Origin: Oscillospiraceae bacterium
GTDB lineage: Bacteria > Bacillota > Clostridia > Oscillospirales > Ruminococcaceae
Assembly: GCA_017461245.1 (NCBI GenBank)
Contig: JAFTYW010000022.1
Location: 1 to 61,901, forward strand
DNA length: 61,901 nt
Reading direction: 5' to 3'
Shown piece by piece: positions 1-61,901 of the stretch (the stretch's first letter is position 1; every line of letters starts with the position of its first letter). The position numbers and the translations under genes were made by a program. The notes under the pieces are model-generated. The model saw only the letters and a program-made list of their open reading frames with translations, was not told where the DNA came from and did not search any database.

Positions 1-48
1 AATAGAAGCAATGATGTTTTTCATCAAGGAATGAAAGGAGTCCATATC

Positions 49-75
49 ATGAACTATTCCCATGAAGTATAAACC
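49..75 (+). other. Interrupted original 5' end of the Fe-S scaffold gene
   Basis: An ATG at 49 stands 8 bases after a good ribosome binding site (AAAGGAG, 34-40) and is in frame with the scaffold gene that follows. It reads M-N-Y-S-H-E-V and then hits TAA at 70-72, followed by ACC and the ATG at 76. From memory, homologues begin with a very similar peptide that runs without a stop into the MCVVKKGP region, so the TAA probably replaced a sense codon such as GAA or CAA. Translation could restart at 76, which has no ribosome binding site of its own. Confidence 0.6.
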
Positions 76-741
76 ATGTGCGTAGTCAAAAAGGGCCCGC
101 ACCACGGCCCGGCACCCATCCCCGAAGAGGGCAAATGGGTTCAGGCAAAAGAAATCTCGGACATCTCGGCTTACACCCACGGTGTTGGCTGGTGTGCCCC
201 TCAGCAGGGCGCTTGCAAGCTCTCGCTGAATGTTAAAAACGGAATTATTGAGGAAGCCCTTGTTGAGACCATCGGCTGCTCGGGTATGACCCACTCTGCC
301 GCTATGGCCGCAGAGATCCTCCCCGGCAAAACTCTCTTAGAGGCTCTCAACAGCGACCTCGTTTGCGACGCTATCAACACCGCTATGCGTGAGCTGTTCT
401 TACAGATCGTTTACGGCAGAAGCCAGTCTGCTTTCTCTGATGACGGTCTTGTTATCGGCGCAGGTATGGAAGACCTCGGTAAAGGCGAGCGTTCAATGGT
501 TGGTACTATGTACGGAACCAAAGAGAAGGGCGTTCGTTACCTCGAGATGACCGAAGGCTACTGCACCAGAATGGCTATCGACGAAAACGACGAAGTTATC
601 GGTTATGAGTTCGTTTCACTTGGAAAGATGACCGACTTTATTAAGAAGGGCATGGAGCCTAACGAGGCTTATGAGAAGTCCAAGGGTACATACGGAAGAT
701 TTGACGAGGCGGTCAAGTATATTGACCCCCGTAAAGAATAA
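76..741 (+). CDS. NifU/IscU-like iron-sulfur cluster assembly scaffold protein
   Basis: This 221-residue protein resembles the IscU/NifU-N scaffold family that pairs with GGGtGRT proteins in Clostridia. Visible features are the Cys residues in VGWCAPQQGACKL and ETIGCSGMTHSA near the N-terminus and EGYCTRM in the middle, which suit Fe-S cluster binding. It lies 14 bases upstream of the GGGtGRT gene, which has its own strong ribosome binding site (AAGGAGGTG), so the two probably form one operon and work together. The start at 76 is forced by an in-frame TAA at 70-72; the better start context is at 49. The function beyond Fe-S handling is not known from the sequence. Confidence 0.8.
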   Translation: MCVVKKGPHHGPAPIPEEGKWVQAKEISDISAYTHGVGWCAPQQGACKLSLNVKNGIIEEALVETIGCSGMTHSAAMAAEILPGKTLLEALNSDLVCDAINTAMRELFLQIVYGRSQSAFSDDGLVIGAGMEDLGKGERSMVGTMYGTKEKGVRYLEMTEGYCTRMAIDENDEVIGYEFVSLGKMTDFIKKGMEPNEAYEKSKGTYGRFDEAVKYIDPRKE

Positions 742-755
742 GGAGGTGCGCTGAA

Positions 756-1757
756 ATGAGTTTGTTTGAAGGTTACGAAAGAAGATTAGACAAAATTAAC
801 GGCGTGCTCGCTCAGTATGGAATTTCTTCCATCGAAGAGTGTAAGGAGATCACTCTTGCAAAGGGCGTTGACTGCGACAAGATCGTTCGCAGCACCCAGC
901 CCATCTGCTTTGAAAACGCTGTCTGGGCTTACACCGTAGGCTCCGCTATCGCAATTAAAATGGGATGCACCAAGGCTGCTGACGCTGCTGCCGCTATCGG
1001 TATCGGTCTGCAGGCATTCTGCATTAACGGTTCTGTTGCTGAAAACCGTAAGGTTGGTCTCGGCCACGGAAACCTCGGTAAGATGCTCCTTTCTGAAGAG
1101 ACCGAGTGCTTCTGCTTCTTAGCAGGCCACGAGTCTTTTGCAGCTGCTGAGGGCGCTATCAAGATCGCTCTTAACGCTAACAAGGTTCGTCAGAAGCCCC
1201 TTAGAGTTATCCTTAACGGACTTGGTAAGGACGCCGCTTACATCATTTCGAGAATCAACGGCTTCACCTACTGTGAGACCGAGTTTAACCCCTACACCGA
1301 AGAGGTCGAGGTCAAGTTTGAAAAGCCCTTCTCCAAGGGTCCCCGCGCTGACGTTAAGTGCTACGGTGCTGACAGCGTTCCCGAGGGCGTTGCTATCATG
1401 AAGCTTGAGAACGTTGGCGTTTCCATCACCGGTAACTCCACCAACCCCACAAGATTCCAGCACCCCGTTGCAGGAACCTACAAAAAGTGGTGTAACGAGA
1501 ACGGCGTTAGCTACTTCTCGGTTGCTTCGGGCGGCGGTACAGGATGTACACTTCACCCCGACAACATGGCTGCAGGCCCCGCTTCCTATGGTATGACCGA
1601 TACAATGGGAAGAATGCACGGCGACGCTCAGTTTGCAGGTTCTTCTTCTGTTCCTGCTCACGTTGAGATGATGGGCCTGATCGGCGCAGGTAACAACCCT
1701 ATGGTTGGTATGACAGTTGCTTGTGCAGTTGCAGTTGAAGAAGCATTAAGAAAGTAA
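756..1757 (+). CDS. GGGtGRT family protein
   Basis: This 333-residue protein belongs to the family named for a glycine-rich motif; here the motif region reads VASGGGTGCTLHPD, with Cys where the family name has Arg. The remaining conserved C-terminal half (MAAGPASYGMTDTMGRM, QFAGSSSVPAHVEMMG) is intact. It is co-oriented with the Fe-S scaffold gene 14 bases upstream. The last 20 or so codons lie inside the left attachment site of an integrated element, so the final residues (VEEALRK) are probably supplied by the element. The displaced host version of the end (IEEAMK) is found at 16083-16149. Biochemical function is unknown; a role with the scaffold in Fe-S or redox metabolism is inferred from pairing. 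Confidence 0.85.
   Translation: MSLFEGYERRLDKINGVLAQYGISSIEECKEITLAKGVDCDKIVRSTQPICFENAVWAYTVGSAIAIKMGCTKAADAAAAIGIGLQAFCINGSVAENRKVGLGHGNLGKMLLSEETECFCFLAGHESFAAAEGAIKIALNANKVRQKPLRVILNGLGKDAAYIISRINGFTYCETEFNPYTEEVEVKFEKPFSKGPRADVKCYGADSVPEGVAIMKLENVGVSITGNSTNPTRFQHPVAGTYKKWCNENGVSYFSVASGGGTGCTLHPDNMAAGPASYGMTDTMGRMHGDAQFAGSSSVPAHVEMMGLIGAGNNPMVGMTVACAVAVEEALRK
1688..1732 (+). repeat. attL: left attachment repeat in the GGGtGRT gene
   Basis: These 45 bases match 16083-16127 in direct orientation with two mismatches (1700 and 1715). Both copies encode the same conserved C-terminal peptide, and both continue in frame to a stop codon. This is the signature of site-specific integration into the 3' end of a gene. 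Confidence 0.9.
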
Positions 1758-1801
1758 GAAAATCGCTTAAATAAAGGGTTTTTAGGACTTTTAAGAAATT
1801 C

Positions 1802-1831
1802 AAGGTTTGAGGTTTAACGACCTCAAACCTT
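1802..1831 (+). terminator. Terminator after the GGGtGRT gene (element-borne)
   Basis: An 11-bp stem (AAGGTTTGAGG with CCTCAAACCTT) is followed by a T-run. It lies inside the element, so the element brings a new terminator for the gene it enters. Confidence 0.85.
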
Positions 1832-1913
1832 GTTTTTTATTTTCAACACGGCGAATTTTCTACATTTTTTCAACATTGGTTTTCGTTTCGCCTGTAATTA
1901 AGCGATTTTTGTA

Positions 1914-1957
1914 AAAAAAGTTATGCAGGAAAAACTCCCACATAACTATTTTTTTAA
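1914..1957. repeat. Candidate integrase arm sites, left end
   Basis: AAAAAAGTTATGCAG at 1914-1928 recurs exactly, inverted, at 15923-15937 near the other end. A looser inverted copy, CATAACT then a T-run, is at 1941-1955. The 7-bp AGTTATG/CATAACT arms can also pair as a hairpin. The pattern resembles the short arm-type sites bound by the N-terminal domain of Tn916/lambda-type integrases; this role is inferred. Confidence 0.5.
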
Positions 1958-1976
1958 TATAAAAAACGACAAAAAA

Positions 1977-1997
1977 GAGAGGGCTTTTAACCCTCTC
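1977..1997 (-). terminator. Terminator after the C5 methyltransferase gene
   Basis: GAGAGGG and CCCTCTC form a stem; reading the minus strand it is followed by six T. It ends the leftward methyltransferase unit just inside the element. Confidence 0.8.
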
Positions 1998-2000
1998 TCG

Positions 2001-2966
2001 TCATTTGATTGAACTTAACAATGTCTTTCCAACTGCCTCAACAACGGGAACTGTCATAGCATTACCCGTTTGAGTGAGAAGAGCATTATTTGAAATACCG
2101 TGTGCTTTTGCCCGTTCTGCAAATTCTTTTGGGAAGCCTTGTAACAATAAACCCTCATAACCCGAAATCTTATAAAGGCGATTGTTTTTTACAGAATAGA
2201 TACTGTGATTTCCTGCACAAAGGGTTGGTACTTTGTTATGGTATATTCTCAAATTTCTTTGTTTCTTGTCTATCACACAAAGGTCATTCTTTAATATGTC
2301 CTGCATATTGTATTTACCCTTGTTGATGTCATTGTTTAGATAGTTATTCCAAACGGGAGCATTTTCATTCATAAGTGGCGCATCTTTATCAATTAAGAAA
2401 TCTTCAAGATTCGCAGTAGAATTACTTTCGGACCAAACAAAAGGTTTTGAAATGAGTTCGGTTTTAGCACCGATTATGTAAATTCTTTCTCTCATTTGTG
2501 GCACACCATAATTTATTGAGTTTAGAACTTTCCAACTTACCGAATATCCTGCATTTTCAAGTTCTGTAAGAATTCTTTTGAGTGTTTCGCCGTTCTCGTG
2601 ATTTACTAAGCCTTTAACATTCTCAAAAATAAAATATTTAACATTTTTCTCTTTAAGAATTTTCAATAGACCGAAAAAGACTTGTCCTCGTTCATCACCG
2701 AAGCCGTTACGGTTTCCTGCAATAGAGAAACTTTGACACGGGAATCCTGCCAACATCAAATCAAAATTAGGTAGTGCTTTACAATTAACATTCATAATAT
2801 CGCCGTAGTTCTTTTCGTTTTCTCCAAAGAACAGACGATATGTTTTGTCGGCAGATTTATTGATTTCACAATGACCGACACAGGAAAGACCGTTTCTTTC
2901 AAGAGCAAGGCGACCTGCGCCTATGCCCGAACAAAAATCCATAAACTTTAACTTACTTTTTCTCAA
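2001..2966 (-). CDS. DNA (cytosine-5) methyltransferase, orphan
   Basis: The 321-residue protein has the full set of C5-methyltransferase motifs: FCSGIGAG for AdoMet binding near the N-terminus, GFPCQSFS with the catalytic Cys, FENVKG, QMRERIY (QxRxR), and GNAMTVPV near the end. The variable target-recognition segment lies between the last two; its target cannot be read from sequence. The chosen start is TTG at 2966, 7 bases after AAAGGAG; a longer reading from TTG at 2984 would begin upstream of the ribosome binding site. No partner nuclease gene is adjacent, so it is likely a protective or regulatory orphan enzyme of the element. It sits under the same 86-bp leader as the next gene. Confidence 0.9.
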   Translation of the reverse strand: MRKSKLKFMDFCSGIGAGRLALERNGLSCVGHCEINKSADKTYRLFFGENEKNYGDIMNVNCKALPNFDLMLAGFPCQSFSIAGNRNGFGDERGQVFFGLLKILKEKNVKYFIFENVKGLVNHENGETLKRILTELENAGYSVSWKVLNSINYGVPQMRERIYIIGAKTELISKPFVWSESNSTANLEDFLIDKDAPLMNENAPVWNNYLNNDINKGKYNMQDILKNDLCVIDKKQRNLRIYHNKVPTLCAGNHSIYSVKNNRLYKISGYEGLLLQGFPKEFAERAKAHGISNNALLTQTGNAMTVPVVEAVGKTLLSSIK

Positions 2967-2971
2967 AATAA

Positions 2972-3057
2972 TTTCTCCTTTCAAATTAAAGGAGAAATAA
3001 CCTACTTTGAGTTGACGATTATCTTCTTTTGGGTTGGAGAAATTGGTTATTTCTCCA
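2972..3057 (-). promoter_or_regulatory. Switch-like leader, copy 1 (before C5 methyltransferase)
   Basis: This 86-bp block differs at one base from 3621-3706. Read as minus-strand RNA it can form two exclusive structures. In one, the Shine-Dalgarno segment (complement of 2972-2981) pairs over 10 bp with the segment at 2988-2997, hiding it. In the other, a 5' segment (complement of 3045-3056) pairs over 12 bp with 2991-3002, freeing the Shine-Dalgarno. The 5' segment can also fold locally (3036-3043 with 3049-3056, 8 bp). The ligand or trigger is unknown. Confidence 0.65.
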
Positions 3058-3064
3058 TTGGTTT

Positions 3065-3613
3065 TTAATTGTTGTTTAAGTACATTCTTGACGGAACATA
3101 GCGCTTGTTTGTATTGTTATGTTCCAAATGTACGAATTTGAGTTTTTCGGGTAACATCTTATTGCAGAAATAAGATGTGTTGAAACTTGGCATTTTGCCG
3201 TCAAAACTAACCTTTTTATCAACGATAAGCAATTCAAGATTCTTATCTAAAAAGAAAGTTCCGACCTCTTGATAATTTAGACATTCAAGGTTAAGTAGCA
3301 TTGCAAAAGGTTTATTAAGTGAATATAACCTATCTAAAACTTTTAGTTTGCTACTAAACGGTGGGTTGCTTATGATGTAATCATAAGTTCCCTTGGGTTC
3401 GTACAAGAAAAAATCTTGTCCTGTACTGATGTGTGAGTGAATGACTTTACAACCGTGTTCTTTCAAGGCGATTACAAATTCGCTATTTTCCAAATCAAAA
3501 GGACACCACACGGTTGAACCTTTGGGGACATACTCTAAAATTGGTTGAACCAAAATAGCAGGAGTATATCTTTCGTCATTTTTAGTTTTCTTGCCAATAA
3601 AATTTTTACTCAT
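3065..3613 (-). CDS. Phage-type N6-adenine methyltransferase-like protein
   Basis: The 182-residue protein has a compact Rossmann methyltransferase outline: ERYTP near the start, a strand-and-turn region PKGSTVWCPFD in the AdoMet-binding place, and the catalytic ISNPPF motif around the middle, typical of N6-adenine methyltransferases. It lacks an obvious target-recognition domain and is short, like methyltransferase genes found in phages and mobile elements. An RNA substrate is possible; the N6-adenine class is well supported and the DNA substrate is only likely. The ATG at 3613 follows AAAGGAG supplied by the second copy of the duplicated leader. Confidence 0.75.
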   Translation of the reverse strand: MSKNFIGKKTKNDERYTPAILVQPILEYVPKGSTVWCPFDLENSEFVIALKEHGCKVIHSHISTGQDFFLYEPKGTYDYIISNPPFSSKLKVLDRLYSLNKPFAMLLNLECLNYQEVGTFFLDKNLELLIVDKKVSFDGKMPSFNTSYFCNKMLPEKLKFVHLEHNNTNKRYVPSRMYLNNN

Positions 3614-3620
3614 AAATAAT

Positions 3621-3706
3621 TTTCTCCTTTCAAATTAAAGGAGAAATAACCTACTTTGAGTTGGCGATTATCTTCTTTTGGGTTGGAGAAATTGGTTATT
3701 TCTCCA
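3621..3706 (-). promoter_or_regulatory. Switch-like leader, copy 2 (before N6 methyltransferase)
   Basis: This copy has the same 86 bases as 2972-3057 except A/G in the GTTGRCG stretch. All inverted-repeat arms, including the Shine-Dalgarno and its hiding partner, are preserved. The two methyltransferases therefore carry an identical leader and are probably controlled together, by RNA folding or by a DNA-binding protein at the palindromes. Confidence 0.65.
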
Positions 3707-3725
3707 AATTGTTACGATAAATAAT

Positions 3726-3746
3726 GAGGGGGATTTCTCCCCCTCA
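3726..3746 (-). terminator. Hairpin ending the integrase unit
   Basis: The stem GAGGGGGA/TCCCCCTC lies just after the last leftward gene of the integrase unit. Its U-tract is weak, so it may be leaky. Confidence 0.4.
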
Positions 3747-3759
3747 CACAAACACAAAC

Positions 3760-4119
3760 TTAATCTGCTATACAAACTGCAAGATTTGATTTATCAGCAA
3801 AGTAATCGTCTGCGAATTTTTGGGGTGTTACCCCGTACAATTCCAATAAATCAACTGTGAGTGGGGCAAAGGCAATTTTATCGCCATACCCCAAGGACTT
3901 AATGGGCGAGGTGTCAAGGAAGAATGTGAGCATTTTGTTGCTGAATTCAACTCTTAAAATGAGGCGTTGCACTTTTTCGGGGAGTTTGGGTACATAGTAT
4001 TCCCCTAAGCCAACTGCATTTTCAAGCAGTTTTTCATAACTCATTTCCTTATGTATCGTAAGCATTAAATCTTTACAATACTGCATTTGTTTGTCTTTTT
4101 TACCATAATTACATTTCAT
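3760..4119 (-). CDS. Unknown protein coupled to the integrase
   Basis: I do not recognise this 119-residue protein. It is soluble-looking and Leu- and Lys-rich, with no clear motif. Its ATG overlaps the integrase stop codon by one base (TAATG), with AAAAGGAG upstream, so translation is coupled to the integrase. It lies where some elements carry a small accessory recombination or regulatory protein, but nothing in the residues proves that. Confidence 0.65.
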   Translation of the reverse strand: MKCNYGKKDKQMQYCKDLMLTIHKEMSYEKLLENAVGLGEYYVPKLPEKVQRLILRVEFSNKMLTFFLDTSPIKSLGYGDKIAFAPLTVDLLELYGVTPQKFADDYFADKSNLAVCIAD

Positions 4120-5624
4120 TATAGTAAGTCTCCTTTTCTTAATAATTTATTTTTCAACTCTTCCAACTGTTCATTGGAGAGATTGTTGATAAGCGCATCA
4201 ACACTACCCATAGTGTTGACCGTGTGTGCAACCTGTGTAAACACATTCTCTTCAAGGTGCATATACACCTGTGTTGTCGTTGAGGGGTTTTTGTGTCCCA
4301 TAAGACTTTGCACAATATAATTCTCAAAGCCCATAGACCTCATAGAAGAGGCGTATGTGTGGCGCAGGGAGTGAATATTAAAGGTGCTTGAAATAAGTTC
4401 GTTACCCTCAAACCCGTGAATTTTACGAGAAATGTATTGAGTGTTTCCCGATGTGTAGTAAGCACCATTCACACGGCGAAAAACGGGGTTAAACTCATAA
4501 CCAATACCGTGTTCGTTGAGAATACCGTTCTCAAACTCTGTAACGATTTCGCCCTTAATCTGACTTGTACGAGAATTAAAGGAGTGAAAGTCGTTATAGA
4601 AACGGGGTGCAGTTCTGCGAGTATAGAAATACCTCTTATACTTTGCACCGTATTTTTTACGGTTCGCCTGTTGACATTCCCACTCGTCTTTGAGCAGTTG
4701 TTCAAGTTCTGCTGACATAGGAATTGCACGGCGACTTTCGTATTTAGGGTTGCTGATGTACCACTTAAAATTACGAAGCTCGGAATGTTGAGCAAGTAAT
4801 TCTTTTTCCCAATCGGTTGGGGCAAAAGTGGGAGATTTTCTCTGTATCTGCCTAACTACGAAAATACAATGATTTTCAAAGGACACATCTCGCCAATCAA
4901 GAGCAAAACATTCGCCCTCTCTCATTCCTGTAAGTTGGAGAGTTTTGAGTGCGAGATGTTCAAGAGTGCCTTGTGGGTACAATTCGTAGATTTTATCAAG
5001 AGTACCCTTATCAACTGCGTCTCTGCATTGTCCTCGTTTTATTACATTGGGTTGAATACGGGGGTTGTGTGGTGTTGCCGTGAGCATTGGGTTTGTAGTA
5101 AGGTGTCCATTTTTAACGGCAAAACTGAAAATCTGCTTTAACAATGCTCGTAGATTCAGCAAGGTATGATTAGAGAACTCGGAATTAAGGTAAATTTCCG
5201 TGTTCAAGAATTCTTCTAAAACATCTGTTGTGATGTCTTTTAGTGCCGTATTTCCGAACTTGGGAAACAAGATACTGTTGAATCTCTTTTGATACCCGTG
5301 CAGCGTAGTATCTTTTACCAATTTGACTTTGAACGGATACCAATAGTGTGTGATGTAGTCCTTAAAGCGAAGATTGGCGACACGGTAATCACTCTTGTTA
5401 AGTTCGGGGACGACACCTTTATAAATACGGTCAAACTCCTTTTGTCCTGCCGTTTGCGCTGATGTTTTTGTGGCAAAACCACTCTTCGTTGCAAAATCTC
5501 GTTTACCGTCTGCACGGCGATATGGCATTTCAAAACGATACGACCAAGTTTCTTTACCGTCCTTTCTCTTGTATTTAGATTTGAAGATATGAACGGTTCT
5601 TACTGTTTCAATAACTTTACTCAT
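4119..5624 (-). CDS. Tyrosine site-specific integrase
   Basis: The 501-residue protein is a phage/ICE-type tyrosine recombinase. Catalytic residues are visible in order: Arg in LTGMREGEC, the box HSLRHTYAS (HxxR), LMGHKNPSTTT, and the nucleophile Tyr in QVYMH. The N-terminus (HIFKSKYKRKDGKETWSYRF) resembles an arm-binding domain, followed by a SAM-like core-binding region. It is longer than the Tn916 integrase because of extra sequence between the first Arg and the HxxR box. It is expected to recombine the 45-bp repeats at 1688 and 16083. It lies 13 bases after the xis gene, under the minus-strand promoter at 6053-6081. Confidence 0.95.
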   Translation of the reverse strand: MSKVIETVRTVHIFKSKYKRKDGKETWSYRFEMPYRRADGKRDFATKSGFATKTSAQTAGQKEFDRIYKGVVPELNKSDYRVANLRFKDYITHYWYPFKVKLVKDTTLHGYQKRFNSILFPKFGNTALKDITTDVLEEFLNTEIYLNSEFSNHTLLNLRALLKQIFSFAVKNGHLTTNPMLTATPHNPRIQPNVIKRGQCRDAVDKGTLDKIYELYPQGTLEHLALKTLQLTGMREGECFALDWRDVSFENHCIFVVRQIQRKSPTFAPTDWEKELLAQHSELRNFKWYISNPKYESRRAIPMSAELEQLLKDEWECQQANRKKYGAKYKRYFYTRRTAPRFYNDFHSFNSRTSQIKGEIVTEFENGILNEHGIGYEFNPVFRRVNGAYYTSGNTQYISRKIHGFEGNELISSTFNIHSLRHTYASSMRSMGFENYIVQSLMGHKNPSTTTQVYMHLEENVFTQVAHTVNTMGSVDALINNLSNEQLEELKNKLLRKGDLL

Positions 5625-5637
5625 TTTTTACTCCTTT

Positions 5638-5889
5638 CTATGCAGTTCTTTTCTGCAAAACATAAAGATTTTCGGGGTGGTTAAAATCAACCTCGTACCC
5701 CTCTGTATTTTTAAGGAAATTGGCAAGAGCCTCGTGCCTTACTTTTAACCCACCTATATCCATAGCAGGAATACGGTTAGCATAAATAAGGTCATAAACC
5801 CTATTTTTGCTGATTGAAAGTAAACTTGCGACCTCTTTTACCGAATACAGTTTTATATCCGTTGAGATATTTTGGGTTGAATTTTGCAT
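5638..5889 (-). CDS. Excisionase-like MerR/Xis helix-turn-helix protein
   Basis: The 83-residue protein carries one winged helix-turn-helix of the excisionase/DNA-binding type (YSVKEVASLLSISKNRVYDLIYANRIPAM), followed by a beta wing region. Small proteins of this type directly upstream of integrases bend DNA at the element ends and set the direction of recombination. It is first in the leftward int operon and probably also binds its own upstream region with the three repeats. Confidence 0.85.
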   Translation of the reverse strand: MQNSTQNISTDIKLYSVKEVASLLSISKNRVYDLIYANRIPAMDIGGLKVRHEALANFLKNTEGYEVDFNHPENLYVLQKRTA

Positions 5890-5905
5890 ATATCTAACTC
5901 CTTTC

Positions 5906-6054
5906 TTAACCCTTTGGTGTATTGTTATTTTGTCGCTAAAAATAAAGGGTATTTAACCCTTTGCTATATTGCTATTGACAACAGCACCTTTTTGTGATAT
6001 TCTATTGTCAAGGTTCAGTACAGTTGAGTGTTTAACCCTTTACTGTATTGTTAG
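5906..6054. promoter_or_regulatory. Three direct repeats in the xis/recombinase divergent promoter
   Basis: A 23- to 24-base motif starting TTTAACCCTTT and continuing with a TATTGYTA core occurs at 5906-5928, 5952-5975 and 6031-6054, all in the same orientation. The middle copy abuts the -35 of the rightward promoter (5975-5980) and the third overlaps the -10 of the leftward promoter (6053-6058). They are probable operators for a regulator that controls both transcription units, or Xis binding sites. Confidence 0.65.
5975..6003 (+). promoter_or_regulatory. Promoter of the resolvase-like gene
   Basis: TTGACA at 5975-5980, 17-base spacer, TATTCT at 5998-6003. A second rightward start is not evident; the gene begins at 6115 after TAAGGAG. 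Confidence 0.65.
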
Positions 6055-6081
6055 TATATCACAGAACTAACAATATGTCAA
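6053..6081 (-). promoter_or_regulatory. Promoter of the xis-int operon
   Basis: On the minus strand, TTGACA (6076-6081), a 17-base spacer and TATACT (6053-6058), close to a perfect SigA promoter. The -10 overlaps the third operator repeat, so a bound protein would block it. Confidence 0.75.
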
Positions 6082-6114
6082 GGGGTTAAAGAAACTTTTT
6101 TAAGGAGCAGCGCT

Positions 6115-6999
6115 ATGAATGAATTTATTGCCTATGGTTTCGCTAATACGAATAGAAGCGATACAGAACCCGAAAACACACTTGCATATAAGCAGTTAGA
6201 TGTTTTTAATGCAGATAAAATTGTGGTTGATGTTCATTGGCACTCGGAAAAACGAGAAGAGTTGGAAAAATTGATTTCCACAATGGATAGTGAAGATGTT
6301 ATATATATGTATTCTGTTGATACTTTACTAAAAGGAAAGAACAAGGGTGTAGAGTATTACAAACAGATTCTTGATAAAAACATCAATTTATTTGTGTTAG
6401 ACCATAGTGGCGACCTACCCAAAGTTTCGCCAATTTCAACCTTTTTCTATTCGCAGGATATAGGTAGAACTTTGACAGAAACAGAAAAGGGCGAACTTGT
6501 TGCTATAATGGAGAAAATTGCAAGTGAGTACAAACCCGTTGCACAGACGGGAAAGACCACATACAAGGCGAATATCACGAAAGAGTTTCGGGAGTTATAC
6601 TTTATGTATGAGGCATATCGCATAACTGAAAGTATGCTTATGAATCTAATGCCCGAAAAGTTGGGTATTTCCAACAAGCAGACCTTTATTGCTCTTTGTC
6701 GTGAATATGAAAAGAGTTTGATATACATTGACGATTTTGAAATGTATTGCCACTATGATAAGAAATTTCTTGAATTGCCGAAAAGAACGGGTAAATTACC
6801 CCGTGAGTATGACGAAATAATTGCTCGTTCACAGGAACAAACAGGCGATACAGAGAACAAGCGCATACAAAAGGCACTTGACGAAATGCGAATTTGGAGT
6901 ACTGCGAACATCATTCGCCGTTGGAAACTTGCGAAAGATAAAGCACCAAAGCCGAGAAAACACGACGGAAGAGAAATTCCCGAAAATATATTTAAGTAA
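6115..6999 (+). CDS. Serine-recombinase-like protein with degenerate active site
   Basis: The 294-residue protein begins like a resolvase/invertase N-terminal domain (FIAYGFANTNR, KQLDVF, then IYMYSVDTLLKG where active enzymes have a DRLxR-type loop). The catalytic Ser expected in the ARVS-like position is not present (FANTN), and the usual Arg pair is missing. The C-terminal half is helical and basic (RRWKLAKDKAPKPRKHDGR) and may bind DNA. It faces away from xis across the operator region, so it is more likely a regulator or structural DNA-binding protein than an active recombinase. It ends at a bidirectional terminator. Confidence 0.6.
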   Translation: MNEFIAYGFANTNRSDTEPENTLAYKQLDVFNADKIVVDVHWHSEKREELEKLISTMDSEDVIYMYSVDTLLKGKNKGVEYYKQILDKNINLFVLDHSGDLPKVSPISTFFYSQDIGRTLTETEKGELVAIMEKIASEYKPVAQTGKTTYKANITKEFRELYFMYEAYRITESMLMNLMPEKLGISNKQTFIALCREYEKSLIYIDDFEMYCHYDKKFLELPKRTGKLPREYDEIIARSQEQTGDTENKRIQKALDEMRIWSTANIIRRWKLAKDKAPKPRKHDGREIPENIFK

Positions 7000-7007
7000 C
7001 AAAAAAA

Positions 7008-7025
7008 GACCTGTTTTCGCAGGTC
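7008..7025. terminator. Bidirectional terminator
   Basis: GACCTG and CAGGTC around a 6-base loop, with an A-run before and a T-run after, between two convergent genes. Confidence 0.8.
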
Positions 7026-7027
7026 TT

Positions 7028-7330
7028 TTACTTTTTCTTGTGTGAATTTATAAATCGCCGTAACGGACTTAATTGATGTGGGTTTGCCTTTCCGAGAACA
7101 CCGTCCGAAGCAAACATTGTTATTGTTCCTGTCTTGGCTTCGGGACGGGGTTCAGCAAACACATCGTCAATTATTGCCTGTATGTTGTCCTCTTCACACC
7201 TACGGCGAATTTTCTCCCGTAACTGCTCGGTAAGGAGTTTATTTTGTCGGTCAAGTATCTTTCGTCTTTCTTCTGCACCTGTGCATTTAATTTCTTGTGC
7301 CAATTCTTCATTCGTTTTCTTGTTGGACAT
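7028..7330 (-). CDS. Small unknown element protein
   Basis: This 100-residue, highly charged protein is not recognised. It begins MSNKKTNEELAQEI, is rich in Arg, Glu and Lys in a predicted helix, and ends in a basic tail (RRFINSHKKK). The start at 7330 is set by AGGAG about 9 bases upstream; a longer reading to 7435 has no ribosome binding site and overlaps the next gene fully. It overlaps the upstream ribbon-helix-helix gene by 23 bases, so the two are probably co-translated. It may be an accessory of the relaxase or of ArdA expression. Confidence 0.6.
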   Translation of the reverse strand: MSNKKTNEELAQEIKCTGAEERRKILDRQNKLLTEQLREKIRRRCEEDNIQAIIDDVFAEPRPEAKTGTITMFASDGVLGKANPHQLSPLRRFINSHKKK

Positions 7331-7496
7331 TTTCAGCACTCCTTTGTTCATCTTCGGGGAATACGAGTATATCCAAATAGTTCTCCAACCAATGACGGAC
7401 GAGAGTTGAAGAGGACACTTTACGGGCGTCAGCAATTCTCTTAATTTTTTCCTTGTTTTCGGGTGTGATATACACCTTTTGCTCTACTTTATTCAT
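7308..7496 (-). CDS. Ribbon-helix-helix protein
   Basis: The 62-residue protein fits the CopG/MetJ fold: a short strand (KVEQKVYITPENKEKIKRIA) followed by a helix-turn-helix pair (RKVSSSTLVRHWLENYL). Such proteins control mobilization genes or act in relaxosomes. It starts one base into the ArdA stop region, so it is in the same leftward operon (96-aa protein, ardA, this gene, small unknown). Confidence 0.7.
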   Translation of the reverse strand: MNKVEQKVYITPENKEKIKRIADARKVSSSTLVRHWLENYLDILVFPEDEQRSAENVQQENE

Positions 7497-8290
7497 TACC
7501 TTTCTTCCTCTCTTTCATTATAAGTTTCTTCTAATTCTTCCTTGAAATCTTCGCCTAAGCTATCGTCAAAATCGCCACAATCTACAATGCCGTTTTCGGT
7601 AAAAACAAATTCGCCCTCGTCGTAAATTGCTTCGCCATATCGGGCATAGTCAAAATAATTGTCCTTGTTGTTAATTGCACCGTAACCACATTCGTCAATG
7701 TATGCCTGTCCGATTTCTTCGTCTGTGGCATTTTCGTCGCCACACCAATATTCTCCTGCCGTTTCGGGCATATCGTCATAATAGCAATATTCAAGGCGAA
7801 TATCACGACCAAGCGCCTCAACATCTAAATACTCTTCAATAGTGTCTTGTGAAAGTTCAGCGAACCCACCACAAGCGTCTATTATAAAGGTTGCAAGGTC
7901 GGTGTAATCGTCGCCCGATATAAACCAACCGTTGCCCTCAATGGCATTTGCACAGGCAGAATAAAAGTCTTTGCCATTATCCAAAAATGCCTCAAACAAA
8001 TCTGTTGCACCCTCGTCCGACACTCTTTCAAGCGCAAGGGCGATTTTATTTAGTTCTTTTATTGATGTGTATTCTCCGAGCATATCATAAACTTGTGTCG
8101 GATATTCTCCGTCATAGTCTGTGAAAAACCACTCTTCGTATGTATCATTTATTCCTATCTCTTCAAGAGCCGTTGCTAACTCGGCTTTGGTAATAGGGAA
8201 ACTGATGTATTTCCCGATTAGATACCCCTCAACATACTTTCCCAAGTTCGTGATATATCCCGTTAATTCATAGGTTTTTGTTATTGTCAT
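7496..8290 (-). CDS. ardA: ArdA-family antirestriction protein
   Basis: The 264-residue protein is strongly acidic along its length and matches the ArdA pattern: GYITNLGKYVEGYLIGKYISFP at the start, a TYEEWFFTDYDGEY box, and many Asp/Glu after. ArdA proteins mimic bent B-form DNA and block type I restriction enzymes, letting an element survive on entry to a new host. Its ATG overlaps the upstream gene's stop (ATGA) with AGGGA just before it. It is longer than the classical 165-residue ArdA, as is common in Firmicutes elements. Confidence 0.85.
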   Translation of the reverse strand: MTITKTYELTGYITNLGKYVEGYLIGKYISFPITKAELATALEEIGINDTYEEWFFTDYDGEYPTQVYDMLGEYTSIKELNKIALALERVSDEGATDLFEAFLDNGKDFYSACANAIEGNGWFISGDDYTDLATFIIDACGGFAELSQDTIEEYLDVEALGRDIRLEYCYYDDMPETAGEYWCGDENATDEEIGQAYIDECGYGAINNKDNYFDYARYGEAIYDEGEFVFTENGIVDCGDFDDSLGEDFKEELEETYNEREEER

Positions 8291-8577
8291 TTCTGTCCCT
8301 CACTTTCTTCTAACACCTTTCTTTGCACTACCTTAAAATGACTCGGACCAAATTGATGTATTTCTTCATAGACAAGTGTTGCGCCCGAATCCTTAAAGTG
8401 TGTGTTTCGCACTCTGTAATGTATTCCATTTTCAATTAAAAGGATTGTTTCTTGTCGTAACCAATCGTGCTGCGCCTCTGTCGTGTATGACACATCTTTG
8501 AGTGCAATATTAAGGTTTTCTGTTTCTTTCCGTAAAATGTTCAAAAGTTTTCTTTTACCCTTAAATTTGAATCTCAT
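8287..8577 (-). CDS. Small unknown protein preceding ArdA
   Basis: This 96-residue basic protein (MRFKFKGKRKLLNILRK at the start) has no recognised domain. The start at 8577 is set by AAAGGAG (8586-8592, spacing 8); a longer reading to 8640 has no such site. It is translationally coupled to ardA by a 4-base overlap. The composition and length could fit a small nucleic-acid-binding regulator. Confidence 0.6.
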   Translation of the reverse strand: MRFKFKGKRKLLNILRKETENLNIALKDVSYTTEAQHDWLRQETILLIENGIHYRVRNTHFKDSGATLVYEEIHQFGPSHFKVVQRKVLEESEGQK

Positions 8578-8654
8578 ATTTACATCTCCTTTCATTGTAA
8601 ATATGAGAGTTTTGATATTTTTACGAAAAAAGTGGGACATTTATTATTGACAGA

Positions 8655-8683
8655 TTGCAATTATTTTGATTTTATGATATAAT
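8655..8683 (+). promoter_or_regulatory. Promoter of the fused restriction-modification gene
   Basis: TTGCAA at 8655-8660, 17-base spacer, TATAAT at 8678-8683. It faces away from the ardA operon. Confidence 0.7.
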
Positions 8684-8715
8684 ACACTCAACTGTATAAA
8701 ATGGAGGTTCAAACA

Positions 8716-11010
8716 ATGTTTAAGAAATATAGTGTTGAACTTGAAGGACAAATAGAGTTTTACGAACAATATTTAAAAGTTATAAATCCTGAACTAACTT
8801 ATGAAGATATTTTCCGTAATAATACTGACGGTATATTAAACGGAAATTTATTAGAATTCAAATTAAATATAACCGACCTTAATGCCTGTTTGTTTCAATC
8901 AATAAAATATCTTTCTGCTATGCGAATAAAGGGTGAACCGATACCTGCAAATATTTTGTTGGTATCATTAAATACTGCAACAATTTATGTTTATCATTCG
9001 GCAGATTACTTAAAAGATATTGAGAAAGTTTATGTCGGTGGTGCTTCAAAAAAGAATGTTGGTTTTTTTGCTAATGATTACATTGTAAAACTGAAATATG
9101 CCGAAAATCAAACTGACGAGTTTTCTTTAATTCAGTTGCTTAAAGAGAATAACTATACTAAAATCAATATTGATGAAAATTGTATTGTTGGTTGGGCAGA
9201 GAAATACTATCGTGAAAACCCACAAGCAAGAAAATCTGATTTTATTGGTGATAGTACGGGCAAAGTTAAAATTATCGGCGAGATTAGAGAACCCAATAAA
9301 TTCAAAGATTACATATATGCTTATGCAGGAAAAGATAATGTCCGTTTTCAATATCTAATGGACAAATTAAACGATACACTTCAAAAGAAAAATTTAGGTG
9401 CTTTTTACACACCTGAACCTTATGTGGATAAATCTATTGAGTTGGTTCGTGAGGCTATCGCAAGAGTACCACAAGGAAACGATTACATAATTTTGGACCG
9501 TTGCGCAGGAACGGGAAATCTTGAAAAAAGGTTGACTGACGAGGAATTATCTCATTGTATCGTGTCAACTATTGAATATTACGAATATAAAGTATTATTA
9601 GAATTATTGGGTAGTAAAGTTCGCTATATTATTCCACCAACAGAAAAAGAAGATACATTTAATATGGGACTTGTCCGTGGTGCAGATGCTTTGTCGGAAG
9701 AATATATAAACAATCCTGTAATTAAACAGTATATTGACAATCCTAATTGTACTATTATTCTTTTTGAAAACCCACCTTATGCAGAAACTACCTCATTAGA
9801 ACATCAACGAACAAAGAAATCAGCAACATCATCAGCTTGGAAGAATACCTTTGTTGTTAAGGAAATGAAAAAGGTAGTAAAAGGTGCAGTTTCTAACGAT
9901 TTAGGAAATGCTTTTATATGGTCTGCATTTAAGTATTATTTAAGACAGCCAACCGATAGTTATATCGTATATTCACCTGTAAAATATTGGAAATCACAAC
10001 ACCTGATTAACAAAGAATTTATTAAAGGCTTTGCTTTTAATCGCAGACATTTTCATACAAATATTGATGCTTGTATAATGTGTGCTTTATGGTCTAATGT
10101 AGATAAAAATGTTACCTCATTAAAAATCACGGGTTATGATATACTGAATAATAATCAACTAAGCACTCCTATTGAATTGTCTGTTGATAGAGTGTATGAA
10201 TTGTTTAGTACAAGATATTATAACAAGGATAGTTTTGATGACGCCACATTTGACGGTATTTTAACGGGTCTTAACGGTTTAGAAGCAGAAGATGGTGTAA
10301 AATGCCGAATTAAACCTTTATATTCAAAGGATATGTTAGGTTATTTAGTGGCAGATAGTGTTGGTTTTGATAATCCTGATGCAAAATCAAGTTTATTGGT
10401 TGCAGGAAGATATAACGGAAATGGTTGTTATATTAGAAAAGATGATTACCTTAATAAACTACCAATGTTCTGTGCAAGTAGATATATAACATATAATAGA
10501 GAATGGACTGAAAGAGCAAGAATTATGAAATCGGCAGATGGGGCTGATAAATTCTTTACCGATGTTCAAAGTGGAAAGTTAAATCAATATCTATTAAAAT
10601 GCCTTGTGTTCACTTGCTTTGAAATGCAAAATCATATGAGAAGTTTTGTAGGTACAGACAATCGTTTTTATAGAAATGAATTATGTCTTGACACTACAAA
10701 CGGTGAAACATTAGCAAGTTTAGAATTGCAAAATCTTAATGTTACCGTTAAAGAAAAAGAACTTTTTAATATGTGGGAAACTATATTAAGGTGGGCAAAG
10801 AAAACCAAAAATTATAATGCTGAACTAACTTATGGTATTTATCAAATTTTCGCAGAACTTAACACCTTTACTCACGATGAAGAAACGGGAGAAAATAAAC
10901 CTGACTACCCCGAACTTAATGGTGCATTAAAATCATTAAAACAGAAAATCAGGGAATATTATAATTCTGAAATTGTACCGACATTATTTGAGTATGAGTT
11001 CTTAAAGTAA
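8716..11010 (+). CDS. Type IIG-like restriction endonuclease-methyltransferase fusion
   Basis: The 764-residue protein joins three parts. The N-terminus has a probable PD-(D/E)xK nuclease: Asp38, then Glu47-Phe-Lys49 (DGILNGNLLEFK), and a QxxxY motif at Gln61-Tyr65. The centre is an N6-adenine methyltransferase: GAFYTPEPYVDKSIEL before it, AdoMet motif DRCAGTGN at about 261, catalytic ENPPY at 351-355. The C-terminal 350 residues should hold the target-recognition region. One polypeptide with cutting and methylating parts is the type IIG layout. The start at 8716 is chosen because GGAGG at 8703-8707 precedes it; ATG at 8701 is part of that site. It could protect the element or stabilise it by addiction. 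Confidence 0.8.
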   Translation: MFKKYSVELEGQIEFYEQYLKVINPELTYEDIFRNNTDGILNGNLLEFKLNITDLNACLFQSIKYLSAMRIKGEPIPANILLVSLNTATIYVYHSADYLKDIEKVYVGGASKKNVGFFANDYIVKLKYAENQTDEFSLIQLLKENNYTKINIDENCIVGWAEKYYRENPQARKSDFIGDSTGKVKIIGEIREPNKFKDYIYAYAGKDNVRFQYLMDKLNDTLQKKNLGAFYTPEPYVDKSIELVREAIARVPQGNDYIILDRCAGTGNLEKRLTDEELSHCIVSTIEYYEYKVLLELLGSKVRYIIPPTEKEDTFNMGLVRGADALSEEYINNPVIKQYIDNPNCTIILFENPPYAETTSLEHQRTKKSATSSAWKNTFVVKEMKKVVKGAVSNDLGNAFIWSAFKYYLRQPTDSYIVYSPVKYWKSQHLINKEFIKGFAFNRRHFHTNIDACIMCALWSNVDKNVTSLKITGYDILNNNQLSTPIELSVDRVYELFSTRYYNKDSFDDATFDGILTGLNGLEAEDGVKCRIKPLYSKDMLGYLVADSVGFDNPDAKSSLLVAGRYNGNGCYIRKDDYLNKLPMFCASRYITYNREWTERARIMKSADGADKFFTDVQSGKLNQYLLKCLVFTCFEMQNHMRSFVGTDNRFYRNELCLDTTNGETLASLELQNLNVTVKEKELFNMWETILRWAKKTKNYNAELTYGIYQIFAELNTFTHDEETGENKPDYPELNGALKSLKQKIREYYNSEIVPTLFEYEFLK

Positions 11011-11018
11011 ACAAAAAA

Positions 11019-11051
11019 GATATGAGGGAATTATTACTTTTCCCTCATATC
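11019..11051. terminator. Bidirectional terminator
   Basis: An 11-bp stem (GATATGAGGGA / TCCCTCATATC) with A-run before and T-run after separates two convergent genes. A related stem is at 13021-13055. Confidence 0.85.
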
Positions 11052-11055
11052 TTTT

Positions 11056-12468
11056 TTATCTTTCTACATCATTTTCCAACTGAGCTTGGTTATGTTCTAT
11101 CATATTTTCAAGATTGAGATTCACGGTTGAAAGCAGATTTTCCCACAAGCGCATAGTTTCATATATACGGGTAAAATCTTCACTTTTAAGTGCCTCTGCC
11201 GTTTGTTGCGAAACCGAGCAAACCAACCGTGCCTCTTCCTTTAATCGCCTGTTGAGTTCTTGCAACTGTCGTAACTGTTGTTCTTCACGGTCAACCTTGA
11301 ATTTCAAGAATAAAGCACATATCAAGCGAAACAGACGGGAGAAAATAAACCCGTTCCCCGAAACAACAGAATTAAGCAAATCTATCATTCGCTCTTTGTC
11401 GTAGTTCTTTTGAGATACGGCAAGGGCGATTTCTTTTTTTAACTCTGCTTTATTTTCTTTATACCTATACCAATACCGAGAATTGTCGCACTTGTATTCT
11501 TCCCACAGTTGCGCCAATCGTTCCTGTTGGCTTTCTTCCTGTTCCTGCAAATCGGTCAACTCTTCCCGTAATTCGTCATTTTCCTGTAACAACAAAAAGG
11601 CATTACCACTTTCGGACCTTAACAAAAAATCGTTAAACTTTTCTTCCTGTTCGTCAAGTGCTTTTCCTCGTTCTTCGTTTCTTAATTTTTCTTGGGACAA
11701 AATATACTCTTCCTTGTGCAAGTGTCTTTTACTGCCTTTCCCTGCAACAATTTCTATGCCGTATTCAGCACATAGTTCGGTCAAAATACCCCTTTCGTAT
11801 TCTTCCCATTTTGTAATTGCGAGTTTTTGTTCATCACCACAAAACCCAAGTTGATACAAAGCCTTATTCATTGATACTTGATGTTTCATACCTCGTTTGT
11901 TGTCGTTACAATGGAAAACAATATCACAATGCAGATGTACTTGACCGTTTTCGCATAGGTGGATAGCAGCGTTGGCAAGTTCTATCCCGAATTCTCTGCC
12001 GTTGTACCTTTTCGCAAAGTCCTCAACATACCTTTGTAGAATTTCTCGTGCCTCGTATTTTCTTTCGCCATTTACGGCATTGAACGAGGGGTTGTCTCGA
12101 AGATTCCCGATTGTTACGACAAACTCATAGCACACCTTTTTGGCTTTGGTATTTTGGCGCAAGGTATGCTTGGTTGCACCTTGAACCCGTAATTGTTTAA
12201 GTTTCTTTTTTTCTTTTTCCAAAGCCTCGGTTAATTGTCCCAAGTAATCGTCAATTTTTCTGTCCTTTCTTTTCTGTCGGGCGTTGTATTCTTCAACATC
12301 GGACGAGAAAAGTTCGGTAAAAATCGTTTGTAAACTTTTATTACCCGACCAATAATAATTATCGCATTGACGGGAAATATCGCTATGTGGTACGGGTATT
12401 GTTCTGTTGTTGTGTTCTATACCTATTTCCGTTGATGTCATACAAAAAGATAAAGTTGCCTGTTCCAT
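11056..12468 (-). CDS. MobV (Pre/Mob) family relaxase
   Basis: The 470-residue protein resembles plasmid mobilization/recombination (Pre/Mob) relaxases. The N-terminal motif reads HNNRTIPVPHSDISR and then NYYW, with Arg and Asn in the places used by this family. A metal-site-like segment GQVHLHCDIVF is around residue 175-185, with HLH in place of the usual PHxH. The C-terminal half is a long coiled coil rich in Glu, Gln and Lys, typical of the family. The enzyme should nick the element at an origin of transfer, probably in the gap upstream of it (12469-12703). No secretion system is in the element, so it would rely on another one. Confidence 0.75.
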   Translation of the reverse strand: MEQATLSFCMTSTEIGIEHNNRTIPVPHSDISRQCDNYYWSGNKSLQTIFTELFSSDVEEYNARQKRKDRKIDDYLGQLTEALEKEKKKLKQLRVQGATKHTLRQNTKAKKVCYEFVVTIGNLRDNPSFNAVNGERKYEAREILQRYVEDFAKRYNGREFGIELANAAIHLCENGQVHLHCDIVFHCNDNKRGMKHQVSMNKALYQLGFCGDEQKLAITKWEEYERGILTELCAEYGIEIVAGKGSKRHLHKEEYILSQEKLRNEERGKALDEQEEKFNDFLLRSESGNAFLLLQENDELREELTDLQEQEESQQERLAQLWEEYKCDNSRYWYRYKENKAELKKEIALAVSQKNYDKERMIDLLNSVVSGNGFIFSRLFRLICALFLKFKVDREEQQLRQLQELNRRLKEEARLVCSVSQQTAEALKSEDFTRIYETMRLWENLLSTVNLNLENMIEHNQAQLENDVER

Positions 12469-12703
12469 AAATTACTCCTTTCTATGTTCTGCTTTAAGTA
12501 TGATTTTTTGTGATTTTTTGAGGTCAAAAAACACAACCCAATGTATTTTGTGACTGCGAAAACTCCCGTTTTCACTTATTCACAAAAATTGGGTTTCCTA
12601 CGGAAAAACTCCATACTGTCGCACAGAACATAAGGGGGATTTCGCCTTTTCGCTTTTAATCTCTCATACTGATTTTATAAGATTAAAAGAAAGGAGAAAT
12701 TTT
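12469..12703. other. Gap between relaxase and RHH gene; candidate origin of transfer
   Basis: The 235 bases hold no gene. They include a perfect short hairpin GAAAAC-TCCC-GTTTTC at about 12559-12574, an 11-base run TGTCGCACAGA, and ribosome binding sites for the two divergent genes. MobV relaxases usually cut just upstream of their own gene, so the nick site is likely here. I could not match a known nick sequence. Confidence 0.35.
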
Positions 12704-12970
12704 ATGACAACGATAAAATTTGAATTGTCGGAAGAATACAAGCGCCAACTCAAAATAAGAACGGTTCACGAGGGCAAAACATTGACAAGTTTTATTTTAG
12801 AAGCCTTATATGCAATAGAGCCACCTAAAAGCGAAAATACCACGAATGCCCAAAATCGCATTGAGGAAATTAACGAGATTCTTGCAAAACACGGTGCTGA
12901 ATTGACAAAAGAAGAACGAGAAAAATTAAAGTCAGAGCGACATCAATTAAAAGGTATGAGCCAAAACTAA
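12704..12970 (+). CDS. Ribbon-helix-helix accessory protein
   Basis: The 88-residue protein has a short strand (TTIKFELSEEYKRQLKIRT) and a helix pair (GKTLTSFILEALYAI) like Arc/CopG proteins, then a Lys/Glu-rich helix. It is divergent from the relaxase gene, where relaxosome accessory proteins or copy-number regulators are commonly placed. AAAGGAG precedes the ATG. It ends at a strong bidirectional-looking terminator. Confidence 0.7.
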   Translation: MTTIKFELSEEYKRQLKIRTVHEGKTLTSFILEALYAIEPPKSENTTNAQNRIEEINEILAKHGAELTKEEREKLKSERHQLKGMSQN

Positions 12971-13020
12971 TTTTGCAACAAAAATAGTGCAACAATAAGT
13001 TTTCTGCCATAACCACACCA

Positions 13021-13055
13021 AAAAGGATATGAGGGGTTTTTCCTCATATCCTTTT
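13021..13055. terminator. Terminator between RHH and replication genes
   Basis: A 14-base stem (AAAAGGATATGAGG / CCTCATATCCTTTT) with T-run. Confidence 0.8.
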
Positions 13056-13130
13056 TTTCTCTTATGTGAAAATTCTCTTTTGGGTAGTCCGTCTTTCATT
13101 CTTATTAAAAAGATTGAAAGGGGGCAGTAT

Positions 13131-14429
13131 ATGAACATTTACGAGGTTCTTTTTCCACCCAATAGTGAATTTCCCGAAACAGTACATTTCGCCGTTATGA
13201 CAAAGGATAAAAAACTTAAAACTATCGCCTATGCCGATTTAGAACACCTACAAGAACAAGTTAAGAAAATCAAGATTAGAAAATCGCTTGATTACTACCT
13301 AACTTGTAACACCATAAAAAAATACCAAAAACGAAATGCAGATAATGTGCTTGGGTTTCATTCCTTGGTTTTAGATTTTGATATACACAATGCAGAAGCC
13401 ACAGAGCGAGAACAAATTATAAGTTCTTTATTATGGCGCTTAAAACGAGATTTATATGACATTAAACCACCGTTCCAAATTCCAAAGCCCGTAGTGTTGA
13501 ATCTAACGGGGAGAGGTCTCCAAATGTGGTATGCGCTTGAACCAACATCAGCACGGTTAGAGTTCCTTTATAGAAAAGCAAAGGAATACTTAATTTTGAT
13601 ATACGAGGCATTTTTAAGCGAATACCCCGAACTTGAAGCAAACATTACGATTGACCGTGTTGCAAGTGGTAATATGTGTGGGTTGTATCGTATGTTTTCA
13701 ACTTACAATACAAAAACGGGAACACGAACAAAAATGATACGATTACACGACAAGCGCATTGACCTAAACACACTTATAGAGGAATTGTCGGAAAATGAGG
13801 TTATACAGGAACACTTACAACAAAAGGAAGAGCGAAAACAAAATACACCGAAACTTAACAATGATTATATACTTACCGAGCCAAAAAATAACGGTGCAGC
13901 GTTGCACTTAAAAAGGTTGGGTATAATACGACAGTTAGCGATTGAACGAGAGGATAATATAGGAGAACGAGATATTATGTTGTTTCTTGCCTACAATTCA
14001 GCGAAACAATGTATGCCGATAGAAGAGGCAAAAAAGATATGCAGAGAAATCAATAATACATTTTCCGAACCCCTAAAAGATATTGAGTATCTGTTTAGGA
14101 ATAGCAAAACATATAAAATCAAAACAGAAACTTTTTGCGAGTGGTTGAATCTTGATGTAAACACCGTTAAGATAAGCACACCCAATTTAACAAGAGATAT
14201 TCAAAGGAAGATAAACAAGGAAGAGCGAGAACAGAAAAAGACCGAAGCCGTGAAGATGTTAAAAGAGGGACAGACCATAAAAGAGGTTGCAGAGAAAACG
14301 GAGTTGTCCTTTTCAACCGTCAGTAGATTATCGGGACTACTCCCGAAAGTGAAAAAACAAAAGGAATGGGAAAAATTAGGTATCAGCAAGGCGACCTACT
14401 ACCGACAGAAAAAGAAACTTAACAACTGA
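13131..14429 (+). CDS. Primase-like replication protein of the element
   Basis: The 432-residue protein looks like an archaeo-eukaryotic-type primase or RepB-like replication protein. Asp82-Phe-Asp84 (LVLDFDIH) provides a DxD metal site, and the segments LTGRGLQMWYAL and ITIDRVASGNMCGLYRMF fit the later family motifs. The C-terminus has a helix-turn-helix (TIKEVAEKTELSFSTVSRLSG) and a second short one (LGISKATYYRQ). The start at 13131 follows AAAGGGGG; earlier in-frame codons lack a binding site and cross the terminator stem. It would prime or initiate replication of the excised circle. Confidence 0.65.
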   Translation: MNIYEVLFPPNSEFPETVHFAVMTKDKKLKTIAYADLEHLQEQVKKIKIRKSLDYYLTCNTIKKYQKRNADNVLGFHSLVLDFDIHNAEATEREQIISSLLWRLKRDLYDIKPPFQIPKPVVLNLTGRGLQMWYALEPTSARLEFLYRKAKEYLILIYEAFLSEYPELEANITIDRVASGNMCGLYRMFSTYNTKTGTRTKMIRLHDKRIDLNTLIEELSENEVIQEHLQQKEERKQNTPKLNNDYILTEPKNNGAALHLKRLGIIRQLAIEREDNIGERDIMLFLAYNSAKQCMPIEEAKKICREINNTFSEPLKDIEYLFRNSKTYKIKTETFCEWLNLDVNTVKISTPNLTRDIQRKINKEEREQKKTEAVKMLKEGQTIKEVAEKTELSFSTVSRLSGLLPKVKKQKEWEKLGISKATYYRQKKKLNN

Positions 14430-14550
14430 GCTATGATACCGATTTTTCTCAAAATGGTTCTATGTATATTATATTATGCTATATGGGTAAGGCATAGACT
14501 AACGGTTAGCACCACATCAGTATTATTGCCTTTGGAGAATGAGCGCACAC

Positions 14551-14583
14551 CCAAAGCACACTTTGAGGTGGGCGCTATTGCTT
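14551..14583 (+). terminator. Terminator after the primase-like gene
   Basis: AGCGC plus CACCC pair with GGTGG plus GCGCT around an internal bulge, then T-rich sequence. The rest of 14430-14645 holds no gene I can support. Confidence 0.5.
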
Positions 14584-14648
14584 TTTTGTTTCTTTTTCAG
14601 CAAGTGAAAAAGAAAGAGGGACTTTTTTTGCTTCTTTTTTTATAACGG

Positions 14649-14677
14649 TTGCAAAAAATATTGAAATGTGGTATTAT
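14649..14677 (+). promoter_or_regulatory. Promoter of structured RNA, copy A
   Basis: TTGCAA at 14649-14654, 17-base spacer, TATTAT at 14672-14677. The start would be at about 14684, right at the first base of the closing stem. Confidence 0.7.
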
Positions 14678-14683
14678 ATGAAC

Positions 14684-14856
14684 ATACCACATCACAACTT
14701 AATTATAATAGACTATTTATCTATATTTAGGAGAACACTACCTTGGTAAAAGGTGTTCTCTCTATTCTCCTATGTGGGTAAATAGTTTCGGTGTGATGTG
14801 GTAGTCTAACCGAGGGAAACACTTTTTCGGCACACTCTTCGGGGTGTGCTTTTTTA
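14684..14856 (+). ncRNA. Structured leader or small RNA, copy A (before SLOG gene)
   Basis: About 173 nt, starting at a promoter and ending in an intrinsic terminator (GCACAC 14830-14835, GTGTGC 14844-14849, T-run to 14856). The closing stem is 14685-14695 with 14793-14803 (11 bp). Inside are stem 14710-14719 with 14779-14788, stem 14728-14733 with 14767-14772, and an apical hairpin 14731-14738 with 14753-14760, loop containing TTGGTAAAA. The same architecture with different stem sequences but a conserved loop is at 51102-51243, which is compensatory evidence for the fold. The family is not identified. Confidence 0.75.
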
Positions 14857-14869
14857 TTGAGGTGTGTTT

Positions 14870-15262
14870 ATGTTCAAAAAGAAATTACCCACAAAAAGAG
14901 TTGTAATTGCAGGGTGCAGAGATTATAATAATTATGACGAGGCAAAACCCTATATTGATTATTGCTTATCAAATGTCCGAAAAGAAAACAATATAGTTAT
15001 CGTTTCGGGTTGTGCAAGTGGCGCTGATGCTATCGGCGAAAGATATGCAGAAGAAAACGGGTTTGAGGTTGAAAAATATCCTGCTGATTGGAAAACCTAC
15101 GGGAGAAGCGCAGGACCAAAGCGAAACAAACAAATGGCAGAGGTCAGCGATTATGTTATTTGCTTTTGGGACGAGAAAAGTGCAGGTACACGGTCAATGA
15201 TTTCTTATGCCCGTAAGTGTGGAAAGCCCGTCAAAATTAAAAAGATATTTCAAGACGGTTAA
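14870..15262 (+). CDS. SLOG-superfamily (DUF2493-like) protein
   Basis: The 130-residue protein has the Rossmann-like nucleotide fold of the SLOG/YpsA group: RVVIAGCRDYNN at the start, the glycine-rich IVSGCASGADAIGERYA, and the later GPKRNKQMAEVSDYVICFWD and GTRSMISYARKCGKPV. SLOG proteins bind or make nucleotide derivatives and often occur in mobile or defence islands. The start at 14870 follows GAGGTG, which also contains the GTG at 14864 that could be read as an earlier start. It sits just after the terminator of the structured RNA, so expression may need terminator read-through. A partner gene follows 15 bases later. Confidence 0.8.
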   Translation: MFKKKLPTKRVVIAGCRDYNNYDEAKPYIDYCLSNVRKENNIVIVSGCASGADAIGERYAEENGFEVEKYPADWKTYGRSAGPKRNKQMAEVSDYVICFWDEKSAGTRSMISYARKCGKPVKIKKIFQDG

Positions 15263-15277
15263 AGTTGGTGATACTTA

Positions 15278-15880
15278 ATGAAATGTATTTATTGTGGCAA
15301 AAAGACAGAAAGATTTTTTGATGTCGCACATCAAGAATGCCACGACAAATATTTAAGGCATAGTAATTCACTATTAAATATTTGCAGGGAATACGAGAAC
15401 GGAAATATAGAACATAAAACAGCAGTTAAATCTCTTGTGGAGTTGTGTCAAGATAAAAACTATTGTAACAAATCGCTTGATAGAGATATAAATGATTTTG
15501 AGGATATTATGCGAAAGGGCGAGTGTCCGATATTTGTTACTAAATTTTTTACTGTTGTTGAAGAGAAAAATAGTTGTCGTATGAAGAGGGTGGGTTATAA
15601 CGAAGCCCGTCCATTTTGGAATGTTGAGAAAAAAACATTATCCAAAATCGCTAACTTGCTGATTACCGATAAAAGTTTATACATAGATTTAATTGGTACA
15701 AAAATATTTTTTCCGTTAAGCAAGATTGAACTTGTGAAAGAAGATTATTTTAACTCGGTATATTTTGATGTCAAAACATCTTCGCCTTACCCACACAGAT
15801 ATTATTTGAATTTTAAGAACAGGAAAGAAAAAGAAGAATCTAATCTGTATTATTTCTTATCTTGTTTGTCGGGGAAATAA
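15278..15880 (+). CDS. Zinc-ribbon protein of unknown function, partner of SLOG gene
   Basis: The 200-residue protein begins with a short Cys cluster (MKCIYCGKKTERF, then AHQECHDKY) that suggests a zinc ribbon. The middle is helical. The C-terminal part (TLSKIANLLITDKSLYI, IFFPLSKIELVKEDY) resembles a PH-like beta sandwich found in bacterial proteins with an N-terminal zinc ribbon. It follows the SLOG gene closely and should be in the same transcript. No catalytic motif is visible, so I do not assign a function. Confidence 0.65.
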   Translation: MKCIYCGKKTERFFDVAHQECHDKYLRHSNSLLNICREYENGNIEHKTAVKSLVELCQDKNYCNKSLDRDINDFEDIMRKGECPIFVTKFFTVVEEKNSCRMKRVGYNEARPFWNVEKKTLSKIANLLITDKSLYIDLIGTKIFFPLSKIELVKEDYFNSVYFDVKTSSPYPHRYYLNFKNRKEKEESNLYYFLSCLSGK

Positions 15881-15922
15881 GCGAAACAAACCGATTGAAA
15901 AAACGATATGAGAGAGTTTTTT

Positions 15923-16056
15923 CTGCATAACTTTTTTCCGAATGTAGAAAAAATATCTTTTCAACTTTTTTTCTACAACAGATAGAGCCACATAGAGCCA
16001 CCGGAAGCCGAAAACCCCCGAAAAACACCTTTTTTTGAGCAAAAAAAGATATGCAG
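15923..16056. repeat. Candidate integrase arm sites, right end
   Basis: CTGCATAACTTTTTT at 15923-15937 is the exact inverse of the left-end site at 1914-1928. A direct one-mismatch copy AAAAAAGATATGCAG is at 16042-16056. A 10-base direct repeat ATAGAGCCAC occurs twice at 15982-15991 and 15992-16001. The rest of 15881-16082 carries no gene. Confidence 0.5.
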
Positions 16057-16082
16057 AAGAAAAAAGGGCTATTCATAGTGAG

Positions 16083-16127
16083 AGGTAACAACCCCATGGT
16101 TGGTATGACTGTTGCTTGTGCAGTTGC
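16083..16127 (+). repeat. attR: right attachment repeat
   Basis: Direct copy of 1688-1732. It continues in frame to a stop at 16149, encoding a slightly different version of the GGGtGRT C-terminus that ends IEEAMK. This is the host's own gene end pushed aside by the element. Confidence 0.9.
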
Positions 16128-16149
16128 TATTGAAGAGGCAATGAAATAA
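16083..16149 (+). pseudogene. Displaced 3' end of the GGGtGRT gene
   Basis: A fragment of 22 codons without a start signal, which would be fused back to the gene on excision of the element. It is followed by the gene's original terminator at 16172-16198. Confidence 0.85.
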
Positions 16150-16171
16150 GTTTTGTAAAACTTAAAACAAA

Positions 16172-16198
16172 AGGACTTGAGGATTAACCTCAAGTCCT
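16172..16198 (+). terminator. Original terminator of the GGGtGRT gene
   Basis: AGGACTTGAGG / CCTCAAGTCCT, 11 bp, followed by a T-run. Confidence 0.85.
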
Positions 16199-16214
16199 AT
16201 TTTGTTGTGATTTT

Positions 16215-16324
16215 GTAGGGGCGCGTTGCCGAGCGCTCGCAGGGCGAGATGAAGCGAGGCAAAAGCGGGTGCCGCGGTCGAAATTTAAGCGAAAAGCGAA
16301 AAAATTTTCGGGCACCGCAAACGG
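16215..16324 (+). repeat. 110-bp intergenic repeat, copy 1 of 3
   Basis: Begins GTAGGGGCG and contains a repeated GCGAG motif followed by a GGTGCCGCGG ... TTCGGGCACCG inverted pair. Related copies at 26798-26900 and 50718-50828 in the same orientation. No coding capacity. 16325-16486 contains more GTAGGGGC-type inverted-repeat debris and no gene. Confidence 0.75.
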
Positions 16325-16486
16325 ACATGGCCTGTGTGCCGTTCCGTTATGTTTTGATTTCTTTTGCGGAACGACACATAGGTCGTTCCCTACGGATTTT
16401 ATTTACAGTAGGGGCAATTCACGAATTGCCCGTATCATACTCCAAAAAACAAAATCGGGCGAATAATGTTCGCCCCTACGAAAAAT

Positions 16487-16690
16487 TTATAACGTTTCGT
16501 TTTCTACAAGATAATCCAATGTAACTTTATAGTACTGCGCTAATTTTATAGCCGCCCACAAAGGCAGTTCTCTTTCTCCACGCTCATATCTTTGGTAAAC
16601 GGTTAACTGCATATTAAGGTATTCTGCTATTTGCTTTTGGGTTATGTCGTTATCTTCACGTAAATCACGAACCCGTCTATACACACCCAT
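16487..16690 (-). CDS. XRE-family transcriptional regulator 1
   Basis: The 67-residue protein is a single Cro/CI helix-turn-helix: RVRDLREDNDITQKQIAEYL, then NMQLTVYQRYERGERELPL as recognition helix and following turn, then KLAQYYKVTLDYLV. Small stand-alone regulators of this kind control their own region. It lies 4 bases downstream of a second such gene, so both are probably expressed together. Its target is not obvious; the nearest operator-like inverted repeat is at 17181-17227. Confidence 0.8.
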   Translation of the reverse strand: MGVYRRVRDLREDNDITQKQIAEYLNMQLTVYQRYERGERELPLWAAIKLAQYYKVTLDYLVENETL

Positions 16691-16694
16691 TTAC

Positions 16695-16889
16695 TCACCG
16701 CCTCATCATATCCTCAATTTCACAGTCCATAGCGACGCAAATACGCTCAAGAACATAACTGTCATATCTTTTGACAGAGTTCTTGTAATATTTGTCAATT
16801 ACTTGATACTGTATTCCTGTTCGCTTGGCAAGCTCGTATCTGGTAATGCCCGCCGCCTTGAGCACCTTATCAATCGTTAATCTAATCAT
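16695..16889 (-). CDS. XRE-family (YozG-like) regulator 2
   Basis: The 64-residue protein is the short Cro-like type starting MIRLTIDKVLKAAGITRYELAKRTGI, with the recognition region QYQVIDKYYKNSVKRYDSYVLERI and the ending CEIEDMMRR. A longer reading from GTG at 16904 would place the AGAGG ribosome binding site on top of the start, and the family normally begins at the MIR residues, so 16889 is preferred. It is transcribed with XRE regulator 1. Confidence 0.75.
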   Translation of the reverse strand: MIRLTIDKVLKAAGITRYELAKRTGIQYQVIDKYYKNSVKRYDSYVLERICVAMDCEIEDMMRR

Positions 16890-16942
16890 ACGTCTATTAT
16901 GCACCTCTAAGTATAGGCAAACAGTGTCCGCCCCTACGACCT

Positions 16943-17155
16943 TTATTGCGGTTTTGGATTGTTTGTTAACCCTAAAATGTAATCAGCGGAGGTTTTATAA
17001 TATTTTGCCAATATAACTACAAACCTTGTTGGGATCTCTCTTTTTCCCGTTTCGTAGTTGCTGTAAACCCTTTGGTCTATTCCCAAAAGTGCCGCAACTT
17101 CCTTTTGGACTAAATCTTTATCTTCTCTTAAATCCTTTAGTCTTGGATAATACAT
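16943..17155 (-). CDS. XRE-family regulator 3, divergent to the Cys-rich protein
   Basis: The 70-residue protein has one Cro/CI domain (RLKDLREDKDLVQKEVAALL, IDQRVYSNYETGKREIP, LAKYYKTSADYILG). It is divergent from the small Cys-rich gene at 17247, and the gap between them holds paired TTTACTA/TAGTAAA sites over the promoter. It is likely the repressor of both genes. Confidence 0.85.
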   Translation of the reverse strand: MYYPRLKDLREDKDLVQKEVAALLGIDQRVYSNYETGKREIPTRFVVILAKYYKTSADYILGLTNNPKPQ

Positions 17156-17180
17156 AAAATCACCTCACAATTTTATTATA

Positions 17181-17229
17181 TTTACTACCAAAAAATAGTA
17201 TTGACTTTACTATCGCATGTTAGTAAAAT
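17181..17229 (+). promoter_or_regulatory. Operator-promoter of the first Cys-rich small gene
   Basis: TTGACT at 17201-17206, 17-base spacer, TAAAAT at 17224-17229. Inverted TTTACTA (17206-17212) and TAGTAAA (17221-17227) lie inside the promoter; a second TTTACTA (17181-17187) faces TAGTA (17196-17200) upstream. A repressor bound here would block polymerase. Confidence 0.65.
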
Positions 17230-17246
17230 AGTCTTGAGGTGATATT

Positions 17247-17438
17247 ATGAAATATGTTTTGTGTTATTGTTGCGATAAATATGAGGTTGTTTTTGAGGAT
17301 ACCAACGAGCTTGGGTTGTGCAGGCCGTGCAAAAAGGTTGTTTCAGCTTATGATGAGGTTTGCAAGGAGCTTATTATGAGAAGGGGATTTCACACAGAGC
17401 GTGAAATTCCCGACTACTGCAAAAATTACAAAAAATAA
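17247..17438 (+). CDS. Small Cys-rich protein, copy 1 (IPDYCKNY family)
   Basis: The 63-residue protein has Cys pairs CYCC near the start and CRPC in the middle, and ends with the motif TEREIPDYCKNYKK. A paralogue at 40769 has CWCC and the same ending. Eight to nine conserved Cys and aromatic residues suggest a metal-binding or redox mini-domain. I do not know a named family. It has its own operator and divergent XRE gene, and a terminator follows at 17439. Confidence 0.75.
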   Translation: MKYVLCYCCDKYEVVFEDTNELGLCRPCKKVVSAYDEVCKELIMRRGFHTEREIPDYCKNYKK

Positions 17439-17463
17439 AGGACCTGGAATTTTCCAAGTCCTT
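17439..17463 (+). terminator. Terminator after Cys-rich copy 1
   Basis: AAGGACCTGGA / TCCAAGTCCTT stem with T-run. A GTAGGGG inverted repeat follows at 17479-17542. Confidence 0.7.
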
Positions 17464-17478
17464 TTTTGCTGTGATTTT

Positions 17479-17542
17479 GTAGGGGACGATGCCCTCGTCG
17501 TTCCGAAAATAAATCGGGCGGATGTAGGCATCCGCCCCTACA
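17479..17542. repeat. Short GTAGGGGCG inverted repeat
   Basis: A 64-bp element with ends GTAGGGG and CCCCTAC, the same terminal motif as many other intergenic repeats here (27080, 40448, 41094, 50957). Confidence 0.6.
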
Positions 17543-17598
17543 AAATAGTCACAAAAATAATTTTCAACTTTCCGTTTTCAATTTTCAACTTAAAAAAG

Positions 17599-17617
17599 CA
17601 GGCATATCGCCTGCTCT
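17599..17617 (-). terminator. Terminator after the YhcH gene
   Basis: AGCAGGC / GCCTGCT stem with U-run on the minus strand. Confidence 0.7.
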
Positions 17618-17623
17618 TTTGTT

Positions 17624-18082
17624 TTAGATCTTTACCTTAACAACTATCTTTTTAACGGGGGCGGGCTTTCCGTCTACGCAAAGGCCGGGGCGGTGAACAT
17701 CCTGCGGGTACAGAATTGCATACTCGCCTGCCGAGAGAATAAGCTTTACCGCGTCCTCACTCTTTTGATAGAACATAACATCTTTTTCAGCATTGTACTC
17801 GGTATTAGGGATTGCCTTTTCGATCTCGACAGACTCAATGACCTCTACGCCCGAAACGACATACTGAATATCGATATAGTTCTTATGAGCCTCGTTTTTA
17901 GCCTGCTCATCGGTTTTGGAGTCGTACTCCTGAACAGAAGCGAAAATCTCCTTGCCGTCAAGCTCATACTTTCCGACAGGCAAATTTTCCTCAACTGCCT
18001 TTTTTATAAAATCAAAGGCCTTTTCAAAATTTTTGTGCATTCCATAGTAGGTTGCACAATTTTTTATGCTATCAAATACCAT
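17624..18082 (-). CDS. YhcH/YjgK/YiaL family protein
   Basis: The 152-residue protein is a small cupin of the YhcH family (also seen as EbgC, a beta-galactosidase subunit). Typical segments are DIQYVVSGVEVIES, the DVMFYQ segment, and the metal-binding-like FAILYPQDVHRPGL with a conserved His near the end. Members bind sugar acids or sialic acid-like compounds. It sits 11 bases after the FlaA1-type dehydratase in the same direction, so it is probably cotranscribed with that gene. The exact ligand is not known. Confidence 0.85.
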   Translation of the reverse strand: MVFDSIKNCATYYGMHKNFEKAFDFIKKAVEENLPVGKYELDGKEIFASVQEYDSKTDEQAKNEAHKNYIDIQYVVSGVEVIESVEIEKAIPNTEYNAEKDVMFYQKSEDAVKLILSAGEYAILYPQDVHRPGLCVDGKPAPVKKIVVKVKI

Positions 18083-18093
18083 AATTCTTCTCC

Positions 18094-20064
18094 TTATGCC
18101 TTTACAAGCTCTCTGTCCTTGCCGGCGTTTGCAAGGTTTTCGTTGCTGTTTATATCGCCTGGCTCGACAAAGGTGGGCACCGTTTCCTTGATTGCTTTTT
18201 TAACAAGGTCGGGGGCGATACTGTGCCTCGACTCATCGACCGCCTGCATAAGCACCTCAATTTTATTATCAACCTCTTGTCTGCTATAGGGGGTGTCCTT
18301 CTCAATAAAGATCATTTTATCCTCGGTTGCAACAAGGCTCTCTCCCTTCATAAGAAGCTCCTCGTAAAGCTTTTCGCCGGGGCGCAGACCGACTTCCTTT
18401 ATCTCGATATCCTTATCGGGAGTATAGCCCATAAGCTTTATCATATTGACAGCAAGGTCATAAATTCTGACCGGCTGACCCATATCCAGCACAAAAAGCT
18501 CACCTCTCTGCGCCTTGGAGCCTGCAAGCATAACAAGCTGGCTGGCCTCGGGAATGGTCATAAAATAGCGGATAATTCTCTTATCAGTTATAGTGACCGG
18601 GCCGCCTGCGGCGATCTGGCGCTTGAAAAGCGGAATAACGCTGCCGTTTGAGCCGAGAACATTTCCAAATCTTACGGCGGCAAAGCTTGTATTACTATCA
18701 GTTCTGCACTGAACGATCATTTCGCAAATTCTCTTTGACGCGCCCATAATATTTGTGGGGTTGACCGCCTTATCGGTTGAAATGAGGATAAATTTCTCTG
18801 CGCCGAACTTTTCTGCCATATCTGCAGTTCGATATGTACCCATAACATTGTTTTTGATGGCTTCAACTGCGCTATGCTCCATAAGCGGAACGTGCTTATG
18901 AGCCGCCGCGTGAAATACAATGTCAGGTCTATAATTTTCAAAGATACACTCGAGCCTTTCCTTATCTCTGACAGAGCCGATCTCAACGACCAAATCGAGC
19001 TTATCGCCGTATTTACGGGTAAGCTCCTGCTGAATATCGTAGGCGTTATTCTCGTAAATATCAAAAATGATTATCTGTTTGGGGTTGCATTTTGCAATCT
19101 GCCTACAAAGCTCGCTACCGATAGAGCCGCCACCGCCGGTTACCAGCACCTTTTTACCTGTATAGAAGCTCAACTCTGCCTGACTGTTTATATCAAGCGG
19201 ATTTCTGAACAAAAGGTCCTCAATGGCAAAGTCACGGATAATTCTCTTTTTCTCGCCGCCAATCGTGTCCTGCTCGTGAAAGGGCGAGTCGTAAACCTTA
19301 ACCTTACAGCCAAAAGCATTGTATCTATCCCAAAGGCTCTTGGTTTTCTCGCTTGTGATATTTGCAATGGCTATAACAACCTCGGCTATTTCGTACTTAT
19401 CTATAACCTTGGCTGCCGTTTCTGCCGAGTAAACGGGCAGACCTGCAACGCGGTTTCCAACCTTGGAGTTGTTAGTATCAATAAAGCATCTAGGCTGATA
19501 GTGAGAATGTGGCGAATTCATAAGCTCACTCGCAAGGTGGGCGCCAAGCTGACCCGCTCCGATGATCGCTATAGGAATCTTAGCCTTGTCAACAACCATT
19601 CTTTTATCGTGCATATTGGAATACTTATAAACAAGTCTATAGACAAACCTTGAGAACAGGGTAACAAGAACGGTGAGCGAGGTTACAGTTATCGAATACC
19701 AGACACCGATATAAAAATCGTTGATAAGATAATTCATAACAAATCTGGATAAAATAAGCGAAAGCCCGCAACCCAATATATCCGCGCTCATAATAAGAAT
19801 GTAGGCGCCTGTGTTTGTATATCTCCAGACATTGTTATACGATTTGCAGACAAAGCGCATAACAAGCAGGCAGCAAAGCAAGAGCACAGAGTTGTAGGAA
19901 TAGATCAGCTCGTTATTAACAGGCGTTGTATAGGAGGTTTGTCCCGCAAAAAAATAATACCCCAACGCGATCAACAGAAAACAAACGATGTCAAAAACAA
20001 CAAGGGTTACTCTTCTGAACTTTCCTTCAAACAAAAACTTTTTAAATTTATTTAGGTATTTCAT
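18094..20064 (-). CDS. Membrane NDP-sugar 4,6-dehydratase (FlaA1/PglF/CapD type)
   Basis: The 656-residue protein starts with about four membrane helices (residues 15-165), then a first Rossmann domain (PIAIIGAGQLGAHLA, about 168) and a second, catalytic SDR domain (VLVTGGGGSIGSELCRQI, about 308). Catalytic residues are in ISTDKAVNPTNIMGASKR, with Met-x-x-x-Lys instead of Tyr-x-x-x-Lys as in WbpM/PglF. It should convert UDP-GlcNAc to the 4-keto-6-deoxy sugar for surface polysaccharide or glycan linkage. It has a promoter at 20114-20142 and is followed by the YhcH gene. Confidence 0.92.
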   Translation of the reverse strand: MKYLNKFKKFLFEGKFRRVTLVVFDIVCFLLIALGYYFFAGQTSYTTPVNNELIYSYNSVLLLCCLLVMRFVCKSYNNVWRYTNTGAYILIMSADILGCGLSLILSRFVMNYLINDFYIGVWYSITVTSLTVLVTLFSRFVYRLVYKYSNMHDKRMVVDKAKIPIAIIGAGQLGAHLASELMNSPHSHYQPRCFIDTNNSKVGNRVAGLPVYSAETAAKVIDKYEIAEVVIAIANITSEKTKSLWDRYNAFGCKVKVYDSPFHEQDTIGGEKKRIIRDFAIEDLLFRNPLDINSQAELSFYTGKKVLVTGGGGSIGSELCRQIAKCNPKQIIIFDIYENNAYDIQQELTRKYGDKLDLVVEIGSVRDKERLECIFENYRPDIVFHAAAHKHVPLMEHSAVEAIKNNVMGTYRTADMAEKFGAEKFILISTDKAVNPTNIMGASKRICEMIVQCRTDSNTSFAAVRFGNVLGSNGSVIPLFKRQIAAGGPVTITDKRIIRYFMTIPEASQLVMLAGSKAQRGELFVLDMGQPVRIYDLAVNMIKLMGYTPDKDIEIKEVGLRPGEKLYEELLMKGESLVATEDKMIFIEKDTPYSRQEVDNKIEVLMQAVDESRHSIAPDLVKKAIKETVPTFVEPGDINSNENLANAGKDRELVKA

Positions 20065-20113
20065 TTTATGTTACCCTCACATATTTATTAATAAAATACG
20101 TATACTTAGCATT

Positions 20114-20142
20114 ATTATAACAAACATTTGTTGTTTAGTCAA
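20114..20142 (-). promoter_or_regulatory. Promoter of the 4,6-dehydratase gene
   Basis: Minus strand: TTGACT (20137-20142), 17-base spacer, TATAAT (20114-20119). Confidence 0.75.
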
Positions 20143-20163
20143 ATTTTTTATAGCGCGCAAAAG

Positions 20164-20182
20164 AGCAGGCTAAAAGCCTGCT
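20164..20182 (-). terminator. Terminator after the nucleotidyltransferase gene
   Basis: AGCAGGC / GCCTGCT stem with U-run on the minus strand. Confidence 0.7.
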
Positions 20183-20191
20183 ATTTTTACT

Positions 20192-21115
20192 TTACAGATC
20201 GCTGAAAAGATCTCTGTTATAAACGCCCTCGCTGATAAGCTTTTTAAAGCTCTCTACAACAAAGGGCTTATCCTCTTTATAGGTAACGCCGAACCACTTA
20301 TCACTGGAGGGTGCGACCTTTACCGATACCTTGTTTTCTTTAAGAAGCTCGCCTATAAATATCGGCAGCAAAAACTCGGATTTCAATGGGTTTTGGGGGA
20401 CTTTTTCTTTGAAAAACTCCTCGAAGCCTTGCTCAAGCATTTTAACAAACTCGGGAGTCAGACCCCACATATTCATTGAAACGAGGGAATTTACATCGAT
20501 CGGTGTGCCGCCACTCTCAGCACCGTCCTCGGTTTTGACTATATCAGAGGTTTCGACGACCTCAGTGAGATAGCCGCTATCATTCATCTTGCAGATGCCT
20601 CTGGTAACGCCGCCGTTTTCAGAAAGGGTGTTTTTAAGGACAAAACCTGCCATACAAAAGGCGTTAGGCTTATATTCTGCGCCGGAATTTGCCGAGAGCT
20701 CTTTATAAAGGCTCACATAGGCGTCCTTACCGTAATAATCGTCAGCATTTATGACGGCAAACGGCTCGTCAATAACATCCTTTGCCGCAAGCACCGCCTG
20801 CCCTGTTCCCCAAGGCTTAGTTCTACCCTCGGGAACCGAAAAGCCGTTAGGAATTTCGTCAAGGCTCTGAAATGCATACTCGACCTTAACTCCCTGCTCG
20901 CCGCAGAGTTTTTCTATTCTTTCGCCGATAACCTCACGAAAATCTGCCTCGATATCCCTGCGGATAACAAAGATTATCTTGTTAAAGCCAGCCTCGATAG
21001 CATCATGAATGGAGTAATCCATAATTATCTCGCCGCACTCGCCGACAGGCTCAAGCTGCTTTATTCCCCCGCCGAAGCGAGAACCGATTCCCGCGGCCAT
21101 AATAAGTAATGTCAT
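20192..21115 (-). CDS. Sugar-phosphate nucleotidyltransferase
   Basis: The 307-residue protein has the nucleotidyltransferase fold: MAAGIGSRFGGGIKQLEPVG at the start binds NTP, and FAVINADDYYG carries the metal Asp residues. It probably makes an NDP-sugar for the polysaccharide made by neighbouring genes; the sugar is unknown. The start at 21115 is set by GGAGG just upstream; an earlier TTG at 21130 overlaps that site. It has its own promoter at 21161-21189, separate from the upstream capsule operon, which ends at a terminator. Confidence 0.88.
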   Translation of the reverse strand: MTLLIMAAGIGSRFGGGIKQLEPVGECGEIIMDYSIHDAIEAGFNKIIFVIRRDIEADFREVIGERIEKLCGEQGVKVEYAFQSLDEIPNGFSVPEGRTKPWGTGQAVLAAKDVIDEPFAVINADDYYGKDAYVSLYKELSANSGAEYKPNAFCMAGFVLKNTLSENGGVTRGICKMNDSGYLTEVVETSDIVKTEDGAESGGTPIDVNSLVSMNMWGLTPEFVKMLEQGFEEFFKEKVPQNPLKSEFLLPIFIGELLKENKVSVKVAPSSDKWFGVTYKEDKPFVVESFKKLISEGVYNRDLFSDL

Positions 21116-21160
21116 ATAAACACCCTCCAAAAAGGATAGAGAATTTCCTACTTTTTCTAT

Positions 21161-21189
21161 ATTATACCACCTATTACCCGACTTTTCAA
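21161..21189 (-). promoter_or_regulatory. Promoter of the nucleotidyltransferase gene
   Basis: Minus strand: TTGAAA (21184-21189), 17-base spacer, TATAAT (21161-21166). Confidence 0.7.
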
Positions 21190-21201
21190 TGATAAAAACA
21201 A

Positions 21202-21228
21202 AAAACGCGGCAAAGTTTGCCGCGTTTT
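21202..21228 (-). terminator. Terminator after the capsule operon
   Basis: AAAACGCGGCAAA / TTTGCCGCGTTTT stem with U-run on the minus strand; separates the operon from the nucleotidyltransferase gene. Confidence 0.8.
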
Positions 21229-21237
21229 ATGATCACC

Positions 21238-21879
21238 TTACACGCCTTCCATTCCAAAAACGGCGCCTACGGTTTTAAATATTATTTTAATATCAAGGAA
21301 AAAGTTTCTCTCTCTTATATATTTCAGGTCCAATTCGAGCCACTCTTCAAAGCTCAGATCGTTCCTCTTAGGCTGAATCTGCCAATAACAAGTCAAGCCA
21401 GGCATAATGGAAAGCCTTTGCTTTTCTCTGTCCGTGTACTGTTCGACCTCTCGAACAATAGCAGGACGAGGGCCGACAAAGCTCATATCTCCCTTAACAA
21501 TATTGAAAAGCTGGGGAAGCTCATCAATGCTGCAGGAGCGGATAAACTTTCCAACGCGAGTAATTCTCGGGTCATCCTTCATCTTGAAAACAGGACCTGT
21601 CATCTCGTTCTTATCAAGAAGATTATTTAACATACTCTCGGCGTTGGGAACCATTGATCTGAACTTATAAAAGTTAAACACCCTGCCGTTTTTGCCAACC
21701 CTTTTCTGAACGAAAATAGGGGATGCTCCCGGGCTGTCAATAACAATAACAAGAGCAATAATGAGTAACGGAACAAACAAAATTATTATTGCCGCAACGG
21801 CAAGCACGATGTCAAAGCATCTTTTAAATATTTCATACAAGGGTTTCTTTTGGTACCCTGCTTGTCCTACAGATGCCAC
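21238..21879 (-). CDS. Polyprenyl-phosphate sugar-1-phosphate transferase
   Basis: The 213-residue protein is the small catalytic type of the WbaP/PglC family. One hydrophobic segment lies near the N-terminus (IVLAVAAIIILFVPLLIIALVI), and the conserved run VGKNGRVFNFYKFRSM, TRVGKFIRSCSIDELPQLFN and MSFVGPRPA is clear. It should put the first sugar phosphate on undecaprenyl phosphate to start a repeat unit. It is the last gene of the leftward capsule operon, downstream of the LCP gene. Confidence 0.9.
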   Translation of the reverse strand: MASVGQAGYQKKPLYEIFKRCFDIVLAVAAIIILFVPLLIIALVIVIDSPGASPIFVQKRVGKNGRVFNFYKFRSMVPNAESMLNNLLDKNEMTGPVFKMKDDPRITRVGKFIRSCSIDELPQLFNIVKGDMSFVGPRPAIVREVEQYTDREKQRLSIMPGLTCYWQIQPKRNDLSFEEWLELDLKYIRERNFFLDIKIIFKTVGAVFGMEGV

Positions 21880-21904
21880 TTGGCTTTCCTCCCTTTAGGA
21901 ACTG

Positions 21905-22903
21905 TTATTTTGGCTCGTAAAAAAGCTCTATTATCTGCTTTTGAAGAGCATCCTCATCGGGATAAAACTCCATAAACTGCTCGCCTTTTTTTGACTCGCC
22001 TTTTATTTCAAGAATCTCTCCCGCGTCATTTTCAGAAACAAACTCTGCTATTCTCTCAAGCTGGTGCACAGTGCAGTCAGAAACCATATGCTCAGCAAGC
22101 TTAAGCCCCGCTGTTGAGATAAACTCCTCGTCCTTCTCTACCGAGTCGGCGACCTTGCTGTAGAGCGCGTCAAGATACTGACGCTGGCGCTTCATTCGGC
22201 TTTCATTGGTTTCGTCAGCAACGCCGCTTCGGGCACGAACATAAGTGAGAGCCTGCGAACCGCGTAGCGTTACCTCACTGCCTTTTACAAGGCTCTCATG
22301 GTGGGCACCGAAATCGTCAAGCACGGTAAGGGTAACTCCGCCTACCATATCGTTAAGCTCGGCGACCGCATCCATAGTCAACGAAACATAGTGGTCTATC
22401 GGGGTCTGGTACAGAAAATTCGACACAGCATCAAGGGTGTTTTTACAGCTATCCTTGCCGCCGCTTCCATAGGTGTGAGAAAGGGCGAGCTGCGCCTTTT
22501 TTGTTCCGACAGCGTTACCATCAAGCCCCAAAATGTTCATTTGAGCCATAGTATCACGGTTTATGTGCAGTGTTGTAACCTTATCATTGTCCTTATCAAG
22601 AACGATAAGGCTTAAAAAGTCCGCCTGCTTGTCGTTATTATACGAATCAAGCGACTGCGTGTTATCGAACTTATCAAGGCCGATTACAAGAACGGACTCG
22701 ACATCGTCACGAAGGACATACCACTGACCGTCATATCTTATGGTTTGGGCAGTTTCACCCTCAAAGCCCTGCCATAAAGATTTACCCTGCTGCTTTTCCC
22801 AAGCGCGAAGAAGCAGCAAGGCAACAATTATTACAACTAATGCGCCGGCTATAATGGCGCAGGAGCGAACAAGCTTTAATCTGGAAGCTTTTCTCTCGTT
22901 CAT
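21905..22903 (-). CDS. LytR-CpsA-Psr (LCP) family protein
   Basis: The 332-residue protein has one N-terminal membrane helix (about 12-30) and an outside LCP domain with VLVIGLDKFD, LHINRDTMAQM and ALTYVRARSG. LCP enzymes move polymers from undecaprenyl pyrophosphate onto peptidoglycan, so it likely attaches the polysaccharide made by this locus. It sits between the sortase substrate and the sugar transferase genes, which fits a combined surface-polymer and surface-protein operon. Confidence 0.9.
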   Translation of the reverse strand: MNERKASRLKLVRSCAIIAGALVVIIVALLLLRAWEKQQGKSLWQGFEGETAQTIRYDGQWYVLRDDVESVLVIGLDKFDNTQSLDSYNNDKQADFLSLIVLDKDNDKVTTLHINRDTMAQMNILGLDGNAVGTKKAQLALSHTYGSGGKDSCKNTLDAVSNFLYQTPIDHYVSLTMDAVAELNDMVGGVTLTVLDDFGAHHESLVKGSEVTLRGSQALTYVRARSGVADETNESRMKRQRQYLDALYSKVADSVEKDEEFISTAGLKLAEHMVSDCTVHQLERIAEFVSENDAGEILEIKGESKKGEQFMEFYPDEDALQKQIIELFYEPK

Positions 22904-22907
22904 TTTA

Positions 22908-23561
22908 TCAGTCGTTTACTCTCTTTTTAGATCTTGCGATACAAAGTGCTGCAGCACCGCCGAAAACAACAGCGCCGATTACAAAGATCATACCGTAATC
23001 AACGGGATTTCCTGTTGCGGGGGAATCTTTATCATCGGAATTGTTAACAACGATTGCGAAGGGGGAGAGGCTGTTTACCGAGAAGGTAAGCTTATTTCCT
23101 TCAACCTTTGCGCCCTCAACAACTTCCCACTTGCCGTCCTTATCGTGAAGAAGGGCAACGAAGTTCTTAAGAGTCTCAGCGCCAAGAACAAGTGTGATCT
23201 TGTCTTCAAGCGTACCGCTGGTAACGCTTATGTCAAAAAGGTCAGAAACAGCAAGATCCTCGACCTTTACCTTAGCCTTTTCTGCAACAGCCTTAAGTTC
23301 AGGAACAAGAGCAACGAGTCCTGCTGCGGTTTTAATGTCATTGTGGCTGTCCTCGATAGCGGCTTTGCCTTTTTCATCAAGATTTTCTCTGTCCTTATAG
23401 GCAGTAATCTCGATAACGAGGTCTTCGGTTTTGCCCTCTTTGATCTCCTCAAGAGTAGGAGCTGCGTTTGCAGAGGGGCTGGAAACGAATGCAGCAGATG
23501 CTGCTACTGTCATAGAAAGTACCATAACAGTTGCGAGAATGAGAGAAACGATTTTTTTCAT
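22908..23561 (-). CDS. Secreted protein with SPATG sortase signal
   Basis: The 217-residue protein has a signal peptide (residues 1-24) and a C-terminal cell-wall sorting signal: SPATG at residues 180-184, then a hydrophobic stretch and a basic tail (RSKKRVND). An (S/P)PxTG motif is the kind used by class B sortases of Clostridia. The middle region has no domain I recognise. It is 30 bases downstream of the class B sortase gene in the same operon, so it is the obvious substrate and likely anchors near or organises the capsule. Its ATG is preceded by AAAGGAAG. Confidence 0.85.
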   Translation of the reverse strand: MKKIVSLILATVMVLSMTVAASAAFVSSPSANAAPTLEEIKEGKTEDLVIEITAYKDRENLDEKGKAAIEDSHNDIKTAAGLVALVPELKAVAEKAKVKVEDLAVSDLFDISVTSGTLEDKITLVLGAETLKNFVALLHDKDGKWEVVEGAKVEGNKLTFSVNSLSPFAIVVNNSDDKDSPATGNPVDYGMIFVIGAVVFGGAAALCIARSKKRVND

Positions 23562-23591
23562 TTTATTTTCTTCCTTTCATTATATATAAAA

Positions 23592-24338
23592 CTAATTTAA
23601 CTCAGTTTTAAGCCTTGCAACAACAAGGTAACGGCGGGAGATATCTCCCTTTAAGCAGGTTGACAGGATAAGAATTCTGTCATCAGAGGTGACCTCTATA
23701 TCTGACGCGAAGTTTGCACCAAATGCACGAACATTATATATCTCTTCGAGAAATTCGTCAACTGTTTCTTTTTCTTCAAAGCTGTCGTAATAATGCAAAA
23801 TGTGCCTTTTGCTATACGGAACTGCGGCAAAAACCTCATAATGCAGTTCCTTATCGGGACAGTAAACTATGATCTCACGGTGTTTTTCAAAGGTATCCTT
23901 ATCGGAATACTGCTCCTGCAAAAGCCCGAACATTGCGCCCGATTTCATATCGTGGCCGTAGATCGCGGTAACGGGGTCATTAAAATCGGTCGAGTTATAA
24001 AGATGCTCGGTAAACAGCGTTCCGTTTATTGAATAACTTCCGTCCAGCGCGCGTTTTAAATAAAAGGCGTCGTTAGTCTGGCTCTGAGCAACGGGATAAC
24101 TGATGTCTGTTCCGGGAATAGTGAGCCAGGCGTGAACGTCCTCGCTCTTTTCAAGAAGTCCCTCGAAATCGACGGGGCTTACATAAGGCGCATCCTCAGC
24201 TGCACTGCTTGAAGCATCCTTTAGGTCGGGGCCGCCCTTTACCTTTCCGTCATCGGTATAAATATACACGGCAATAGCCGCACATATAACGCTTATCACG
24301 GCAAAAACAATGCCGACAGTTAAAAGCTTTTTATTCAC
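23592..24338 (-). CDS. Class B sortase
   Basis: The 248-residue protein has one N-terminal membrane helix and a sortase domain with the catalytic His129 (AIYGHDM), Cys228 (LSTC), and Arg235/236 (DISRRY). It should cut SPATG-type signals and join them to cell-wall peptides. It overlaps the preceding PHP phosphatase gene by 4 bases, so it is a real member of the capsule operon, and its apparent substrate follows. A sortase within a cpsBCD operon is unusual. Confidence 0.9.
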   Translation of the reverse strand: MNKKLLTVGIVFAVISVICAAIAVYIYTDDGKVKGGPDLKDASSSAAEDAPYVSPVDFEGLLEKSEDVHAWLTIPGTDISYPVAQSQTNDAFYLKRALDGSYSINGTLFTEHLYNSTDFNDPVTAIYGHDMKSGAMFGLLQEQYSDKDTFEKHREIIVYCPDKELHYEVFAAVPYSKRHILHYYDSFEEKETVDEFLEEIYNVRAFGANFASDIEVTSDDRILILSTCLKGDISRRYLVVARLKTELN

Positions 24339-25033
24339 TCCAAGTCCTCCAAAAAGCGCTCTGCGCGCTCATCATAAAACTTTACGAAGCTTTCGCCCAG
24401 CTTGTTTGAAACAACCTCTCTTGCCTCATCCATCCTCGGCGGGCGGGCGGAAACAGAGTGGCAATCTGAGCCGATAAAGTGAATTTTGTTTTGTTTAAGA
24501 AGCCTTAGTGCGCGGTTGCGCGTTTTAAAATGCAAAAAGGCGCTGGCGTTTGTCTGCAACAATATATCGCTATCAATAAGCCTTTCCAGAATTTTTTTGT
24601 TCTGAAAAGCGGGGTACCTCTCGATATGAGCAAGAAGAAGCTGAAACTCTCCGGAGCAGGAAAGCTCAAGGATCTCTTTAAGATTGTACTCGCTCCAAGC
24701 GTGAAAGGGCATCTCTAAAAGCAGAAGCCTGCTACCCTCTATGCAAAAGCGAGAAAGGTCCTGCATTTTGCTGATTCCGTTGTAATAAAAAACCTCTGCG
24801 CCGAGCTTTATTTTTGGTGCATCAGCGGTTAAATTAGGTTTCAGCGCCTCAAACGCCGCCTGCCTTTTTTCAAAAAAAGCTTCGGGTGCCGTTTTAGAAG
24901 CAATAAAATGCGGTGTAGCGCAAACCTTTGTTACGCCCTGCTGCGATAGCATTTTGAGTAGCTCTACGCTTTCTTTAATGCTCGAACTACCGTCATCAAC
25001 CTGCGGCAAAATATGACTGTGAAAATCAATCAT
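24335..25033 (-). CDS. PHP-type tyrosine phosphatase (CpsB/CapC)
   Basis: The 232-residue protein has the metal-binding PHP pattern: DFHSHILPQVDDGS at the start, ATPHF, the Glu in KLGAEVFYY, ILLAHIERYP, and the late FIGSDCHSV. CpsB proteins remove phosphate from the C-terminal tyrosines of CpsD and so control polymer length or amount. It is 25 bases downstream of the CpsD-like kinase gene. Confidence 0.9.
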   Translation of the reverse strand: MIDFHSHILPQVDDGSSSIKESVELLKMLSQQGVTKVCATPHFIASKTAPEAFFEKRQAAFEALKPNLTADAPKIKLGAEVFYYNGISKMQDLSRFCIEGSRLLLLEMPFHAWSEYNLKEILELSCSGEFQLLLAHIERYPAFQNKKILERLIDSDILLQTNASAFLHFKTRNRALRLLKQNKIHFIGSDCHSVSARPPRMDEAREVVSNKLGESFVKFYDERAERFLEDLE

Positions 25034-25058
25034 ACGGCATAGTCCTTTTTATAAAAAT

Positions 25059-25808
25059 CTACTTGTCTTCTGAGGGCTTTTTATAGTAAGAGTAGGAATA
25101 CGAGCCGCCGTATTTTTTATATCTATGGTAGTTCTTTTTCTCTTCTTTGGTATAGGTCATAACAAAGCCGAGAATTTTTGAGCCCGAAAGCTTTATCTGT
25201 CTTATGGTGTAATTAAGGTCTTTTCTGTTTGTATAATCCTCGCGGACTACTATAAGCACACCGTCCAGATAAGGCGAAACGGCAAGAACGTCAGAAATCG
25301 GGGAAACAGGAGGCAGATCGAGAATAATAAAATCAAATTTCTCAGAAAGCGCCTCTAAAAGCTCCTTCATATACTGCGAGCCGATAAGCTCAGAGGGATT
25401 GGGAGGAATATCTCCCGCAGGGATCCAGAACCAGTTATCTAAAACTCCTGTTTTAAAGATGGGAATCTCCTCGCCACCGTTACCAACAAGGATATTACTA
25501 AGACCGGGTGAGCACTTAAGCCCCATCTTCTTTGCGATAGAGGGAAGACGCATATCCGCGTCAATAAGCAACACCTTTTTACCTGTTTCGGCAAGGCTAT
25601 AGGAAAGGTTTATAGAGGTTGTACTCTTACCCTCACTTCTTGTCGAGCTGGTAACGCCGACAATTTTGCACTTTTTATTGCCGGGCAGGGTGTAAACAAG
25701 ATTTGTTCTGAGAAGCTTATAGGCCTCTGCAGCGGTAAAGCTGAGCTTATTATGAAGCGTTCTCTTGCGGTCCTCGGGTGAGAGTTTGTTTGAGCGTCCA
25801 AATTTCAT
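25059..25808 (-). CDS. BY-kinase-type tyrosine autokinase (CpsD/CapB)
   Basis: The 249-residue protein is an ATPase with a P-loop (TRSEGKST), the A' motif LLIDADMR, the B motif FIILDLPPV, and a C-terminal Tyr cluster (HRYKKYGGSYSYSYY) that is autophosphorylated. It works with the CpsC membrane protein and the CpsB phosphatase to control polysaccharide assembly. It is 14 bases downstream of the cpsC-like gene. Start at 25808. Confidence 0.92.
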   Translation of the reverse strand: MKFGRSNKLSPEDRKRTLHNKLSFTAAEAYKLLRTNLVYTLPGNKKCKIVGVTSSTRSEGKSTTSINLSYSLAETGKKVLLIDADMRLPSIAKKMGLKCSPGLSNILVGNGGEEIPIFKTGVLDNWFWIPAGDIPPNPSELIGSQYMKELLEALSEKFDFIILDLPPVSPISDVLAVSPYLDGVLIVVREDYTNRKDLNYTIRQIKLSGSKILGFVMTYTKEEKKNYHRYKKYGGSYSYSYYKKPSEDK

Positions 25809-25822
25809 AGCCTATTTTCGCC

Positions 25823-26599
25823 TCACTTTCTCTCGGTGGGAGCACCGTAATGCTCTGTGTATCCGTAACCATCTTTTTCTTCTGTAAGAAGATTGGGTAT
25901 CTTTGCAAGAACGGGAATATTATATGTCTGAAGAATGTAATCTTCACTATAAATAGTATCGTCAAGGAAGAAGGCAATAACGATTATAACTGCCGCGATC
26001 ATAGCTCCTATTAAAAATCCGAGTGCGGTATTTTTGGTAACATTCGGGGAGACCTTATTGTTGGAAACAACCGCTCTGTCAACAACGCGGACCGAACATC
26101 CGTCAATGATCTCGGCAACTCTATCAGGGAGAATGTCGGCAATAGTGTTTGCGATTTTTGCAGCAACTCTTGGATCGGTAGTAGTAACCTTTATTCTGAA
26201 TATCTCGGTTTCGCCGACAGGCTCAGCGCTTATCATAGACTGGATCTGGCCGTAGCTATAGTCTACGCCCGCCTCTTCTGCAACCTTTTCAAGAGTTGTT
26301 CTTGTATTAAGAATACCGATATAGGTTTCAACAAGACTTCTTGCAACCGAAAGACCCGATGCGCTGATACTGACTCCGCCGTTTCCAACAGTAACCGCGC
26401 CGTTATTAACATAAAGAAGCACACTGGAGGAATACATTGGAGTTACCATAAAATTAGTATATCCAAAAAACAGAGCCGCCGTTACAACTCCGGCAACTAT
26501 AATGATCCACGCCTTGCGCCAGAGCGCAGACAGGATCTGAAGGATATCAATGCTATTATCCTCTTCGTGAAGAGAATTTTTGTTTTTCATCTCGTCCAT
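25823..26599 (-). CDS. Wzz/CpsC-type chain-length regulator
   Basis: The 258-residue protein has two membrane helices (about 35-55 and 185-205) and the large outside Wzz domain (from SSSVLLYVNNG on). It activates the neighbouring CpsD kinase and sets polysaccharide chain length. It is first in the operon, with ATG after AGGAGAAGG. A promoter is about 100 bases upstream (26705-26733). Confidence 0.9.
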   Translation of the reverse strand: MDEMKNKNSLHEEDNSIDILQILSALWRKAWIIIVAGVVTAALFFGYTNFMVTPMYSSSVLLYVNNGAVTVGNGGVSISASGLSVARSLVETYIGILNTRTTLEKVAEEAGVDYSYGQIQSMISAEPVGETEIFRIKVTTTDPRVAAKIANTIADILPDRVAEIIDGCSVRVVDRAVVSNNKVSPNVTKNTALGFLIGAMIAAVIIVIAFFLDDTIYSEDYILQTYNIPVLAKIPNLLTEEKDGYGYTEHYGAPTERK

Positions 26600-26704
26600 T
26601 TAAGTTCCTTCTCCTGATATTTACTATGCGGAATTTTAAGCTGATTTTTTCTTTTTTAACTGCTCAAATTGCAAAAAGGGGACACTTATGAGCATGTTTA
26701 ATTG

Positions 26705-26733
26705 ATTATAACACACGGGCAAAAAAAAAGCAA
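26705..26733 (-). promoter_or_regulatory. Promoter of the capsule operon
   Basis: Minus strand: TTGCTT (26728-26733), 17-base spacer, TATAAT (26705-26710). It gives a 5' leader of about 100 bases. Confidence 0.75.
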
Positions 26734-26797
26734 GTGTTTTACCCGTTTTTGTGGTATTTGCTTAATTTTGTCTGTGTGCTTTTTTGTAATTGAAACT

Positions 26798-26900
26798 GTA
26801 GGAGCGCGCTCTCGAGCGCTCGCGGCGCGAGATAAAGCGAGGCAAAGAAAGGTGCCGCAGTCAAGAATTTGAGCAAATAGCGAAAAATTTTTGGCACCAC
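26798..26900 (+). repeat. 110-bp intergenic repeat, copy 2 of 3
   Basis: Diverged copy of 16215-16324. Between 26600 and 27123 there is no gene; besides the capsule promoter, it holds this repeat and further GTAGGGGCG inverted repeats. Confidence 0.7.
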
Positions 26901-27079
26901 ATCTTCGTGCGGTTAATATCCGCGGGCGGATGAGTGCATCCGCCCCTACAAAACAAAACATACGTTTGTTCTATTCCGTAGGGGCGGGTCTCTGCGCCCG
27001 CCCACAATGCTAAACAAAACTTTTCGGGAAGGCACTTAAGGCCCCTCTACATTGTGACTAAAAAGTCAAATAAAACAAC

Positions 27080-27105
27080 GTAGGGGCGACCGCGGTCGCC
27101 CCTAC
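27080..27105. repeat. Perfect GTAGGGGCG palindrome
   Basis: A 26-base perfect palindrome, arms GTAGGGGCGACCG, with no gap. Single-unit member of the GTAGGGG repeat group. No T-run, so not a terminator. Confidence 0.7.
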
Positions 27106-27123
27106 AATAAACATAACATCCAA

Positions 27124-27288
27124 TTATCTGAAATTTCTGAAAACACCCCAAAGAGCCACTGACAAAGCTGCAAGAGCCGCGGCTACAAGAAAAAGTATTG
27201 TAAAAAGGCGTCGCCTTTTCTTACACTTTGACTGCAAAACGAAAGGGGCGAAGGCTATCCAGCACAAAGCTATCGCTACATACTGCAT
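27124..27288 (-). CDS. Small two-helix membrane protein after trpS
   Basis: This 54-residue reading frame starts 2 bases after the trpS stop codon (TGATTATG). It reads MQYVAIALCWIAFAPFVLQ, then a basic loop KCKKRRR, then LFTILFLVAAALAALSVALW, giving two membrane helices with a positive turn. The amino acid pattern is that of a real small membrane protein and not of random sequence. It may be translated by coupling to trpS. Function unknown. Confidence 0.6.
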   Translation of the reverse strand: MQYVAIALCWIAFAPFVLQSKCKKRRRLFTILFLVAAALAALSVALWGVFRNFR

Positions 27289-27290
27289 AA

Positions 27291-28307
27291 TCAGTTCTCG
27301 CTCTTTACAAAGCCGACCTTGTGGTAGACCTTCTCTAAAGTGCGCTTGGAGAGGCGGCGAGCTGTTTCGGCGCCGTCGGAGCAGACCTTCATTAAGTAGG
27401 CCTTATCGCCCGAGAGCCTTGCAAACTCCTCACGGATGGGGGAGAGGGCATCGGCAACGCACTCGCCGACTGCCAGCTTAAAGTCACCGTAACCCTTGCC
27501 CTCAAATTCCTTTTCAATAGCGGCGTAATCCTTGCCGCTTATCGAGGAATAGATGGACATAAGGTTGTTGATTCCTGCCTTGCCCTCAGCGTACTTTACA
27601 CAGGTATCGCTATCGGTAACGGCGCGCTTGAACTTACGGATAATGGTATCTCTATCGTCAAGCAGGGTTATAAAGGAGTTCTGATTTTCGTCAGACTTGC
27701 TCATCTTCTTTTCGGGGTCGGAAAGCGACATGACCTTTGCCGAAACCTTGGGAATATAAGGCTCGGGAACGGTAAAGACGTTTCCGTAAACGCCGTTAAA
27801 GCGCTCAGCAATGTTGCGGGCAAGCTCCAAGTGCTGCTTCTGGTCAACGCCAACGGGCACCATATCGGTCTTATAAAGCAGAATGTCCGCCGCCATAAGA
27901 ACGGGGTAGGTGAAAAGACCTGCGTTTATGTTATCGGCGTGCTTCTGGCTCTTGTCCTTAAACTGAGTCATTCGGGAAAGCTCGCCAAACTGTGTGTAGC
28001 ATGAGAGTACCCACGAAAGCTCGGCGTGTGCGCTGTTGTGGCTCTGCAGGAAAAGAACGCTCTTTTGAGGGTCGATGCCGCAGGCAAGGAGTAGGGCAAC
28101 CGAATCAAGAGTTTGTTTTCTTAAAGCCGTCGCGTCTTGACGGACGGTGATTGCGTGAAGATCAACGACAGAGAACAGGCAATTGTAATCCTCCTGCAGC
28201 TCCTTCCAGTTCTTTATAGCACCGAGGTAGTTTCCAAGGGTGAAAACGCCGGTCGGCTGAATTCCGCTGAATATTATCTTTTTTCTTTGAGTATTTTGCT
28301 GGTCCAT
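27291..28307 (-). CDS. trpS: Tryptophanyl-tRNA synthetase
   Basis: The 338-residue class I enzyme has the HIGH-like TGVFTLGNYLG and the KMSKS loop (EKKMSKSDEN), plus MVPVGVDQKQHLEL for tRNA/ATP contact. It charges tRNA-Trp. Length is normal for the bacterial form. It follows rlmH by 16 bases in the same direction. No T-box leader is visible upstream. Confidence 0.97.
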   Translation of the reverse strand: MDQQNTQRKKIIFSGIQPTGVFTLGNYLGAIKNWKELQEDYNCLFSVVDLHAITVRQDATALRKQTLDSVALLLACGIDPQKSVLFLQSHNSAHAELSWVLSCYTQFGELSRMTQFKDKSQKHADNINAGLFTYPVLMAADILLYKTDMVPVGVDQKQHLELARNIAERFNGVYGNVFTVPEPYIPKVSAKVMSLSDPEKKMSKSDENQNSFITLLDDRDTIIRKFKRAVTDSDTCVKYAEGKAGINNLMSIYSSISGKDYAAIEKEFEGKGYGDFKLAVGECVADALSPIREEFARLSGDKAYLMKVCSDGAETARRLSKRTLEKVYHKVGFVKSEN

Positions 28308-28323
28308 TTAAGGAAACCTCCGT

Positions 28324-28806
28324 TTATTTATGATATTTCATTTTGTTTGTGATCGAAAAGGCTCTGTATATCTGCTCTAAAAGCAAAACCCTAAAAAGCT
28401 GATGGGGAAAGGTCATTTTTGAAAAAGAGAGTTTAAGGTCGCATTTTTGCTTTACCTCGTCAGATAGGCCAAACGAGCTTCCTATTATAAAGCAGACGTT
28501 CGACTTTCCCGAAAGGGCGACGCCCTCGATTTTTTCGGCAAGCTCGGGAGAGGAGAGCTGCTTGCCCTCAACGCAGAGTGCCACGCTATAGGCTCCGCTC
28601 GGAATTTCGTTTATGACCGCCTCACCCTCTTTTTTAAGAGCGGCGGCAACCTGCGCATCCGACGGGTTTTCGGGCAGAGGTGCCTCGGCAAGCTCCTTTA
28701 TATTAAAGGAACAAAACCTCGAAAGGCGCTTTTGATACTCGGCGGCGGCTTCTCTGAAAAAGCTTTCTTTTAACTTTCCAATGCAGATAACAGTTACCGC
28801 AAGCAT
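28324..28806 (-). CDS. rlmH: 23S rRNA pseudouridine-1915 N3-methyltransferase RlmH
   Basis: The 160-residue SPOUT-class enzyme has the trefoil knot pattern: VCFIIGSSFGLSDEV and LSFSKMTFPHQLFRVLLLEQIYRAFSI at the C-terminus. It methylates pseudouridine in helix 69 of 23S rRNA. Length is standard for the family. Confidence 0.95.
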   Translation of the reverse strand: MLAVTVICIGKLKESFFREAAAEYQKRLSRFCSFNIKELAEAPLPENPSDAQVAAALKKEGEAVINEIPSGAYSVALCVEGKQLSSPELAEKIEGVALSGKSNVCFIIGSSFGLSDEVKQKCDLKLSFSKMTFPHQLFRVLLLEQIYRAFSITNKMKYHK

Positions 28807-28879
28807 CTTTTTGCCCCCTTTTAGCTACTTTTAGAATTTTAACACAGATTTTAAAAAATGTCCATAGACCACCCGAAAT

Positions 28880-29209
28880 TTAACCCAGCCTATCGCCGTT
28901 TTCGACCTTTTTATCGGGAACTGCCAGCACAACTCCGCCCTCGCTATAGGTTCCCAGCACCAAAACCTCGGACATTACCTCGGCAATTTGCCTCGGCGGA
29001 AAGTTGACGACCGCCAGAACCTGCCTGCCGACAAGGTCATCGGCGGCGTAATGCTTGGTTATCTGCGCCGACGAGGTTTTTATTCCGATCTCCTCGCCGA
29101 AATCTATCGAAAGTTTGTAGGCGGGTTTTCTCGCCTTTTTGTTTATCTCGGCAGAAACAACCGTCCCCGCCCTTATATCAAGCTTTAAAAAATCATCAAA
29201 GGTCGCCAT
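28880..29209 (-). CDS. csaA: CsaA-like tRNA-binding domain protein
   Basis: The 109-residue protein is the stand-alone tRNA-binding (OB-fold) type: FLKLDIRAGTVVSAE at the start, YKLSIDFGEEIGIKTSSAQIT in the middle, LAVVNFPPRQIAEVMSEVLVLG near the end. CsaA proteins bind tRNA and were described as export chaperones. Start at 29209 chosen from the AAGGA site; a longer reading to 29284 adds an unlikely peptide. Confidence 0.85.
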   Translation of the reverse strand: MATFDDFLKLDIRAGTVVSAEINKKARKPAYKLSIDFGEEIGIKTSSAQITKHYAADDLVGRQVLAVVNFPPRQIAEVMSEVLVLGTYSEGGVVLAVPDKKVENGDRLG

Positions 29210-29418
29210 TTTTTCATATTCCTTCCATATAATATATATAATTGTATCACACTCTTTGGCATTACACAACACCAAAAGCCGCATAAAATCTTGAATAATA
29301 TGAATAATTATTCTACTAATTGATGTATTTTCTAAATAAATATTTAATTTTGCTCAAAAATCGGGGGATATTTTTGAAAAAATATTTAAAAACCTTGGAT
29401 ATTTATGCAAAAAGAGTA

Positions 29419-29447
29419 TTGACAAGAGAGATTTTATGCATTATAAT
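29419..29447 (+). promoter_or_regulatory. Promoter of the amino-acid ABC operon
   Basis: TTGACA (29419-29424), 17-base spacer, TATAAT (29442-29447). A near-perfect SigA promoter 35 bases upstream of the gene. Confidence 0.85.
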
Positions 29448-29482
29448 GGCACTACACCTAAAATAAAAGTGAGGTACATATT

Positions 29483-30334
29483 ATGAAAACTTTCGCAAAA
29501 CTTACAGCGCTTATTATGGCACTTGTTCTTGCAGTAGGCTGCTTTGCTTCCTGCTCCAAGGCTAACAACAAAGTAAAGGTTATCGACCTTGCACTCAGCT
29601 CTGAGGAATATGCATTCGCAGTTGCTCAGGACAACACCGAGTTTCTCGGCAAGGTAAACGACTTCCTTAAGAAGATCGTAAGCGACGGAACCTTCGACAA
29701 GATCTGCAACAACTATTTTGGCGACGGCACACCCCTCTCCATTGAGTCGGCTAAGCTTGACGAGACCAAGGATCAGCTCGTTGTTGCAACCAGCACAGGC
29801 TTTGAGCCCTTTGAAATGGTAGACGAGAACGGCAAGTACTCGGGTGTTGATCTCGAGATGGCTTACTATCTCGCAGAGGAACTCGGCCTTGAACTTGTTA
29901 TTCAAGATATGGACTTTGACGCAGTTGTTAACTCCGTTCAGTCCGGAAAGAGCGACATCGGTATGGCAGGCCTTTCTGTTACTCCCGAGCGCCAGAAGGT
30001 TGTAACCTTCTCCGACAGCTACTACAACGCTTCTCAGGTCGTTATCACCAAAGAGAACGACACCACATTTGATAACTGCAAGACCGGCGAGGACGTTGCA
30101 GCTATCCTTGCAGAGCTCGATGCTAAATCCAAGATCGGCTGCCAGGCAGGCACCACCGGCGAGCTTTACGTCAAGGGCGACGCAGACTACGGCTTTGACG
30201 GACTTACCGCCGAGGCTGCTCCCTACAAGTATGTTGCACTTGCGATCACCGCTATGCAGCAGGGTCAGGTCGACTACGTTATCGCTGACAACGGTCCTGC
30301 AAAGGCAATCGCTGCTAAGATCAACGCTCAGTAA
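29483..30334 (+). CDS. Amino-acid ABC transporter binding lipoprotein, circularly permuted
   Basis: The 283-residue protein has a lipoprotein signal (lipobox Cys at 20 or 24) and the family 3 binding-protein domain: VATSTGFEPFEMVDENG, DFDAVVNSVQSGKSDIGMAGLSVTPER, SYYNASQVVI and VDYVIADNGPAKAI. The order is unusual. A segment that normally closes the C-terminus (EEYAFAVAQDN, VNDFLKKIVSDGTFDKICNNYFGDG) comes first, at about residues 40-90, and the protein stops right after DNGPAKAI. This is a circular permutation of the fold. It is first in an operon with the permease and ATPase. Confidence 0.88.
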   Translation: MKTFAKLTALIMALVLAVGCFASCSKANNKVKVIDLALSSEEYAFAVAQDNTEFLGKVNDFLKKIVSDGTFDKICNNYFGDGTPLSIESAKLDETKDQLVVATSTGFEPFEMVDENGKYSGVDLEMAYYLAEELGLELVIQDMDFDAVVNSVQSGKSDIGMAGLSVTPERQKVVTFSDSYYNASQVVITKENDTTFDNCKTGEDVAAILAELDAKSKIGCQAGTTGELYVKGDADYGFDGLTAEAAPYKYVALAITAMQQGQVDYVIADNGPAKAIAAKINAQ

Positions 30335-30419
30335 TTTTAAGTTTAATTTCAAGGCCTCTGCGTCAAAAGGCGCAGAGGCTATTTGAAGTTTTTAGGTAAG
30401 AAAGGTTTAGGAACAAATT

Positions 30420-31127
30420 ATGAACTTTGCCGCAAAATTTGACGTGTTCTGGGAGCTGTTTATCGAGCGAGGCGGCTGGAAGCGTGTTTTAAGCGTAGGT
30501 TTAGTTAACACCCTGCTTATAGCCGTTATCGGCCTTTTAATCGGTATCGTTCTCGGAACTCTTATCGGCGCCGTTAAGGTTATGCCGAAATACAAGCTGC
30601 TGCCCCGAATACTCGACAAGATATGCACCGTCTATGTCGGTTTTTTCAGAGGCACCCCGCTTGTTGTTCAGCTTCTTATTGCTTACTATGTTCTCTGGCC
30701 CCTTATGGGCATCAGCATTCCCCCGCTTGAGACCAGCATCATAGTTTTCGGCTTAAACAGTGCCGCCTATGTTTCTGAGATCATGCGCGGCGGTATCCTA
30801 TCCGTTGACCCCGGTCAGATGGAGGCGGGCAGAGCGCTGGGGCTAAGCTACGGCACCACAATGCTCAAAATCGTTATTCCGCAGGCAGTTAAGAACATTC
30901 TGCCGACTCTGGGTAACGAGTTTATTGCGCTTATCAAGGACACCTCGGTTGTAAGCTTTGTTGCCGCAACCGACCTTTACAAGACATTTACCGAGATCGG
31001 TAACGTAAGATACGAGTACTTTATGCCGTATCTTGCTATGGCGCTTATGTATATGATCCTTGTTCTCCTTATTTCCTGGGGAATCAAAGTTATGGAAAGG
31101 AGCCTGAGAAAAAGTGATAGAAATTAA
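30420..31127 (+). CDS. Amino-acid ABC transporter permease (HisM/GlnP type)
   Basis: The 235-residue protein has about five membrane helices and the EAA loop [22 protein letters not shown] that docks on the ATPase. It forms the membrane channel for the polar amino acid taken up by the binding protein. It overlaps the ATPase gene by 14 bases. The ribosome binding site before it is AAGAAAGG, weaker than for its neighbours. Confidence 0.92.
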
Positions 31128-31839
31128 AAATCTTTGCAAAAGCTTTGGCGACAATCAGGTTCTTTGCGACATTACCGAAACCATCAACGAGGGCGACAAG
31201 GTTGTTGTCATAGGCCCCTCGGGCGGCGGAAAGAGCACCTTTCTTCGCTGCATCAACTGCATGGAGGATCCCACAAGCGGCTCGATAATCTTCGAGGGCG
31301 AGGACCTTGCCGATATGAAGGTCGATATAAACCGCCACCGTCAGAATATCGGAATGGTTTTCCAGCAGTTTAACCTTTTTAACAACAAGACCGTTTTAGA
31401 GAACATCACACTTGCCCCCGTTCATCTTAAAAAGATGACGCTCGAAGAGGCCAAGGCAAAGGGAATGGAGCTACTCGCGCGAGTAGGACTTGAGGACAAG
31501 GCAGACGTTTACCCCTCGACCCTTTCGGGCGGACAGAAGCAGCGCGCCGCAATCGTGCGCGCCCTTGCCATGAACCCCAAGGTAATGCTTTTTGACGAGC
31601 CTACAAGTGCACTCGATCCCGAGATGGTCGGCGAAGTTCTTGAAGTTATGAAACAGCTTGCCGACGAGGGAATGACAATGGTTGTTGTTACTCACGAGAT
31701 GGGCTTTGCTAAAGAAGTTGGCAGCCGCATATTCTTTATGGACGGCGGAAAGATAACCGAGCAGGGAACACCCGACGAGGTGTTTAACCACCCCAAGAAC
31801 GAGAGATTAAAGGAATTTTTAAGCAAGGTAATAATGTAA
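31114..31839 (+). CDS. Amino-acid ABC transporter ATPase (GlnQ type)
   Basis: The 241-residue protein has all ABC motifs: Walker [11 protein letters not shown]-loop FQQFNLF, signature LSGGQKQR, Walker [10 protein letters not shown], and switch His in VVVTHEM. It starts with GTG at 31114, inside the permease gene. It powers import of a polar amino acid with the two genes before it. Confidence 0.95.
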
Positions 31840-31844
31840 AAAAG

Positions 31845-31868
31845 AGCGGGCGAACGCCCGCTTTTTTA
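31845..31868 (+). terminator. Terminator of the ABC operon
   Basis: AGCGGGCG / CGCCCGCT stem with a run of six T. Confidence 0.85.
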
Positions 31869-31956
31869 ATGTAAAATGGAAAGTTAAAAATGGAAAGTTT
31901 GGGAATGTTTTACAAATCCAAAAATAATTTGCTATTTCTTTTTGCTTTTCAGCATT

Positions 31957-32034
31957 GTAGGGACCGGCGTCCCCGACGGTCCACAAGGATTACACCCCAC
32001 GTTGTTGAGGACCGTCGAGGATGCCGGTCCCTAC
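31957..32034. repeat. 78-bp element with inverted ends, copy 1 of 3
   Basis: Ends are GTAGGGACCGGCGTCCCCGA and its inverse, with a middle of about 25 bases. Copies at 44958-45035 (reverse middle) and 49104-49180. Non-coding; MITE- or REP-like. Confidence 0.75.
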
Positions 32035-32104
32035 AAAATATAATATACATTGATATTAGTTTAATAGGAGTAATCTACAATTTTCCATTCTCAACTTTCA
32101 ACTA

Positions 32105-32130
32105 AAAAAGCACCCTTGCGGGTGCTTTTT
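32105..32130 (-). terminator. Terminator after alpha-galactosidase 1
   Basis: AAAAAGCACCC / GGGTGCTTTTT stem. Confidence 0.8.
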
Positions 32131-32131
32131 G

Positions 32132-34189
32132 TTATTTTGTGGTGATTTTGAAGAATGCGGCGCTGGGCGCTTCATTAAATGTTACCTTTAATGTGCTGCC
32201 CGCTCCCTCAAACTTTGCATTATTCTCGGCAGGATAGATCATCTCAACACTCTCGATACCCTCTTTTATCTCGACCTCAACGTTTTTGTCGCCACCGAGA
32301 GTCCAAACAGCGAGATAGATGGTCTTATCATCCCGAAGTCCTGCAGCGATCTTCTCTTTTCCGAAACGGGTAAGTCCCATCGGGAAGTAGGGAAGGGCAC
32401 GCTTTTTCATTTCACTAAGGCTGTTATAGACCTCAACGCCCTCGGTAACCAACGCGAGCTGTTTTTCGGAAAGGGCGCGCAGATCGCTGGCGAGGTGGAT
32501 TCTGCCGAGCAGAATGTTTACCATATTTATAACAACGTCGTTATCGGTGATCTGAGCGTTTTTGAAGTCTGCCTCGGCAACGCCGGGCTCAATGAGCTTT
32601 CTTACAGGGTAGCTCCATACTGCTGCCTGCTCGGGAATGATTGCTGAGAGAATATTTCCAACAATGCAGGGATATTTTAAGTAGTTGGTCTGGTCAGAGG
32701 TAGAAACCATTGAGAAGACGGACATTGACTTATAGTCCATTCTCATTCCGCCTGAGGCGCAGCCCTCAAAAACAACATTCGGGAAGCGCTCGGTCATTTT
32801 CTTTACCCATTTTACAAAGGCGTCTGCCGCCTCTTCAAGACCCGAGCCTACGCTGCTGGAACCAAGTTCGGTACCAACGCCGCTATCGCGGTTGTAATCA
32901 AACTTAATATACTCTGCGCCGTAATCCTCAACCATTCTGCGAATAGTCTCGGTCATATACTCGATAACCTTGGGGTTTCTGTAGTCGAGCAGGTATCTGT
33001 TACCGATTGCGACCTTTTTGCCGTCGCGCATAAAGAAGCAGTCATCGTCATAGAAATCTACCATTTCCTGACACTTTACACCAACGACCTCGGGCTCTAT
33101 CCAAAGGCCAGGCTTCATACCGAGCGAGCGGATCATATCGGTCGTTGCTCGCACGCCGTGAGGGAATCTTGCATTGCTCTCTTTCCACTGGCCAACATAG
33201 GGGTAAACGGCATAGCCAGGCTCCTCGTTGTGCCAGCCGCAGTCGATAACATAGTACTCGACGCCTGTTTTTGCAACAACAGGGGCGTAAAGGGCAGTCA
33301 TTTCCTCGGTAGGATTGTCCCAAGAGAGATGCATATACTCGTTGTAGATTGCAGGCAGGCTCTTGTCCACCTCTGAAAGTCCGCTAATGTGGCGGCGGTA
33401 CTTGGTCATCTCGCCGATAACCGAGTTTAAGTCTGTGCCGAAGCAGATTGCGGCGGTGAGGGTGGTGTAGCTCTCACCTGCGGCAAGACGCTTATACCAG
33501 CTGCCCTGAGAGCGATTTGCGCCGCTTAAATAGAGGTAATATCGGCTATCGCTAACTGCCGACATTTCGTAATACCAGGAGCAGTTTGCCTCAATTTCAA
33601 ACATTGCCCACTCGCCTGTTTTCTCGTTTTCCAAGATGCCTTGGGGCAGGCGCTCCTTGGTAGACCAGCTGCCGACGTTTGTAAAGGCAATTCTGCCGCA
33701 GCGGCAGTACTCATAAAGGCCGCGCTCGTCAAAGGAGCGGCGGATAGGCTGGCACTCGTTGTGGTGGCTCTGCGAGAACTCTGTAAAATAGATGCTCTCA
33801 GCATCCTTGGTCGTGCCAAGGCCGTGAACGACAAGGCAGGAAGCCTCCTCAAGAGTAAGCTCGGCACCGCTTATATTCTCGATCTCGCTGAAAACGCGTA
33901 CCGCATTGGTGTCATTATATGTAACAAAATATGTCTTTACGCAAAGCTTTTCGGACTTCTGGGTGATAACAAGCGTATCGTCCGCGATCTTGTGGCTCTC
34001 ATAGCAAAGCTCCTTTGCCTCACTGGTGCCAATGCATTTCATACCGGGGTTAGAGGGTCTGTTCTCGCCCGCAATCTGAATTTCGGCAATCGGCGCGCCA
34101 GCCTCGCAGGCGTAATGCCCGCATTTTGTCATAACTATCTTATTTTCTTCGGTTACTTTAAATTCAAGGTTTTTAAAGGTGATATTCAT
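32132..34189 (-). CDS. GH36 alpha-galactosidase 1
   Basis: The 685-residue protein is a family GH36-type alpha-galactosidase: catalytic nucleophile Asp in YIKFDYNRD (about residue 430), the GCASGGMRMD box, and the TSDQTNYLKYP box with the acid/base region. No signal peptide is seen, so it acts in the cell on imported alpha-galactosides such as raffinose-type sugars. It is not closely linked to a transporter. The leader upstream is a run of hairpins with a promoter at 34428-34456. A second, less similar family member is at 41390. Confidence 0.9.
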   Translation of the reverse strand: MNITFKNLEFKVTEENKIVMTKCGHYACEAGAPIAEIQIAGENRPSNPGMKCIGTSEAKELCYESHKIADDTLVITQKSEKLCVKTYFVTYNDTNAVRVFSEIENISGAELTLEEASCLVVHGLGTTKDAESIYFTEFSQSHHNECQPIRRSFDERGLYEYCRCGRIAFTNVGSWSTKERLPQGILENEKTGEWAMFEIEANCSWYYEMSAVSDSRYYLYLSGANRSQGSWYKRLAAGESYTTLTAAICFGTDLNSVIGEMTKYRRHISGLSEVDKSLPAIYNEYMHLSWDNPTEEMTALYAPVVAKTGVEYYVIDCGWHNEEPGYAVYPYVGQWKESNARFPHGVRATTDMIRSLGMKPGLWIEPEVVGVKCQEMVDFYDDDCFFMRDGKKVAIGNRYLLDYRNPKVIEYMTETIRRMVEDYGAEYIKFDYNRDSGVGTELGSSSVGSGLEEAADAFVKWVKKMTERFPNVVFEGCASGGMRMDYKSMSVFSMVSTSDQTNYLKYPCIVGNILSAIIPEQAAVWSYPVRKLIEPGVAEADFKNAQITDNDVVINMVNILLGRIHLASDLRALSEKQLALVTEGVEVYNSLSEMKKRALPYFPMGLTRFGKEKIAAGLRDDKTIYLAVWTLGGDKNVEVEIKEGIESVEMIYPAENNAKFEGAGSTLKVTFNEAPSAAFFKITTK

Positions 34190-34421
34190 AAAATTTACCT
34201 CGCCTTTCTTAGATAAATTGATTATAATTGTTTATCGTTTATCGAAATAATGCAACGCATTATTTCGCTGCCAAATCTCTGATTTGGTTTCAAATTTTCA
34301 AGGGAAATTTGGCGATAACAATTTCAATGATGTCGTCCTGCAATTATATTCAAGAGAATATAATTGCAGAATGCCAATTTTATTGGCTTGTCGAAATGCT
34401 TTTTTGCATTTCGACTTATCG
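34190..34421 (-). promoter_or_regulatory. Six-hairpin leader of alpha-galactosidase 1
   Basis: This transcribed leader (read on the minus strand) holds perfect hairpins in a row: CGAAATGC/GCATTTCG at 34391-34412, CCAAT/ATTGG, a 13-bp TGCAATTATATTC/GAATATAATTGCA near 34340-34370, CAAATTT/AAATTTG, CCAAATC/GATTTGG, and a 10-bp GAAATAATGC/GCATTATTTC near 34250. Short spacers contain CGATAA repeats. No terminator-like T-run lies after them, so it is not a classic attenuator. Confidence 0.7.
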
Positions 34422-34427
34422 ACAATC

Positions 34428-34456
34428 ATTATAACATATTGATTTCTTTAATACAA
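34428..34456 (-). promoter_or_regulatory. Promoter of alpha-galactosidase 1
   Basis: Minus strand: TTGTAT (34451-34456), 17-base spacer, TATAAT (34428-34433). Confidence 0.7.
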
Positions 34457-34602
34457 GGAAAATATCCCCTTTTTAAGCTATATTTTTATTACGATTTGTA
34501 TTGTTTTGCTTGATTTAAACTATCTGTAATATACTCACCTTTTTTATCTGCCTAACATAGTATAATGTGTCTGGACTAAATTTAAAAAAGGAGCAAACGA
34601 GT

Positions 34603-34983
34603 ATGAATGTAAACGGTTACTGCGAAGAGTACGAGAAGTACGACAAATGCGACAAGTGCGAGGACTACGGCAAAGAGGATAAGTACGACGACTATGACAA
34701 GCACGACAAAGACGACAAGCGTGAAAAGTGCGACTGCGACAAAAAAGCGGAGCAGGTCGTAGACATTTCTGTGCCTATCGAGGTATGCCCCGAAGCAGAC
34801 TTAGGCAAGATCGAAACCGAGTGCTGCGGCAAACCCAAGGTTGAGTGCGAGCAGGAGCCCTGCGGCTCGTCGGTGAGCATTATAATCACCCAGAGCGTTA
34901 AGATCAAGATTCCCGTAAAGTTCGGCATCAAGACCATCGAGGGCAACAGCTTTATAAAATGCTGCGATAAACACTGCGACTAA
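34603..34983 (+). CDS. Charged Cys-rich low-complexity protein
   Basis: The 126-residue protein begins with a repeat-like run of Tyr, Lys, Asp and Cys (EKYDKCDKCEDYGKEDKYDD), then a Cys-containing beta-like region (ISVPIEVCPEADLG, ECCGKPKVECEQEPCG, VKIKIPVKFGIKT) and ends in KCCDKHCD. The start at 34603 follows AAAAAGGAG; the upstream in-frame ATG at 34567 has no site. The pattern resembles spore-coat or exosporium-like proteins of Clostridia, but I cannot assign a family. It is followed by the ATGAAGT hairpin array. Confidence 0.7.
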   Translation: MNVNGYCEEYEKYDKCDKCEDYGKEDKYDDYDKHDKDDKREKCDCDKKAEQVVDISVPIEVCPEADLGKIETECCGKPKVECEQEPCGSSVSIIITQSVKIKIPVKFGIKTIEGNSFIKCCDKHCD

Positions 34984-34986
34984 AAA

Positions 34987-35156
34987 ATGAAGTTTGCCTT
35001 TTAGGCAAATGAAGTTGCCTGCGGCAATGAAGTACACTTTGTGTATGAAGTTTCGCCTGAGGCGAAATGAGCAAACTTTACTTCATATGGTCTTTGACCA
35101 TACTTCATAGTGAGCGAAAGCGAACTACTTCATTTTTGCAAAAGCAAAAACTTCAT
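34987..35156. repeat. ATGAAGT hairpin array
   Basis: Four ATGAAGT units (34987, 35009, 35027, 35045) and four ACTTCAT units (35080, 35102, 35127, 35150) are separated by short hairpins with different sequences (such as TTGCC/GGCAA, TGCC/GGCA, ACAC/GTGT, TTCGCC/GGCGAA, ATGGTC/GACCAT). The first and second halves are inverse, so the whole block can fold on itself. It lies after the Cys-rich gene and before the terminator at 35161. Confidence 0.8.
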
Positions 35157-35160
35157 TAAA

Positions 35161-35186
35161 AAAGGAGCCCGATGGGCTCCTTTTTT
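35161..35186. terminator. Terminator between Cys-rich gene and cyclase gene
   Basis: AAAGGAGCCC / GGGCTCCTTT stem with T-run, between convergent genes. Confidence 0.8.
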
Positions 35187-35838
35187 ACACTTTAAGTATT
35201 GCTCTGCAGGGGGCGCAACTGGTTACCGCCGCCTTGATGGGCAGAACAGTAAGTAGCGCGCTGTCGACTTCTTCTATGTTCACAACGGGGGCGAGCATAA
35301 GAATATCGGCATTGTAAAAATCCAGCCAAAAGCCCTGAGGCTTTTCTAAATTATCCCACCTCGGAAAGTCCGAGCCTAAGAGAAACGGCTTTTTAGAAAT
35401 GAGCCAGTCCATAGCCTCGCGGGTAAAATAGGGGCAAGAAGCGAGGTAATCGCCATCCTTCCACTTTTCGCCGTACTGTGCGCAAACGAGAATGGCACAG
35501 CCCTCTTGTATTTTATCGGCGTTTTTACAGTTTTCGAGCATCTGCCGTGTTATTGGCTCGCCGCGGACATTGCCTACGTTCAAAACCACACAGGGAATAT
35601 CGACAAGCTTTTCAACAGGCACATCAATAAGCGGATAAGAAGCCTCGCCCAAAAGGTGTGCGGGTGTTTCAAGATATGTGCCGCTCTGGGAGTTTAATCC
35701 CTCAAAGACCTCGGCATAAATATCATATTTCACCCATTCGACTTCTGCTAGCGGCTTAATTTCAAGACTGGGAAAGGGCGAGCCGTAGCTCCACATTCCG
35801 CTGTAAAGCTCACCTGTTATATCAATAATTCTTGCCAT
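35185..35838 (-). CDS. Cyclase-family (kynurenine formamidase-like) hydrolase
   Basis: The 217-residue protein has the cyclase-family signature SGTYLETPAHL in place of the usual HxGTHxDxPxH, which keeps the last His and adds Tyr. The later LGSDFPRWD fits the family. The pattern suggests a metal-dependent amidase or lactonase that could have lost or altered a metal ligand (His to Tyr, Asp to Glu). It is the last of three genes in one direction, 5 bases after the TIM-barrel gene. Substrate unknown. Confidence 0.75.
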   Translation of the reverse strand: MARIIDITGELYSGMWSYGSPFPSLEIKPLAEVEWVKYDIYAEVFEGLNSQSGTYLETPAHLLGEASYPLIDVPVEKLVDIPCVVLNVGNVRGEPITRQMLENCKNADKIQEGCAILVCAQYGEKWKDGDYLASCPYFTREAMDWLISKKPFLLGSDFPRWDNLEKPQGFWLDFYNADILMLAPVVNIEEVDSALLTVLPIKAAVTSCAPCRAILKV

Positions 35839-35842
35839 AGCA

Positions 35843-36547
35843 TTACATATTGCAAAGGGCGTTTGTAAAGGCGTCTACTGCGTCGGGAACAGAGATGTTC
35901 TCGCCGTACTTTGTAAAGGAGAAATAGCCCTTATAGCTTCTGGCAAGCAGACAGGATGCGACCTCTTTTATCTCGGCGTTGCCCTTTTCAATGGGTGCAG
36001 GCTTCTGTCCCTCAAAGATCATATCGCAAACGCGGACAACCACAATATCGTCCTTATACTTTGACTTATAGAGAATACCGAGGAAAGCGCCCTTGCCCAT
36101 CTTTGCAAACTCGTTTGCATTAAAGATAAGGCCTGTGTTTTCGCCCTTTATCTCCTTATACCAGTCAAAATTGTACTTTTCAAAGCTCTCGGACTCGAGC
36201 TCAAAGAGAACCTTAATAGAGAATGCGGCGCCGATCTTGATGATTTCCTGAATTTCGTCGTTTGTGGCACCATCGATAGCCTTGGTGGCGAGTTTTACAT
36301 TCTCAACACCAATCAAATGAGCGTTTCTGAAAAACTGAACGTAAGTCTCGTAATCCTTGACGCTCTCGTAGGCGGTATAAACAACGATCTTGTTAAGGCT
36401 TTTAATAAGCGCAACTCTTGTATCCTCAACCTCAGCGGGAGTCATCTTAGAGAGCGGTGTGCCAAAATGTCCGTCAAGGACCTCGAGATTTTTAATGCCT
36501 AAGCTATCGGCATTGTTTTTGCCGACTTCAATACTGAAATTATACAT
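35843..36547 (-). CDS. TIM-barrel protein, xylose-isomerase-like
   Basis: The 234-residue protein has a barrel-like pattern of strands and helices, with SLNKIVVYTAYESVKDYETYVQFF, NVKLATKAIDG and FSIKVLFELESES. It is like sugar-phosphate isomerase/epimerase-type (AP-endonuclease-2 fold) proteins, but metal ligands are not clear, so this is a weak call. It lies 12 bases after the acetyltransferase gene and 4 before the cyclase gene, in one operon. Confidence 0.5.
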   Translation of the reverse strand: MYNFSIEVGKNNADSLGIKNLEVLDGHFGTPLSKMTPAEVEDTRVALIKSLNKIVVYTAYESVKDYETYVQFFRNAHLIGVENVKLATKAIDGATNDEIQEIIKIGAAFSIKVLFELESESFEKYNFDWYKEIKGENTGLIFNANEFAKMGKGAFLGILYKSKYKDDIVVVRVCDMIFEGQKPAPIEKGNAEIKEVASCLLARSYKGYFSFTKYGENISVPDAVDAFTNALCNM

Positions 36548-36559
36548 ATTTTTACCTCC

Positions 36560-37348
36560 CTACTTCGCGTCTTTCTCTGCCTGAAGCTTATGAGCGTTGT
36601 TGCAGTAGCTGCACTGTTCGTTTTCGCACATAAAGAACAGCGGCTTTTCGGCAAGCAGCTTTTCGCCCAGCTCAAACATCTTCTTAGCGTCGATAATTTT
36701 AGCAGCGGCGTTTCCAACGAGGGTCTCAATAAGAGCGCCCTCGCGGCGTAAAACGGGGGTGAAGCTTAAAAAGTCGCGGTGTCCGGGGCAGAACTTATTA
36801 ATTTCCATTGTTTTGCCCTCGTAATTTTCGACATATTTCGGAGCGGGGACGACCCTATTTTCAAGATAAACAGAATCCATAATGTCCTCGATAGCGTGCA
36901 GGGTGGTGTTGCGGTTCATATCAACGCCGAGCATAATGATCTTGCCGCCCATTTCCTTTAATTTAAGGTAGGGCGAGCCGTAACCGCAGTTGGTTTCGCA
37001 CTTATCGTGATCGCGTGTCAGCTCCTCAGCCTTTGCGCCGATTGCATTGATGCAGTGAACGGGGCGCAGCGAGCGGATAGAGTTCTTTCTCAGTCTGTGG
37101 GTCTCGGAAATGATGCCAACGGTCGAGCGGTCATTTTCGGGGTCAAAAGGGTGGTTAAAGGCCATTGTTGAAACGGCAAAGGTGCCGCTATCGCCGACTG
37201 CCTCTAAAACAGCGTCAATAACTGTGTCAGCGCCGCCCTCAACTTTGCCGATGCTGGAAAGGGCGCTGTGCATAAGAACGATATCGCCTTCCTTTATTCC
37301 GCCGAGCTTAAGAGCAAAAACTATGTCTTGTTTTGTGATGGGTTTCAA
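36560..37348 (-). CDS. AAC(3)-family N-acetyltransferase
   Basis: The 262-residue protein belongs to the AAC(3)/YokD family: EGDIVLMHSALSSIGKVEGGADTVIDAVLEAVGDSGTFAVSTM at the start, RSLRPVHCINAIGAKAEEL, and GSPYLKLKEMGGKIIMLGVDMNRNTTLHAIED with the catalytic His. It ends with a Cys cluster CENEQCSYC, which the aminoglycoside enzymes I know lack. Family members include aminoglycoside resistance enzymes and others of unknown substrate; the operon context does not suggest resistance. It is first in the three-gene operon. Confidence 0.85.
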   Translation of the reverse strand: MKPITKQDIVFALKLGGIKEGDIVLMHSALSSIGKVEGGADTVIDAVLEAVGDSGTFAVSTMAFNHPFDPENDRSTVGIISETHRLRKNSIRSLRPVHCINAIGAKAEELTRDHDKCETNCGYGSPYLKLKEMGGKIIMLGVDMNRNTTLHAIEDIMDSVYLENRVVPAPKYVENYEGKTMEINKFCPGHRDFLSFTPVLRREGALIETLVGNAAAKIIDAKKMFELGEKLLAEKPLFFMCENEQCSYCNNAHKLQAEKDAK

Positions 37349-37473
37349 TTTACTTCCTCCTTACCTTTTTAGGTATTAGCAAAATTGTAACATACTTTTT
37401 TAAAAAAGTATACCGAAAAAGCAATTTTTCTCAAAAATTATGGCTCTTTTTTTAGTTGCGGCGGCGAAAAGAC

Positions 37474-37502
37474 TTGCTAAAGGGCAAAATAAATGCTACA
37501 AT
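37474..37502 (+). promoter_or_regulatory. Promoter of proS
   Basis: TTGCTA (37474-37479), 17-base spacer, TACAAT (37497-37502). No T-box is visible. Confidence 0.65.
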
Positions 37503-37547
37503 TAATCTATCTATGAGGTTTACACACCCCGAAAGGAAGTTTTTAAT

Positions 37548-38978
37548 ATGGCAGACAACAAGTTAGTTAAAGAAATCACCTCGATGGACGAGGACTTTGC
37601 CAAATGGTATACCGACATCTGCATGAAGGCAGAGCTTATCGACTATTCGTCGGTAAAGGGCTGTATGGTCATCCGCCCCTACGGCTACGCCATCTGGGAG
37701 CTTATTCAGAAGGAGCTCGACGCCCGTTTTAAGAAAACGGGTCACCAGAACGTTTATATGCCTATGTTTATTCCCGAAAGCCTGCTCCAAAAGGAAAAGG
37801 ATCACGTTGAGGGCTTTGCCCCCGAGGTTGCCTGGGTTACACACGGCGGAAGCGAAAAGCTTGACGAAAGAATGTGCGTTCGCCCCACCTCTGAGACCCT
37901 TTTCTGTGAGCATTACAAGAGTATAGTTCACTCCTACCGCGACCTGCCCAAGCTCTACAACCAGTGGTGCTCGGTCGTTCGCTGGGAGAAGACCACCCGT
38001 CCTTTCCTGCGTTCAAGAGAGTTTTTATGGCAGGAGGGTCACACAATCCACGCTACCGCACAGGAGGCTATCGAGGAGACCGAGCGTATGCTTAACGTTT
38101 ACGCCGAGTTTGCTGAGGACTGCCTTGCTATGCCTGTAGTCCGCGGCGAAAAGACCGCCAAGGAAAGATTTGCAGGTGCAGAGGCGACCTACACGATAGA
38201 GGCACTTATGCACGACGGAAAGGCTCTGCAGAGCGGAACGAGCCACTATTTCGGTGACGGCTTTGCAAAGGCTTTTGAGATATTCTACACCGACAAAGAG
38301 AATAAGCAGGTAAACCCCTTCCAGACCTCTTGGGGTGTTACCACCCGCCTTATCGGCGCAATCATTATGACCCACGGTGACGACAACGGACTCGTTCTTC
38401 CTCCCGCAGTCGCTCCCATTCAGGCGGTCGTTGTGCCTATCGCACAGCACAAGGACGGCGTTCTTGACGCCGCTCACGCTCTTGCCGATTCTCTTGAGGG
38501 ACTGCGCGTAGTCTGCGACGACAGCGAGAAATCCCCCGGCTTTAAGTTTGCCGAGTACGAAATGAAGGGTGTTCCCGTCAGAGTTGAGATAGGACCCAAG
38601 GATATCGAACAGGGTCAGTGCGTGATCGTTCGCAGAGACAACCGCGAAAAGACCGTTGTTGCTATCAAAGACGTCAAGGCCGCAGTTGAAAAGGCTCTTG
38701 AAGAGGTCCGCCAGGCTCTCTATAACAGAGCGCTTGAAAACCGCAAGAACAGAACAGTTGACTGCCACACTCTCGAAGAGTTTACCAAAACCGCAAAGGA
38801 GCAGGACGGCTTTATCCGTGCTATGTGGTGCGGTGACCGCGAGTGCGAGGATAAGCTCAAGGAGGTCGCAGGCGTAACCTCGCGTTGCATTCCCTTTGGC
38901 GAAGATGCCATCGGCGACAAGTGCGTTTGCTGCGGCAAGAGCGCTAACAAGCTGGTTTATTGGGGCAAAGCGTATTAA
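37548..38978 (+). CDS. proS: Prolyl-tRNA synthetase (short, archaeal/eukaryote-like type)
   Basis: The 476-residue class II enzyme is the form lacking the bacterial editing insertion. Motifs are [12 protein letters not shown] and [46 protein letters not shown] for tRNA and ATP, and a C-terminal zinc-binding region (GDKCVCCGK, ending VYWGKAY). It charges tRNA-Pro. Confidence 0.97.
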
Positions 38979-38996
38979 ATTAGCCATTCTTTAAAA

Positions 38997-39140
38997 GGCT
39001 CCCTTGTGCAAAGGGAGCTGTCAGCGAAGCTGACTGAGGGATTGCTCAAGACCATTCTTTATTCAAGCTTATTCTTTGTCCTTTCTAATGAAAATCCCTC
39101 CACCGCTAACGCGGTCCCCCTCCCTTTAGACAAGGGAGGC
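38997..39140. mobile_element. MITE with GGCTCCCTT-type inverted ends
   Basis: A 144-bp non-coding element with related ends: GGCTCCCTTGTGCAAAGGGA on the left and TCCCTTTAGACAAGGGAGGC on the right, the internal GACTGAGGGATTG / AATCCCTC parts also inverted. This is a widespread type in gut Clostridia. Confidence 0.75.
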
Positions 39141-39204
39141 TTTGCTTTAAACCCGCAGGGGCGCCGATGGCGCCCCATATTTTTAATGAAAAGGACAGCT
39201 TATT

Positions 39205-40380
39205 ATGACAGGGCTTTTAATTAAACTGTTTATTCCCGACCACAAAAACACCGCCGACAAGTTTGTCCGCGAGCGCTACGGCACGCTTAGCGGTGTGCTC
39301 GGTATTATCTGCAACCTAATTCTGTTTGCGGTAAAGCTCATTATTGGTACCATAATGGGAAGCATCGCCATAACCTCGGACGCCTTCAACAACCTTTCGG
39401 ATATGGGCACCTCGGTTATGTCGGTCATCAGCGCGAAAATGTCCAACCGCCGCCCCGACGCCGACCACCCCTTTGGCCACGGCAGGTTTGAGTACATTTC
39501 CTCGCTCATTATTTCCTTTTTGATAATGCTGGTCGGCTTTGAGCTTTTTAAAAGCTCGCTTTCAAAGATATTCGCCCCCGAGCCTATATCAATGCGCCCC
39601 GTTCTTATCATAATTCTGGCGCTTTCAATTCTCATAAAGTTCTGGATGTTCCTTTACAATCGCAAAATGGGCGCACTTATCGACTCAAAGGTTTTAAAGG
39701 CCGCTGCATCAGACAGCCTTAACGACGTTTTTGCAACCTCGGCGGTCATAGCATCGTCGCTTTTGGGTCATTTCCTCGGCCTTAACATTGACGGCTACAT
39801 CGGCTGCGTTGTTTCGGTGCTGATCATAGTTGTCGGCATAAGGCTTGCGATCGACACGGTCAACGTACTGCTTGGCTCTGCACCCTCTGCTGAGATGGTG
39901 TCAAACATGGAGGCTCTGCTTACAAAAAGCCCCTTTGTTCTCGGTATACACGACCTTATCATCCACGACTACGGCCCAGGCAGGCTTTTCGCCTCGGTTC
40001 ACGCTGAGGTCAGCGACAAAGAAAACGTGACCGTCATCCACGAGGAGATGGATGCGCTGGAACAGGAGGCTCTGCGGGAGTACGGCGTCGAGCTTGTTAT
40101 CCACATGGACCCCATCGCCACCGACAGCGAGATTTTAAACTCGGCAAGAGAGCTTGTGCTGGGTATAGTAAAGAGCCTTGGCGACTATTCAATTCACGAT
40201 TTTAGAATGACCGACGGCGAAAACCGCGTAAATCTCATTTTCGACCTTGTTGTGCCTTGCTCAATGGGCAAAAAGGAGCGCGACGAGCTCTTGTCGCTCA
40301 TCCGCGGCGCGCTAAAAGAGGTCGACGAAAAGTACGCCGCCGTTATCCAGATAGACAACGACTACACCGCGAGAACATAA
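39205..40380 (+). CDS. CDF-family cation efflux transporter
   Basis: The 391-residue protein has about six membrane helices and the metal residues SDAFNNLSD (helix II), HPFGHGRFE, and SDSLNDVF (helix V). It exports a divalent metal such as Zn, Mn or Fe by proton exchange. It has a long cytosolic C-terminal region (about 100 extra residues) with IHDYGPGRLFASVHAEV, longer than the minimal family. Its ribosome binding site is weak. Confidence 0.92.
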   Translation: MTGLLIKLFIPDHKNTADKFVRERYGTLSGVLGIICNLILFAVKLIIGTIMGSIAITSDAFNNLSDMGTSVMSVISAKMSNRRPDADHPFGHGRFEYISSLIISFLIMLVGFELFKSSLSKIFAPEPISMRPVLIIILALSILIKFWMFLYNRKMGALIDSKVLKAAASDSLNDVFATSAVIASSLLGHFLGLNIDGYIGCVVSVLIIVVGIRLAIDTVNVLLGSAPSAEMVSNMEALLTKSPFVLGIHDLIIHDYGPGRLFASVHAEVSDKENVTVIHEEMDALEQEALREYGVELVIHMDPIATDSEILNSARELVLGIVKSLGDYSIHDFRMTDGENRVNLIFDLVVPCSMGKKERDELLSLIRGALKEVDEKYAAVIQIDNDYTART

Positions 40381-40382
40381 AG

Positions 40383-40410
40383 AAGAGCAGGCAAAATGCC
40401 TGCTCTTTTT
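40383..40410 (+). terminator. Terminator after the CDF gene
   Basis: AGAGCAGGC / GCCTGCTCT stem with T-run. A GTAGGGGCGACC inverted repeat follows at 40448. Confidence 0.75.
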
Positions 40411-40479
40411 TAGTTGAAAATCGTAAGCAAACCTAAATACTAAAACGTAGGGGCGACCAGTGGTCGCCCGTATTATTTT

Positions 40480-40665
40480 CTATTCCTCTATTTTTATTTC
40501 GCCGTTTTCCTTTTCAAACTTCTTAATATATTCCTTTATAATATAAAGAACCTGTCCATTTCCCGACCTGCCCTCATACTGAGCAACATATTTGAGTTTA
40601 CCGTGTAATTCCTTGTTTATTTCTATTCCAAGATGCTTATTTTCTTTATTTCTCAAAAAATTCAC
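40480..40665 (-). CDS. RHH-type regulator, divergent to Cys-rich copy 2
   Basis: The 61-residue protein has an Arc/MetJ-like layout: a strand (NKHLGIEINKELHGKLKYVA), a turn EGRSGNG, and a helix VLYIIKEYIKKF. It is divergent from the second small Cys-rich gene, with two copies of the operator CTTAATTTAAG between. It probably represses that gene. Confidence 0.7.
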   Translation of the reverse strand: MNFLRNKENKHLGIEINKELHGKLKYVAQYEGRSGNGQVLYIIKEYIKKFEKENGEIKIEE

Positions 40666-40675
40666 CTCAAAAAAT

Positions 40676-40744
40676 CTTAATTTAAGTTTATTTTAAGACT
40701 ATTTTGTGTTATAATGTTGTAAGTATACTTAATTTAAGTATACT
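40676..40744. promoter_or_regulatory. Palindromic operators between RHH gene and Cys-rich copy 2
   Basis: CTTAATTTAAG occurs at 40676-40686 and again at 40728-40738. The second is the centre of a perfect 23-base inverted repeat (40722-40744, arms AGTATACTTAA, one middle base). The 52-base distance is five helical turns. A promoter-like TATAAT is at 40710. Confidence 0.75.
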
Positions 40745-40768
40745 AAACTTATATAATGAGGTGTTATT

Positions 40769-40963
40769 ATGAGTGTTGTTCAGTGTTGGTGTTGTCAAAA
40801 TTATCGTCTGATCGATGATGAAACTGTGGGAAACGATATAGGCTATTGCATATTAAAAAAGCAGTGTGTCAAACTCGAAGCCGAAGTTTGTTGTGAATTT
40901 ATTTTGCGAAAAGGTCTTTATACTAAGCGGAACATTCCCGATTACTGCAAAAACTACAGGTAG
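40769..40963 (+). CDS. Small Cys-rich protein, copy 2 (IPDYCKNY family)
   Basis: The 64-residue protein has CWCC, then IGYC, KKQC, EVCC, and ends TKRNIPDYCKNYR, like the gene at 17247. The two share the first Cys cluster, EVC, and the whole C-terminal motif, so they are paralogues. Regulators next to them are of different families (XRE and RHH), each with a palindromic operator. Function unknown; metal or thiol sensing is a guess. Confidence 0.75.
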   Translation: MSVVQCWCCQNYRLIDDETVGNDIGYCILKKQCVKLEAEVCCEFILRKGLYTKRNIPDYCKNYR

Positions 40964-40965
40964 GC

Positions 40966-41235
40966 AAAAGAGCAGGCTCTCGCCTGCTCTTTTCGGTTGA
41001 AAATCGAGTTTTTTACAAACGCTTGATAGGGCGTAGGAAATGGATTTATCCATTCCGTTTGTGCGTGTGGGTGATATTGGTTTATACGCGCGGGCAGAGC
41101 CTTGCGGGCGGGCGCAGAGACCCGCCCCTACAATTTGAAGCAAACGTTCGATAGGATCTGTAGGGAACGACCTATGTGTCGTTCCGTTATGCTTGGCTTT
41201 GCCTTGCGGAGTGATACGCAGGTCGTGCCCCACGA
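40966..41235. repeat. GTAGGGG repeat-rich gap
   Basis: A terminator (AGAGCAGGC / GCCTGCTCT, 40968-40991) and several inverted-repeat fragments with GGGCGGGCGCAGAGACCCGCCC and GTAGGGAACGACC motifs. No gene seen up to 41389. Confidence 0.6.
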
Positions 41236-41319
41236 AATACAAAAAAGTTTATTTTAAACTCGCAAAAGAATTATTTTACAAAAGTCCAGAATAAATTTTG
41301 ACAAAGTTTGGTTTTTGGC

Positions 41320-41348
41320 TTGCAAATGAAGCGGTTTATCGGTATAAT
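41320..41348 (+). promoter_or_regulatory. Promoter of alpha-galactosidase 2
   Basis: TTGCAA (41320-41325), 17-base spacer, TATAAT (41343-41348). Confidence 0.75.
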
Positions 41349-41389
41349 TCAAGTAAGGCTATTTTCCAAAACGAAAGCGAGGTAACAGT

Positions 41390-43678
41390 ATGCCCATTTT
41401 CTTTAATGACAAAACCAAGATCTTTACTGTTAACACAGAAAAATCCACCTATGCCTTTATGATCGATGACCTAAATCTCATCACCCACCTTTACTACGGA
41501 GATAAGATAGCGGAAGGCACCGACCTTACATATCTTCGCAACAAGGGCGGCGTTGGCAGAGGACACACCTATCCCGAGTTTACCTACGAGGAGTTTGAAG
41601 CCGGCGCAGGACGCTGCTGCCCCCACGCAAGACTTCAAGAATATTCGACCTTCGGCATTGGCGACTTCCGCTCTGCCTGCCTTTCGGGCGAGTTTGCTGA
41701 CGGCAGCCAGGCAGTCGACTTAAGATACGTAAAACACGAAATCGTTGACGGCAAAAGTGCCTTAGAGGGACTTCCCGCCGTTTATGCAAACGATAACGAA
41801 AAGGCTCAGACCCTTATCGTTACCTTAAAGGACAGCGTTCACGACCTTTACGTTGAGCTTTACTACAGCGTTATCGAGGGCAAAGAGGCTCTTATGCGCC
41901 ACAGCCGCATTATAAACAAAACAGGTAAAAAGTTCTTCTTAAACACCGCTCTTTCGGCAAATATCGACATTTTCGGTAACGACCTTGATGTTATCACCTT
42001 CTACGGCAGACCCACCAACGAGCGTTACGTTGAGCGCACCCCTGTTCGCCACGGCAAGATCTCGAGCCAGAGCACAATGGGCATCACAGGTAACTTCAAC
42101 TGCAACTCCATAATTCTCTGTGACAACGACGCAAACGAAACACAAGGCAGCTGCATCGGCGCAACACTCGTTTACTCCAGCAACTACGTCTGCAGCGCAG
42201 AGGTTGACCACGTAAACCGCACCCGCCTTACGATCGGCATCAACCCCGACGGATTTAGATGGAAGCTGGACGACGGCGAAGCTTTCACAACCCCCGAGGT
42301 CATCTTTACCTACACCGCCGAGGGTCTTGGCGACCTTTCTAAGAACTTCCACGACATTATCCGCTACAACGTTTGCCGCGGCAAGTGGAGAGATGCTCGC
42401 CGCCCCATTCTTACAAACAACTGGGAAGCCACCGTTTTCGAGTTTGACGAGGATAAGCTTGTCGACATTGCAAAAGAGGCTAAAGATTTCGGCGTTGAGA
42501 TGCTGGTTGTTGACGACGGTTGGTTTGGCCACAGAGATTGGGATAACACCAGCCTTGGCGACTGGTTTGAGGACAAAAACAAGCTTCCTAACGGTATGCC
42601 CGGTCTTTGCAAGAGGCTTAACGACATCGGTATGAAGCTCGGTGTTTGGTTTGAGCCCGAGATGATCTCTGAGGAAAGCGAGCTTTACAAAAACCACCCC
42701 GACTACTGCATCCGCGTTCCCGACAGAGCCCCAATGCGCGGCAGATGGCAGCTTGTTTTAGATATGTCGAGAGAGGAAATTCGCGACAACATCTACGAGC
42801 AGATGGCTAAGATACTCACCGAGAGCCCCGTTGCTTACATCAAGTGGGATATGAACAGAAACATTACCGACGCTTATTCCCGCGCGCTTTCTGAGGACAG
42901 GCAGGGCGAGTTCTACCACCGCTATATGCTCGGCGTTTACGAGCTTATGGAGCGTATCAACAAAAACTTCCCCGACGTTCTTGTTGAAAACTGCTGCGGC
43001 GGCGGCGGACGCTTTGACGCGGGTATGCTTTACTACTCGCCTCAGATCTGGAGCAGCGACAACACCGACCCCTATCACAGAATGAAGATCCAGTACGGCA
43101 CATCCTTTGTTTATCCCATTTCTACAATGGGCGCTCATATTGCTTACGCTCCCAATATCAACACCTTCCACCCCGCAACAGTTTTCCAGCGCGGAGTTGC
43201 GGCTATGGCAGGCACCTTTGGCTACGAGCTTGACCCCACTATTGAGGACGAGAGCGCTAAAAAGGATATGCTCTTTATGACAGAGCTTTACAAAAAGCAC
43301 TATTTTACCATCAATCACGGCGATTACTACCGCCTCATCTCGCCTTACAAGCAGACCTTCGGCACCACCCGCCTTTCTGTTTGGGAGTTTGTTTCAAAGG
43401 ACAAGGCGCATGCGCTTGTCAGCACAATGCAGCTTGACAACTCCAACGAGAGCAACGCCTATTTTGTAAAGGTCCGCGGACTTGACGAGAGCAAAAACTA
43501 CAAGGTCAATATGATATTTGAGACCAGAGATATTCACACAAAGCCCTTTACTCCTTGGATCGAGCAGAAGGAACTCGGAGTATTCAGCGGCGAGGTTCTT
43601 ATGAAGGCAGGATTACACTTAAATCTCTTCAGAGGCGACAATATGGCATCGGTCCTCGAAATCGACGCAGTAGAATAA
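41390..43678 (+). CDS. GH36 alpha-galactosidase 2
   Basis: The 762-residue protein is a classical GH36 enzyme (RafA/AgaA type): the nucleophile Asp in YIKWDMNRNIT and the acid/base region in CCGGGGRFDAGMLYYSPQIWSSDNTDP, with MLVVDDGWFG before. No signal peptide. It is expected to remove alpha-1,6-galactose from raffinose, stachyose or melibiose. It differs clearly from alpha-galactosidase 1 in size and in the box around the acid/base residue, so the two probably act on different sugars. No regulator is adjacent. Confidence 0.95.
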   Translation: MPIFFNDKTKIFTVNTEKSTYAFMIDDLNLITHLYYGDKIAEGTDLTYLRNKGGVGRGHTYPEFTYEEFEAGAGRCCPHARLQEYSTFGIGDFRSACLSGEFADGSQAVDLRYVKHEIVDGKSALEGLPAVYANDNEKAQTLIVTLKDSVHDLYVELYYSVIEGKEALMRHSRIINKTGKKFFLNTALSANIDIFGNDLDVITFYGRPTNERYVERTPVRHGKISSQSTMGITGNFNCNSIILCDNDANETQGSCIGATLVYSSNYVCSAEVDHVNRTRLTIGINPDGFRWKLDDGEAFTTPEVIFTYTAEGLGDLSKNFHDIIRYNVCRGKWRDARRPILTNNWEATVFEFDEDKLVDIAKEAKDFGVEMLVVDDGWFGHRDWDNTSLGDWFEDKNKLPNGMPGLCKRLNDIGMKLGVWFEPEMISEESELYKNHPDYCIRVPDRAPMRGRWQLVLDMSREEIRDNIYEQMAKILTESPVAYIKWDMNRNITDAYSRALSEDRQGEFYHRYMLGVYELMERINKNFPDVLVENCCGGGGRFDAGMLYYSPQIWSSDNTDPYHRMKIQYGTSFVYPISTMGAHIAYAPNINTFHPATVFQRGVAAMAGTFGYELDPTIEDESAKKDMLFMTELYKKHYFTINHGDYYRLISPYKQTFGTTRLSVWEFVSKDKAHALVSTMQLDNSNESNAYFVKVRGLDESKNYKVNMIFETRDIHTKPFTPWIEQKELGVFSGEVLMKAGLHLNLFRGDNMASVLEIDAVE

Positions 43679-43683
43679 AAACG

Positions 43684-43709
43684 AAAAAGCACCCTGCGGG
43701 GTGCTTTTT
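43684..43709 (+). terminator. Terminator after alpha-galactosidase 2
   Basis: AAAAAGCACCC / GGGTGCTTTTT-like stem, similar to that of alpha-galactosidase 1. Confidence 0.75.
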
Positions 43710-43790
43710 CAATTTAACTCCACTCTTGTTTTTTTGTTGAGTTTAGGGTAATATATATGTACCAAGTTTTTACAGTAGGGAGGCTTTTAA

Positions 43791-44351
43791 TTGAAAGAAA
43801 AAATGCGGCGCGCCCTTATTTTGTTTGCAACCTTTTTCAAAATAGGCGCCTTTACCTTCGGCGGCGGATATGCGATGATCCCGCTCATTCAAAAAGAGGT
43901 TGTTGAAAACAAAAAATGGATCAGCGATTCTGACATTCTTGATATAATCGCAATCGCCGAATCAACACCCGGCCCTATCGCCATCAATTCGGCAACCTTT
44001 GTCGGCTACAAGGTTGCGGGCGTTTTCGGCTCGTTTTGCGCAACACTCGGCGTTGTGCTGCCCTCGTTTGTCGTAATCTCGATCATCTCGGTTGTGCTAA
44101 GAGAATTTTCCTCGCTTGCCGCTGTGCAGTTTGCATTCCGCGGAATTAGAGCGGGCGTTCTCGCACTTATCCTAAAGGCGCTCATCTCTATGTATAAGCA
44201 GTGCCCCAAGGGCGCTGTCAGCTATGTTCTTATGGCGCTTGCCTTTGTTTTTGCGGCGTTTACCGAGATAAACGTTATCTTTGTCCTCATCGGCTGCGCC
44301 GTTTTTGGACTTATTACTTCGCTTACTGCGGCAAGGAGGGCTGAAAAATGA
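43791..44351 (+). CDS. Chromate transporter, half 1
   Basis: The 186-residue protein is an N-terminal half-type ChrA protein with about five membrane helices, starting FFKIGAFTFGGGYAMIPLIQKEVV and ESTPGPIAIN. Two-part chromate transporters form one unit from two half proteins. It starts with TTG at 43791, 7 bases after GGGAGG, and ends with a 4-base overlap with the second half. Actual substrate in anaerobes may not be chromate. Confidence 0.9.
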   Translation: MKEKMRRALILFATFFKIGAFTFGGGYAMIPLIQKEVVENKKWISDSDILDIIAIAESTPGPIAINSATFVGYKVAGVFGSFCATLGVVLPSFVVISIISVVLREFSSLAAVQFAFRGIRAGVLALILKALISMYKQCPKGAVSYVLMALAFVFAAFTEINVIFVLIGCAVFGLITSLTAARRAEK

Positions 44352-44935
44352 TTTTTTTAGAGCTTTTCCTTACCTTCTTCAAAATCGGACTTTTCACCTT
44401 TGGCGGCGGCTACGCTATGCTCCCGCTTATTCAGTCAGAGGTGCAGTTAAAGGGCTGGATGAGCCAGAGCGAGCTGGTTGACTTTATTGCCGTCAGCGAG
44501 TCCACCCCCGGCCCCTTTGCCATAAACATCGCGACATACGTCGGCTCTCAGACTGGCGGGATTCTTGGCTCGGTCTGTGCAACGCTGGGTGTTGTTATGC
44601 CCTCGTTTATCGTTATTCTTATCGTGGCTCGATGCTATGAAAAGTTTAAAGAGAGCCGCGTGGTAAACGGCGTTCTTTCGGGTCTGCGCCCCGCCGCTAT
44701 CGGCCTTATCGGCTCGGCGGTGCTTACCGCGGCGGCAACCGTTTTCATCCCCGCAGAGCCTGCGCCCTTTTTGGAAGTTATCACAAGCTACGACTTTTTA
44801 TGTGGCGCAGTTATTTTCGCCATCTGCCTGCCTCTTATTCTTAACAAGAAAAAGAAGATCCACCCCATTTTAGTTATCGCCCTCGCGGCAGCTTTGGGAA
44901 TTATTTCGGGCTATGCGCCGCTTTTGTTTGCTTAA
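44348..44935 (+). CDS. Chromate transporter, half 2
   Basis: The 195-residue protein repeats the same motifs (FFKIGLFTFGGGYAMLPLIQSEV, ESTPGPFAIN) and should pair with half 1. ATGA overlap gives equal translation. It has an extra hydrophobic C-terminus. Confidence 0.9.
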   Translation: MIFLELFLTFFKIGLFTFGGGYAMLPLIQSEVQLKGWMSQSELVDFIAVSESTPGPFAINIATYVGSQTGGILGSVCATLGVVMPSFIVILIVARCYEKFKESRVVNGVLSGLRPAAIGLIGSAVLTAAATVFIPAEPAPFLEVITSYDFLCGAVIFAICLPLILNKKKKIHPILVIALAAALGIISGYAPLLFA

Positions 44936-44957
44936 TTTATATAATTTATATAATATC

Positions 44958-45035
44958 GTAGGGACCGGCGTCCCCGACGGTCCTCAACAACGTTAGATTT
45001 AATCCTTGTGGACCGTCGGGGACGCCGGTCCCTAC
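44958..45035. repeat. 78-bp element with inverted ends, copy 2 of 3
   Basis: Same ends as 31957-32034, with the middle in reverse direction, so it is a separate insertion. Confidence 0.8.
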
Positions 45036-45080
45036 AAATAATAATTTTTCATTTTTCATTTTCAATTCTCAATTTACTTT

Positions 45081-45105
45081 TGTAACCTTTCTTTAAAAAA
45101 GGGTA
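45081..45105 (+). promoter_or_regulatory. Candidate ECF-type promoter of the sigma-serpin operon
   Basis: TGTAAC (45081-45086) and GGGTA (45101-45105) are placed like an ECF sigma promoter (AAC in the -35, GTA in the -10). The operon could thus be self-activated. Confidence 0.45.
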
Positions 45106-45148
45106 GTTATATAGTGAAAGGCCTTTTTAAAGTGCGGAGGTGACACAG

Positions 45149-45709
45149 ATGGATGACATAAAGATAGTTGAGCTATTTTGGCAGAGAAATGACGGTGCGC
45201 TAAGTGCCGTCAAGGCAAAATACGAGCGGCTTCTGTTTTCGGTTGCGGAGAATATCTTAAGAAACCGCGAGGACAGCGAGGAGTGTGTTAACGATACCTA
45301 TCTTGCCTCGTGGAATAGCATTCCGCCGCAGAGGCCCGAAAAGCTCGGCGCTTACCTATCCAAATTAACCCGCAACCTCTCGCTTAAAAAATGGCGGGAG
45401 AAAACGGCTAAGAAGCGCGGAAGTGGCTCGGTAACAGTTTTAATATCCGAGCTTGACGACTGTATTTCTGACGGTAAGAGCATAGACCAGGCTTTAAGCG
45501 AAAAGTCCCTTGCCGAAATTATCGACTCGTTTTTACGCACGCTCGAGACAGACGAGCGCGACCTCTTTGTCTGCCGCTACTTTTATTTTTGCTCTGTGGC
45601 TCAGCTTGCCGATAAGTTCGGCTACAGCAAAAGCAAGGTAAAGACTCAGCTTTACCGAACACGCCAAAAGCTATCCATCCGTTTAGAAAAGGAAGGTGTA
45701 ACGGTATGA
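45149..45709 (+). CDS. ECF-type RNA polymerase sigma factor
   Basis: The 186-residue protein has the sigma-70 region 2 (VKAKYERLLFSVAENILRNREDSEECVNDTYLASW) and region 4 (LFVCRYFYFCSVAQLADKFGYSKSKVKTQLYRTRQKL). It directs polymerase to special promoters. The start at 45149 follows GGAGG; a GTG at 45140 is inside that site. Its stop overlaps the next gene by 4 bases. The next gene has an anti-sigma-like N-terminus, a common arrangement. Confidence 0.9.
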   Translation: MDDIKIVELFWQRNDGALSAVKAKYERLLFSVAENILRNREDSEECVNDTYLASWNSIPPQRPEKLGAYLSKLTRNLSLKKWREKTAKKRGSGSVTVLISELDDCISDGKSIDQALSEKSLAEIIDSFLRTLETDERDLFVCRYFYFCSVAQLADKFGYSKSKVKTQLYRTRQKLSIRLEKEGVTV

Positions 45710-47145
45710 AATCAAAGAAAATTATTGACGCGATAGGTCATATAGGCGACGACCTTATAGAAAGCGCAAATAAACCCAGACTTAAAAAGAAAACCGCCCG
45801 CAAAAAGTGGCTCATTCCCAGCGTGGCGGCGGCTTTGGTGCTGATTATTGGCGCTACTCTTTTCTTCTCGCCCGACAAGACCCCCATTGACGTTTCGGCA
45901 AAGGCGGGCGTGCTCGCGCAGGCGCAGTACCCCGAGCAGATTAAGTATCCCGACGAGGAAAACTACGGCGCCGCCGCAGAGGATGCTTGGTACAAGCAAC
46001 TGGTGGAAAAACGGCAAAAATACGGAAACAGCGTTGACATTTCGAGCTTTTTAAACAGCAGCATCCCCGAATTTTTGTCAAATTCGGGGGAGGAAAACCT
46101 TGTTTACTCGCCGCTTAACGTTTACATGGCGCTTGCCATGCTCACCGAGGTTACCGACGGGCAGAGCCGCCAGCAGATCTTAGACCTGCTCGGCTACGAC
46201 GATATTAAAGCCCTGCGAGAGCAAGCAAACTACGTCTGGAACGCCTGCTATAATGACGACGGCACATATACGAGCCTGCTTGCAAGCTCAATGTGGCTTC
46301 GAAACGACCTTTCCTACAAGGAAAAGACCCTAAAAAGCCTTGCTGAAAACTATTTTGCATCAAGCTTTAGCGGCGAAATGGGAACGCCCGAATACAACAA
46401 AGCCATTCAAGACTGGCTCAATGAGCAAACGGGAAATCTTTTAGAGGGTCAGATAGGCGAGATAAAAACCTACTCCGACACAGTTATGATGCTGGCGACC
46501 ACCCTATATTTCAGCGCAAAGTGGAGCGAGTGGTTCAGAGAAGAGGACAACACGCAGGATATTTTTAAGGCAAAAAGTGGTGAGCTCACCTGCGAGTTTA
46601 TGAACCAGACCTTAAATGACAGCTTTTACGTAGGCGACAACTTTTCGGCCGCCAAGATAAGCTTTAACAACCATCAGGGCGAAATGTGGTTTATGCTACC
46701 CGACGAGGATGTAGACGTTAGCAAGCTTGCCTCCGACAAGGACGCACTCAAATTTATCTCGACAAACGGCAAGGACGGAGCCGAGGAAATTCATGATTCG
46801 AAAATAAACATTTCGGTTCCAAAATTTGACGTTTCGTCGCAGATAAGGCTTCGGGACGGCCTTAAAAACCTCGGCGTAACCGATATTTTTGAGTTTGAGA
46901 CCTCGGACTTTTCACCCCTTACCGACGACACCGACGTTATCGTTTCCGATGCGCTGCACGGAGCGAGAGTTAAGATAGACGAGGAGGGCTGCATCGCTGC
47001 GGCATACACGGTGTTTACCTTGACGGGCGGCGGCATTTCACTCGGCAAGGAATTTGACTTTGTATTAAACCGCCCCTTTATGTTTGTGATAACCTCGCCA
47101 AACGGCCTGCCCCTTTTTACAGGAATCGTAAACATCCCCACATAA
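45706..47145 (+). CDS. Membrane-anchored serpin with anti-sigma-like N-terminus
   Basis: The 479-residue protein has a short cytosolic start (KIIDAIGHIGDDLIESA) like that of proteins held by ECF sigma factors, one membrane helix at about 35-55, and then a serpin domain from about 95: NLVYSPLNVYMALAML, the shutter and hinge region EEGCIAAAYTVFTLTGGG (reactive loop about 425-445) and the C-terminal RPFMFVI and LFTGIVNIP. The hinge has small residues, so it may be inhibitory; P14 is Cys instead of Thr or Ser, and P1 near Gly. It would sit outside the cell facing proteases. Coupled by overlap to the sigma factor. Confidence 0.85.
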   Translation: MKSKKIIDAIGHIGDDLIESANKPRLKKKTARKKWLIPSVAAALVLIIGATLFFSPDKTPIDVSAKAGVLAQAQYPEQIKYPDEENYGAAAEDAWYKQLVEKRQKYGNSVDISSFLNSSIPEFLSNSGEENLVYSPLNVYMALAMLTEVTDGQSRQQILDLLGYDDIKALREQANYVWNACYNDDGTYTSLLASSMWLRNDLSYKEKTLKSLAENYFASSFSGEMGTPEYNKAIQDWLNEQTGNLLEGQIGEIKTYSDTVMMLATTLYFSAKWSEWFREEDNTQDIFKAKSGELTCEFMNQTLNDSFYVGDNFSAAKISFNNHQGEMWFMLPDEDVDVSKLASDKDALKFISTNGKDGAEEIHDSKINISVPKFDVSSQIRLRDGLKNLGVTDIFEFETSDFSPLTDDTDVIVSDALHGARVKIDEEGCIAAAYTVFTLTGGGISLGKEFDFVLNRPFMFVITSPNGLPLFTGIVNIPT

Positions 47146-47150
47146 CAAAA

Positions 47151-47176
47151 AAAGGAACCCTCTCGGGTTCCTTTTT
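47151..47176. terminator. Bidirectional terminator between serpin and MgtC genes
   Basis: AAAGGAACCC / GGGTTCCTTT with T-run on both strands. Confidence 0.8.
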
Positions 47177-47186
47177 TACTTATTAC

Positions 47187-47921
47187 TTAATTTACTCCTG
47201 CGGGGGAGGCTGAGAACATTACAATGTTCTGATCGCCCTCGGTGTCAAGCACGATGTCGCTCAAATTGTGCTTTCTTGAAAGAACAAGAGTGATTTTATA
47301 AGAAGTGGTCTGATTGGGGCTCTTTGCGATAGAAACATATGTAATCTTTGCACCCTTTTCTGACATCTTTTCCTCAAAGCTTGTTCTGAACAGGTCGGGG
47401 TCCTTAACGGTCGCATTTACCGAAATAGTTTCAACGCTATCTCTGCCAAGTGTGAGCTTGTGCATAATAAGCTGAGAGAATATAACAAGAATGGTGACAA
47501 AAATACCTTCAAGATACATTCCCGCACCGATTGCAAGGCCGATTCCCGAGGTTGCCCATATTCCTGCGGCGGTTGTAAGGCCTCTTACCGACGCGCCGTG
47601 CTTAAAGATAACACCTGCGCCCAAGAAGCTGATGCCGGTAACAACCTGAGAAGCAATTCTCGAAGCGTCAGCACCATCTATGCCAGCAAAAAAATTGTCA
47701 CCAAACTGCAGGTCGGCAAAGCCGTACTTAGAAACGATCATCATAAGAGCCGATGCGCAGGCAACAAGAATATGAGTCCTGATTCCCGCCTCTTTAAATC
47801 TGCGGGTACGCTCAAGGCCGATAAACGAGCCGCACAAGCCTGCAACTACAATTCTTATAAAGAATCCCAGCTCCTGCATAAGTGTAACATTATTAAGGAA
47901 ATTGTCGAAAAATGTAATCAT
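47187..47921 (-). CDS. MgtC/SapB family membrane protein
   Basis: The 244-residue protein has four to five membrane helices and the MgtC signature (FIGLERTRRFKEAGIRTHILVACASALMMI, and GAGVIFKHGASVRGLTTAAGIWATSGIGLAIGAG). It has an ACT-like cytosolic tail of about 80 residues. MgtC-type proteins help survival in low Mg or affect membrane potential. The start at 47921 follows AAGGAG; a longer reading to 47969 has none. Divergent from the LysR gene. Confidence 0.9.
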   Translation of the reverse strand: MITFFDNFLNNVTLMQELGFFIRIVVAGLCGSFIGLERTRRFKEAGIRTHILVACASALMMIVSKYGFADLQFGDNFFAGIDGADASRIASQVVTGISFLGAGVIFKHGASVRGLTTAAGIWATSGIGLAIGAGMYLEGIFVTILVIFSQLIMHKLTLGRDSVETISVNATVKDPDLFRTSFEEKMSEKGAKITYVSIAKSPNQTTSYKITLVLSRKHNLSDIVLDTEGDQNIVMFSASPAGVN

Positions 47922-47986
47922 TTCTTTTTTCTCCTTCGGTTTGTCTAAAAAAGAAAAACGCCACCGCATATTTTTTCGATGCCGTT

Positions 47987-48015
47987 ATTGACTTTTTTAT
48001 CATTTTATAATATAC
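47987..48015 (+). promoter_or_regulatory. Promoter of the LysR gene
   Basis: TTGACT (47987-47992), 17-base spacer, TATACT (48010-48015). Confidence 0.7.
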
Positions 48016-48088
48016 TACAAGAAACTATGCATAATGTCAAATTATAATTTAGCACTATCCCATAAATTTTTGTTATGGAGCGGAGAAA

Positions 48089-48991
48089 ATGTTAAACCAA
48101 AAAATACTGTCACTTTTAAAGGTCGCCCAATTAAAGAGCTACACCGAGGCAGCAAAGCAGCTTAGTCTTACCCAGCCCGCAGTGAGCCAGCACATCCGCC
48201 AGCTTGAAGAGGAGCTTGGCGTAAAGATATTTGACAGGGTAAATAACGAGCTACTAACCACGCCGGAGGGCGAAATTGCGGTGCATTACGCCGAGAGAAT
48301 GTTCACCCTTTACGAGAATATGAAGTCGGCCATCACAAAGGAAAAGTCGGGGGTTTCGTCGCTCTCGGTTGGAATAACTCACACCTCTGAGAGTAACCCT
48401 ATCGCCGAGGCGCTTGCAAAGTACACCTCTGAGCACAAGGGCGTGCACATAAAAATGGTTACTGACACTATAAGTAATCTTTATGACAAGCTGAGGACTT
48501 TTGAGATCGACCTTGCCATAGTTGAGGGCAGGAGCAACGACAGCTCTCTGCGCTACACCCTGCTTGACACCGACTGCCTTATGCTTGTTACCAGGGTCGG
48601 TCACCCGCTGGCAAAAAAGGGGCTTGTAACGGTTGATGAGATCAAAAAGGAAAACTTGATTCTGCGCCTTGCCAGTTCCAACACCCAAAACCTCTTTGTT
48701 TCACACCTGCAGAGCAATAATATGGACATTGCCGATTTCAACGTTATATTAGAGGTCGACAACGTTGCAACCATCAAGGATCTGGTGCGCCGCAACTTCG
48801 GGGTTTCTGTTCTGCCGCAGTCGGCCTGCCTTGACGAGCTTAAAAAGGGCAAGATTGCCGCACTGCCTATTGAGAATTTCAGTATGATGCGCGAGGTAAA
48901 CATCGTTTACAACAGCGATTTTGAAAAGTTTGACCTGCTGCGCGACATAATCTCGACCTATAAGGAAACGGTTAAGAATTATTCCAACTAA
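48089..48991 (+). CDS. LysR-family transcriptional regulator
   Basis: The 300-residue protein has the N-terminal winged HTH (LLKVAQLKSYTEAAKQLSLTQPAVSQHIRQLEEELGVKIFDR) and the periplasmic-binding-like effector domain. It is divergent from MgtC and may control it; the effector is unknown. An intrinsic terminator follows at 48997. Confidence 0.92.
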   Translation: MLNQKILSLLKVAQLKSYTEAAKQLSLTQPAVSQHIRQLEEELGVKIFDRVNNELLTTPEGEIAVHYAERMFTLYENMKSAITKEKSGVSSLSVGITHTSESNPIAEALAKYTSEHKGVHIKMVTDTISNLYDKLRTFEIDLAIVEGRSNDSSLRYTLLDTDCLMLVTRVGHPLAKKGLVTVDEIKKENLILRLASSNTQNLFVSHLQSNNMDIADFNVILEVDNVATIKDLVRRNFGVSVLPQSACLDELKKGKIAALPIENFSMMREVNIVYNSDFEKFDLLRDIISTYKETVKNYSN

Positions 48992-48996
48992 AAAAG

Positions 48997-49020
48997 GGAA
49001 CCCGAGAGGGTTCCTTTTTT
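48997..49020 (+). terminator. Terminator after the LysR gene
   Basis: GGAACCC / GGGTTCC stem with a run of seven T. Confidence 0.8.
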
Positions 49021-49103
49021 TGTTAAGAGTGAATAGTGAAGAGGTTAGGAAGGTTTTGCGTCAGCAAAACCCAAAATTAAAATACAATTTCCTATTTTAC
49101 CTT

Positions 49104-49180
49104 GTAGGGACCGGCCTCCCGGACGGTCCTCCATATCGTCTGCTTAAGCTTTGTGGACCGTCCGGGAGGCCGTTCCCTAC
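49104..49180. repeat. 78-bp element with inverted ends, copy 3 of 3
   Basis: Diverged copy, ends GTAGGGACCGGCCTCCC and GGGAGGCCGTTCCCTAC. The three copies mark recent spread of the family. Confidence 0.75.
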
Positions 49181-49230
49181 AAATTTAAATTAACCGTATT
49201 TATAAATTTTCAACTTTTCGTTTTCCATTA

Positions 49231-49260
49231 AAAAAGGACACCTTATCGGTGTCCTTTTTG
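49231..49260 (-). terminator. Terminator after serS
   Basis: AAAAAGGACACC / GGTGTCCTTTTT stem on the minus strand. Confidence 0.75.
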
Positions 49261-49264
49261 TGTT

Positions 49265-50575
49265 TTATTTTTCGCAGATCTCGGTCTTGCCGCCCATATA
49301 GGCTCTCAGAGCCTCGGGAATTCTGATCTTAAACTTCTCACCGTCAAACTCGAGGTTGTTCTCTAAAAATGCAATTAACATTCTCGGGGGAGCAACAACT
49401 GTGTTGTTTAAGGTATGGGCAAGGTACTTACTGCCGTCCTCGCCGCGAACTCTGATTCCAAGTCTTCTTGCCTGAGCATCGCCAAGATTGGAGCAAGAGC
49501 AGACCTCAAAGTACTTCTGCTGTTTAGGTGACCAAGCCTCGACGTCGTAGCTCTTTACCTTAAGGTCAGCAAGGTCTCCCGAGCAGCACTCTAAGGTGCG
49601 AACGGGGATATCGAGCGAGCGGAACAGCTCTACAGAGTAGCTCCACATCTTGTTAAACCACTCCATACTCTCCTCAGGCTTGCAGATAACTATCATTTCC
49701 TGCTTTTCAAACTGGTGAATTCTGTAAATACCGCGCTCCTCAATGCCGTGCGCTCCCTTTTCTTTTCTGAAACAGGGGGAATAGCTGGTTAAGGTAAGGG
49801 GCAGAGAGGTTTCGGGGGTGATGGTGTCGATAAATTTGCCTATCATCGAGTGCTCGCTGGTGCCGATAAGATAGAGGTCCTCGCCCTCGATCTTATACAT
49901 CATAGCGTCCATTTCCTCAAAGCTCATAACGCCTGTTACAACGTTGCTTCTTATCATAAAGGGCGGCACGCAGTAGGTAAAGCCCTTGTCTATCATAAAG
50001 TCACGTGCATAGGAGAGAACTGCGCTGTGAAGCCTTGCAATGTCTCCCATAAGATAGTAAAAGCCCTCGCCTGCGACCTTTCCTGCGGCTTCCTTGTCGA
50101 TGCCGTTAAAGTGAGCCATAATGTCGGTGTGGTAGGGAATCTCAAAGTCTACCTTTGTCTGCTCGCCGTACTGCTGAACCTCAACATTTTCCTCGTCGCT
50201 TGCGCCCAAAGGCACCGACTCGTCAATAATGTTGGGAATCTTCATCATGGTTTCTTTAAGCTCAGCCTCATACTCAGCCTCGAGCTTTTCAAGCTCGGCA
50301 AGGCGGGCGGCCTGGGTTGAAACCAGCTCGCGCATCTTCATAGCCTCGTCCTTTTTGCCCTGAGACATGAGAGCGCCGATCTCGCGGCTTATCTTATTTC
50401 TGTTAGCTCTAAGTTCACTCGCCTCGCTGATTGCGGCACGCTTTTTTTCGTCAAGCTCGATTGCCTTGTCAACTAGCGGAAGCTTTGCGTCCTTAAACTT
50501 TTTTTTGATGTTTTCTTTAACTATTTCGGGGTTTTCCCTCACAAATTTAATGTCAAGCACTTTATTTTCCTCCAA
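49265..50575 (-). CDS. serS: Seryl-tRNA synthetase
   Basis: The 436-residue class II enzyme has the coiled-coil N-terminus (residues 25-110) and motifs FRKEKGAHGIEERGIYRIHQFEKQEM (motif 2) and GSKYLAHTLNNTVVAPPRMLIAFLEN (motif 3). It charges tRNA-Ser and probably tRNA-Sec if present. Length is standard. No T-box leader is visible. The start codon at 50575 is poorly supported by a ribosome binding site. Confidence 0.96.
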   Translation of the reverse strand: MEENKVLDIKFVRENPEIVKENIKKKFKDAKLPLVDKAIELDEKKRAAISEASELRANRNKISREIGALMSQGKKDEAMKMRELVSTQAARLAELEKLEAEYEAELKETMMKIPNIIDESVPLGASDEENVEVQQYGEQTKVDFEIPYHTDIMAHFNGIDKEAAGKVAGEGFYYLMGDIARLHSAVLSYARDFMIDKGFTYCVPPFMIRSNVVTGVMSFEEMDAMMYKIEGEDLYLIGTSEHSMIGKFIDTITPETSLPLTLTSYSPCFRKEKGAHGIEERGIYRIHQFEKQEMIVICKPEESMEWFNKMWSYSVELFRSLDIPVRTLECCSGDLADLKVKSYDVEAWSPKQQKYFEVCSCSNLGDAQARRLGIRVRGEDGSKYLAHTLNNTVVAPPRMLIAFLENNLEFDGEKFKIRIPEALRAYMGGKTEICEK

Positions 50576-50717
50576 ACAGAGATATATATGTTAGTTTAAC
50601 ACATTTTTTCACCGTAATCAAGATAATTTTGCAGTTTATTGCACGAGTATATTCTTTTTTGCGGAACGACACATAGGTCGTTCCCTACATAATTACATTG
50701 AATGTTGGATTTACACC

Positions 50718-50828
50718 GTAGGGGCGTGTTGCCGAAGCGCTCGCAGAGCGAGATGAAGCGAGGCATAAACGGGTGCAGCGGTCGAAAATTTGAGCAAAAA
50801 GCGAAAAATTTTCGGGCACCGCAAACGG
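50718..50828 (+). repeat. 110-bp intergenic repeat, copy 3 of 3
   Basis: Copy of 16215-16324 with high similarity. The region 50590-51060 carries this plus GTAGGGGCG inverted repeats at 50957-50980 and no gene. Confidence 0.75.
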
Positions 50829-51071
50829 AGGGCCTCTGTGCCCTCCCGCATATACGGAATGGATAAATCCATTCCCTACAAAAACAAATATAAAACGGCA
50901 CGTCGAAAATCGCCGTGCCATACAAAATTTAAAACATACGTTAATTTTAATTTGTAGGGGCGCTTCACGAAGCGCCCGCAAAAAACAACTCGGCTATAAA
51001 AAGGGACGACCATAAGAAAAAGCCATAGGTCGCCCGTTTTTGTTTTACAAATTATTGCTACAATTTAAATA

Positions 51072-51100
51072 TTTACAAATAAATTCGGGTATGATATAAT
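51072..51100 (+). promoter_or_regulatory. Promoter of structured RNA, copy B
   Basis: TTTACA (51072-51077), 17-base spacer, TATAAT (51095-51100). The start would be about 51107, again at the base of the closing stem. Confidence 0.75.
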
Positions 51101-51101
51101 A

Positions 51102-51243
51102 ACTATACCACACATTTTAATATGCACATTGTCAGGGAATACTATTGGTAAAAATGTATTCCCTCTCCTGACTTTGTGCAGAATGTGTGGTAACATTGAG
51201 GGGTGCGTTTTTCGGTGCGTCTCTTGATGGGGCGCACTTTTTT
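51102..51243 (+). ncRNA. Structured leader or small RNA, copy B
   Basis: Closing stem 51106-51116 with 51182-51192 (11 bp); second stem 51123-51128 with 51175-51180; third 51131-51136 with 51167-51172; apical hairpin 51135-51142 with 51156-51163 with loop containing TTGGTAAAA. Terminator stem 51215-51219 with 51233-51237, then T-run to 51243. All stems match copy A at 14684 in position but with changed bases, so base pairing is conserved. Confidence 0.75.
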
Positions 51244-51269
51244 ATTTATATACATAAGGGAGAAAGCTA

Positions 51270-51518
51270 ATGATTAGAGATGTCACGGGGACAAAACTTA
51301 CGCCTGGGAATTTGGGCAGGGACTGCTTTGGTAACGGCAGTCACTTTGATAAAAAAGGCAGGCGGATAGAGTGCTGTTGTGATGAGTGCGGATATTATAT
51401 GTGCTGTATCGAGGAGCACAGCGAAAAAGAGTGCGAATCTTGCGAATATTTTTTCTGTCCGCGTTGCAAAAACAAGTTTATTTCATTTTTTAAATTTCTT
51501 ATGTTTTGGAAATGGTGA
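51270..51518 (+). CDS. Small Cys-rich protein after the structured RNA
   Basis: The 82-residue protein has many Cys: GRDCFGNG, IECCCDECGYYMCC, KECESCEYFFCPRC, and a hydrophobic C-terminus (FISFFKFLMFWKW). The LTPGNLGRDCFGNG motif resembles small Cys-rich proteins that I recall as repeated in Clostridia, but I cannot give a function. It is preceded by the second copy of the structured RNA. Zinc binding is likely; a membrane tail is possible. Confidence 0.7.
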   Translation: MIRDVTGTKLTPGNLGRDCFGNGSHFDKKGRRIECCCDECGYYMCCIEEHSEKECESCEYFFCPRCKNKFISFFKFLMFWKW

Positions 51519-51622
51519 ATATAAAAACGGTGATTCGTGAATCGTCCCTACAAAATTATATTTATTATATGCATTTATATTGTGTGATGGGCGAAGCAGA
51601 AAGCATTATATTTTTAAAATGA

Positions 51623-51652
51623 AAAACCCCGTGAGGCAATCACGAGGTTTTA
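51623..51652. terminator. Terminator between Cys-rich gene and gyrA
   Basis: AAAACCCCGTGA / TCACGAGGTTTT stem with loop GGCAA, between convergent genes. Confidence 0.6.
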
Positions 51653-51722
51653 CTATTTGTAATAAATTTGTTTTATATTACAATTTGTTATTGATTTTAC
51701 GGGGCGGGGAATAGGATTTTTC

Positions 51723-54347
51723 TTATTCCTCGGTTGCTTCGACCTCAGCCTCGTCATCGTCGGGAGTTTCGTCGGCTTGAGCGGTAGCCTTTGCATCCTC
51801 AGCGGCGGCCTCTAACTCCTGAGCCTTAAGTTCTTCCTCAGAAAGCTTTTCGACCTGCTCGGTTTCGGCTTCCTCATCGTGCTCGACGTTGGCAAATGCT
51901 GCAACCTTGCAACCCTCGTCTACGCGCATTACGCGGACGCCGAGGGTGTTTCTCGAGGAAACATTGATGTCAGACAAACGGATGCGGATGATGACGCCGT
52001 TATCAGAGATCATCATAAGGTCGTCTTCGTCATTTACGCTGCGAACGCCGCAAACCTCGCCGCGCTTTTCGTCGGTGCGGTAATTGATAACGCCCGAGCC
52101 GCCTCTCGACTGGACTCTGTACTGGTCGGGATCGCACTTTTTGCCATAGCCTTTGTCGGTGATGGTTACGAGGTACTCGCCGTCTTTAACAACGGTGAAG
52201 GCAACGACATTATCGTCGCCGCGAAGTCTGATTCCGCGAACGCCGGTTGCAGTTCTCGACATAGCGCGGACATCGCTCTCGTTAAATCTTACGGCTTTAC
52301 CCTTGCGGGTTGCGATAAGCAGAGTGTCCTCGCCGCCTGTAAGCCTTACGGCGCAGAGGCGGTCATCCTCTCGCAAGTTCAGAGCAATAAGTCCGTTCTT
52401 GCGGATGTTTCTATACTGAGTAAGTTTAGTTCTCTTAACGATACCCTTTTCGGTTGCCATAACGAGATATTTATCCTCGTCGTCAAGGTTTGATAAGTGT
52501 ATCATAGCGGCAATTCTCTCGCCGTTTTCGATAGGCAGTAGGTTTACGATATTAGTTCCCTTTGCAGTTCTGCTGCTCTCGGGAATCTCGAAGCACCTAA
52601 GTCTAAACATCTTGCCGCTCTCGGTGATAAAGAGAACGTAATCGTGGCTAGATGCGACGAACATTTCCTCAACAAAGTCGTCCTCGCGTCTTGTCATACC
52701 CGAAACGCCTCGGCCGCTTCTGCCTTGAGTTCTGTAGGTGTCGGCAGGGATTCTCTTGATGTAACCGAAGTGGGTTAAGGTTACAACGCTGTTTTCAACG
52801 GGGATAAGGTCCTCAATATCGACCTCGCCGCTGATGTTCTCGATTGCGGTGCGTCTTTCGTCGCCGTACTTATTGGAAATAGCGGTAAGCTCTTCCTTGA
52901 TAATGGCAAGAACGAGGTTTTCGTCATTAAGAATGGCAAGAAGCTCTTCGATCTTCTTTCTGATTGCGGCAAGCTCTTCTTCGATCTTATTGCGCTCCAT
53001 ACCTGTTAAGCGGCCAAGCTGCATCTGAACGATTGCTGTTGCTTGAACGTCGGAGAGGTTAAAGCGCTCCATAAGGGCTTCCTTACCCTCGGGGATGCTC
53101 TTTGAGCGGCGCAGTATCGAGACGACCTCGTCAATATTATCCTGCGCAATAACGTAACCCTCTAAAATGTGGGCTCTGTCCTGCGCCTTCTTTAAGTCAA
53201 ACTTGGTTCTGCGAACGATAACTTCCTTCTGGAAGTCGATATAATAGTTCATCATTTCCTTTAAGGAAAGGACTTTGGGCTGACCGTCGCAGATGGCCAG
53301 CATAATTGCGCCGAATGTAATCTGAAGCTGGGTGTATGAGTAAAGCTGATTTAAAACTACCTGCGGATTTGCCTCGCGCTTAAGCTCGATAACAACTCTC
53401 AGTCCGTCTCTGTCGGACTCGTCGCGTAGGTCGGAGATGCCCTCAATTCTCTTATTCTTGATAAGCTCGGCAATCGACTGGATAAGGCGAGCCTTGTTTA
53501 CCTGGTAGGGAATTTCGGTTACAACTATCTTAAACTTTCCGCTCTTATCTTCCTCAATTTCTGCCTTGGAGCGCAGAATTATCTTGCCGCGGCCTGTTGC
53601 ATAAGCGGCGCGGATTCCCGCTCTGCCCATAACTATGCCGCCTGTGGGGAAGTCGGGTCCTTTTACAAACTCCATTAGATCGGCAAGCTCAGCGTCGGGG
53701 TTGTCGATTAAATAACAGATGCCGTCGCATACCTCTTTTAAATTGTGGGGCGGGATATTGGTAGCCATACCAACGGCAATACCGTCCGAACCGTTAACTA
53801 AGAGGTTAGGAAAACGAGAGGGGAGAACAGAGGGCTCGCGAAGTCTGTCGTCGTAGTTTGAAACGAAATCGACGGTGTCCTTGTCGATATCGGCAAGAAG
53901 CTCCATTGAGAGCTTGCTCATTCTCGACTCGGTGTATCTGTATGCAGCGGCGGGGTCGCCGTCTACCGAACCGAAGTTTCCGTGACCGTCAACGAGCGGG
54001 TAACGCAGAGAAAAGTCCTGCGCCATACGGACCATTGCGTCGTAGACCGCCGCGTCGCCGTGTGGGTGGTATCTACCCAGAACAGAACCTACTGTGTCGG
54101 CGCACTTACGGTAGGGCTTGTCGGGGTACAGAGAATTTTCATTCATTGTATACATAATTCTTCTGTGTACCGGTTTAAGTCCGTCTCGCACGTCGGGCAG
54201 GGCACGGCCGATAATGACCGACATTGAATAGTCGAGATAAGATTTTTTCATCTCGCTTACAATGTCGACCTGATGAATGGTCTGCATAGAGTCGTCTCTG
54301 AAATACTGCTCGTCGCTGTTGTGATTAGCTTTGTCTTGCTTACTCAT
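51723..54347 (-). CDS. gyrA: DNA gyrase subunit A
   Basis: The 874-residue protein is full-length: the catalytic Tyr138 ([11 protein letters not shown]), the quinolone region [13 protein letters not shown], and six-bladed C-terminal domain with the GyrA-box-like [10 protein letters not shown]. It has an acidic tail (Glu/Asp/Ala rich). Where most enzymes have Ser at the first quinolone contact (E. coli 83), this one has Ala99; the second contact Asp103 is kept. The start at 54347 follows AAAGGA; a GTG two codons before is too near the site. Confidence 0.96.
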
Positions 54348-54399
54348 TTGCACTTTTTCCTTTTCTTAAATTTACATTTTGTATATTTAAATGCAAATA

Positions 54400-54924
54400 T
54401 TACTTTTTGTTGTAATTTTTATAGTTGATTTGAGGGTTTTGCTGTAAAAACCTGTCGAAACATTCCTTTTGAGCCTCGCTTAAAAAGCTTTTGGGAACAG
54501 AGAACATTCTCTTTTCTGCCTCAAAATATATGAAATTCTCTGTTTCTGAGATCCTTGCTCTGCTGAGATACAGCTCGGTGTTTGTGTCGCCGTTTGAAAC
54601 TGTGACCTTATCGACATAAAGGGTCAGTTTAAAGTTCTTTCCCTCGCCGAATTTGGCGCTCATATCCTTTGCCTGCGTTCTCGGAGTGAAAACTATAAAG
54701 GCAATGCATATAAGGCAAACAGCAATCATAAACAGCTTCATAGAGTCAAAGCTGATCATCACATCGACTGCAAAGAGCAGAGAAATAGCTGAAAGTACCG
54801 CAATCTGCGCTATGGTTTTTGTTCTGGACTTAACAGAGTGGTGCTCTAAAATAGAGGCTTCTGCGCTCTTGCTGTTTAAGGAATACTCGATCTCAAAAAG
54901 GGGAGCGGTCATATTTTCCTGCAT
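54400..54924 (-). CDS. YcxB-like membrane protein between gyrA and gyrB
   Basis: The 174-residue protein has two membrane helices (about 40-60 and 62-82) and a soluble C-terminal part with LYVDKVTVSNGDTNTELYLSRARISETENFIYFEAEKRMFSVPKSFLS, which matches the YcxB-like pattern. It lies between gyrA and gyrB, close to both; function unknown. Confidence 0.75.
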   Translation of the reverse strand: MQENMTAPLFEIEYSLNSKSAEASILEHHSVKSRTKTIAQIAVLSAISLLFAVDVMISFDSMKLFMIAVCLICIAFIVFTPRTQAKDMSAKFGEGKNFKLTLYVDKVTVSNGDTNTELYLSRARISETENFIYFEAEKRMFSVPKSFLSEAQKECFDRFLQQNPQINYKNYNKK

Positions 54925-54935
54925 TTTTCTGCTCC

Positions 54936-56906
<1,971 letters not shown>

Positions 56907-56929
56907 CTATTTTAAAGTAAAAAATAATT

Positions 56930-57193
56930 CTATAGTGAAAATTCTTGAATGTTGTCCCTTTTTCTTAAGGTCGCAACAGAAATTTGGGAGATATATGTCG
57001 TTATCTTGCCGTCCCGCTCGCAGACCACAAAGCTTTTGGGCAGCTCATTCGTTACATAAACCACCTCGCCCATTTTAGAAACGGCCGCAAGAAAAGCCTT
57101 GGTGTCCTTTGAGACCGAGGTGTTTTCAATGTCAAAGACACCGATTATGTCGGCCTTTTTAACAACACATTCGTTTCCAAGATGCAAAAACAT
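56930..57193 (-). CDS. remB: RemB-type DUF370 protein
   Basis: The 87-residue protein starts MFLHLGNECVVKKADIIGVFDIEN and is the DUF370 (RemA/RemB) type found between recF and gyrB in Firmicutes. RemA-like proteins regulate biofilm matrix genes by DNA binding; the function of RemB-type is less clear. Confidence 0.9.
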   Translation of the reverse strand: MFLHLGNECVVKKADIIGVFDIENTSVSKDTKAFLAAVSKMGEVVYVTNELPKSFVVCERDGKITTYISQISVATLRKRDNIQEFSL

Positions 57194-57196
57194 TGT

Positions 57197-58300
57197 TTAC
57201 TCCTTTTTTTCTATCTGACCGTTTTCGACAAAAAATGTCTGTTTATCGCTTTTCTTAAAAAGCTCGTCCTGACAGCAGGTTATAAAGACCTGAAAATCGT
57301 CGATCCTCTCTAAGAGATATTTCTGCCGCCCCTCGTCAAGCTCGCTCATAACGTCGTCAAGGAGCACGAGCGGGGCTTTTTTAGTCTGCTCGCGTATCAG
57401 TTCGGTTTTTGCTAAAAGCAGCGCCAGAACCGCGCTCCTCTGCTGACCTTGGGAAGCAAACTGACGGGCATCCTTGCCGTTTATCTTAATTAAGATCTCG
57501 TCGCGGTGCGGGCCGTAAAGGCAAGAGAGCGCCGCCGACTCCTTGTAAGAGTTTAATTTAAGCTTTTCAAAAAATTTTTCGGCTATCTCAGCCTCGCTTA
57601 CCTCAACATTATCGCAAACTGTGCTTTGATACTCGATTTCAAGCTGCTCGGTTTTGCCCGCCATATCGAAAAAGCTCTTTTGCGCGTAGGGCAGCAGCCT
57701 TTTTATAAGCTCGCTTCTGCTCTTAGTAACGCTGGCGCCGAAAAGCGCCTGCTGAGAGCTCCATATTTCTATCTGCTCACTCGGCGCCTCATCGCGAAGC
57801 AGAGCGTTTTTCTGCATTACAATGCGGTTGTATCGGTTTAGCGTCTTTGCATATGCGGGGAAAAGCGACGCCAAAATAATGTCGCAATAATTTCTGCGCC
57901 CAGCAGGGCCTTCCTTAATAAGCGTAAGGTCGTCGGGCGAAAAGACCGTCATCTGAGCAGAGCCGAGTAGCGCCCTGTTAGATGCAAAGGTCTTTCCGTT
58001 TTTATAGACCTTTTTTGTAGCCTTTTCTCCTAAAATGCTGGTGCCTATTTTAAGAACGCTTTCCTCGCCGTCGTTCTCGAAAACGCCGCCGATAAAGAAG
58101 CTCTCCTCACCGAAAGCGGCAAGCTCGCGGTCCAAAGCTCCGCGAAAGCTCTTGTTACCCGATAAGAGCCATATTGCTTCAAGCAAATTAGTCTTACCCT
58201 GAGCATTTTTGCCGTAAATTATATTTACCTTGGGGTTAAAAGAAAGGCGCACACTCTTAAGATTTCTGAAATTCTTAATTTCTATAGACTTCAGTATCAT
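57197..58300 (-). CDS. recF: DNA replication/repair protein RecF
   Basis: The 367-residue protein has the Walker A GKNAQGKTNLLEA, the SGNKSFRG, the signature SQGQQRSAVLALLLA and Walker B PLVLLDDVMSELD. It helps RecA loading on gaps. The position between the S4 gene and remB is standard. Confidence 0.97.
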   Translation of the reverse strand: MILKSIEIKNFRNLKSVRLSFNPKVNIIYGKNAQGKTNLLEAIWLLSGNKSFRGALDRELAAFGEESFFIGGVFENDGEESVLKIGTSILGEKATKKVYKNGKTFASNRALLGSAQMTVFSPDDLTLIKEGPAGRRNYCDIILASLFPAYAKTLNRYNRIVMQKNALLRDEAPSEQIEIWSSQQALFGASVTKSRSELIKRLLPYAQKSFFDMAGKTEQLEIEYQSTVCDNVEVSEAEIAEKFFEKLKLNSYKESAALSCLYGPHRDEILIKINGKDARQFASQGQQRSAVLALLLAKTELIREQTKKAPLVLLDDVMSELDEGRQKYLLERIDDFQVFITCCQDELFKKSDKQTFFVENGQIEKKE

Positions 58301-58304
58301 TTCT

Positions 58305-58517
58305 TTATCCTACAACGGAGAATTTACGCCCCTCAAAGCCCACCTCGTCACCGGGGTAGAGCTTTTTCTTTCTCATGGTGCAGACCTCTCCGTTTACCAA
58401 AATTTCGCCGTTCTGAATTATGAGCTTTGCCTCACCGCCTGTCGAAACGAGAGATGCAAATTTAAGAAAACTGTCAAGCTCGATATAAGGGGTCCTAATT
58501 TTTACCTCAGTTTTCAT
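58305..58517 (-). CDS. yaaA: S4-domain RNA-binding protein (YaaA)
   Basis: The 70-residue protein is a stand-alone S4 domain (IELDSFLKFASLVSTGGEAKLIIQNGEILVNGEVCTMRKKKL YPGD), typical between dnaN and recF. Start at 58517 overlaps the dnaN stop by 11 bases. Confidence 0.93.
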   Translation of the reverse strand: MKTEVKIRTPYIELDSFLKFASLVSTGGEAKLIIQNGEILVNGEVCTMRKKKLYPGDEVGFEGRKFSVVG

Positions 58518-59619
58518 ACTTATTTAACCTCATAGGCAGAACAAGGAAGGTGTAATCATCGCTCTCGGGCGGGATTATCTTAACGGGGTTTTCAGCGCGG
58601 TTTAAGCAGATGATGACCTCGTCGTTCTTGCAGTTTTTAAGCGCCTCTAACAGATAGCGGTTGTTAAAGCCAATTTCAACGTCTGGGCCGTTTATCTCGG
58701 CAGGCAGGACCTCTTTGATTCTGCCAAGCGAGGTGGCGCAGTCGATATATACCTTGTTATCAGAGAAAAGCAGTCTTACGGGGTTTATGAGCTTTTCCTC
58801 GGTAACAACGGCAACGCGCTCAAAGCACTCTATAAAAATTCTTCTCTGAATTCTTACATTAGTAGTGCTTGTTGAGGGGATAGCCTTTTCATAGTCTAAA
58901 AACTCTCCCTCTAAAAGACGGGAAATGACTGTGTAGTTGTCTATCTCAAAAATAATGTGCTTTTTAGAAAGATTTATTGAGATCTTCTCGTCATAATCGT
59001 CGCTAAGAATCTTCATAAGCTCGTTTAGCGTCTTTCTGGGCACAACAAAGCTCTTTTCGCCTATCTCCTCGATCTTTCTCTTGCAGAGAGCAAGCCTAAA
59101 GCCGTCGACAGATATCATATTAAAGTAACCGTTTTTAATGTCAAACTTAGAGCCTGTGTGAACAGGGCGCTGCTCTGTCATAGCTATTGCAAAGAAGGTC
59201 TGATTTATCATATCCCTCAGCTCGCCCTGCGAGAGAGTAAAGTAATTGTCGATACTTAAGGAGGGCAGGTCGGGAAACTCGTCGGCCGCAATTCCCATAA
59301 TTACAAACTGAGCCTTGCCGCTCTCGATGGTGCAGACGTACTTAGAGTCCATATCAAAGGCAACTTCCTCGCCGTCCATTTTAACCAGCATCTCTAAAAG
59401 CAGCTTTGCGGGAAAAATAACGTCTCCCTCTCTCTGCACCCTTGCAGGAATGGTTGCGGTAATTCCGATCTCAAGATCGTAGCCCGCTAAAAAGAGGGTA
59501 TTCCCGTAGCTTTTTAAAAGAATGCCTTCAATGGCGGATATTGCAGACTTCTGACTGACCGCTCCAATAACCTTTGTAACGGCAGATTTCATTTCTTCCT
59601 TGTTGCAAATTATTTTCAA
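58507..59619 (-). CDS. dnaN: DNA polymerase III beta sliding clamp
   Basis: The 370-residue protein has three clamp repeats and the end VLPMRL motif. It circles DNA and holds the polymerase. Start at 59619; location downstream of dnaA is typical. Confidence 0.97.
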   Translation of the reverse strand: MKIICNKEEMKSAVTKVIGAVSQKSAISAIEGILLKSYGNTLFLAGYDLEIGITATIPARVQREGDVIFPAKLLLEMLVKMDGEEVAFDMDSKYVCTIESGKAQFVIMGIAADEFPDLPSLSIDNYFTLSQGELRDMINQTFFAIAMTEQRPVHTGSKFDIKNGYFNMISVDGFRLALCKRKIEEIGEKSFVVPRKTLNELMKILSDDYDEKISINLSKKHIIFEIDNYTVISRLLEGEFLDYEKAIPSTSTTNVRIQRRIFIECFERVAVVTEEKLINPVRLLFSDNKVYIDCATSLGRIKEVLPAEINGPDVEIGFNNRYLLEALKNCKNDEVIICLNRAENPVKIIPPESDDYTFLVLPMRLNKYEN

Positions 59620-59920
59620 GGCAGTTCGTCCTTTCTTTTTTGTGTGTAAGTATTATATTATTAGTTTTATTAGTAATAGAGGCGGTGGAAATGTTGAAAA
59701 CTTTTTGTTTTGGCTTGGCACTGCCGAAAACCGCCCCAAAGTTATTAAATTTTGAATGTTGAAAAAATCTTGAAAGTGTTAAATAAAAATGTGAAAAACT
59801 TTTTTAAAAAATACTCACAAAGTTTTTAACGGTGGAAAACTAGTAACTTGTGGAAAACTTTAAGAATTATGTAAACTAAAGTAACCTTGTGGAAAACTGT
59901 GTGGAAAGTGTGAAAAACGG
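59620..59920. other. Origin region between dnaA and dnaN (oriC)
   Basis: The 301 bases are AT-rich with several DnaA-box-like sites in the same direction: TGTGGAAAA at 59849-59857 and 59888-59896, TGTGGAAAG at 59900-59908, and weaker GTGTGAAAA and GGTGGAAAA sites. An AT-rich stretch with TATTAGTTTTATTAGTAAT lies around 59652-59675 and may be the unwinding element. No protein gene. Confidence 0.8.
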
Positions 59921-61312
59921 CTATTTACCGCGGATATTTTTAATTATGTCTGAGATAAGACGCTTTTTATGATGATCCTCTTTCATTAATTTTTTAACAG
60001 TCGAGATGGCATAAATAACGGTGGTGTGATCCTTGCCGTTAAACTCACTTCCGATAGCTTTTTGGGAAAGCTGGGTGGTCTCCCTCATAATATACATAGC
60101 TATCTGTCTTGCCTCTGAAACCTCGCTGGTTCTCTTTTTGGAGCGAATGTCTTCGACAGATACGTTAAAGGTCTTTGCGACCTCGCTTATTATCTTGTCA
60201 ACAGTTACAGAAACAGGCTGGTCTGAATTTAAGACGTCTCTTATAGAGTTTTGCGCGGTTAAGAGCGAAGCCGACTGTCCCTCAAACATATAATAGGCGT
60301 TCATCTTTTTAACAACGCCCTCAAGCTGACGGATGTTGCTCTTTAAGCGGTTTGCAATAAACTCAGTAACTTCACCCGAAATTTCGAGCCCCAGAGCCTC
60401 GGCCTTTCTGTTAATTATTGCGACTCTGGTTTCAAAATCGGGTGGCTGAATGTCGGCAAGCAGGCCCATCTCAAAGCGGTTTCTTACCCTTTCGGTTAAG
60501 GACACCATATCCTTAGGCGGCCTGTCCGAAGTGAAAACTATCTGCTTGCCCGCCTGATAGAGCGCATTAAAGGTGTGGAAAAACTCTTCCTCAGTCTGCG
60601 GCTTGCCGATAAGGAACTGAACATCGTCCATTAAGAGAACGTCAGCCGAGCGGTACTTCTCTTTAAAGGGAGCAATATGATCGGTAAAGGAATGATCCTG
60701 CTTATTTTTCTGCAGCGCCTCGATAAGCTCAGAGCCGAACTGCTCTGCCGAGGTGTAGATAATTCTGGTGTTGGGTCTGCGGCGCTTTATTTCGTTGAAT
60801 ATCGAATACAAAAGGTGGGTCTTACCAAGTCCCGAATCGCCGTAAAGGAAAAGCGGGTTGTAGGTCTGGGACGGGTTTGTTGCAACCGAAACGCATGCGG
60901 CGTGTGCAAACTGGTTTGAGGGGCCCACGATAAAGGACGAGAAGGTGTACTTAAAACCGCCGTTCTCGATAAAGTCCTCATTATCCTCGCCGGCCTTAAG
61001 CTGAGCGGGGGGAAGCGGGCGGTTCTTTTCGGGAACGTCGGTAAGTCCGTCCTCAGAAATTATATTGACAGTAACGTCAAAGCCTAATATCTCGTAGAGC
61101 GCAGTCTGTAGATGGTTTGTGTAGTTTTCCTCGATAGTCTTTTTCTGAAAAACGGTCTTAACGCTAAGGGTAGCAACATTACCCTCAAGGCTTACCGGCT
61201 CTAAAATTTCTATCCATAATCTGAAGGCTATGCTTGAAATGCGTTTATTTCCGACATATTCGTTTTCTATATGGTCTAAAACGACCTTCCAGAGATCCGA
61301 AAAGGAATCCAT
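59921..61312 (-). CDS. dnaA: Chromosomal replication initiator DnaA
   Basis: The 463-residue protein has domain III AAA+ (GDSGLGKTH, LLMDDVQFL) and domain IV with the DnaA signature (GKDHTTVIYAISTVKK). It opens the origin. The start at 61312 follows GGAGGG; a longer reading to 61333 includes that site. Promoter at 61361-61389. Confidence 0.97.
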   Translation of the reverse strand: MDSFSDLWKVVLDHIENEYVGNKRISSIAFRLWIEILEPVSLEGNVATLSVKTVFQKKTIEENYTNHLQTALYEILGFDVTVNIISEDGLTDVPEKNRPLPPAQLKAGEDNEDFIENGGFKYTFSSFIVGPSNQFAHAACVSVATNPSQTYNPLFLYGDSGLGKTHLLYSIFNEIKRRRPNTRIIYTSAEQFGSELIEALQKNKQDHSFTDHIAPFKEKYRSADVLLMDDVQFLIGKPQTEEEFFHTFNALYQAGKQIVFTSDRPPKDMVSLTERVRNRFEMGLLADIQPPDFETRVAIINRKAEALGLEISGEVTEFIANRLKSNIRQLEGVVKKMNAYYMFEGQSASLLTAQNSIRDVLNSDQPVSVTVDKIISEVAKTFNVSVEDIRSKKRTSEVSEARQIAMYIMRETTQLSQKAIGSEFNGKDHTTVIYAISTVKKLMKEDHHKKRLISDIIKNIRGK

Positions 61313-61360
61313 AAATACCCTCCTTAAAATCAAAAATAAAGGTAAATATTAATCTCTTAC

Positions 61361-61389
61361 ATTATAACATTTTACCTATATAATTTCAA
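61361..61389 (-). promoter_or_regulatory. Promoter of dnaA
   Basis: Minus strand: TTGAAA (61384-61389), 17-base spacer, TATAAT (61361-61366). Confidence 0.75.
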
Positions 61390-61590
61390 GTAAAAATGTG
61401 CAATTTTTTGGCATATATATTTATATTATATATAATACATATATTTAGGGAGCAGAGCGGACAAGCTGCTTAGATTTTTTTAAAAAGAAAAAATAACACT
61501 ATGTTGTATAAAAAATAAAAAAAGCGGCCAAAAACCCCATTTTGTTGAAAAATTAGAGTTTTTGTTAAAAACGAATTTACAAAAAAACTA
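61390..61590. other. AT-rich gap upstream of dnaA
   Basis: The 201 bases hold no gene and no clear DnaA boxes. An alternating AT stretch at about 61415-61445 (TATATTTATATTATATATAA) could melt easily, so a bipartite origin is possible but unproven. Confidence 0.4.
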
Positions 61591-61620
61591 TTGACTTTAT
61601 GGCACTTTATAGGATATAAT
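61591..61620 (+). promoter_or_regulatory. Promoter of rpmH
   Basis: TTGACT (61591-61596), 18-base spacer, TATAAT (61615-61620). Confidence 0.8.
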
Positions 61621-61706
61621 GCTATATTGCATAAGGATTGTTTGTAAGAGGCGAAATCTGCCAAAAGTATTTTAACATCCGATCAACTTTTTAGGAGGAA
61701 TAGATC

Positions 61707-61841
61707 ATGCTGAGAACCTATCAGCCCAAAAAGCTTCAGAGAAAGAAAGAACACGGCTTTATGAAGAGAATGGCTACAAAGAACGGCCGTAAAGTTTTGG
61801 CACGCAGACGTGCAAAGGGCAGAGCTCGTCTGAGCTACTAA
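61707..61841 (+). CDS. rpmH: Ribosomal protein L34
   Basis: The 44-residue basic protein starts [19 protein letters not shown] and ends [10 protein letters not shown], like all bacterial L34 proteins. It is divergent from dnaA across the origin gap, the usual arrangement. AGGAGG precedes the ATG. rnpA should follow just outside the window. Confidence 0.97.
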
Positions 61842-61847
61842 GAAAGC

Positions 61848-61877
61848 CAAGGCCACTTTTTTTGAAAGTGGTCTTTT
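61848..61877 (+). terminator. Hairpin after rpmH
   Basis: GGCCACTTT / AAAGTGGTC stem with T-run; may attenuate transcription to the next gene. Confidence 0.6.
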
Positions 61878-61901
61878 TCTCTTTTTTAAAGAGAGATTTG
61901 C

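Follow-up and report, generated by a model that had tools for sequence, protein, structure and literature searches.

The window, that is, the whole 61,901-nt stretch of the Oscillospiraceae bacterium contig JAFTYW010000022.1 that was analysed, holds two copies of a structured RNA element, each on the forward strand and each in front of an open reading frame (ORF; Table 1). Copy A, which spans 14649-14858 from its promoter through its T run, precedes an ORF of the SLOG (YspA/YAcAr) type; immediately upstream of it lies a 466-aa ORF with a C-terminal helix-turn-helix (13029-14429). Copy B (51072-51243) has its parts in the same order as copy A and precedes a small Cys-rich ORF; its surroundings (49265-56903), from serS to gyrA/gyrB, are chromosomal.

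The original prediction, made from the sequence of the window, described a promoter, an 11-bp closing stem, two inner stems, an apical hairpin with TTGGTAAAA as its loop and a terminator just before the SLOG gene, as well as a second copy at 51072. We found all of these parts in place, together with a GGUAAAA strand, but two of them needed correction. The closing stem (P1) of copy A has 12 bp, and TTGGTAAAA, which is indeed present in both copies, is in most relatives not a plain loop but the 3′ strand of the apical hairpin. The computed folds of copies A and B gave z-scores of -7.35 and -7.41, respectively, against 200 dinucleotide shuffles, none of which equalled the native fold. By itself TTGGTAAAA is without significance (three occurrences in the window, 1.35 expected), and promoter-like sequences near copy A are at shuffle level (one found, mean 1.0), so that the promoter call rests on the family comparison described below. 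The start of copy A was fixed by hand at 14685 in the scripts.

Table 1. Features of the four RNA copies of the host genome and of the ORFs behind copies A and B (positions of copies A and B are those of the window).
Feature	Position	Strand	Remarks
Copy A promoter	14649..14677	+	-35 TTGCAA (14649-14654), 17-nt spacer, TG-G-TATTAT (extended -10; TATTAT 14672-14677, TG upstream); P1 7 nt downstream
Copy A P1, 5′ strand	14685..14696	+	partner 14792-14803; P1 covaries across the family
Copy A AAUA	14707..14710	+	unpaired P1-P2 interval; many relatives have a short bulge here
Copy A P2, 5′ strand	14712..14719	+	partner 14779-14786, computed fold
Copy A P3, 5′ strand	14728..14735	+	partner 14765-14772, computed fold
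Copy A TTGGTAAAA	14743-14751	+	
Copy A UUGGUAAAA with segment a	14743..14757	+	segment a AAAAGGUGUU, 14748-14757
Copy A P1, 3′ strand	14792..14803	+	fold and covariance model
Copy A putative antiterminator, 5′ strand	14810..14816	+	CCGAGGG; 7 bp with 14836-14842
Copy A segment a′	14818..14827	+	AACACUUUUU; complements segment a
Copy A intrinsic terminator and T run	14829..14858	+	hairpin 14829-14850
SLOG (YspA/YAcAr) ORF behind copy A	14870..15262	+	ATG at 14870; Pfam PF10686, E 1.9e-14
Copy B promoter	51072..51100	+	TTTACA, 17 nt, TG-A-TATAAT; 5 nt to P1
Copy B rod	51106..51192	+	fold and covariance model
Copy B P1	51106-51116/51182-51192	+	
Copy B P2	51123-51128/51175-51180	+	
Copy B P3	51131-51136/51167-51172	+	
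Copy B apical stem	51137-51142/51156-51161	+	
Copy B TTGGTAAAA	51145-51153	+	
Copy B segment a	51150..51158	+	AAAAAUGUA
Copy B putative antiterminator, 5′ strand	51194..51207	+	14 bp with 51216-51229, fold with P1 blocked
Copy B segment a′	51204..51212	+	UGCGUUUUU
Copy B intrinsic terminator and T run	51214..51243	+	
Small Cys-rich ORF behind copy B	51270..51518	+	similar ORFs behind RNA copies in L119 and L074
Copy C	G000:C26:26317-26478 (L015)		precedes a small membrane protein ORF
Copy D	G000:C19:58454-58633 (L197)		precedes an ORF reading like a lipoprotein

A covariance model built from copy B alone matched copy A in the window (E 8.6e-7, with the alignment one stem out) and, in a genome-wide search in which copy A was absent from the matches, revealed a third copy, copy C (E 2.5e-4). 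P1 of copy C differs from that of copy B at several positions with the pairing intact; the likeness of the two is thus structural as well as sequence-based. A MAFFT alignment of copies A and B was wrong and was discarded. A later covariance model matched copies B and A in the window at 6.8e-23 and 1.4e-11, respectively, and found no further copies there (next best E 0.23). The host genome contains four good copies, A to D, and two weak matches, one of which is copy C on the opposite strand.

The family extends well beyond the host. Model R2 (copies A, B and C) matched 44 of 396 genomes of the same family (E<=0.1), and model R3 (59 sequences) reached further: in the order it matched 141 of 394 genomes, in 74 of 169 genera (E<=1e-3), and in the class 99 of 391 genomes, in 57 of 223 genera (E<=1e-4). 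In a phylum-wide sample (n=398), used as a negative control in which at least 14 genomes share the family, order or class of the host yet lack a copy, the host genome was the sole match (E<=1e-4). An exact-pattern search of 197 family genomes matched only copies A and B of the window, the pattern being too rigid, while a pattern scan of named genomes matched at least 120 stretches. The titles among the 80 loci listed include uncultured Clostridia, Oscillospiraceae, Ruminococcus and Ruminiclostridium, many from the ruminant gut; these 80 loci were picked by pattern matching to the conserved 3′ half, whose conservation is therefore inflated. Deeper scoring of 14 carriers, chosen mostly for high match numbers, gave 1 to 29 matches each, and since searches over more than 40 genomes scored seven or eight candidates per genome, copy counts from them are lower bounds. 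Within a single genus (G901, G984, G1018) matches also range from 1 to 29, making fast gain or loss of copies possible. Units can also be clustered: four stand in tandem, about 54 nt apart, in L137 (886-1667, - strand), and tandem pairs occur in L018, L020, L090 and L110. Judged by these homology searches, copies A and B are members of a large multicopy RNA family of gut Clostridia; the predicted family is real and larger than had been supposed.

The family is absent from Rfam 15, and it is to Rfam 15, rather than to print, that we limit this claim. At the gathering score nothing in the whole window matched; at E<=10 copies A and B gave weak hits far under the cut-off (best E 0.67 and 0.052, respectively), and at E<=1 all 14 hits in 20 loci of relatives lay outside the elements. 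The original prediction, which could match no named family, thus holds on this point, as it does in setting aside the T-box and 6S RNA: T-box leaders, like the c-di-GMP riboswitch classes and 6S RNA (RF00013), gave no covariance-model match at the copies, and the T-box and the remaining Rfam families were ruled out on the same grounds. That the element is 6S RNA or a relative of it might be suggested by its rod-like form, its similar size and a start at about the closing stem. The genome, however, has a separate 6S match (C35:147742-147937; 46.5 bits against a cut-off of 46.4, E 2.3e-8), copies A and B give no 6S hit even at E<=10, and the element occurs in many copies, mostly ahead of an ORF; we rejected this explanation as exceedingly improbable. 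A 2017 collection is said to comprise 224 motifs. The portions of the literature covered by our search name no such RNA, nor does any of six family motif strings occur in the text searched; the thousands of candidates of Fremin and Bhatt 2021 (PMC8040213) are placed in the supplements of that paper and lie outside this comparison.

For the pairing tests, 145 hits (34 of 38, with 4 weak or antisense ones left out, plus 20 and 91) were reduced to 114 members by dropping 5 duplicates, 24 hits without the motif G[GA][UC]A[AG]AA, one without a T tail and one false hit. Conservation of this motif among the 114 is therefore selected, and so is the P1 percentage of analysis A8, from which nine further members that fell short of 8 P1 pairs out of 10 and, by hand, two rows with a misplaced P1 were dropped. 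All pairing and covariation statistics below ignore kinship among members. In 75 distinct rows the whole structure shows 96 double-change cells, against 15.4 in shuffled and at most 28 in slid alignments; double changes fall in 8 of the 10 P1 pairs, and the original prediction of a structured RNA with covarying homologues, to be sought with a covariance model in Clostridia, is borne out. The apical strand fits its own local 5′ strand better than permuted partners do (-9.55 against -7.14, none of 500 permutations as good).

Beyond the rod, two alternative pairings emerge. The first joins the 3′ strand of P1 and the following linker (canonically CGCAGCAAUCGGAGCU) to the terminator, at its apex and 3′ arm (AGCUUCGGCUGCG), and would form an antiterminator. 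The energy of this linker/terminator duplex averages -17.61 in 107 distinct members against -16.09 after permutation, and -17.00 against -14.37 in 45 divergent members, with none of 1000 permutations as good in either case. In the folds it often extends to a long hairpin with the loop UUUUUCGG. In 51 distinct near-canonical rows of fixed length, 92.2% of cells over its 17 pairs are paired, against 27.7-42.8% when slid and 90.1% when shuffled, and 20 cells carry double changes against 8.6 when shuffled; a slide by -1, however, gives 23, which the true register does not exceed. The support from these rows is therefore mainly one of register, and the case for antiterminator covariation rests more on the duplex permutation test. 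The terminator itself has 8 double-change cells against 1.7 when shuffled. A weak hairpin between CCGAGGG and UUUUUCGG, which is included in models R1, R2 and R3, was dropped as a conserved stem because it competes with the antiterminator.

The second pairing (a.a′) joins the apical AAAARUGCA to UGCAUUUUU, just before the terminator. Among the motif-bearing members, which these tests cover, it scores -8.14 against -6.07 when permuted, and -7.26 against -3.57 in 19 divergent members, again with none of 1000 permutations as good; double changes occur in 4 of its 9 pairs in the 75 rows. Since the UGCA-pairing half of UGCAUUUUU lies in the stretch used by the antiterminator, the two pairings partly exclude each other. 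The covariation indicates that a mutually exclusive terminator and antiterminator have been kept in the family, more weakly in the case of copy A.

In computed folds without shuffle comparison (n=114), the antiterminator formed in 85 whole leaders and the terminator in 29; with the first 13 nt blocked the numbers were 91 and 23, and for the 3′ part alone 98 and 16. Most members thus favour the antiterminator with P1 intact, so that P1 by itself does not make the switch. Pseudoknots, of which a.a′ is one, are outside what the folding program can weigh. Copy B goes from the terminator to the antiterminator once its first 13 nt are blocked, and copy C adopts the antiterminator state with or without the block. 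Copy A, whose antiterminator has only 7 bp, keeps the terminator state even with P1 blocked; by these folds it may be mostly off, or different.

We then asked what lies behind the copies, using 139 distinct ones, of which 4 were too near a contig end. Behind 11 of the remaining 135 a second copy with its own terminator follows within 400 nt, and the other 124 were scored for ORFs (SD-like motif, 40 aa, or open at the contig end; this rule misplaced at least one start, in L141). In 78 of the 124 the T run is followed by a co-directional start codon at a distance of up to 30 nt, and in 111 at up to 100 nt, against 33 and 96, respectively, of 312 other intrinsic terminators of the same loci, which, unlike the RNA copies, had to keep a distance of 450 nt to contig ends. 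The family is mostly a leader RNA directly before an ORF.

Certain kinds of gene recur behind it. A homologue of the SLOG ORF (46% identity over 80 aa) stands about 17 nt behind the RNA copy of L141, the Cys-rich protein of copy B recurs in L119 and L074, and the ORF behind copy C has a C-terminus similar to that of an ORF in L120. By reading, the ORF of copy C encodes a superinfection-immunity plus SHOCT protein; both families are present among the downstream proteins scanned. Of 112 downstream proteins found, 70 begin with a hydrophobic helix by a crude hydrophobicity count without background. The 96 scanned (16 near-duplicates or fragments being left out) matched 62 Pfam families, with LRR variants accounting for several of these: LRR_5 was matched by 23 of the 96, and the 25 families listed of the 62 include SLH, CAP, dockerin, SHOCT, zinc ribbons, HTH and one superinfection-immunity protein. 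A scan of the same 96 for defence genes matched 23 families, 22 of them with a single member, and gave no theme. Without a common pathway, the downstream genes name no ligand.

These results bear on the idea that the copies are stand-alone, trans-acting small RNAs of about 140-175 nt, terminated, arrayed in tandem for dosage, and accompanied by ORFs that are incidental or have their own promoters. Each unit does have a promoter and a terminator, and tandem units exist (four in L137, and the second copies noted above), which a plain leader would not need. But the excess of nearby start codons over other terminators, the recurring kinds of gene and a linker whose sequence complements the terminator in its apex and 3′ arm, needless in a stand-alone RNA, all speak against it, and we regard it as unlikely. 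A small-RNA role is nevertheless conceivable, because the terminated leader would itself be an RNA of about 140-175 nt. A leader peptide was rejected, as an SD-like motif with a start codon occurs within the leader in just 18 of 114 members.

The promoter is part of the unit. A score of at least 9 of 12 was reached by 88 of 110 upstream regions (3.7% of shuffles), a 17-nt spacer is found in 94 and a TGn ahead of the -10 in 98, and the gap from the -10 to P1 is exactly 5 nt in 97 (5 in copy B, 7 in copy A). At such a near-fixed distance, transcription is expected to start at about the base of P1. Outside the stems, AATA is kept at the place of the AAUA of copy A in 82 of 114 members. A dispersed promoter cassette that merely sets a fixed level of read-through, senses nothing and has spread with accessory genes would account for this 5-nt gap and for the many copies, up to 29 per genome, before unrelated genes. 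The covariation of two largely exclusive pairings of one strand, however, and the conserved AAUA suggest regulation, and we hold such a sensorless attenuator to be very unlikely.

We consider it likely, on the sequence comparisons and the computed folds, that the family is a cis-acting transcription attenuator, organized as a promoter-plus-leader cassette, in which switching between terminator and antiterminator probably decides transcription of the gene behind the leader. RNA polymerase would start from the extended -10 promoter at about the base of P1, and the leader would fold into a long rod consisting of P1, the AAUA bulge, P2, P3 and an apical hairpin with GGUAAAARUGCA as its 3′ strand. 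The linker following P1 would then pair with the terminator apex and 3′ arm, and transcription would continue. Alternatively, AAAARUGCA would leave the apical hairpin and pair with UGCAUUUUU, removing part of the antiterminator and allowing the terminator to form. The simplest reading, whose direction we infer, is that the antiterminator corresponds to on and a.a′ to off, with the rod reading a putative signal that would decide between them. The parts, their complementarity and covariation, the coupling to ORFs and the distribution are all read from sequence. The best reading is thus a new, orphan-riboswitch-like class of transcription attenuator before secreted and accessory genes. The original prediction had the family and its absence from Rfam right; it missed the antiterminator, the a.a′ pairing, the position before ORFs and the spread in multiple copies through the class.

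A common signal is suggested by the large number of copies, the variety of targets and the AAUA kept outside stems; our first guess for it is a small ligand and our second a protein. Long rods that carry a conserved bulge and an apical strand, like this one, are usual protein targets; an antiterminator or repressor protein acting on the rod, a sub-case of the attenuator, is a possibility to which we give only limited credence. Cyclic di-GMP is an unlikely ligand, because 6 of 20 carrier genomes lack a match to the GGDEF domain (found in 14 of the 20, and in 8 of 14 control genomes); these six include one with 29 copies, two that are 100% complete and the host genome (88% complete). Tentatively, and with less than even confidence, we suggest that the family is a new class of riboswitch, responding to a signalling molecule distinct from c-di-GMP by way of the pseudoknot that the apical strand would form with the antiterminator region, and that its copies, up to 29 per genome, would set the repertoire of secreted and accessory genes in uncultured gut Clostridia.

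The search of mobile elements that had also been proposed gave no sign of the RNA in the viral and plasmid collections tried: one strict family pattern matched 0 viral contigs, and one member used as query matched no plasmid. Nine viral stretches with a loose pattern had predicted folds without the long rod and were taken as chance. The same query matched two unannotated records labelled Bacteriophage sp.; in one of them, MT835845.1 (L201), a copy precedes a lipoprotein-like ORF. The phage label of this record is doubtful, since ORFs in 5235 of its 16597 bases look bacterial chromosomal.

If the attenuator reading is true, the element is a cis-regulatory RNA, unlisted in Rfam 15, that gut Clostridia carry in many copies and across the class. 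The family precedes largely uncharacterized secreted (LRR_5, SLH, CAP, dockerin) and accessory genes; its signal, once found, would reveal what the carriers sense when altering their surface and would bring many unnamed genes under a common regulator. The two competing pairings open the mechanism to direct test.

Among known systems, T-box leaders likewise have an antiterminator and a terminator; the family differs from them in giving no Rfam match and in having no tRNA synthetase among the 25 listed of 62 downstream families. With 6S RNA it shares the rod and a closing stem at about the transcript start, but its copies precede ORFs and carry a putative antiterminator, and the 6S match of the genome is elsewhere. 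The c-di-GMP riboswitches (GEMM) occur in many copies per genome before varied genes, often for surface proteins, and so does the family; unlike them, it has no Rfam match, and 6 of its 20 carriers show no GGDEF domain. There is also a likeness in plan to transcription-terminating riboswitches, which generally consist of an aptamer, an antiterminator and a terminator. As in these, the family lies 5′ of ORFs, has a closing stem and an apparently exclusive antiterminator and terminator, and occurs in several copies per genome. In contrast to those listed, it is without an Rfam match, it has a second, competing pairing that comes from the apical strand of the rod, and an extended -10 promoter, at a near-fixed distance, belongs to its unit, which can stand in tandem.
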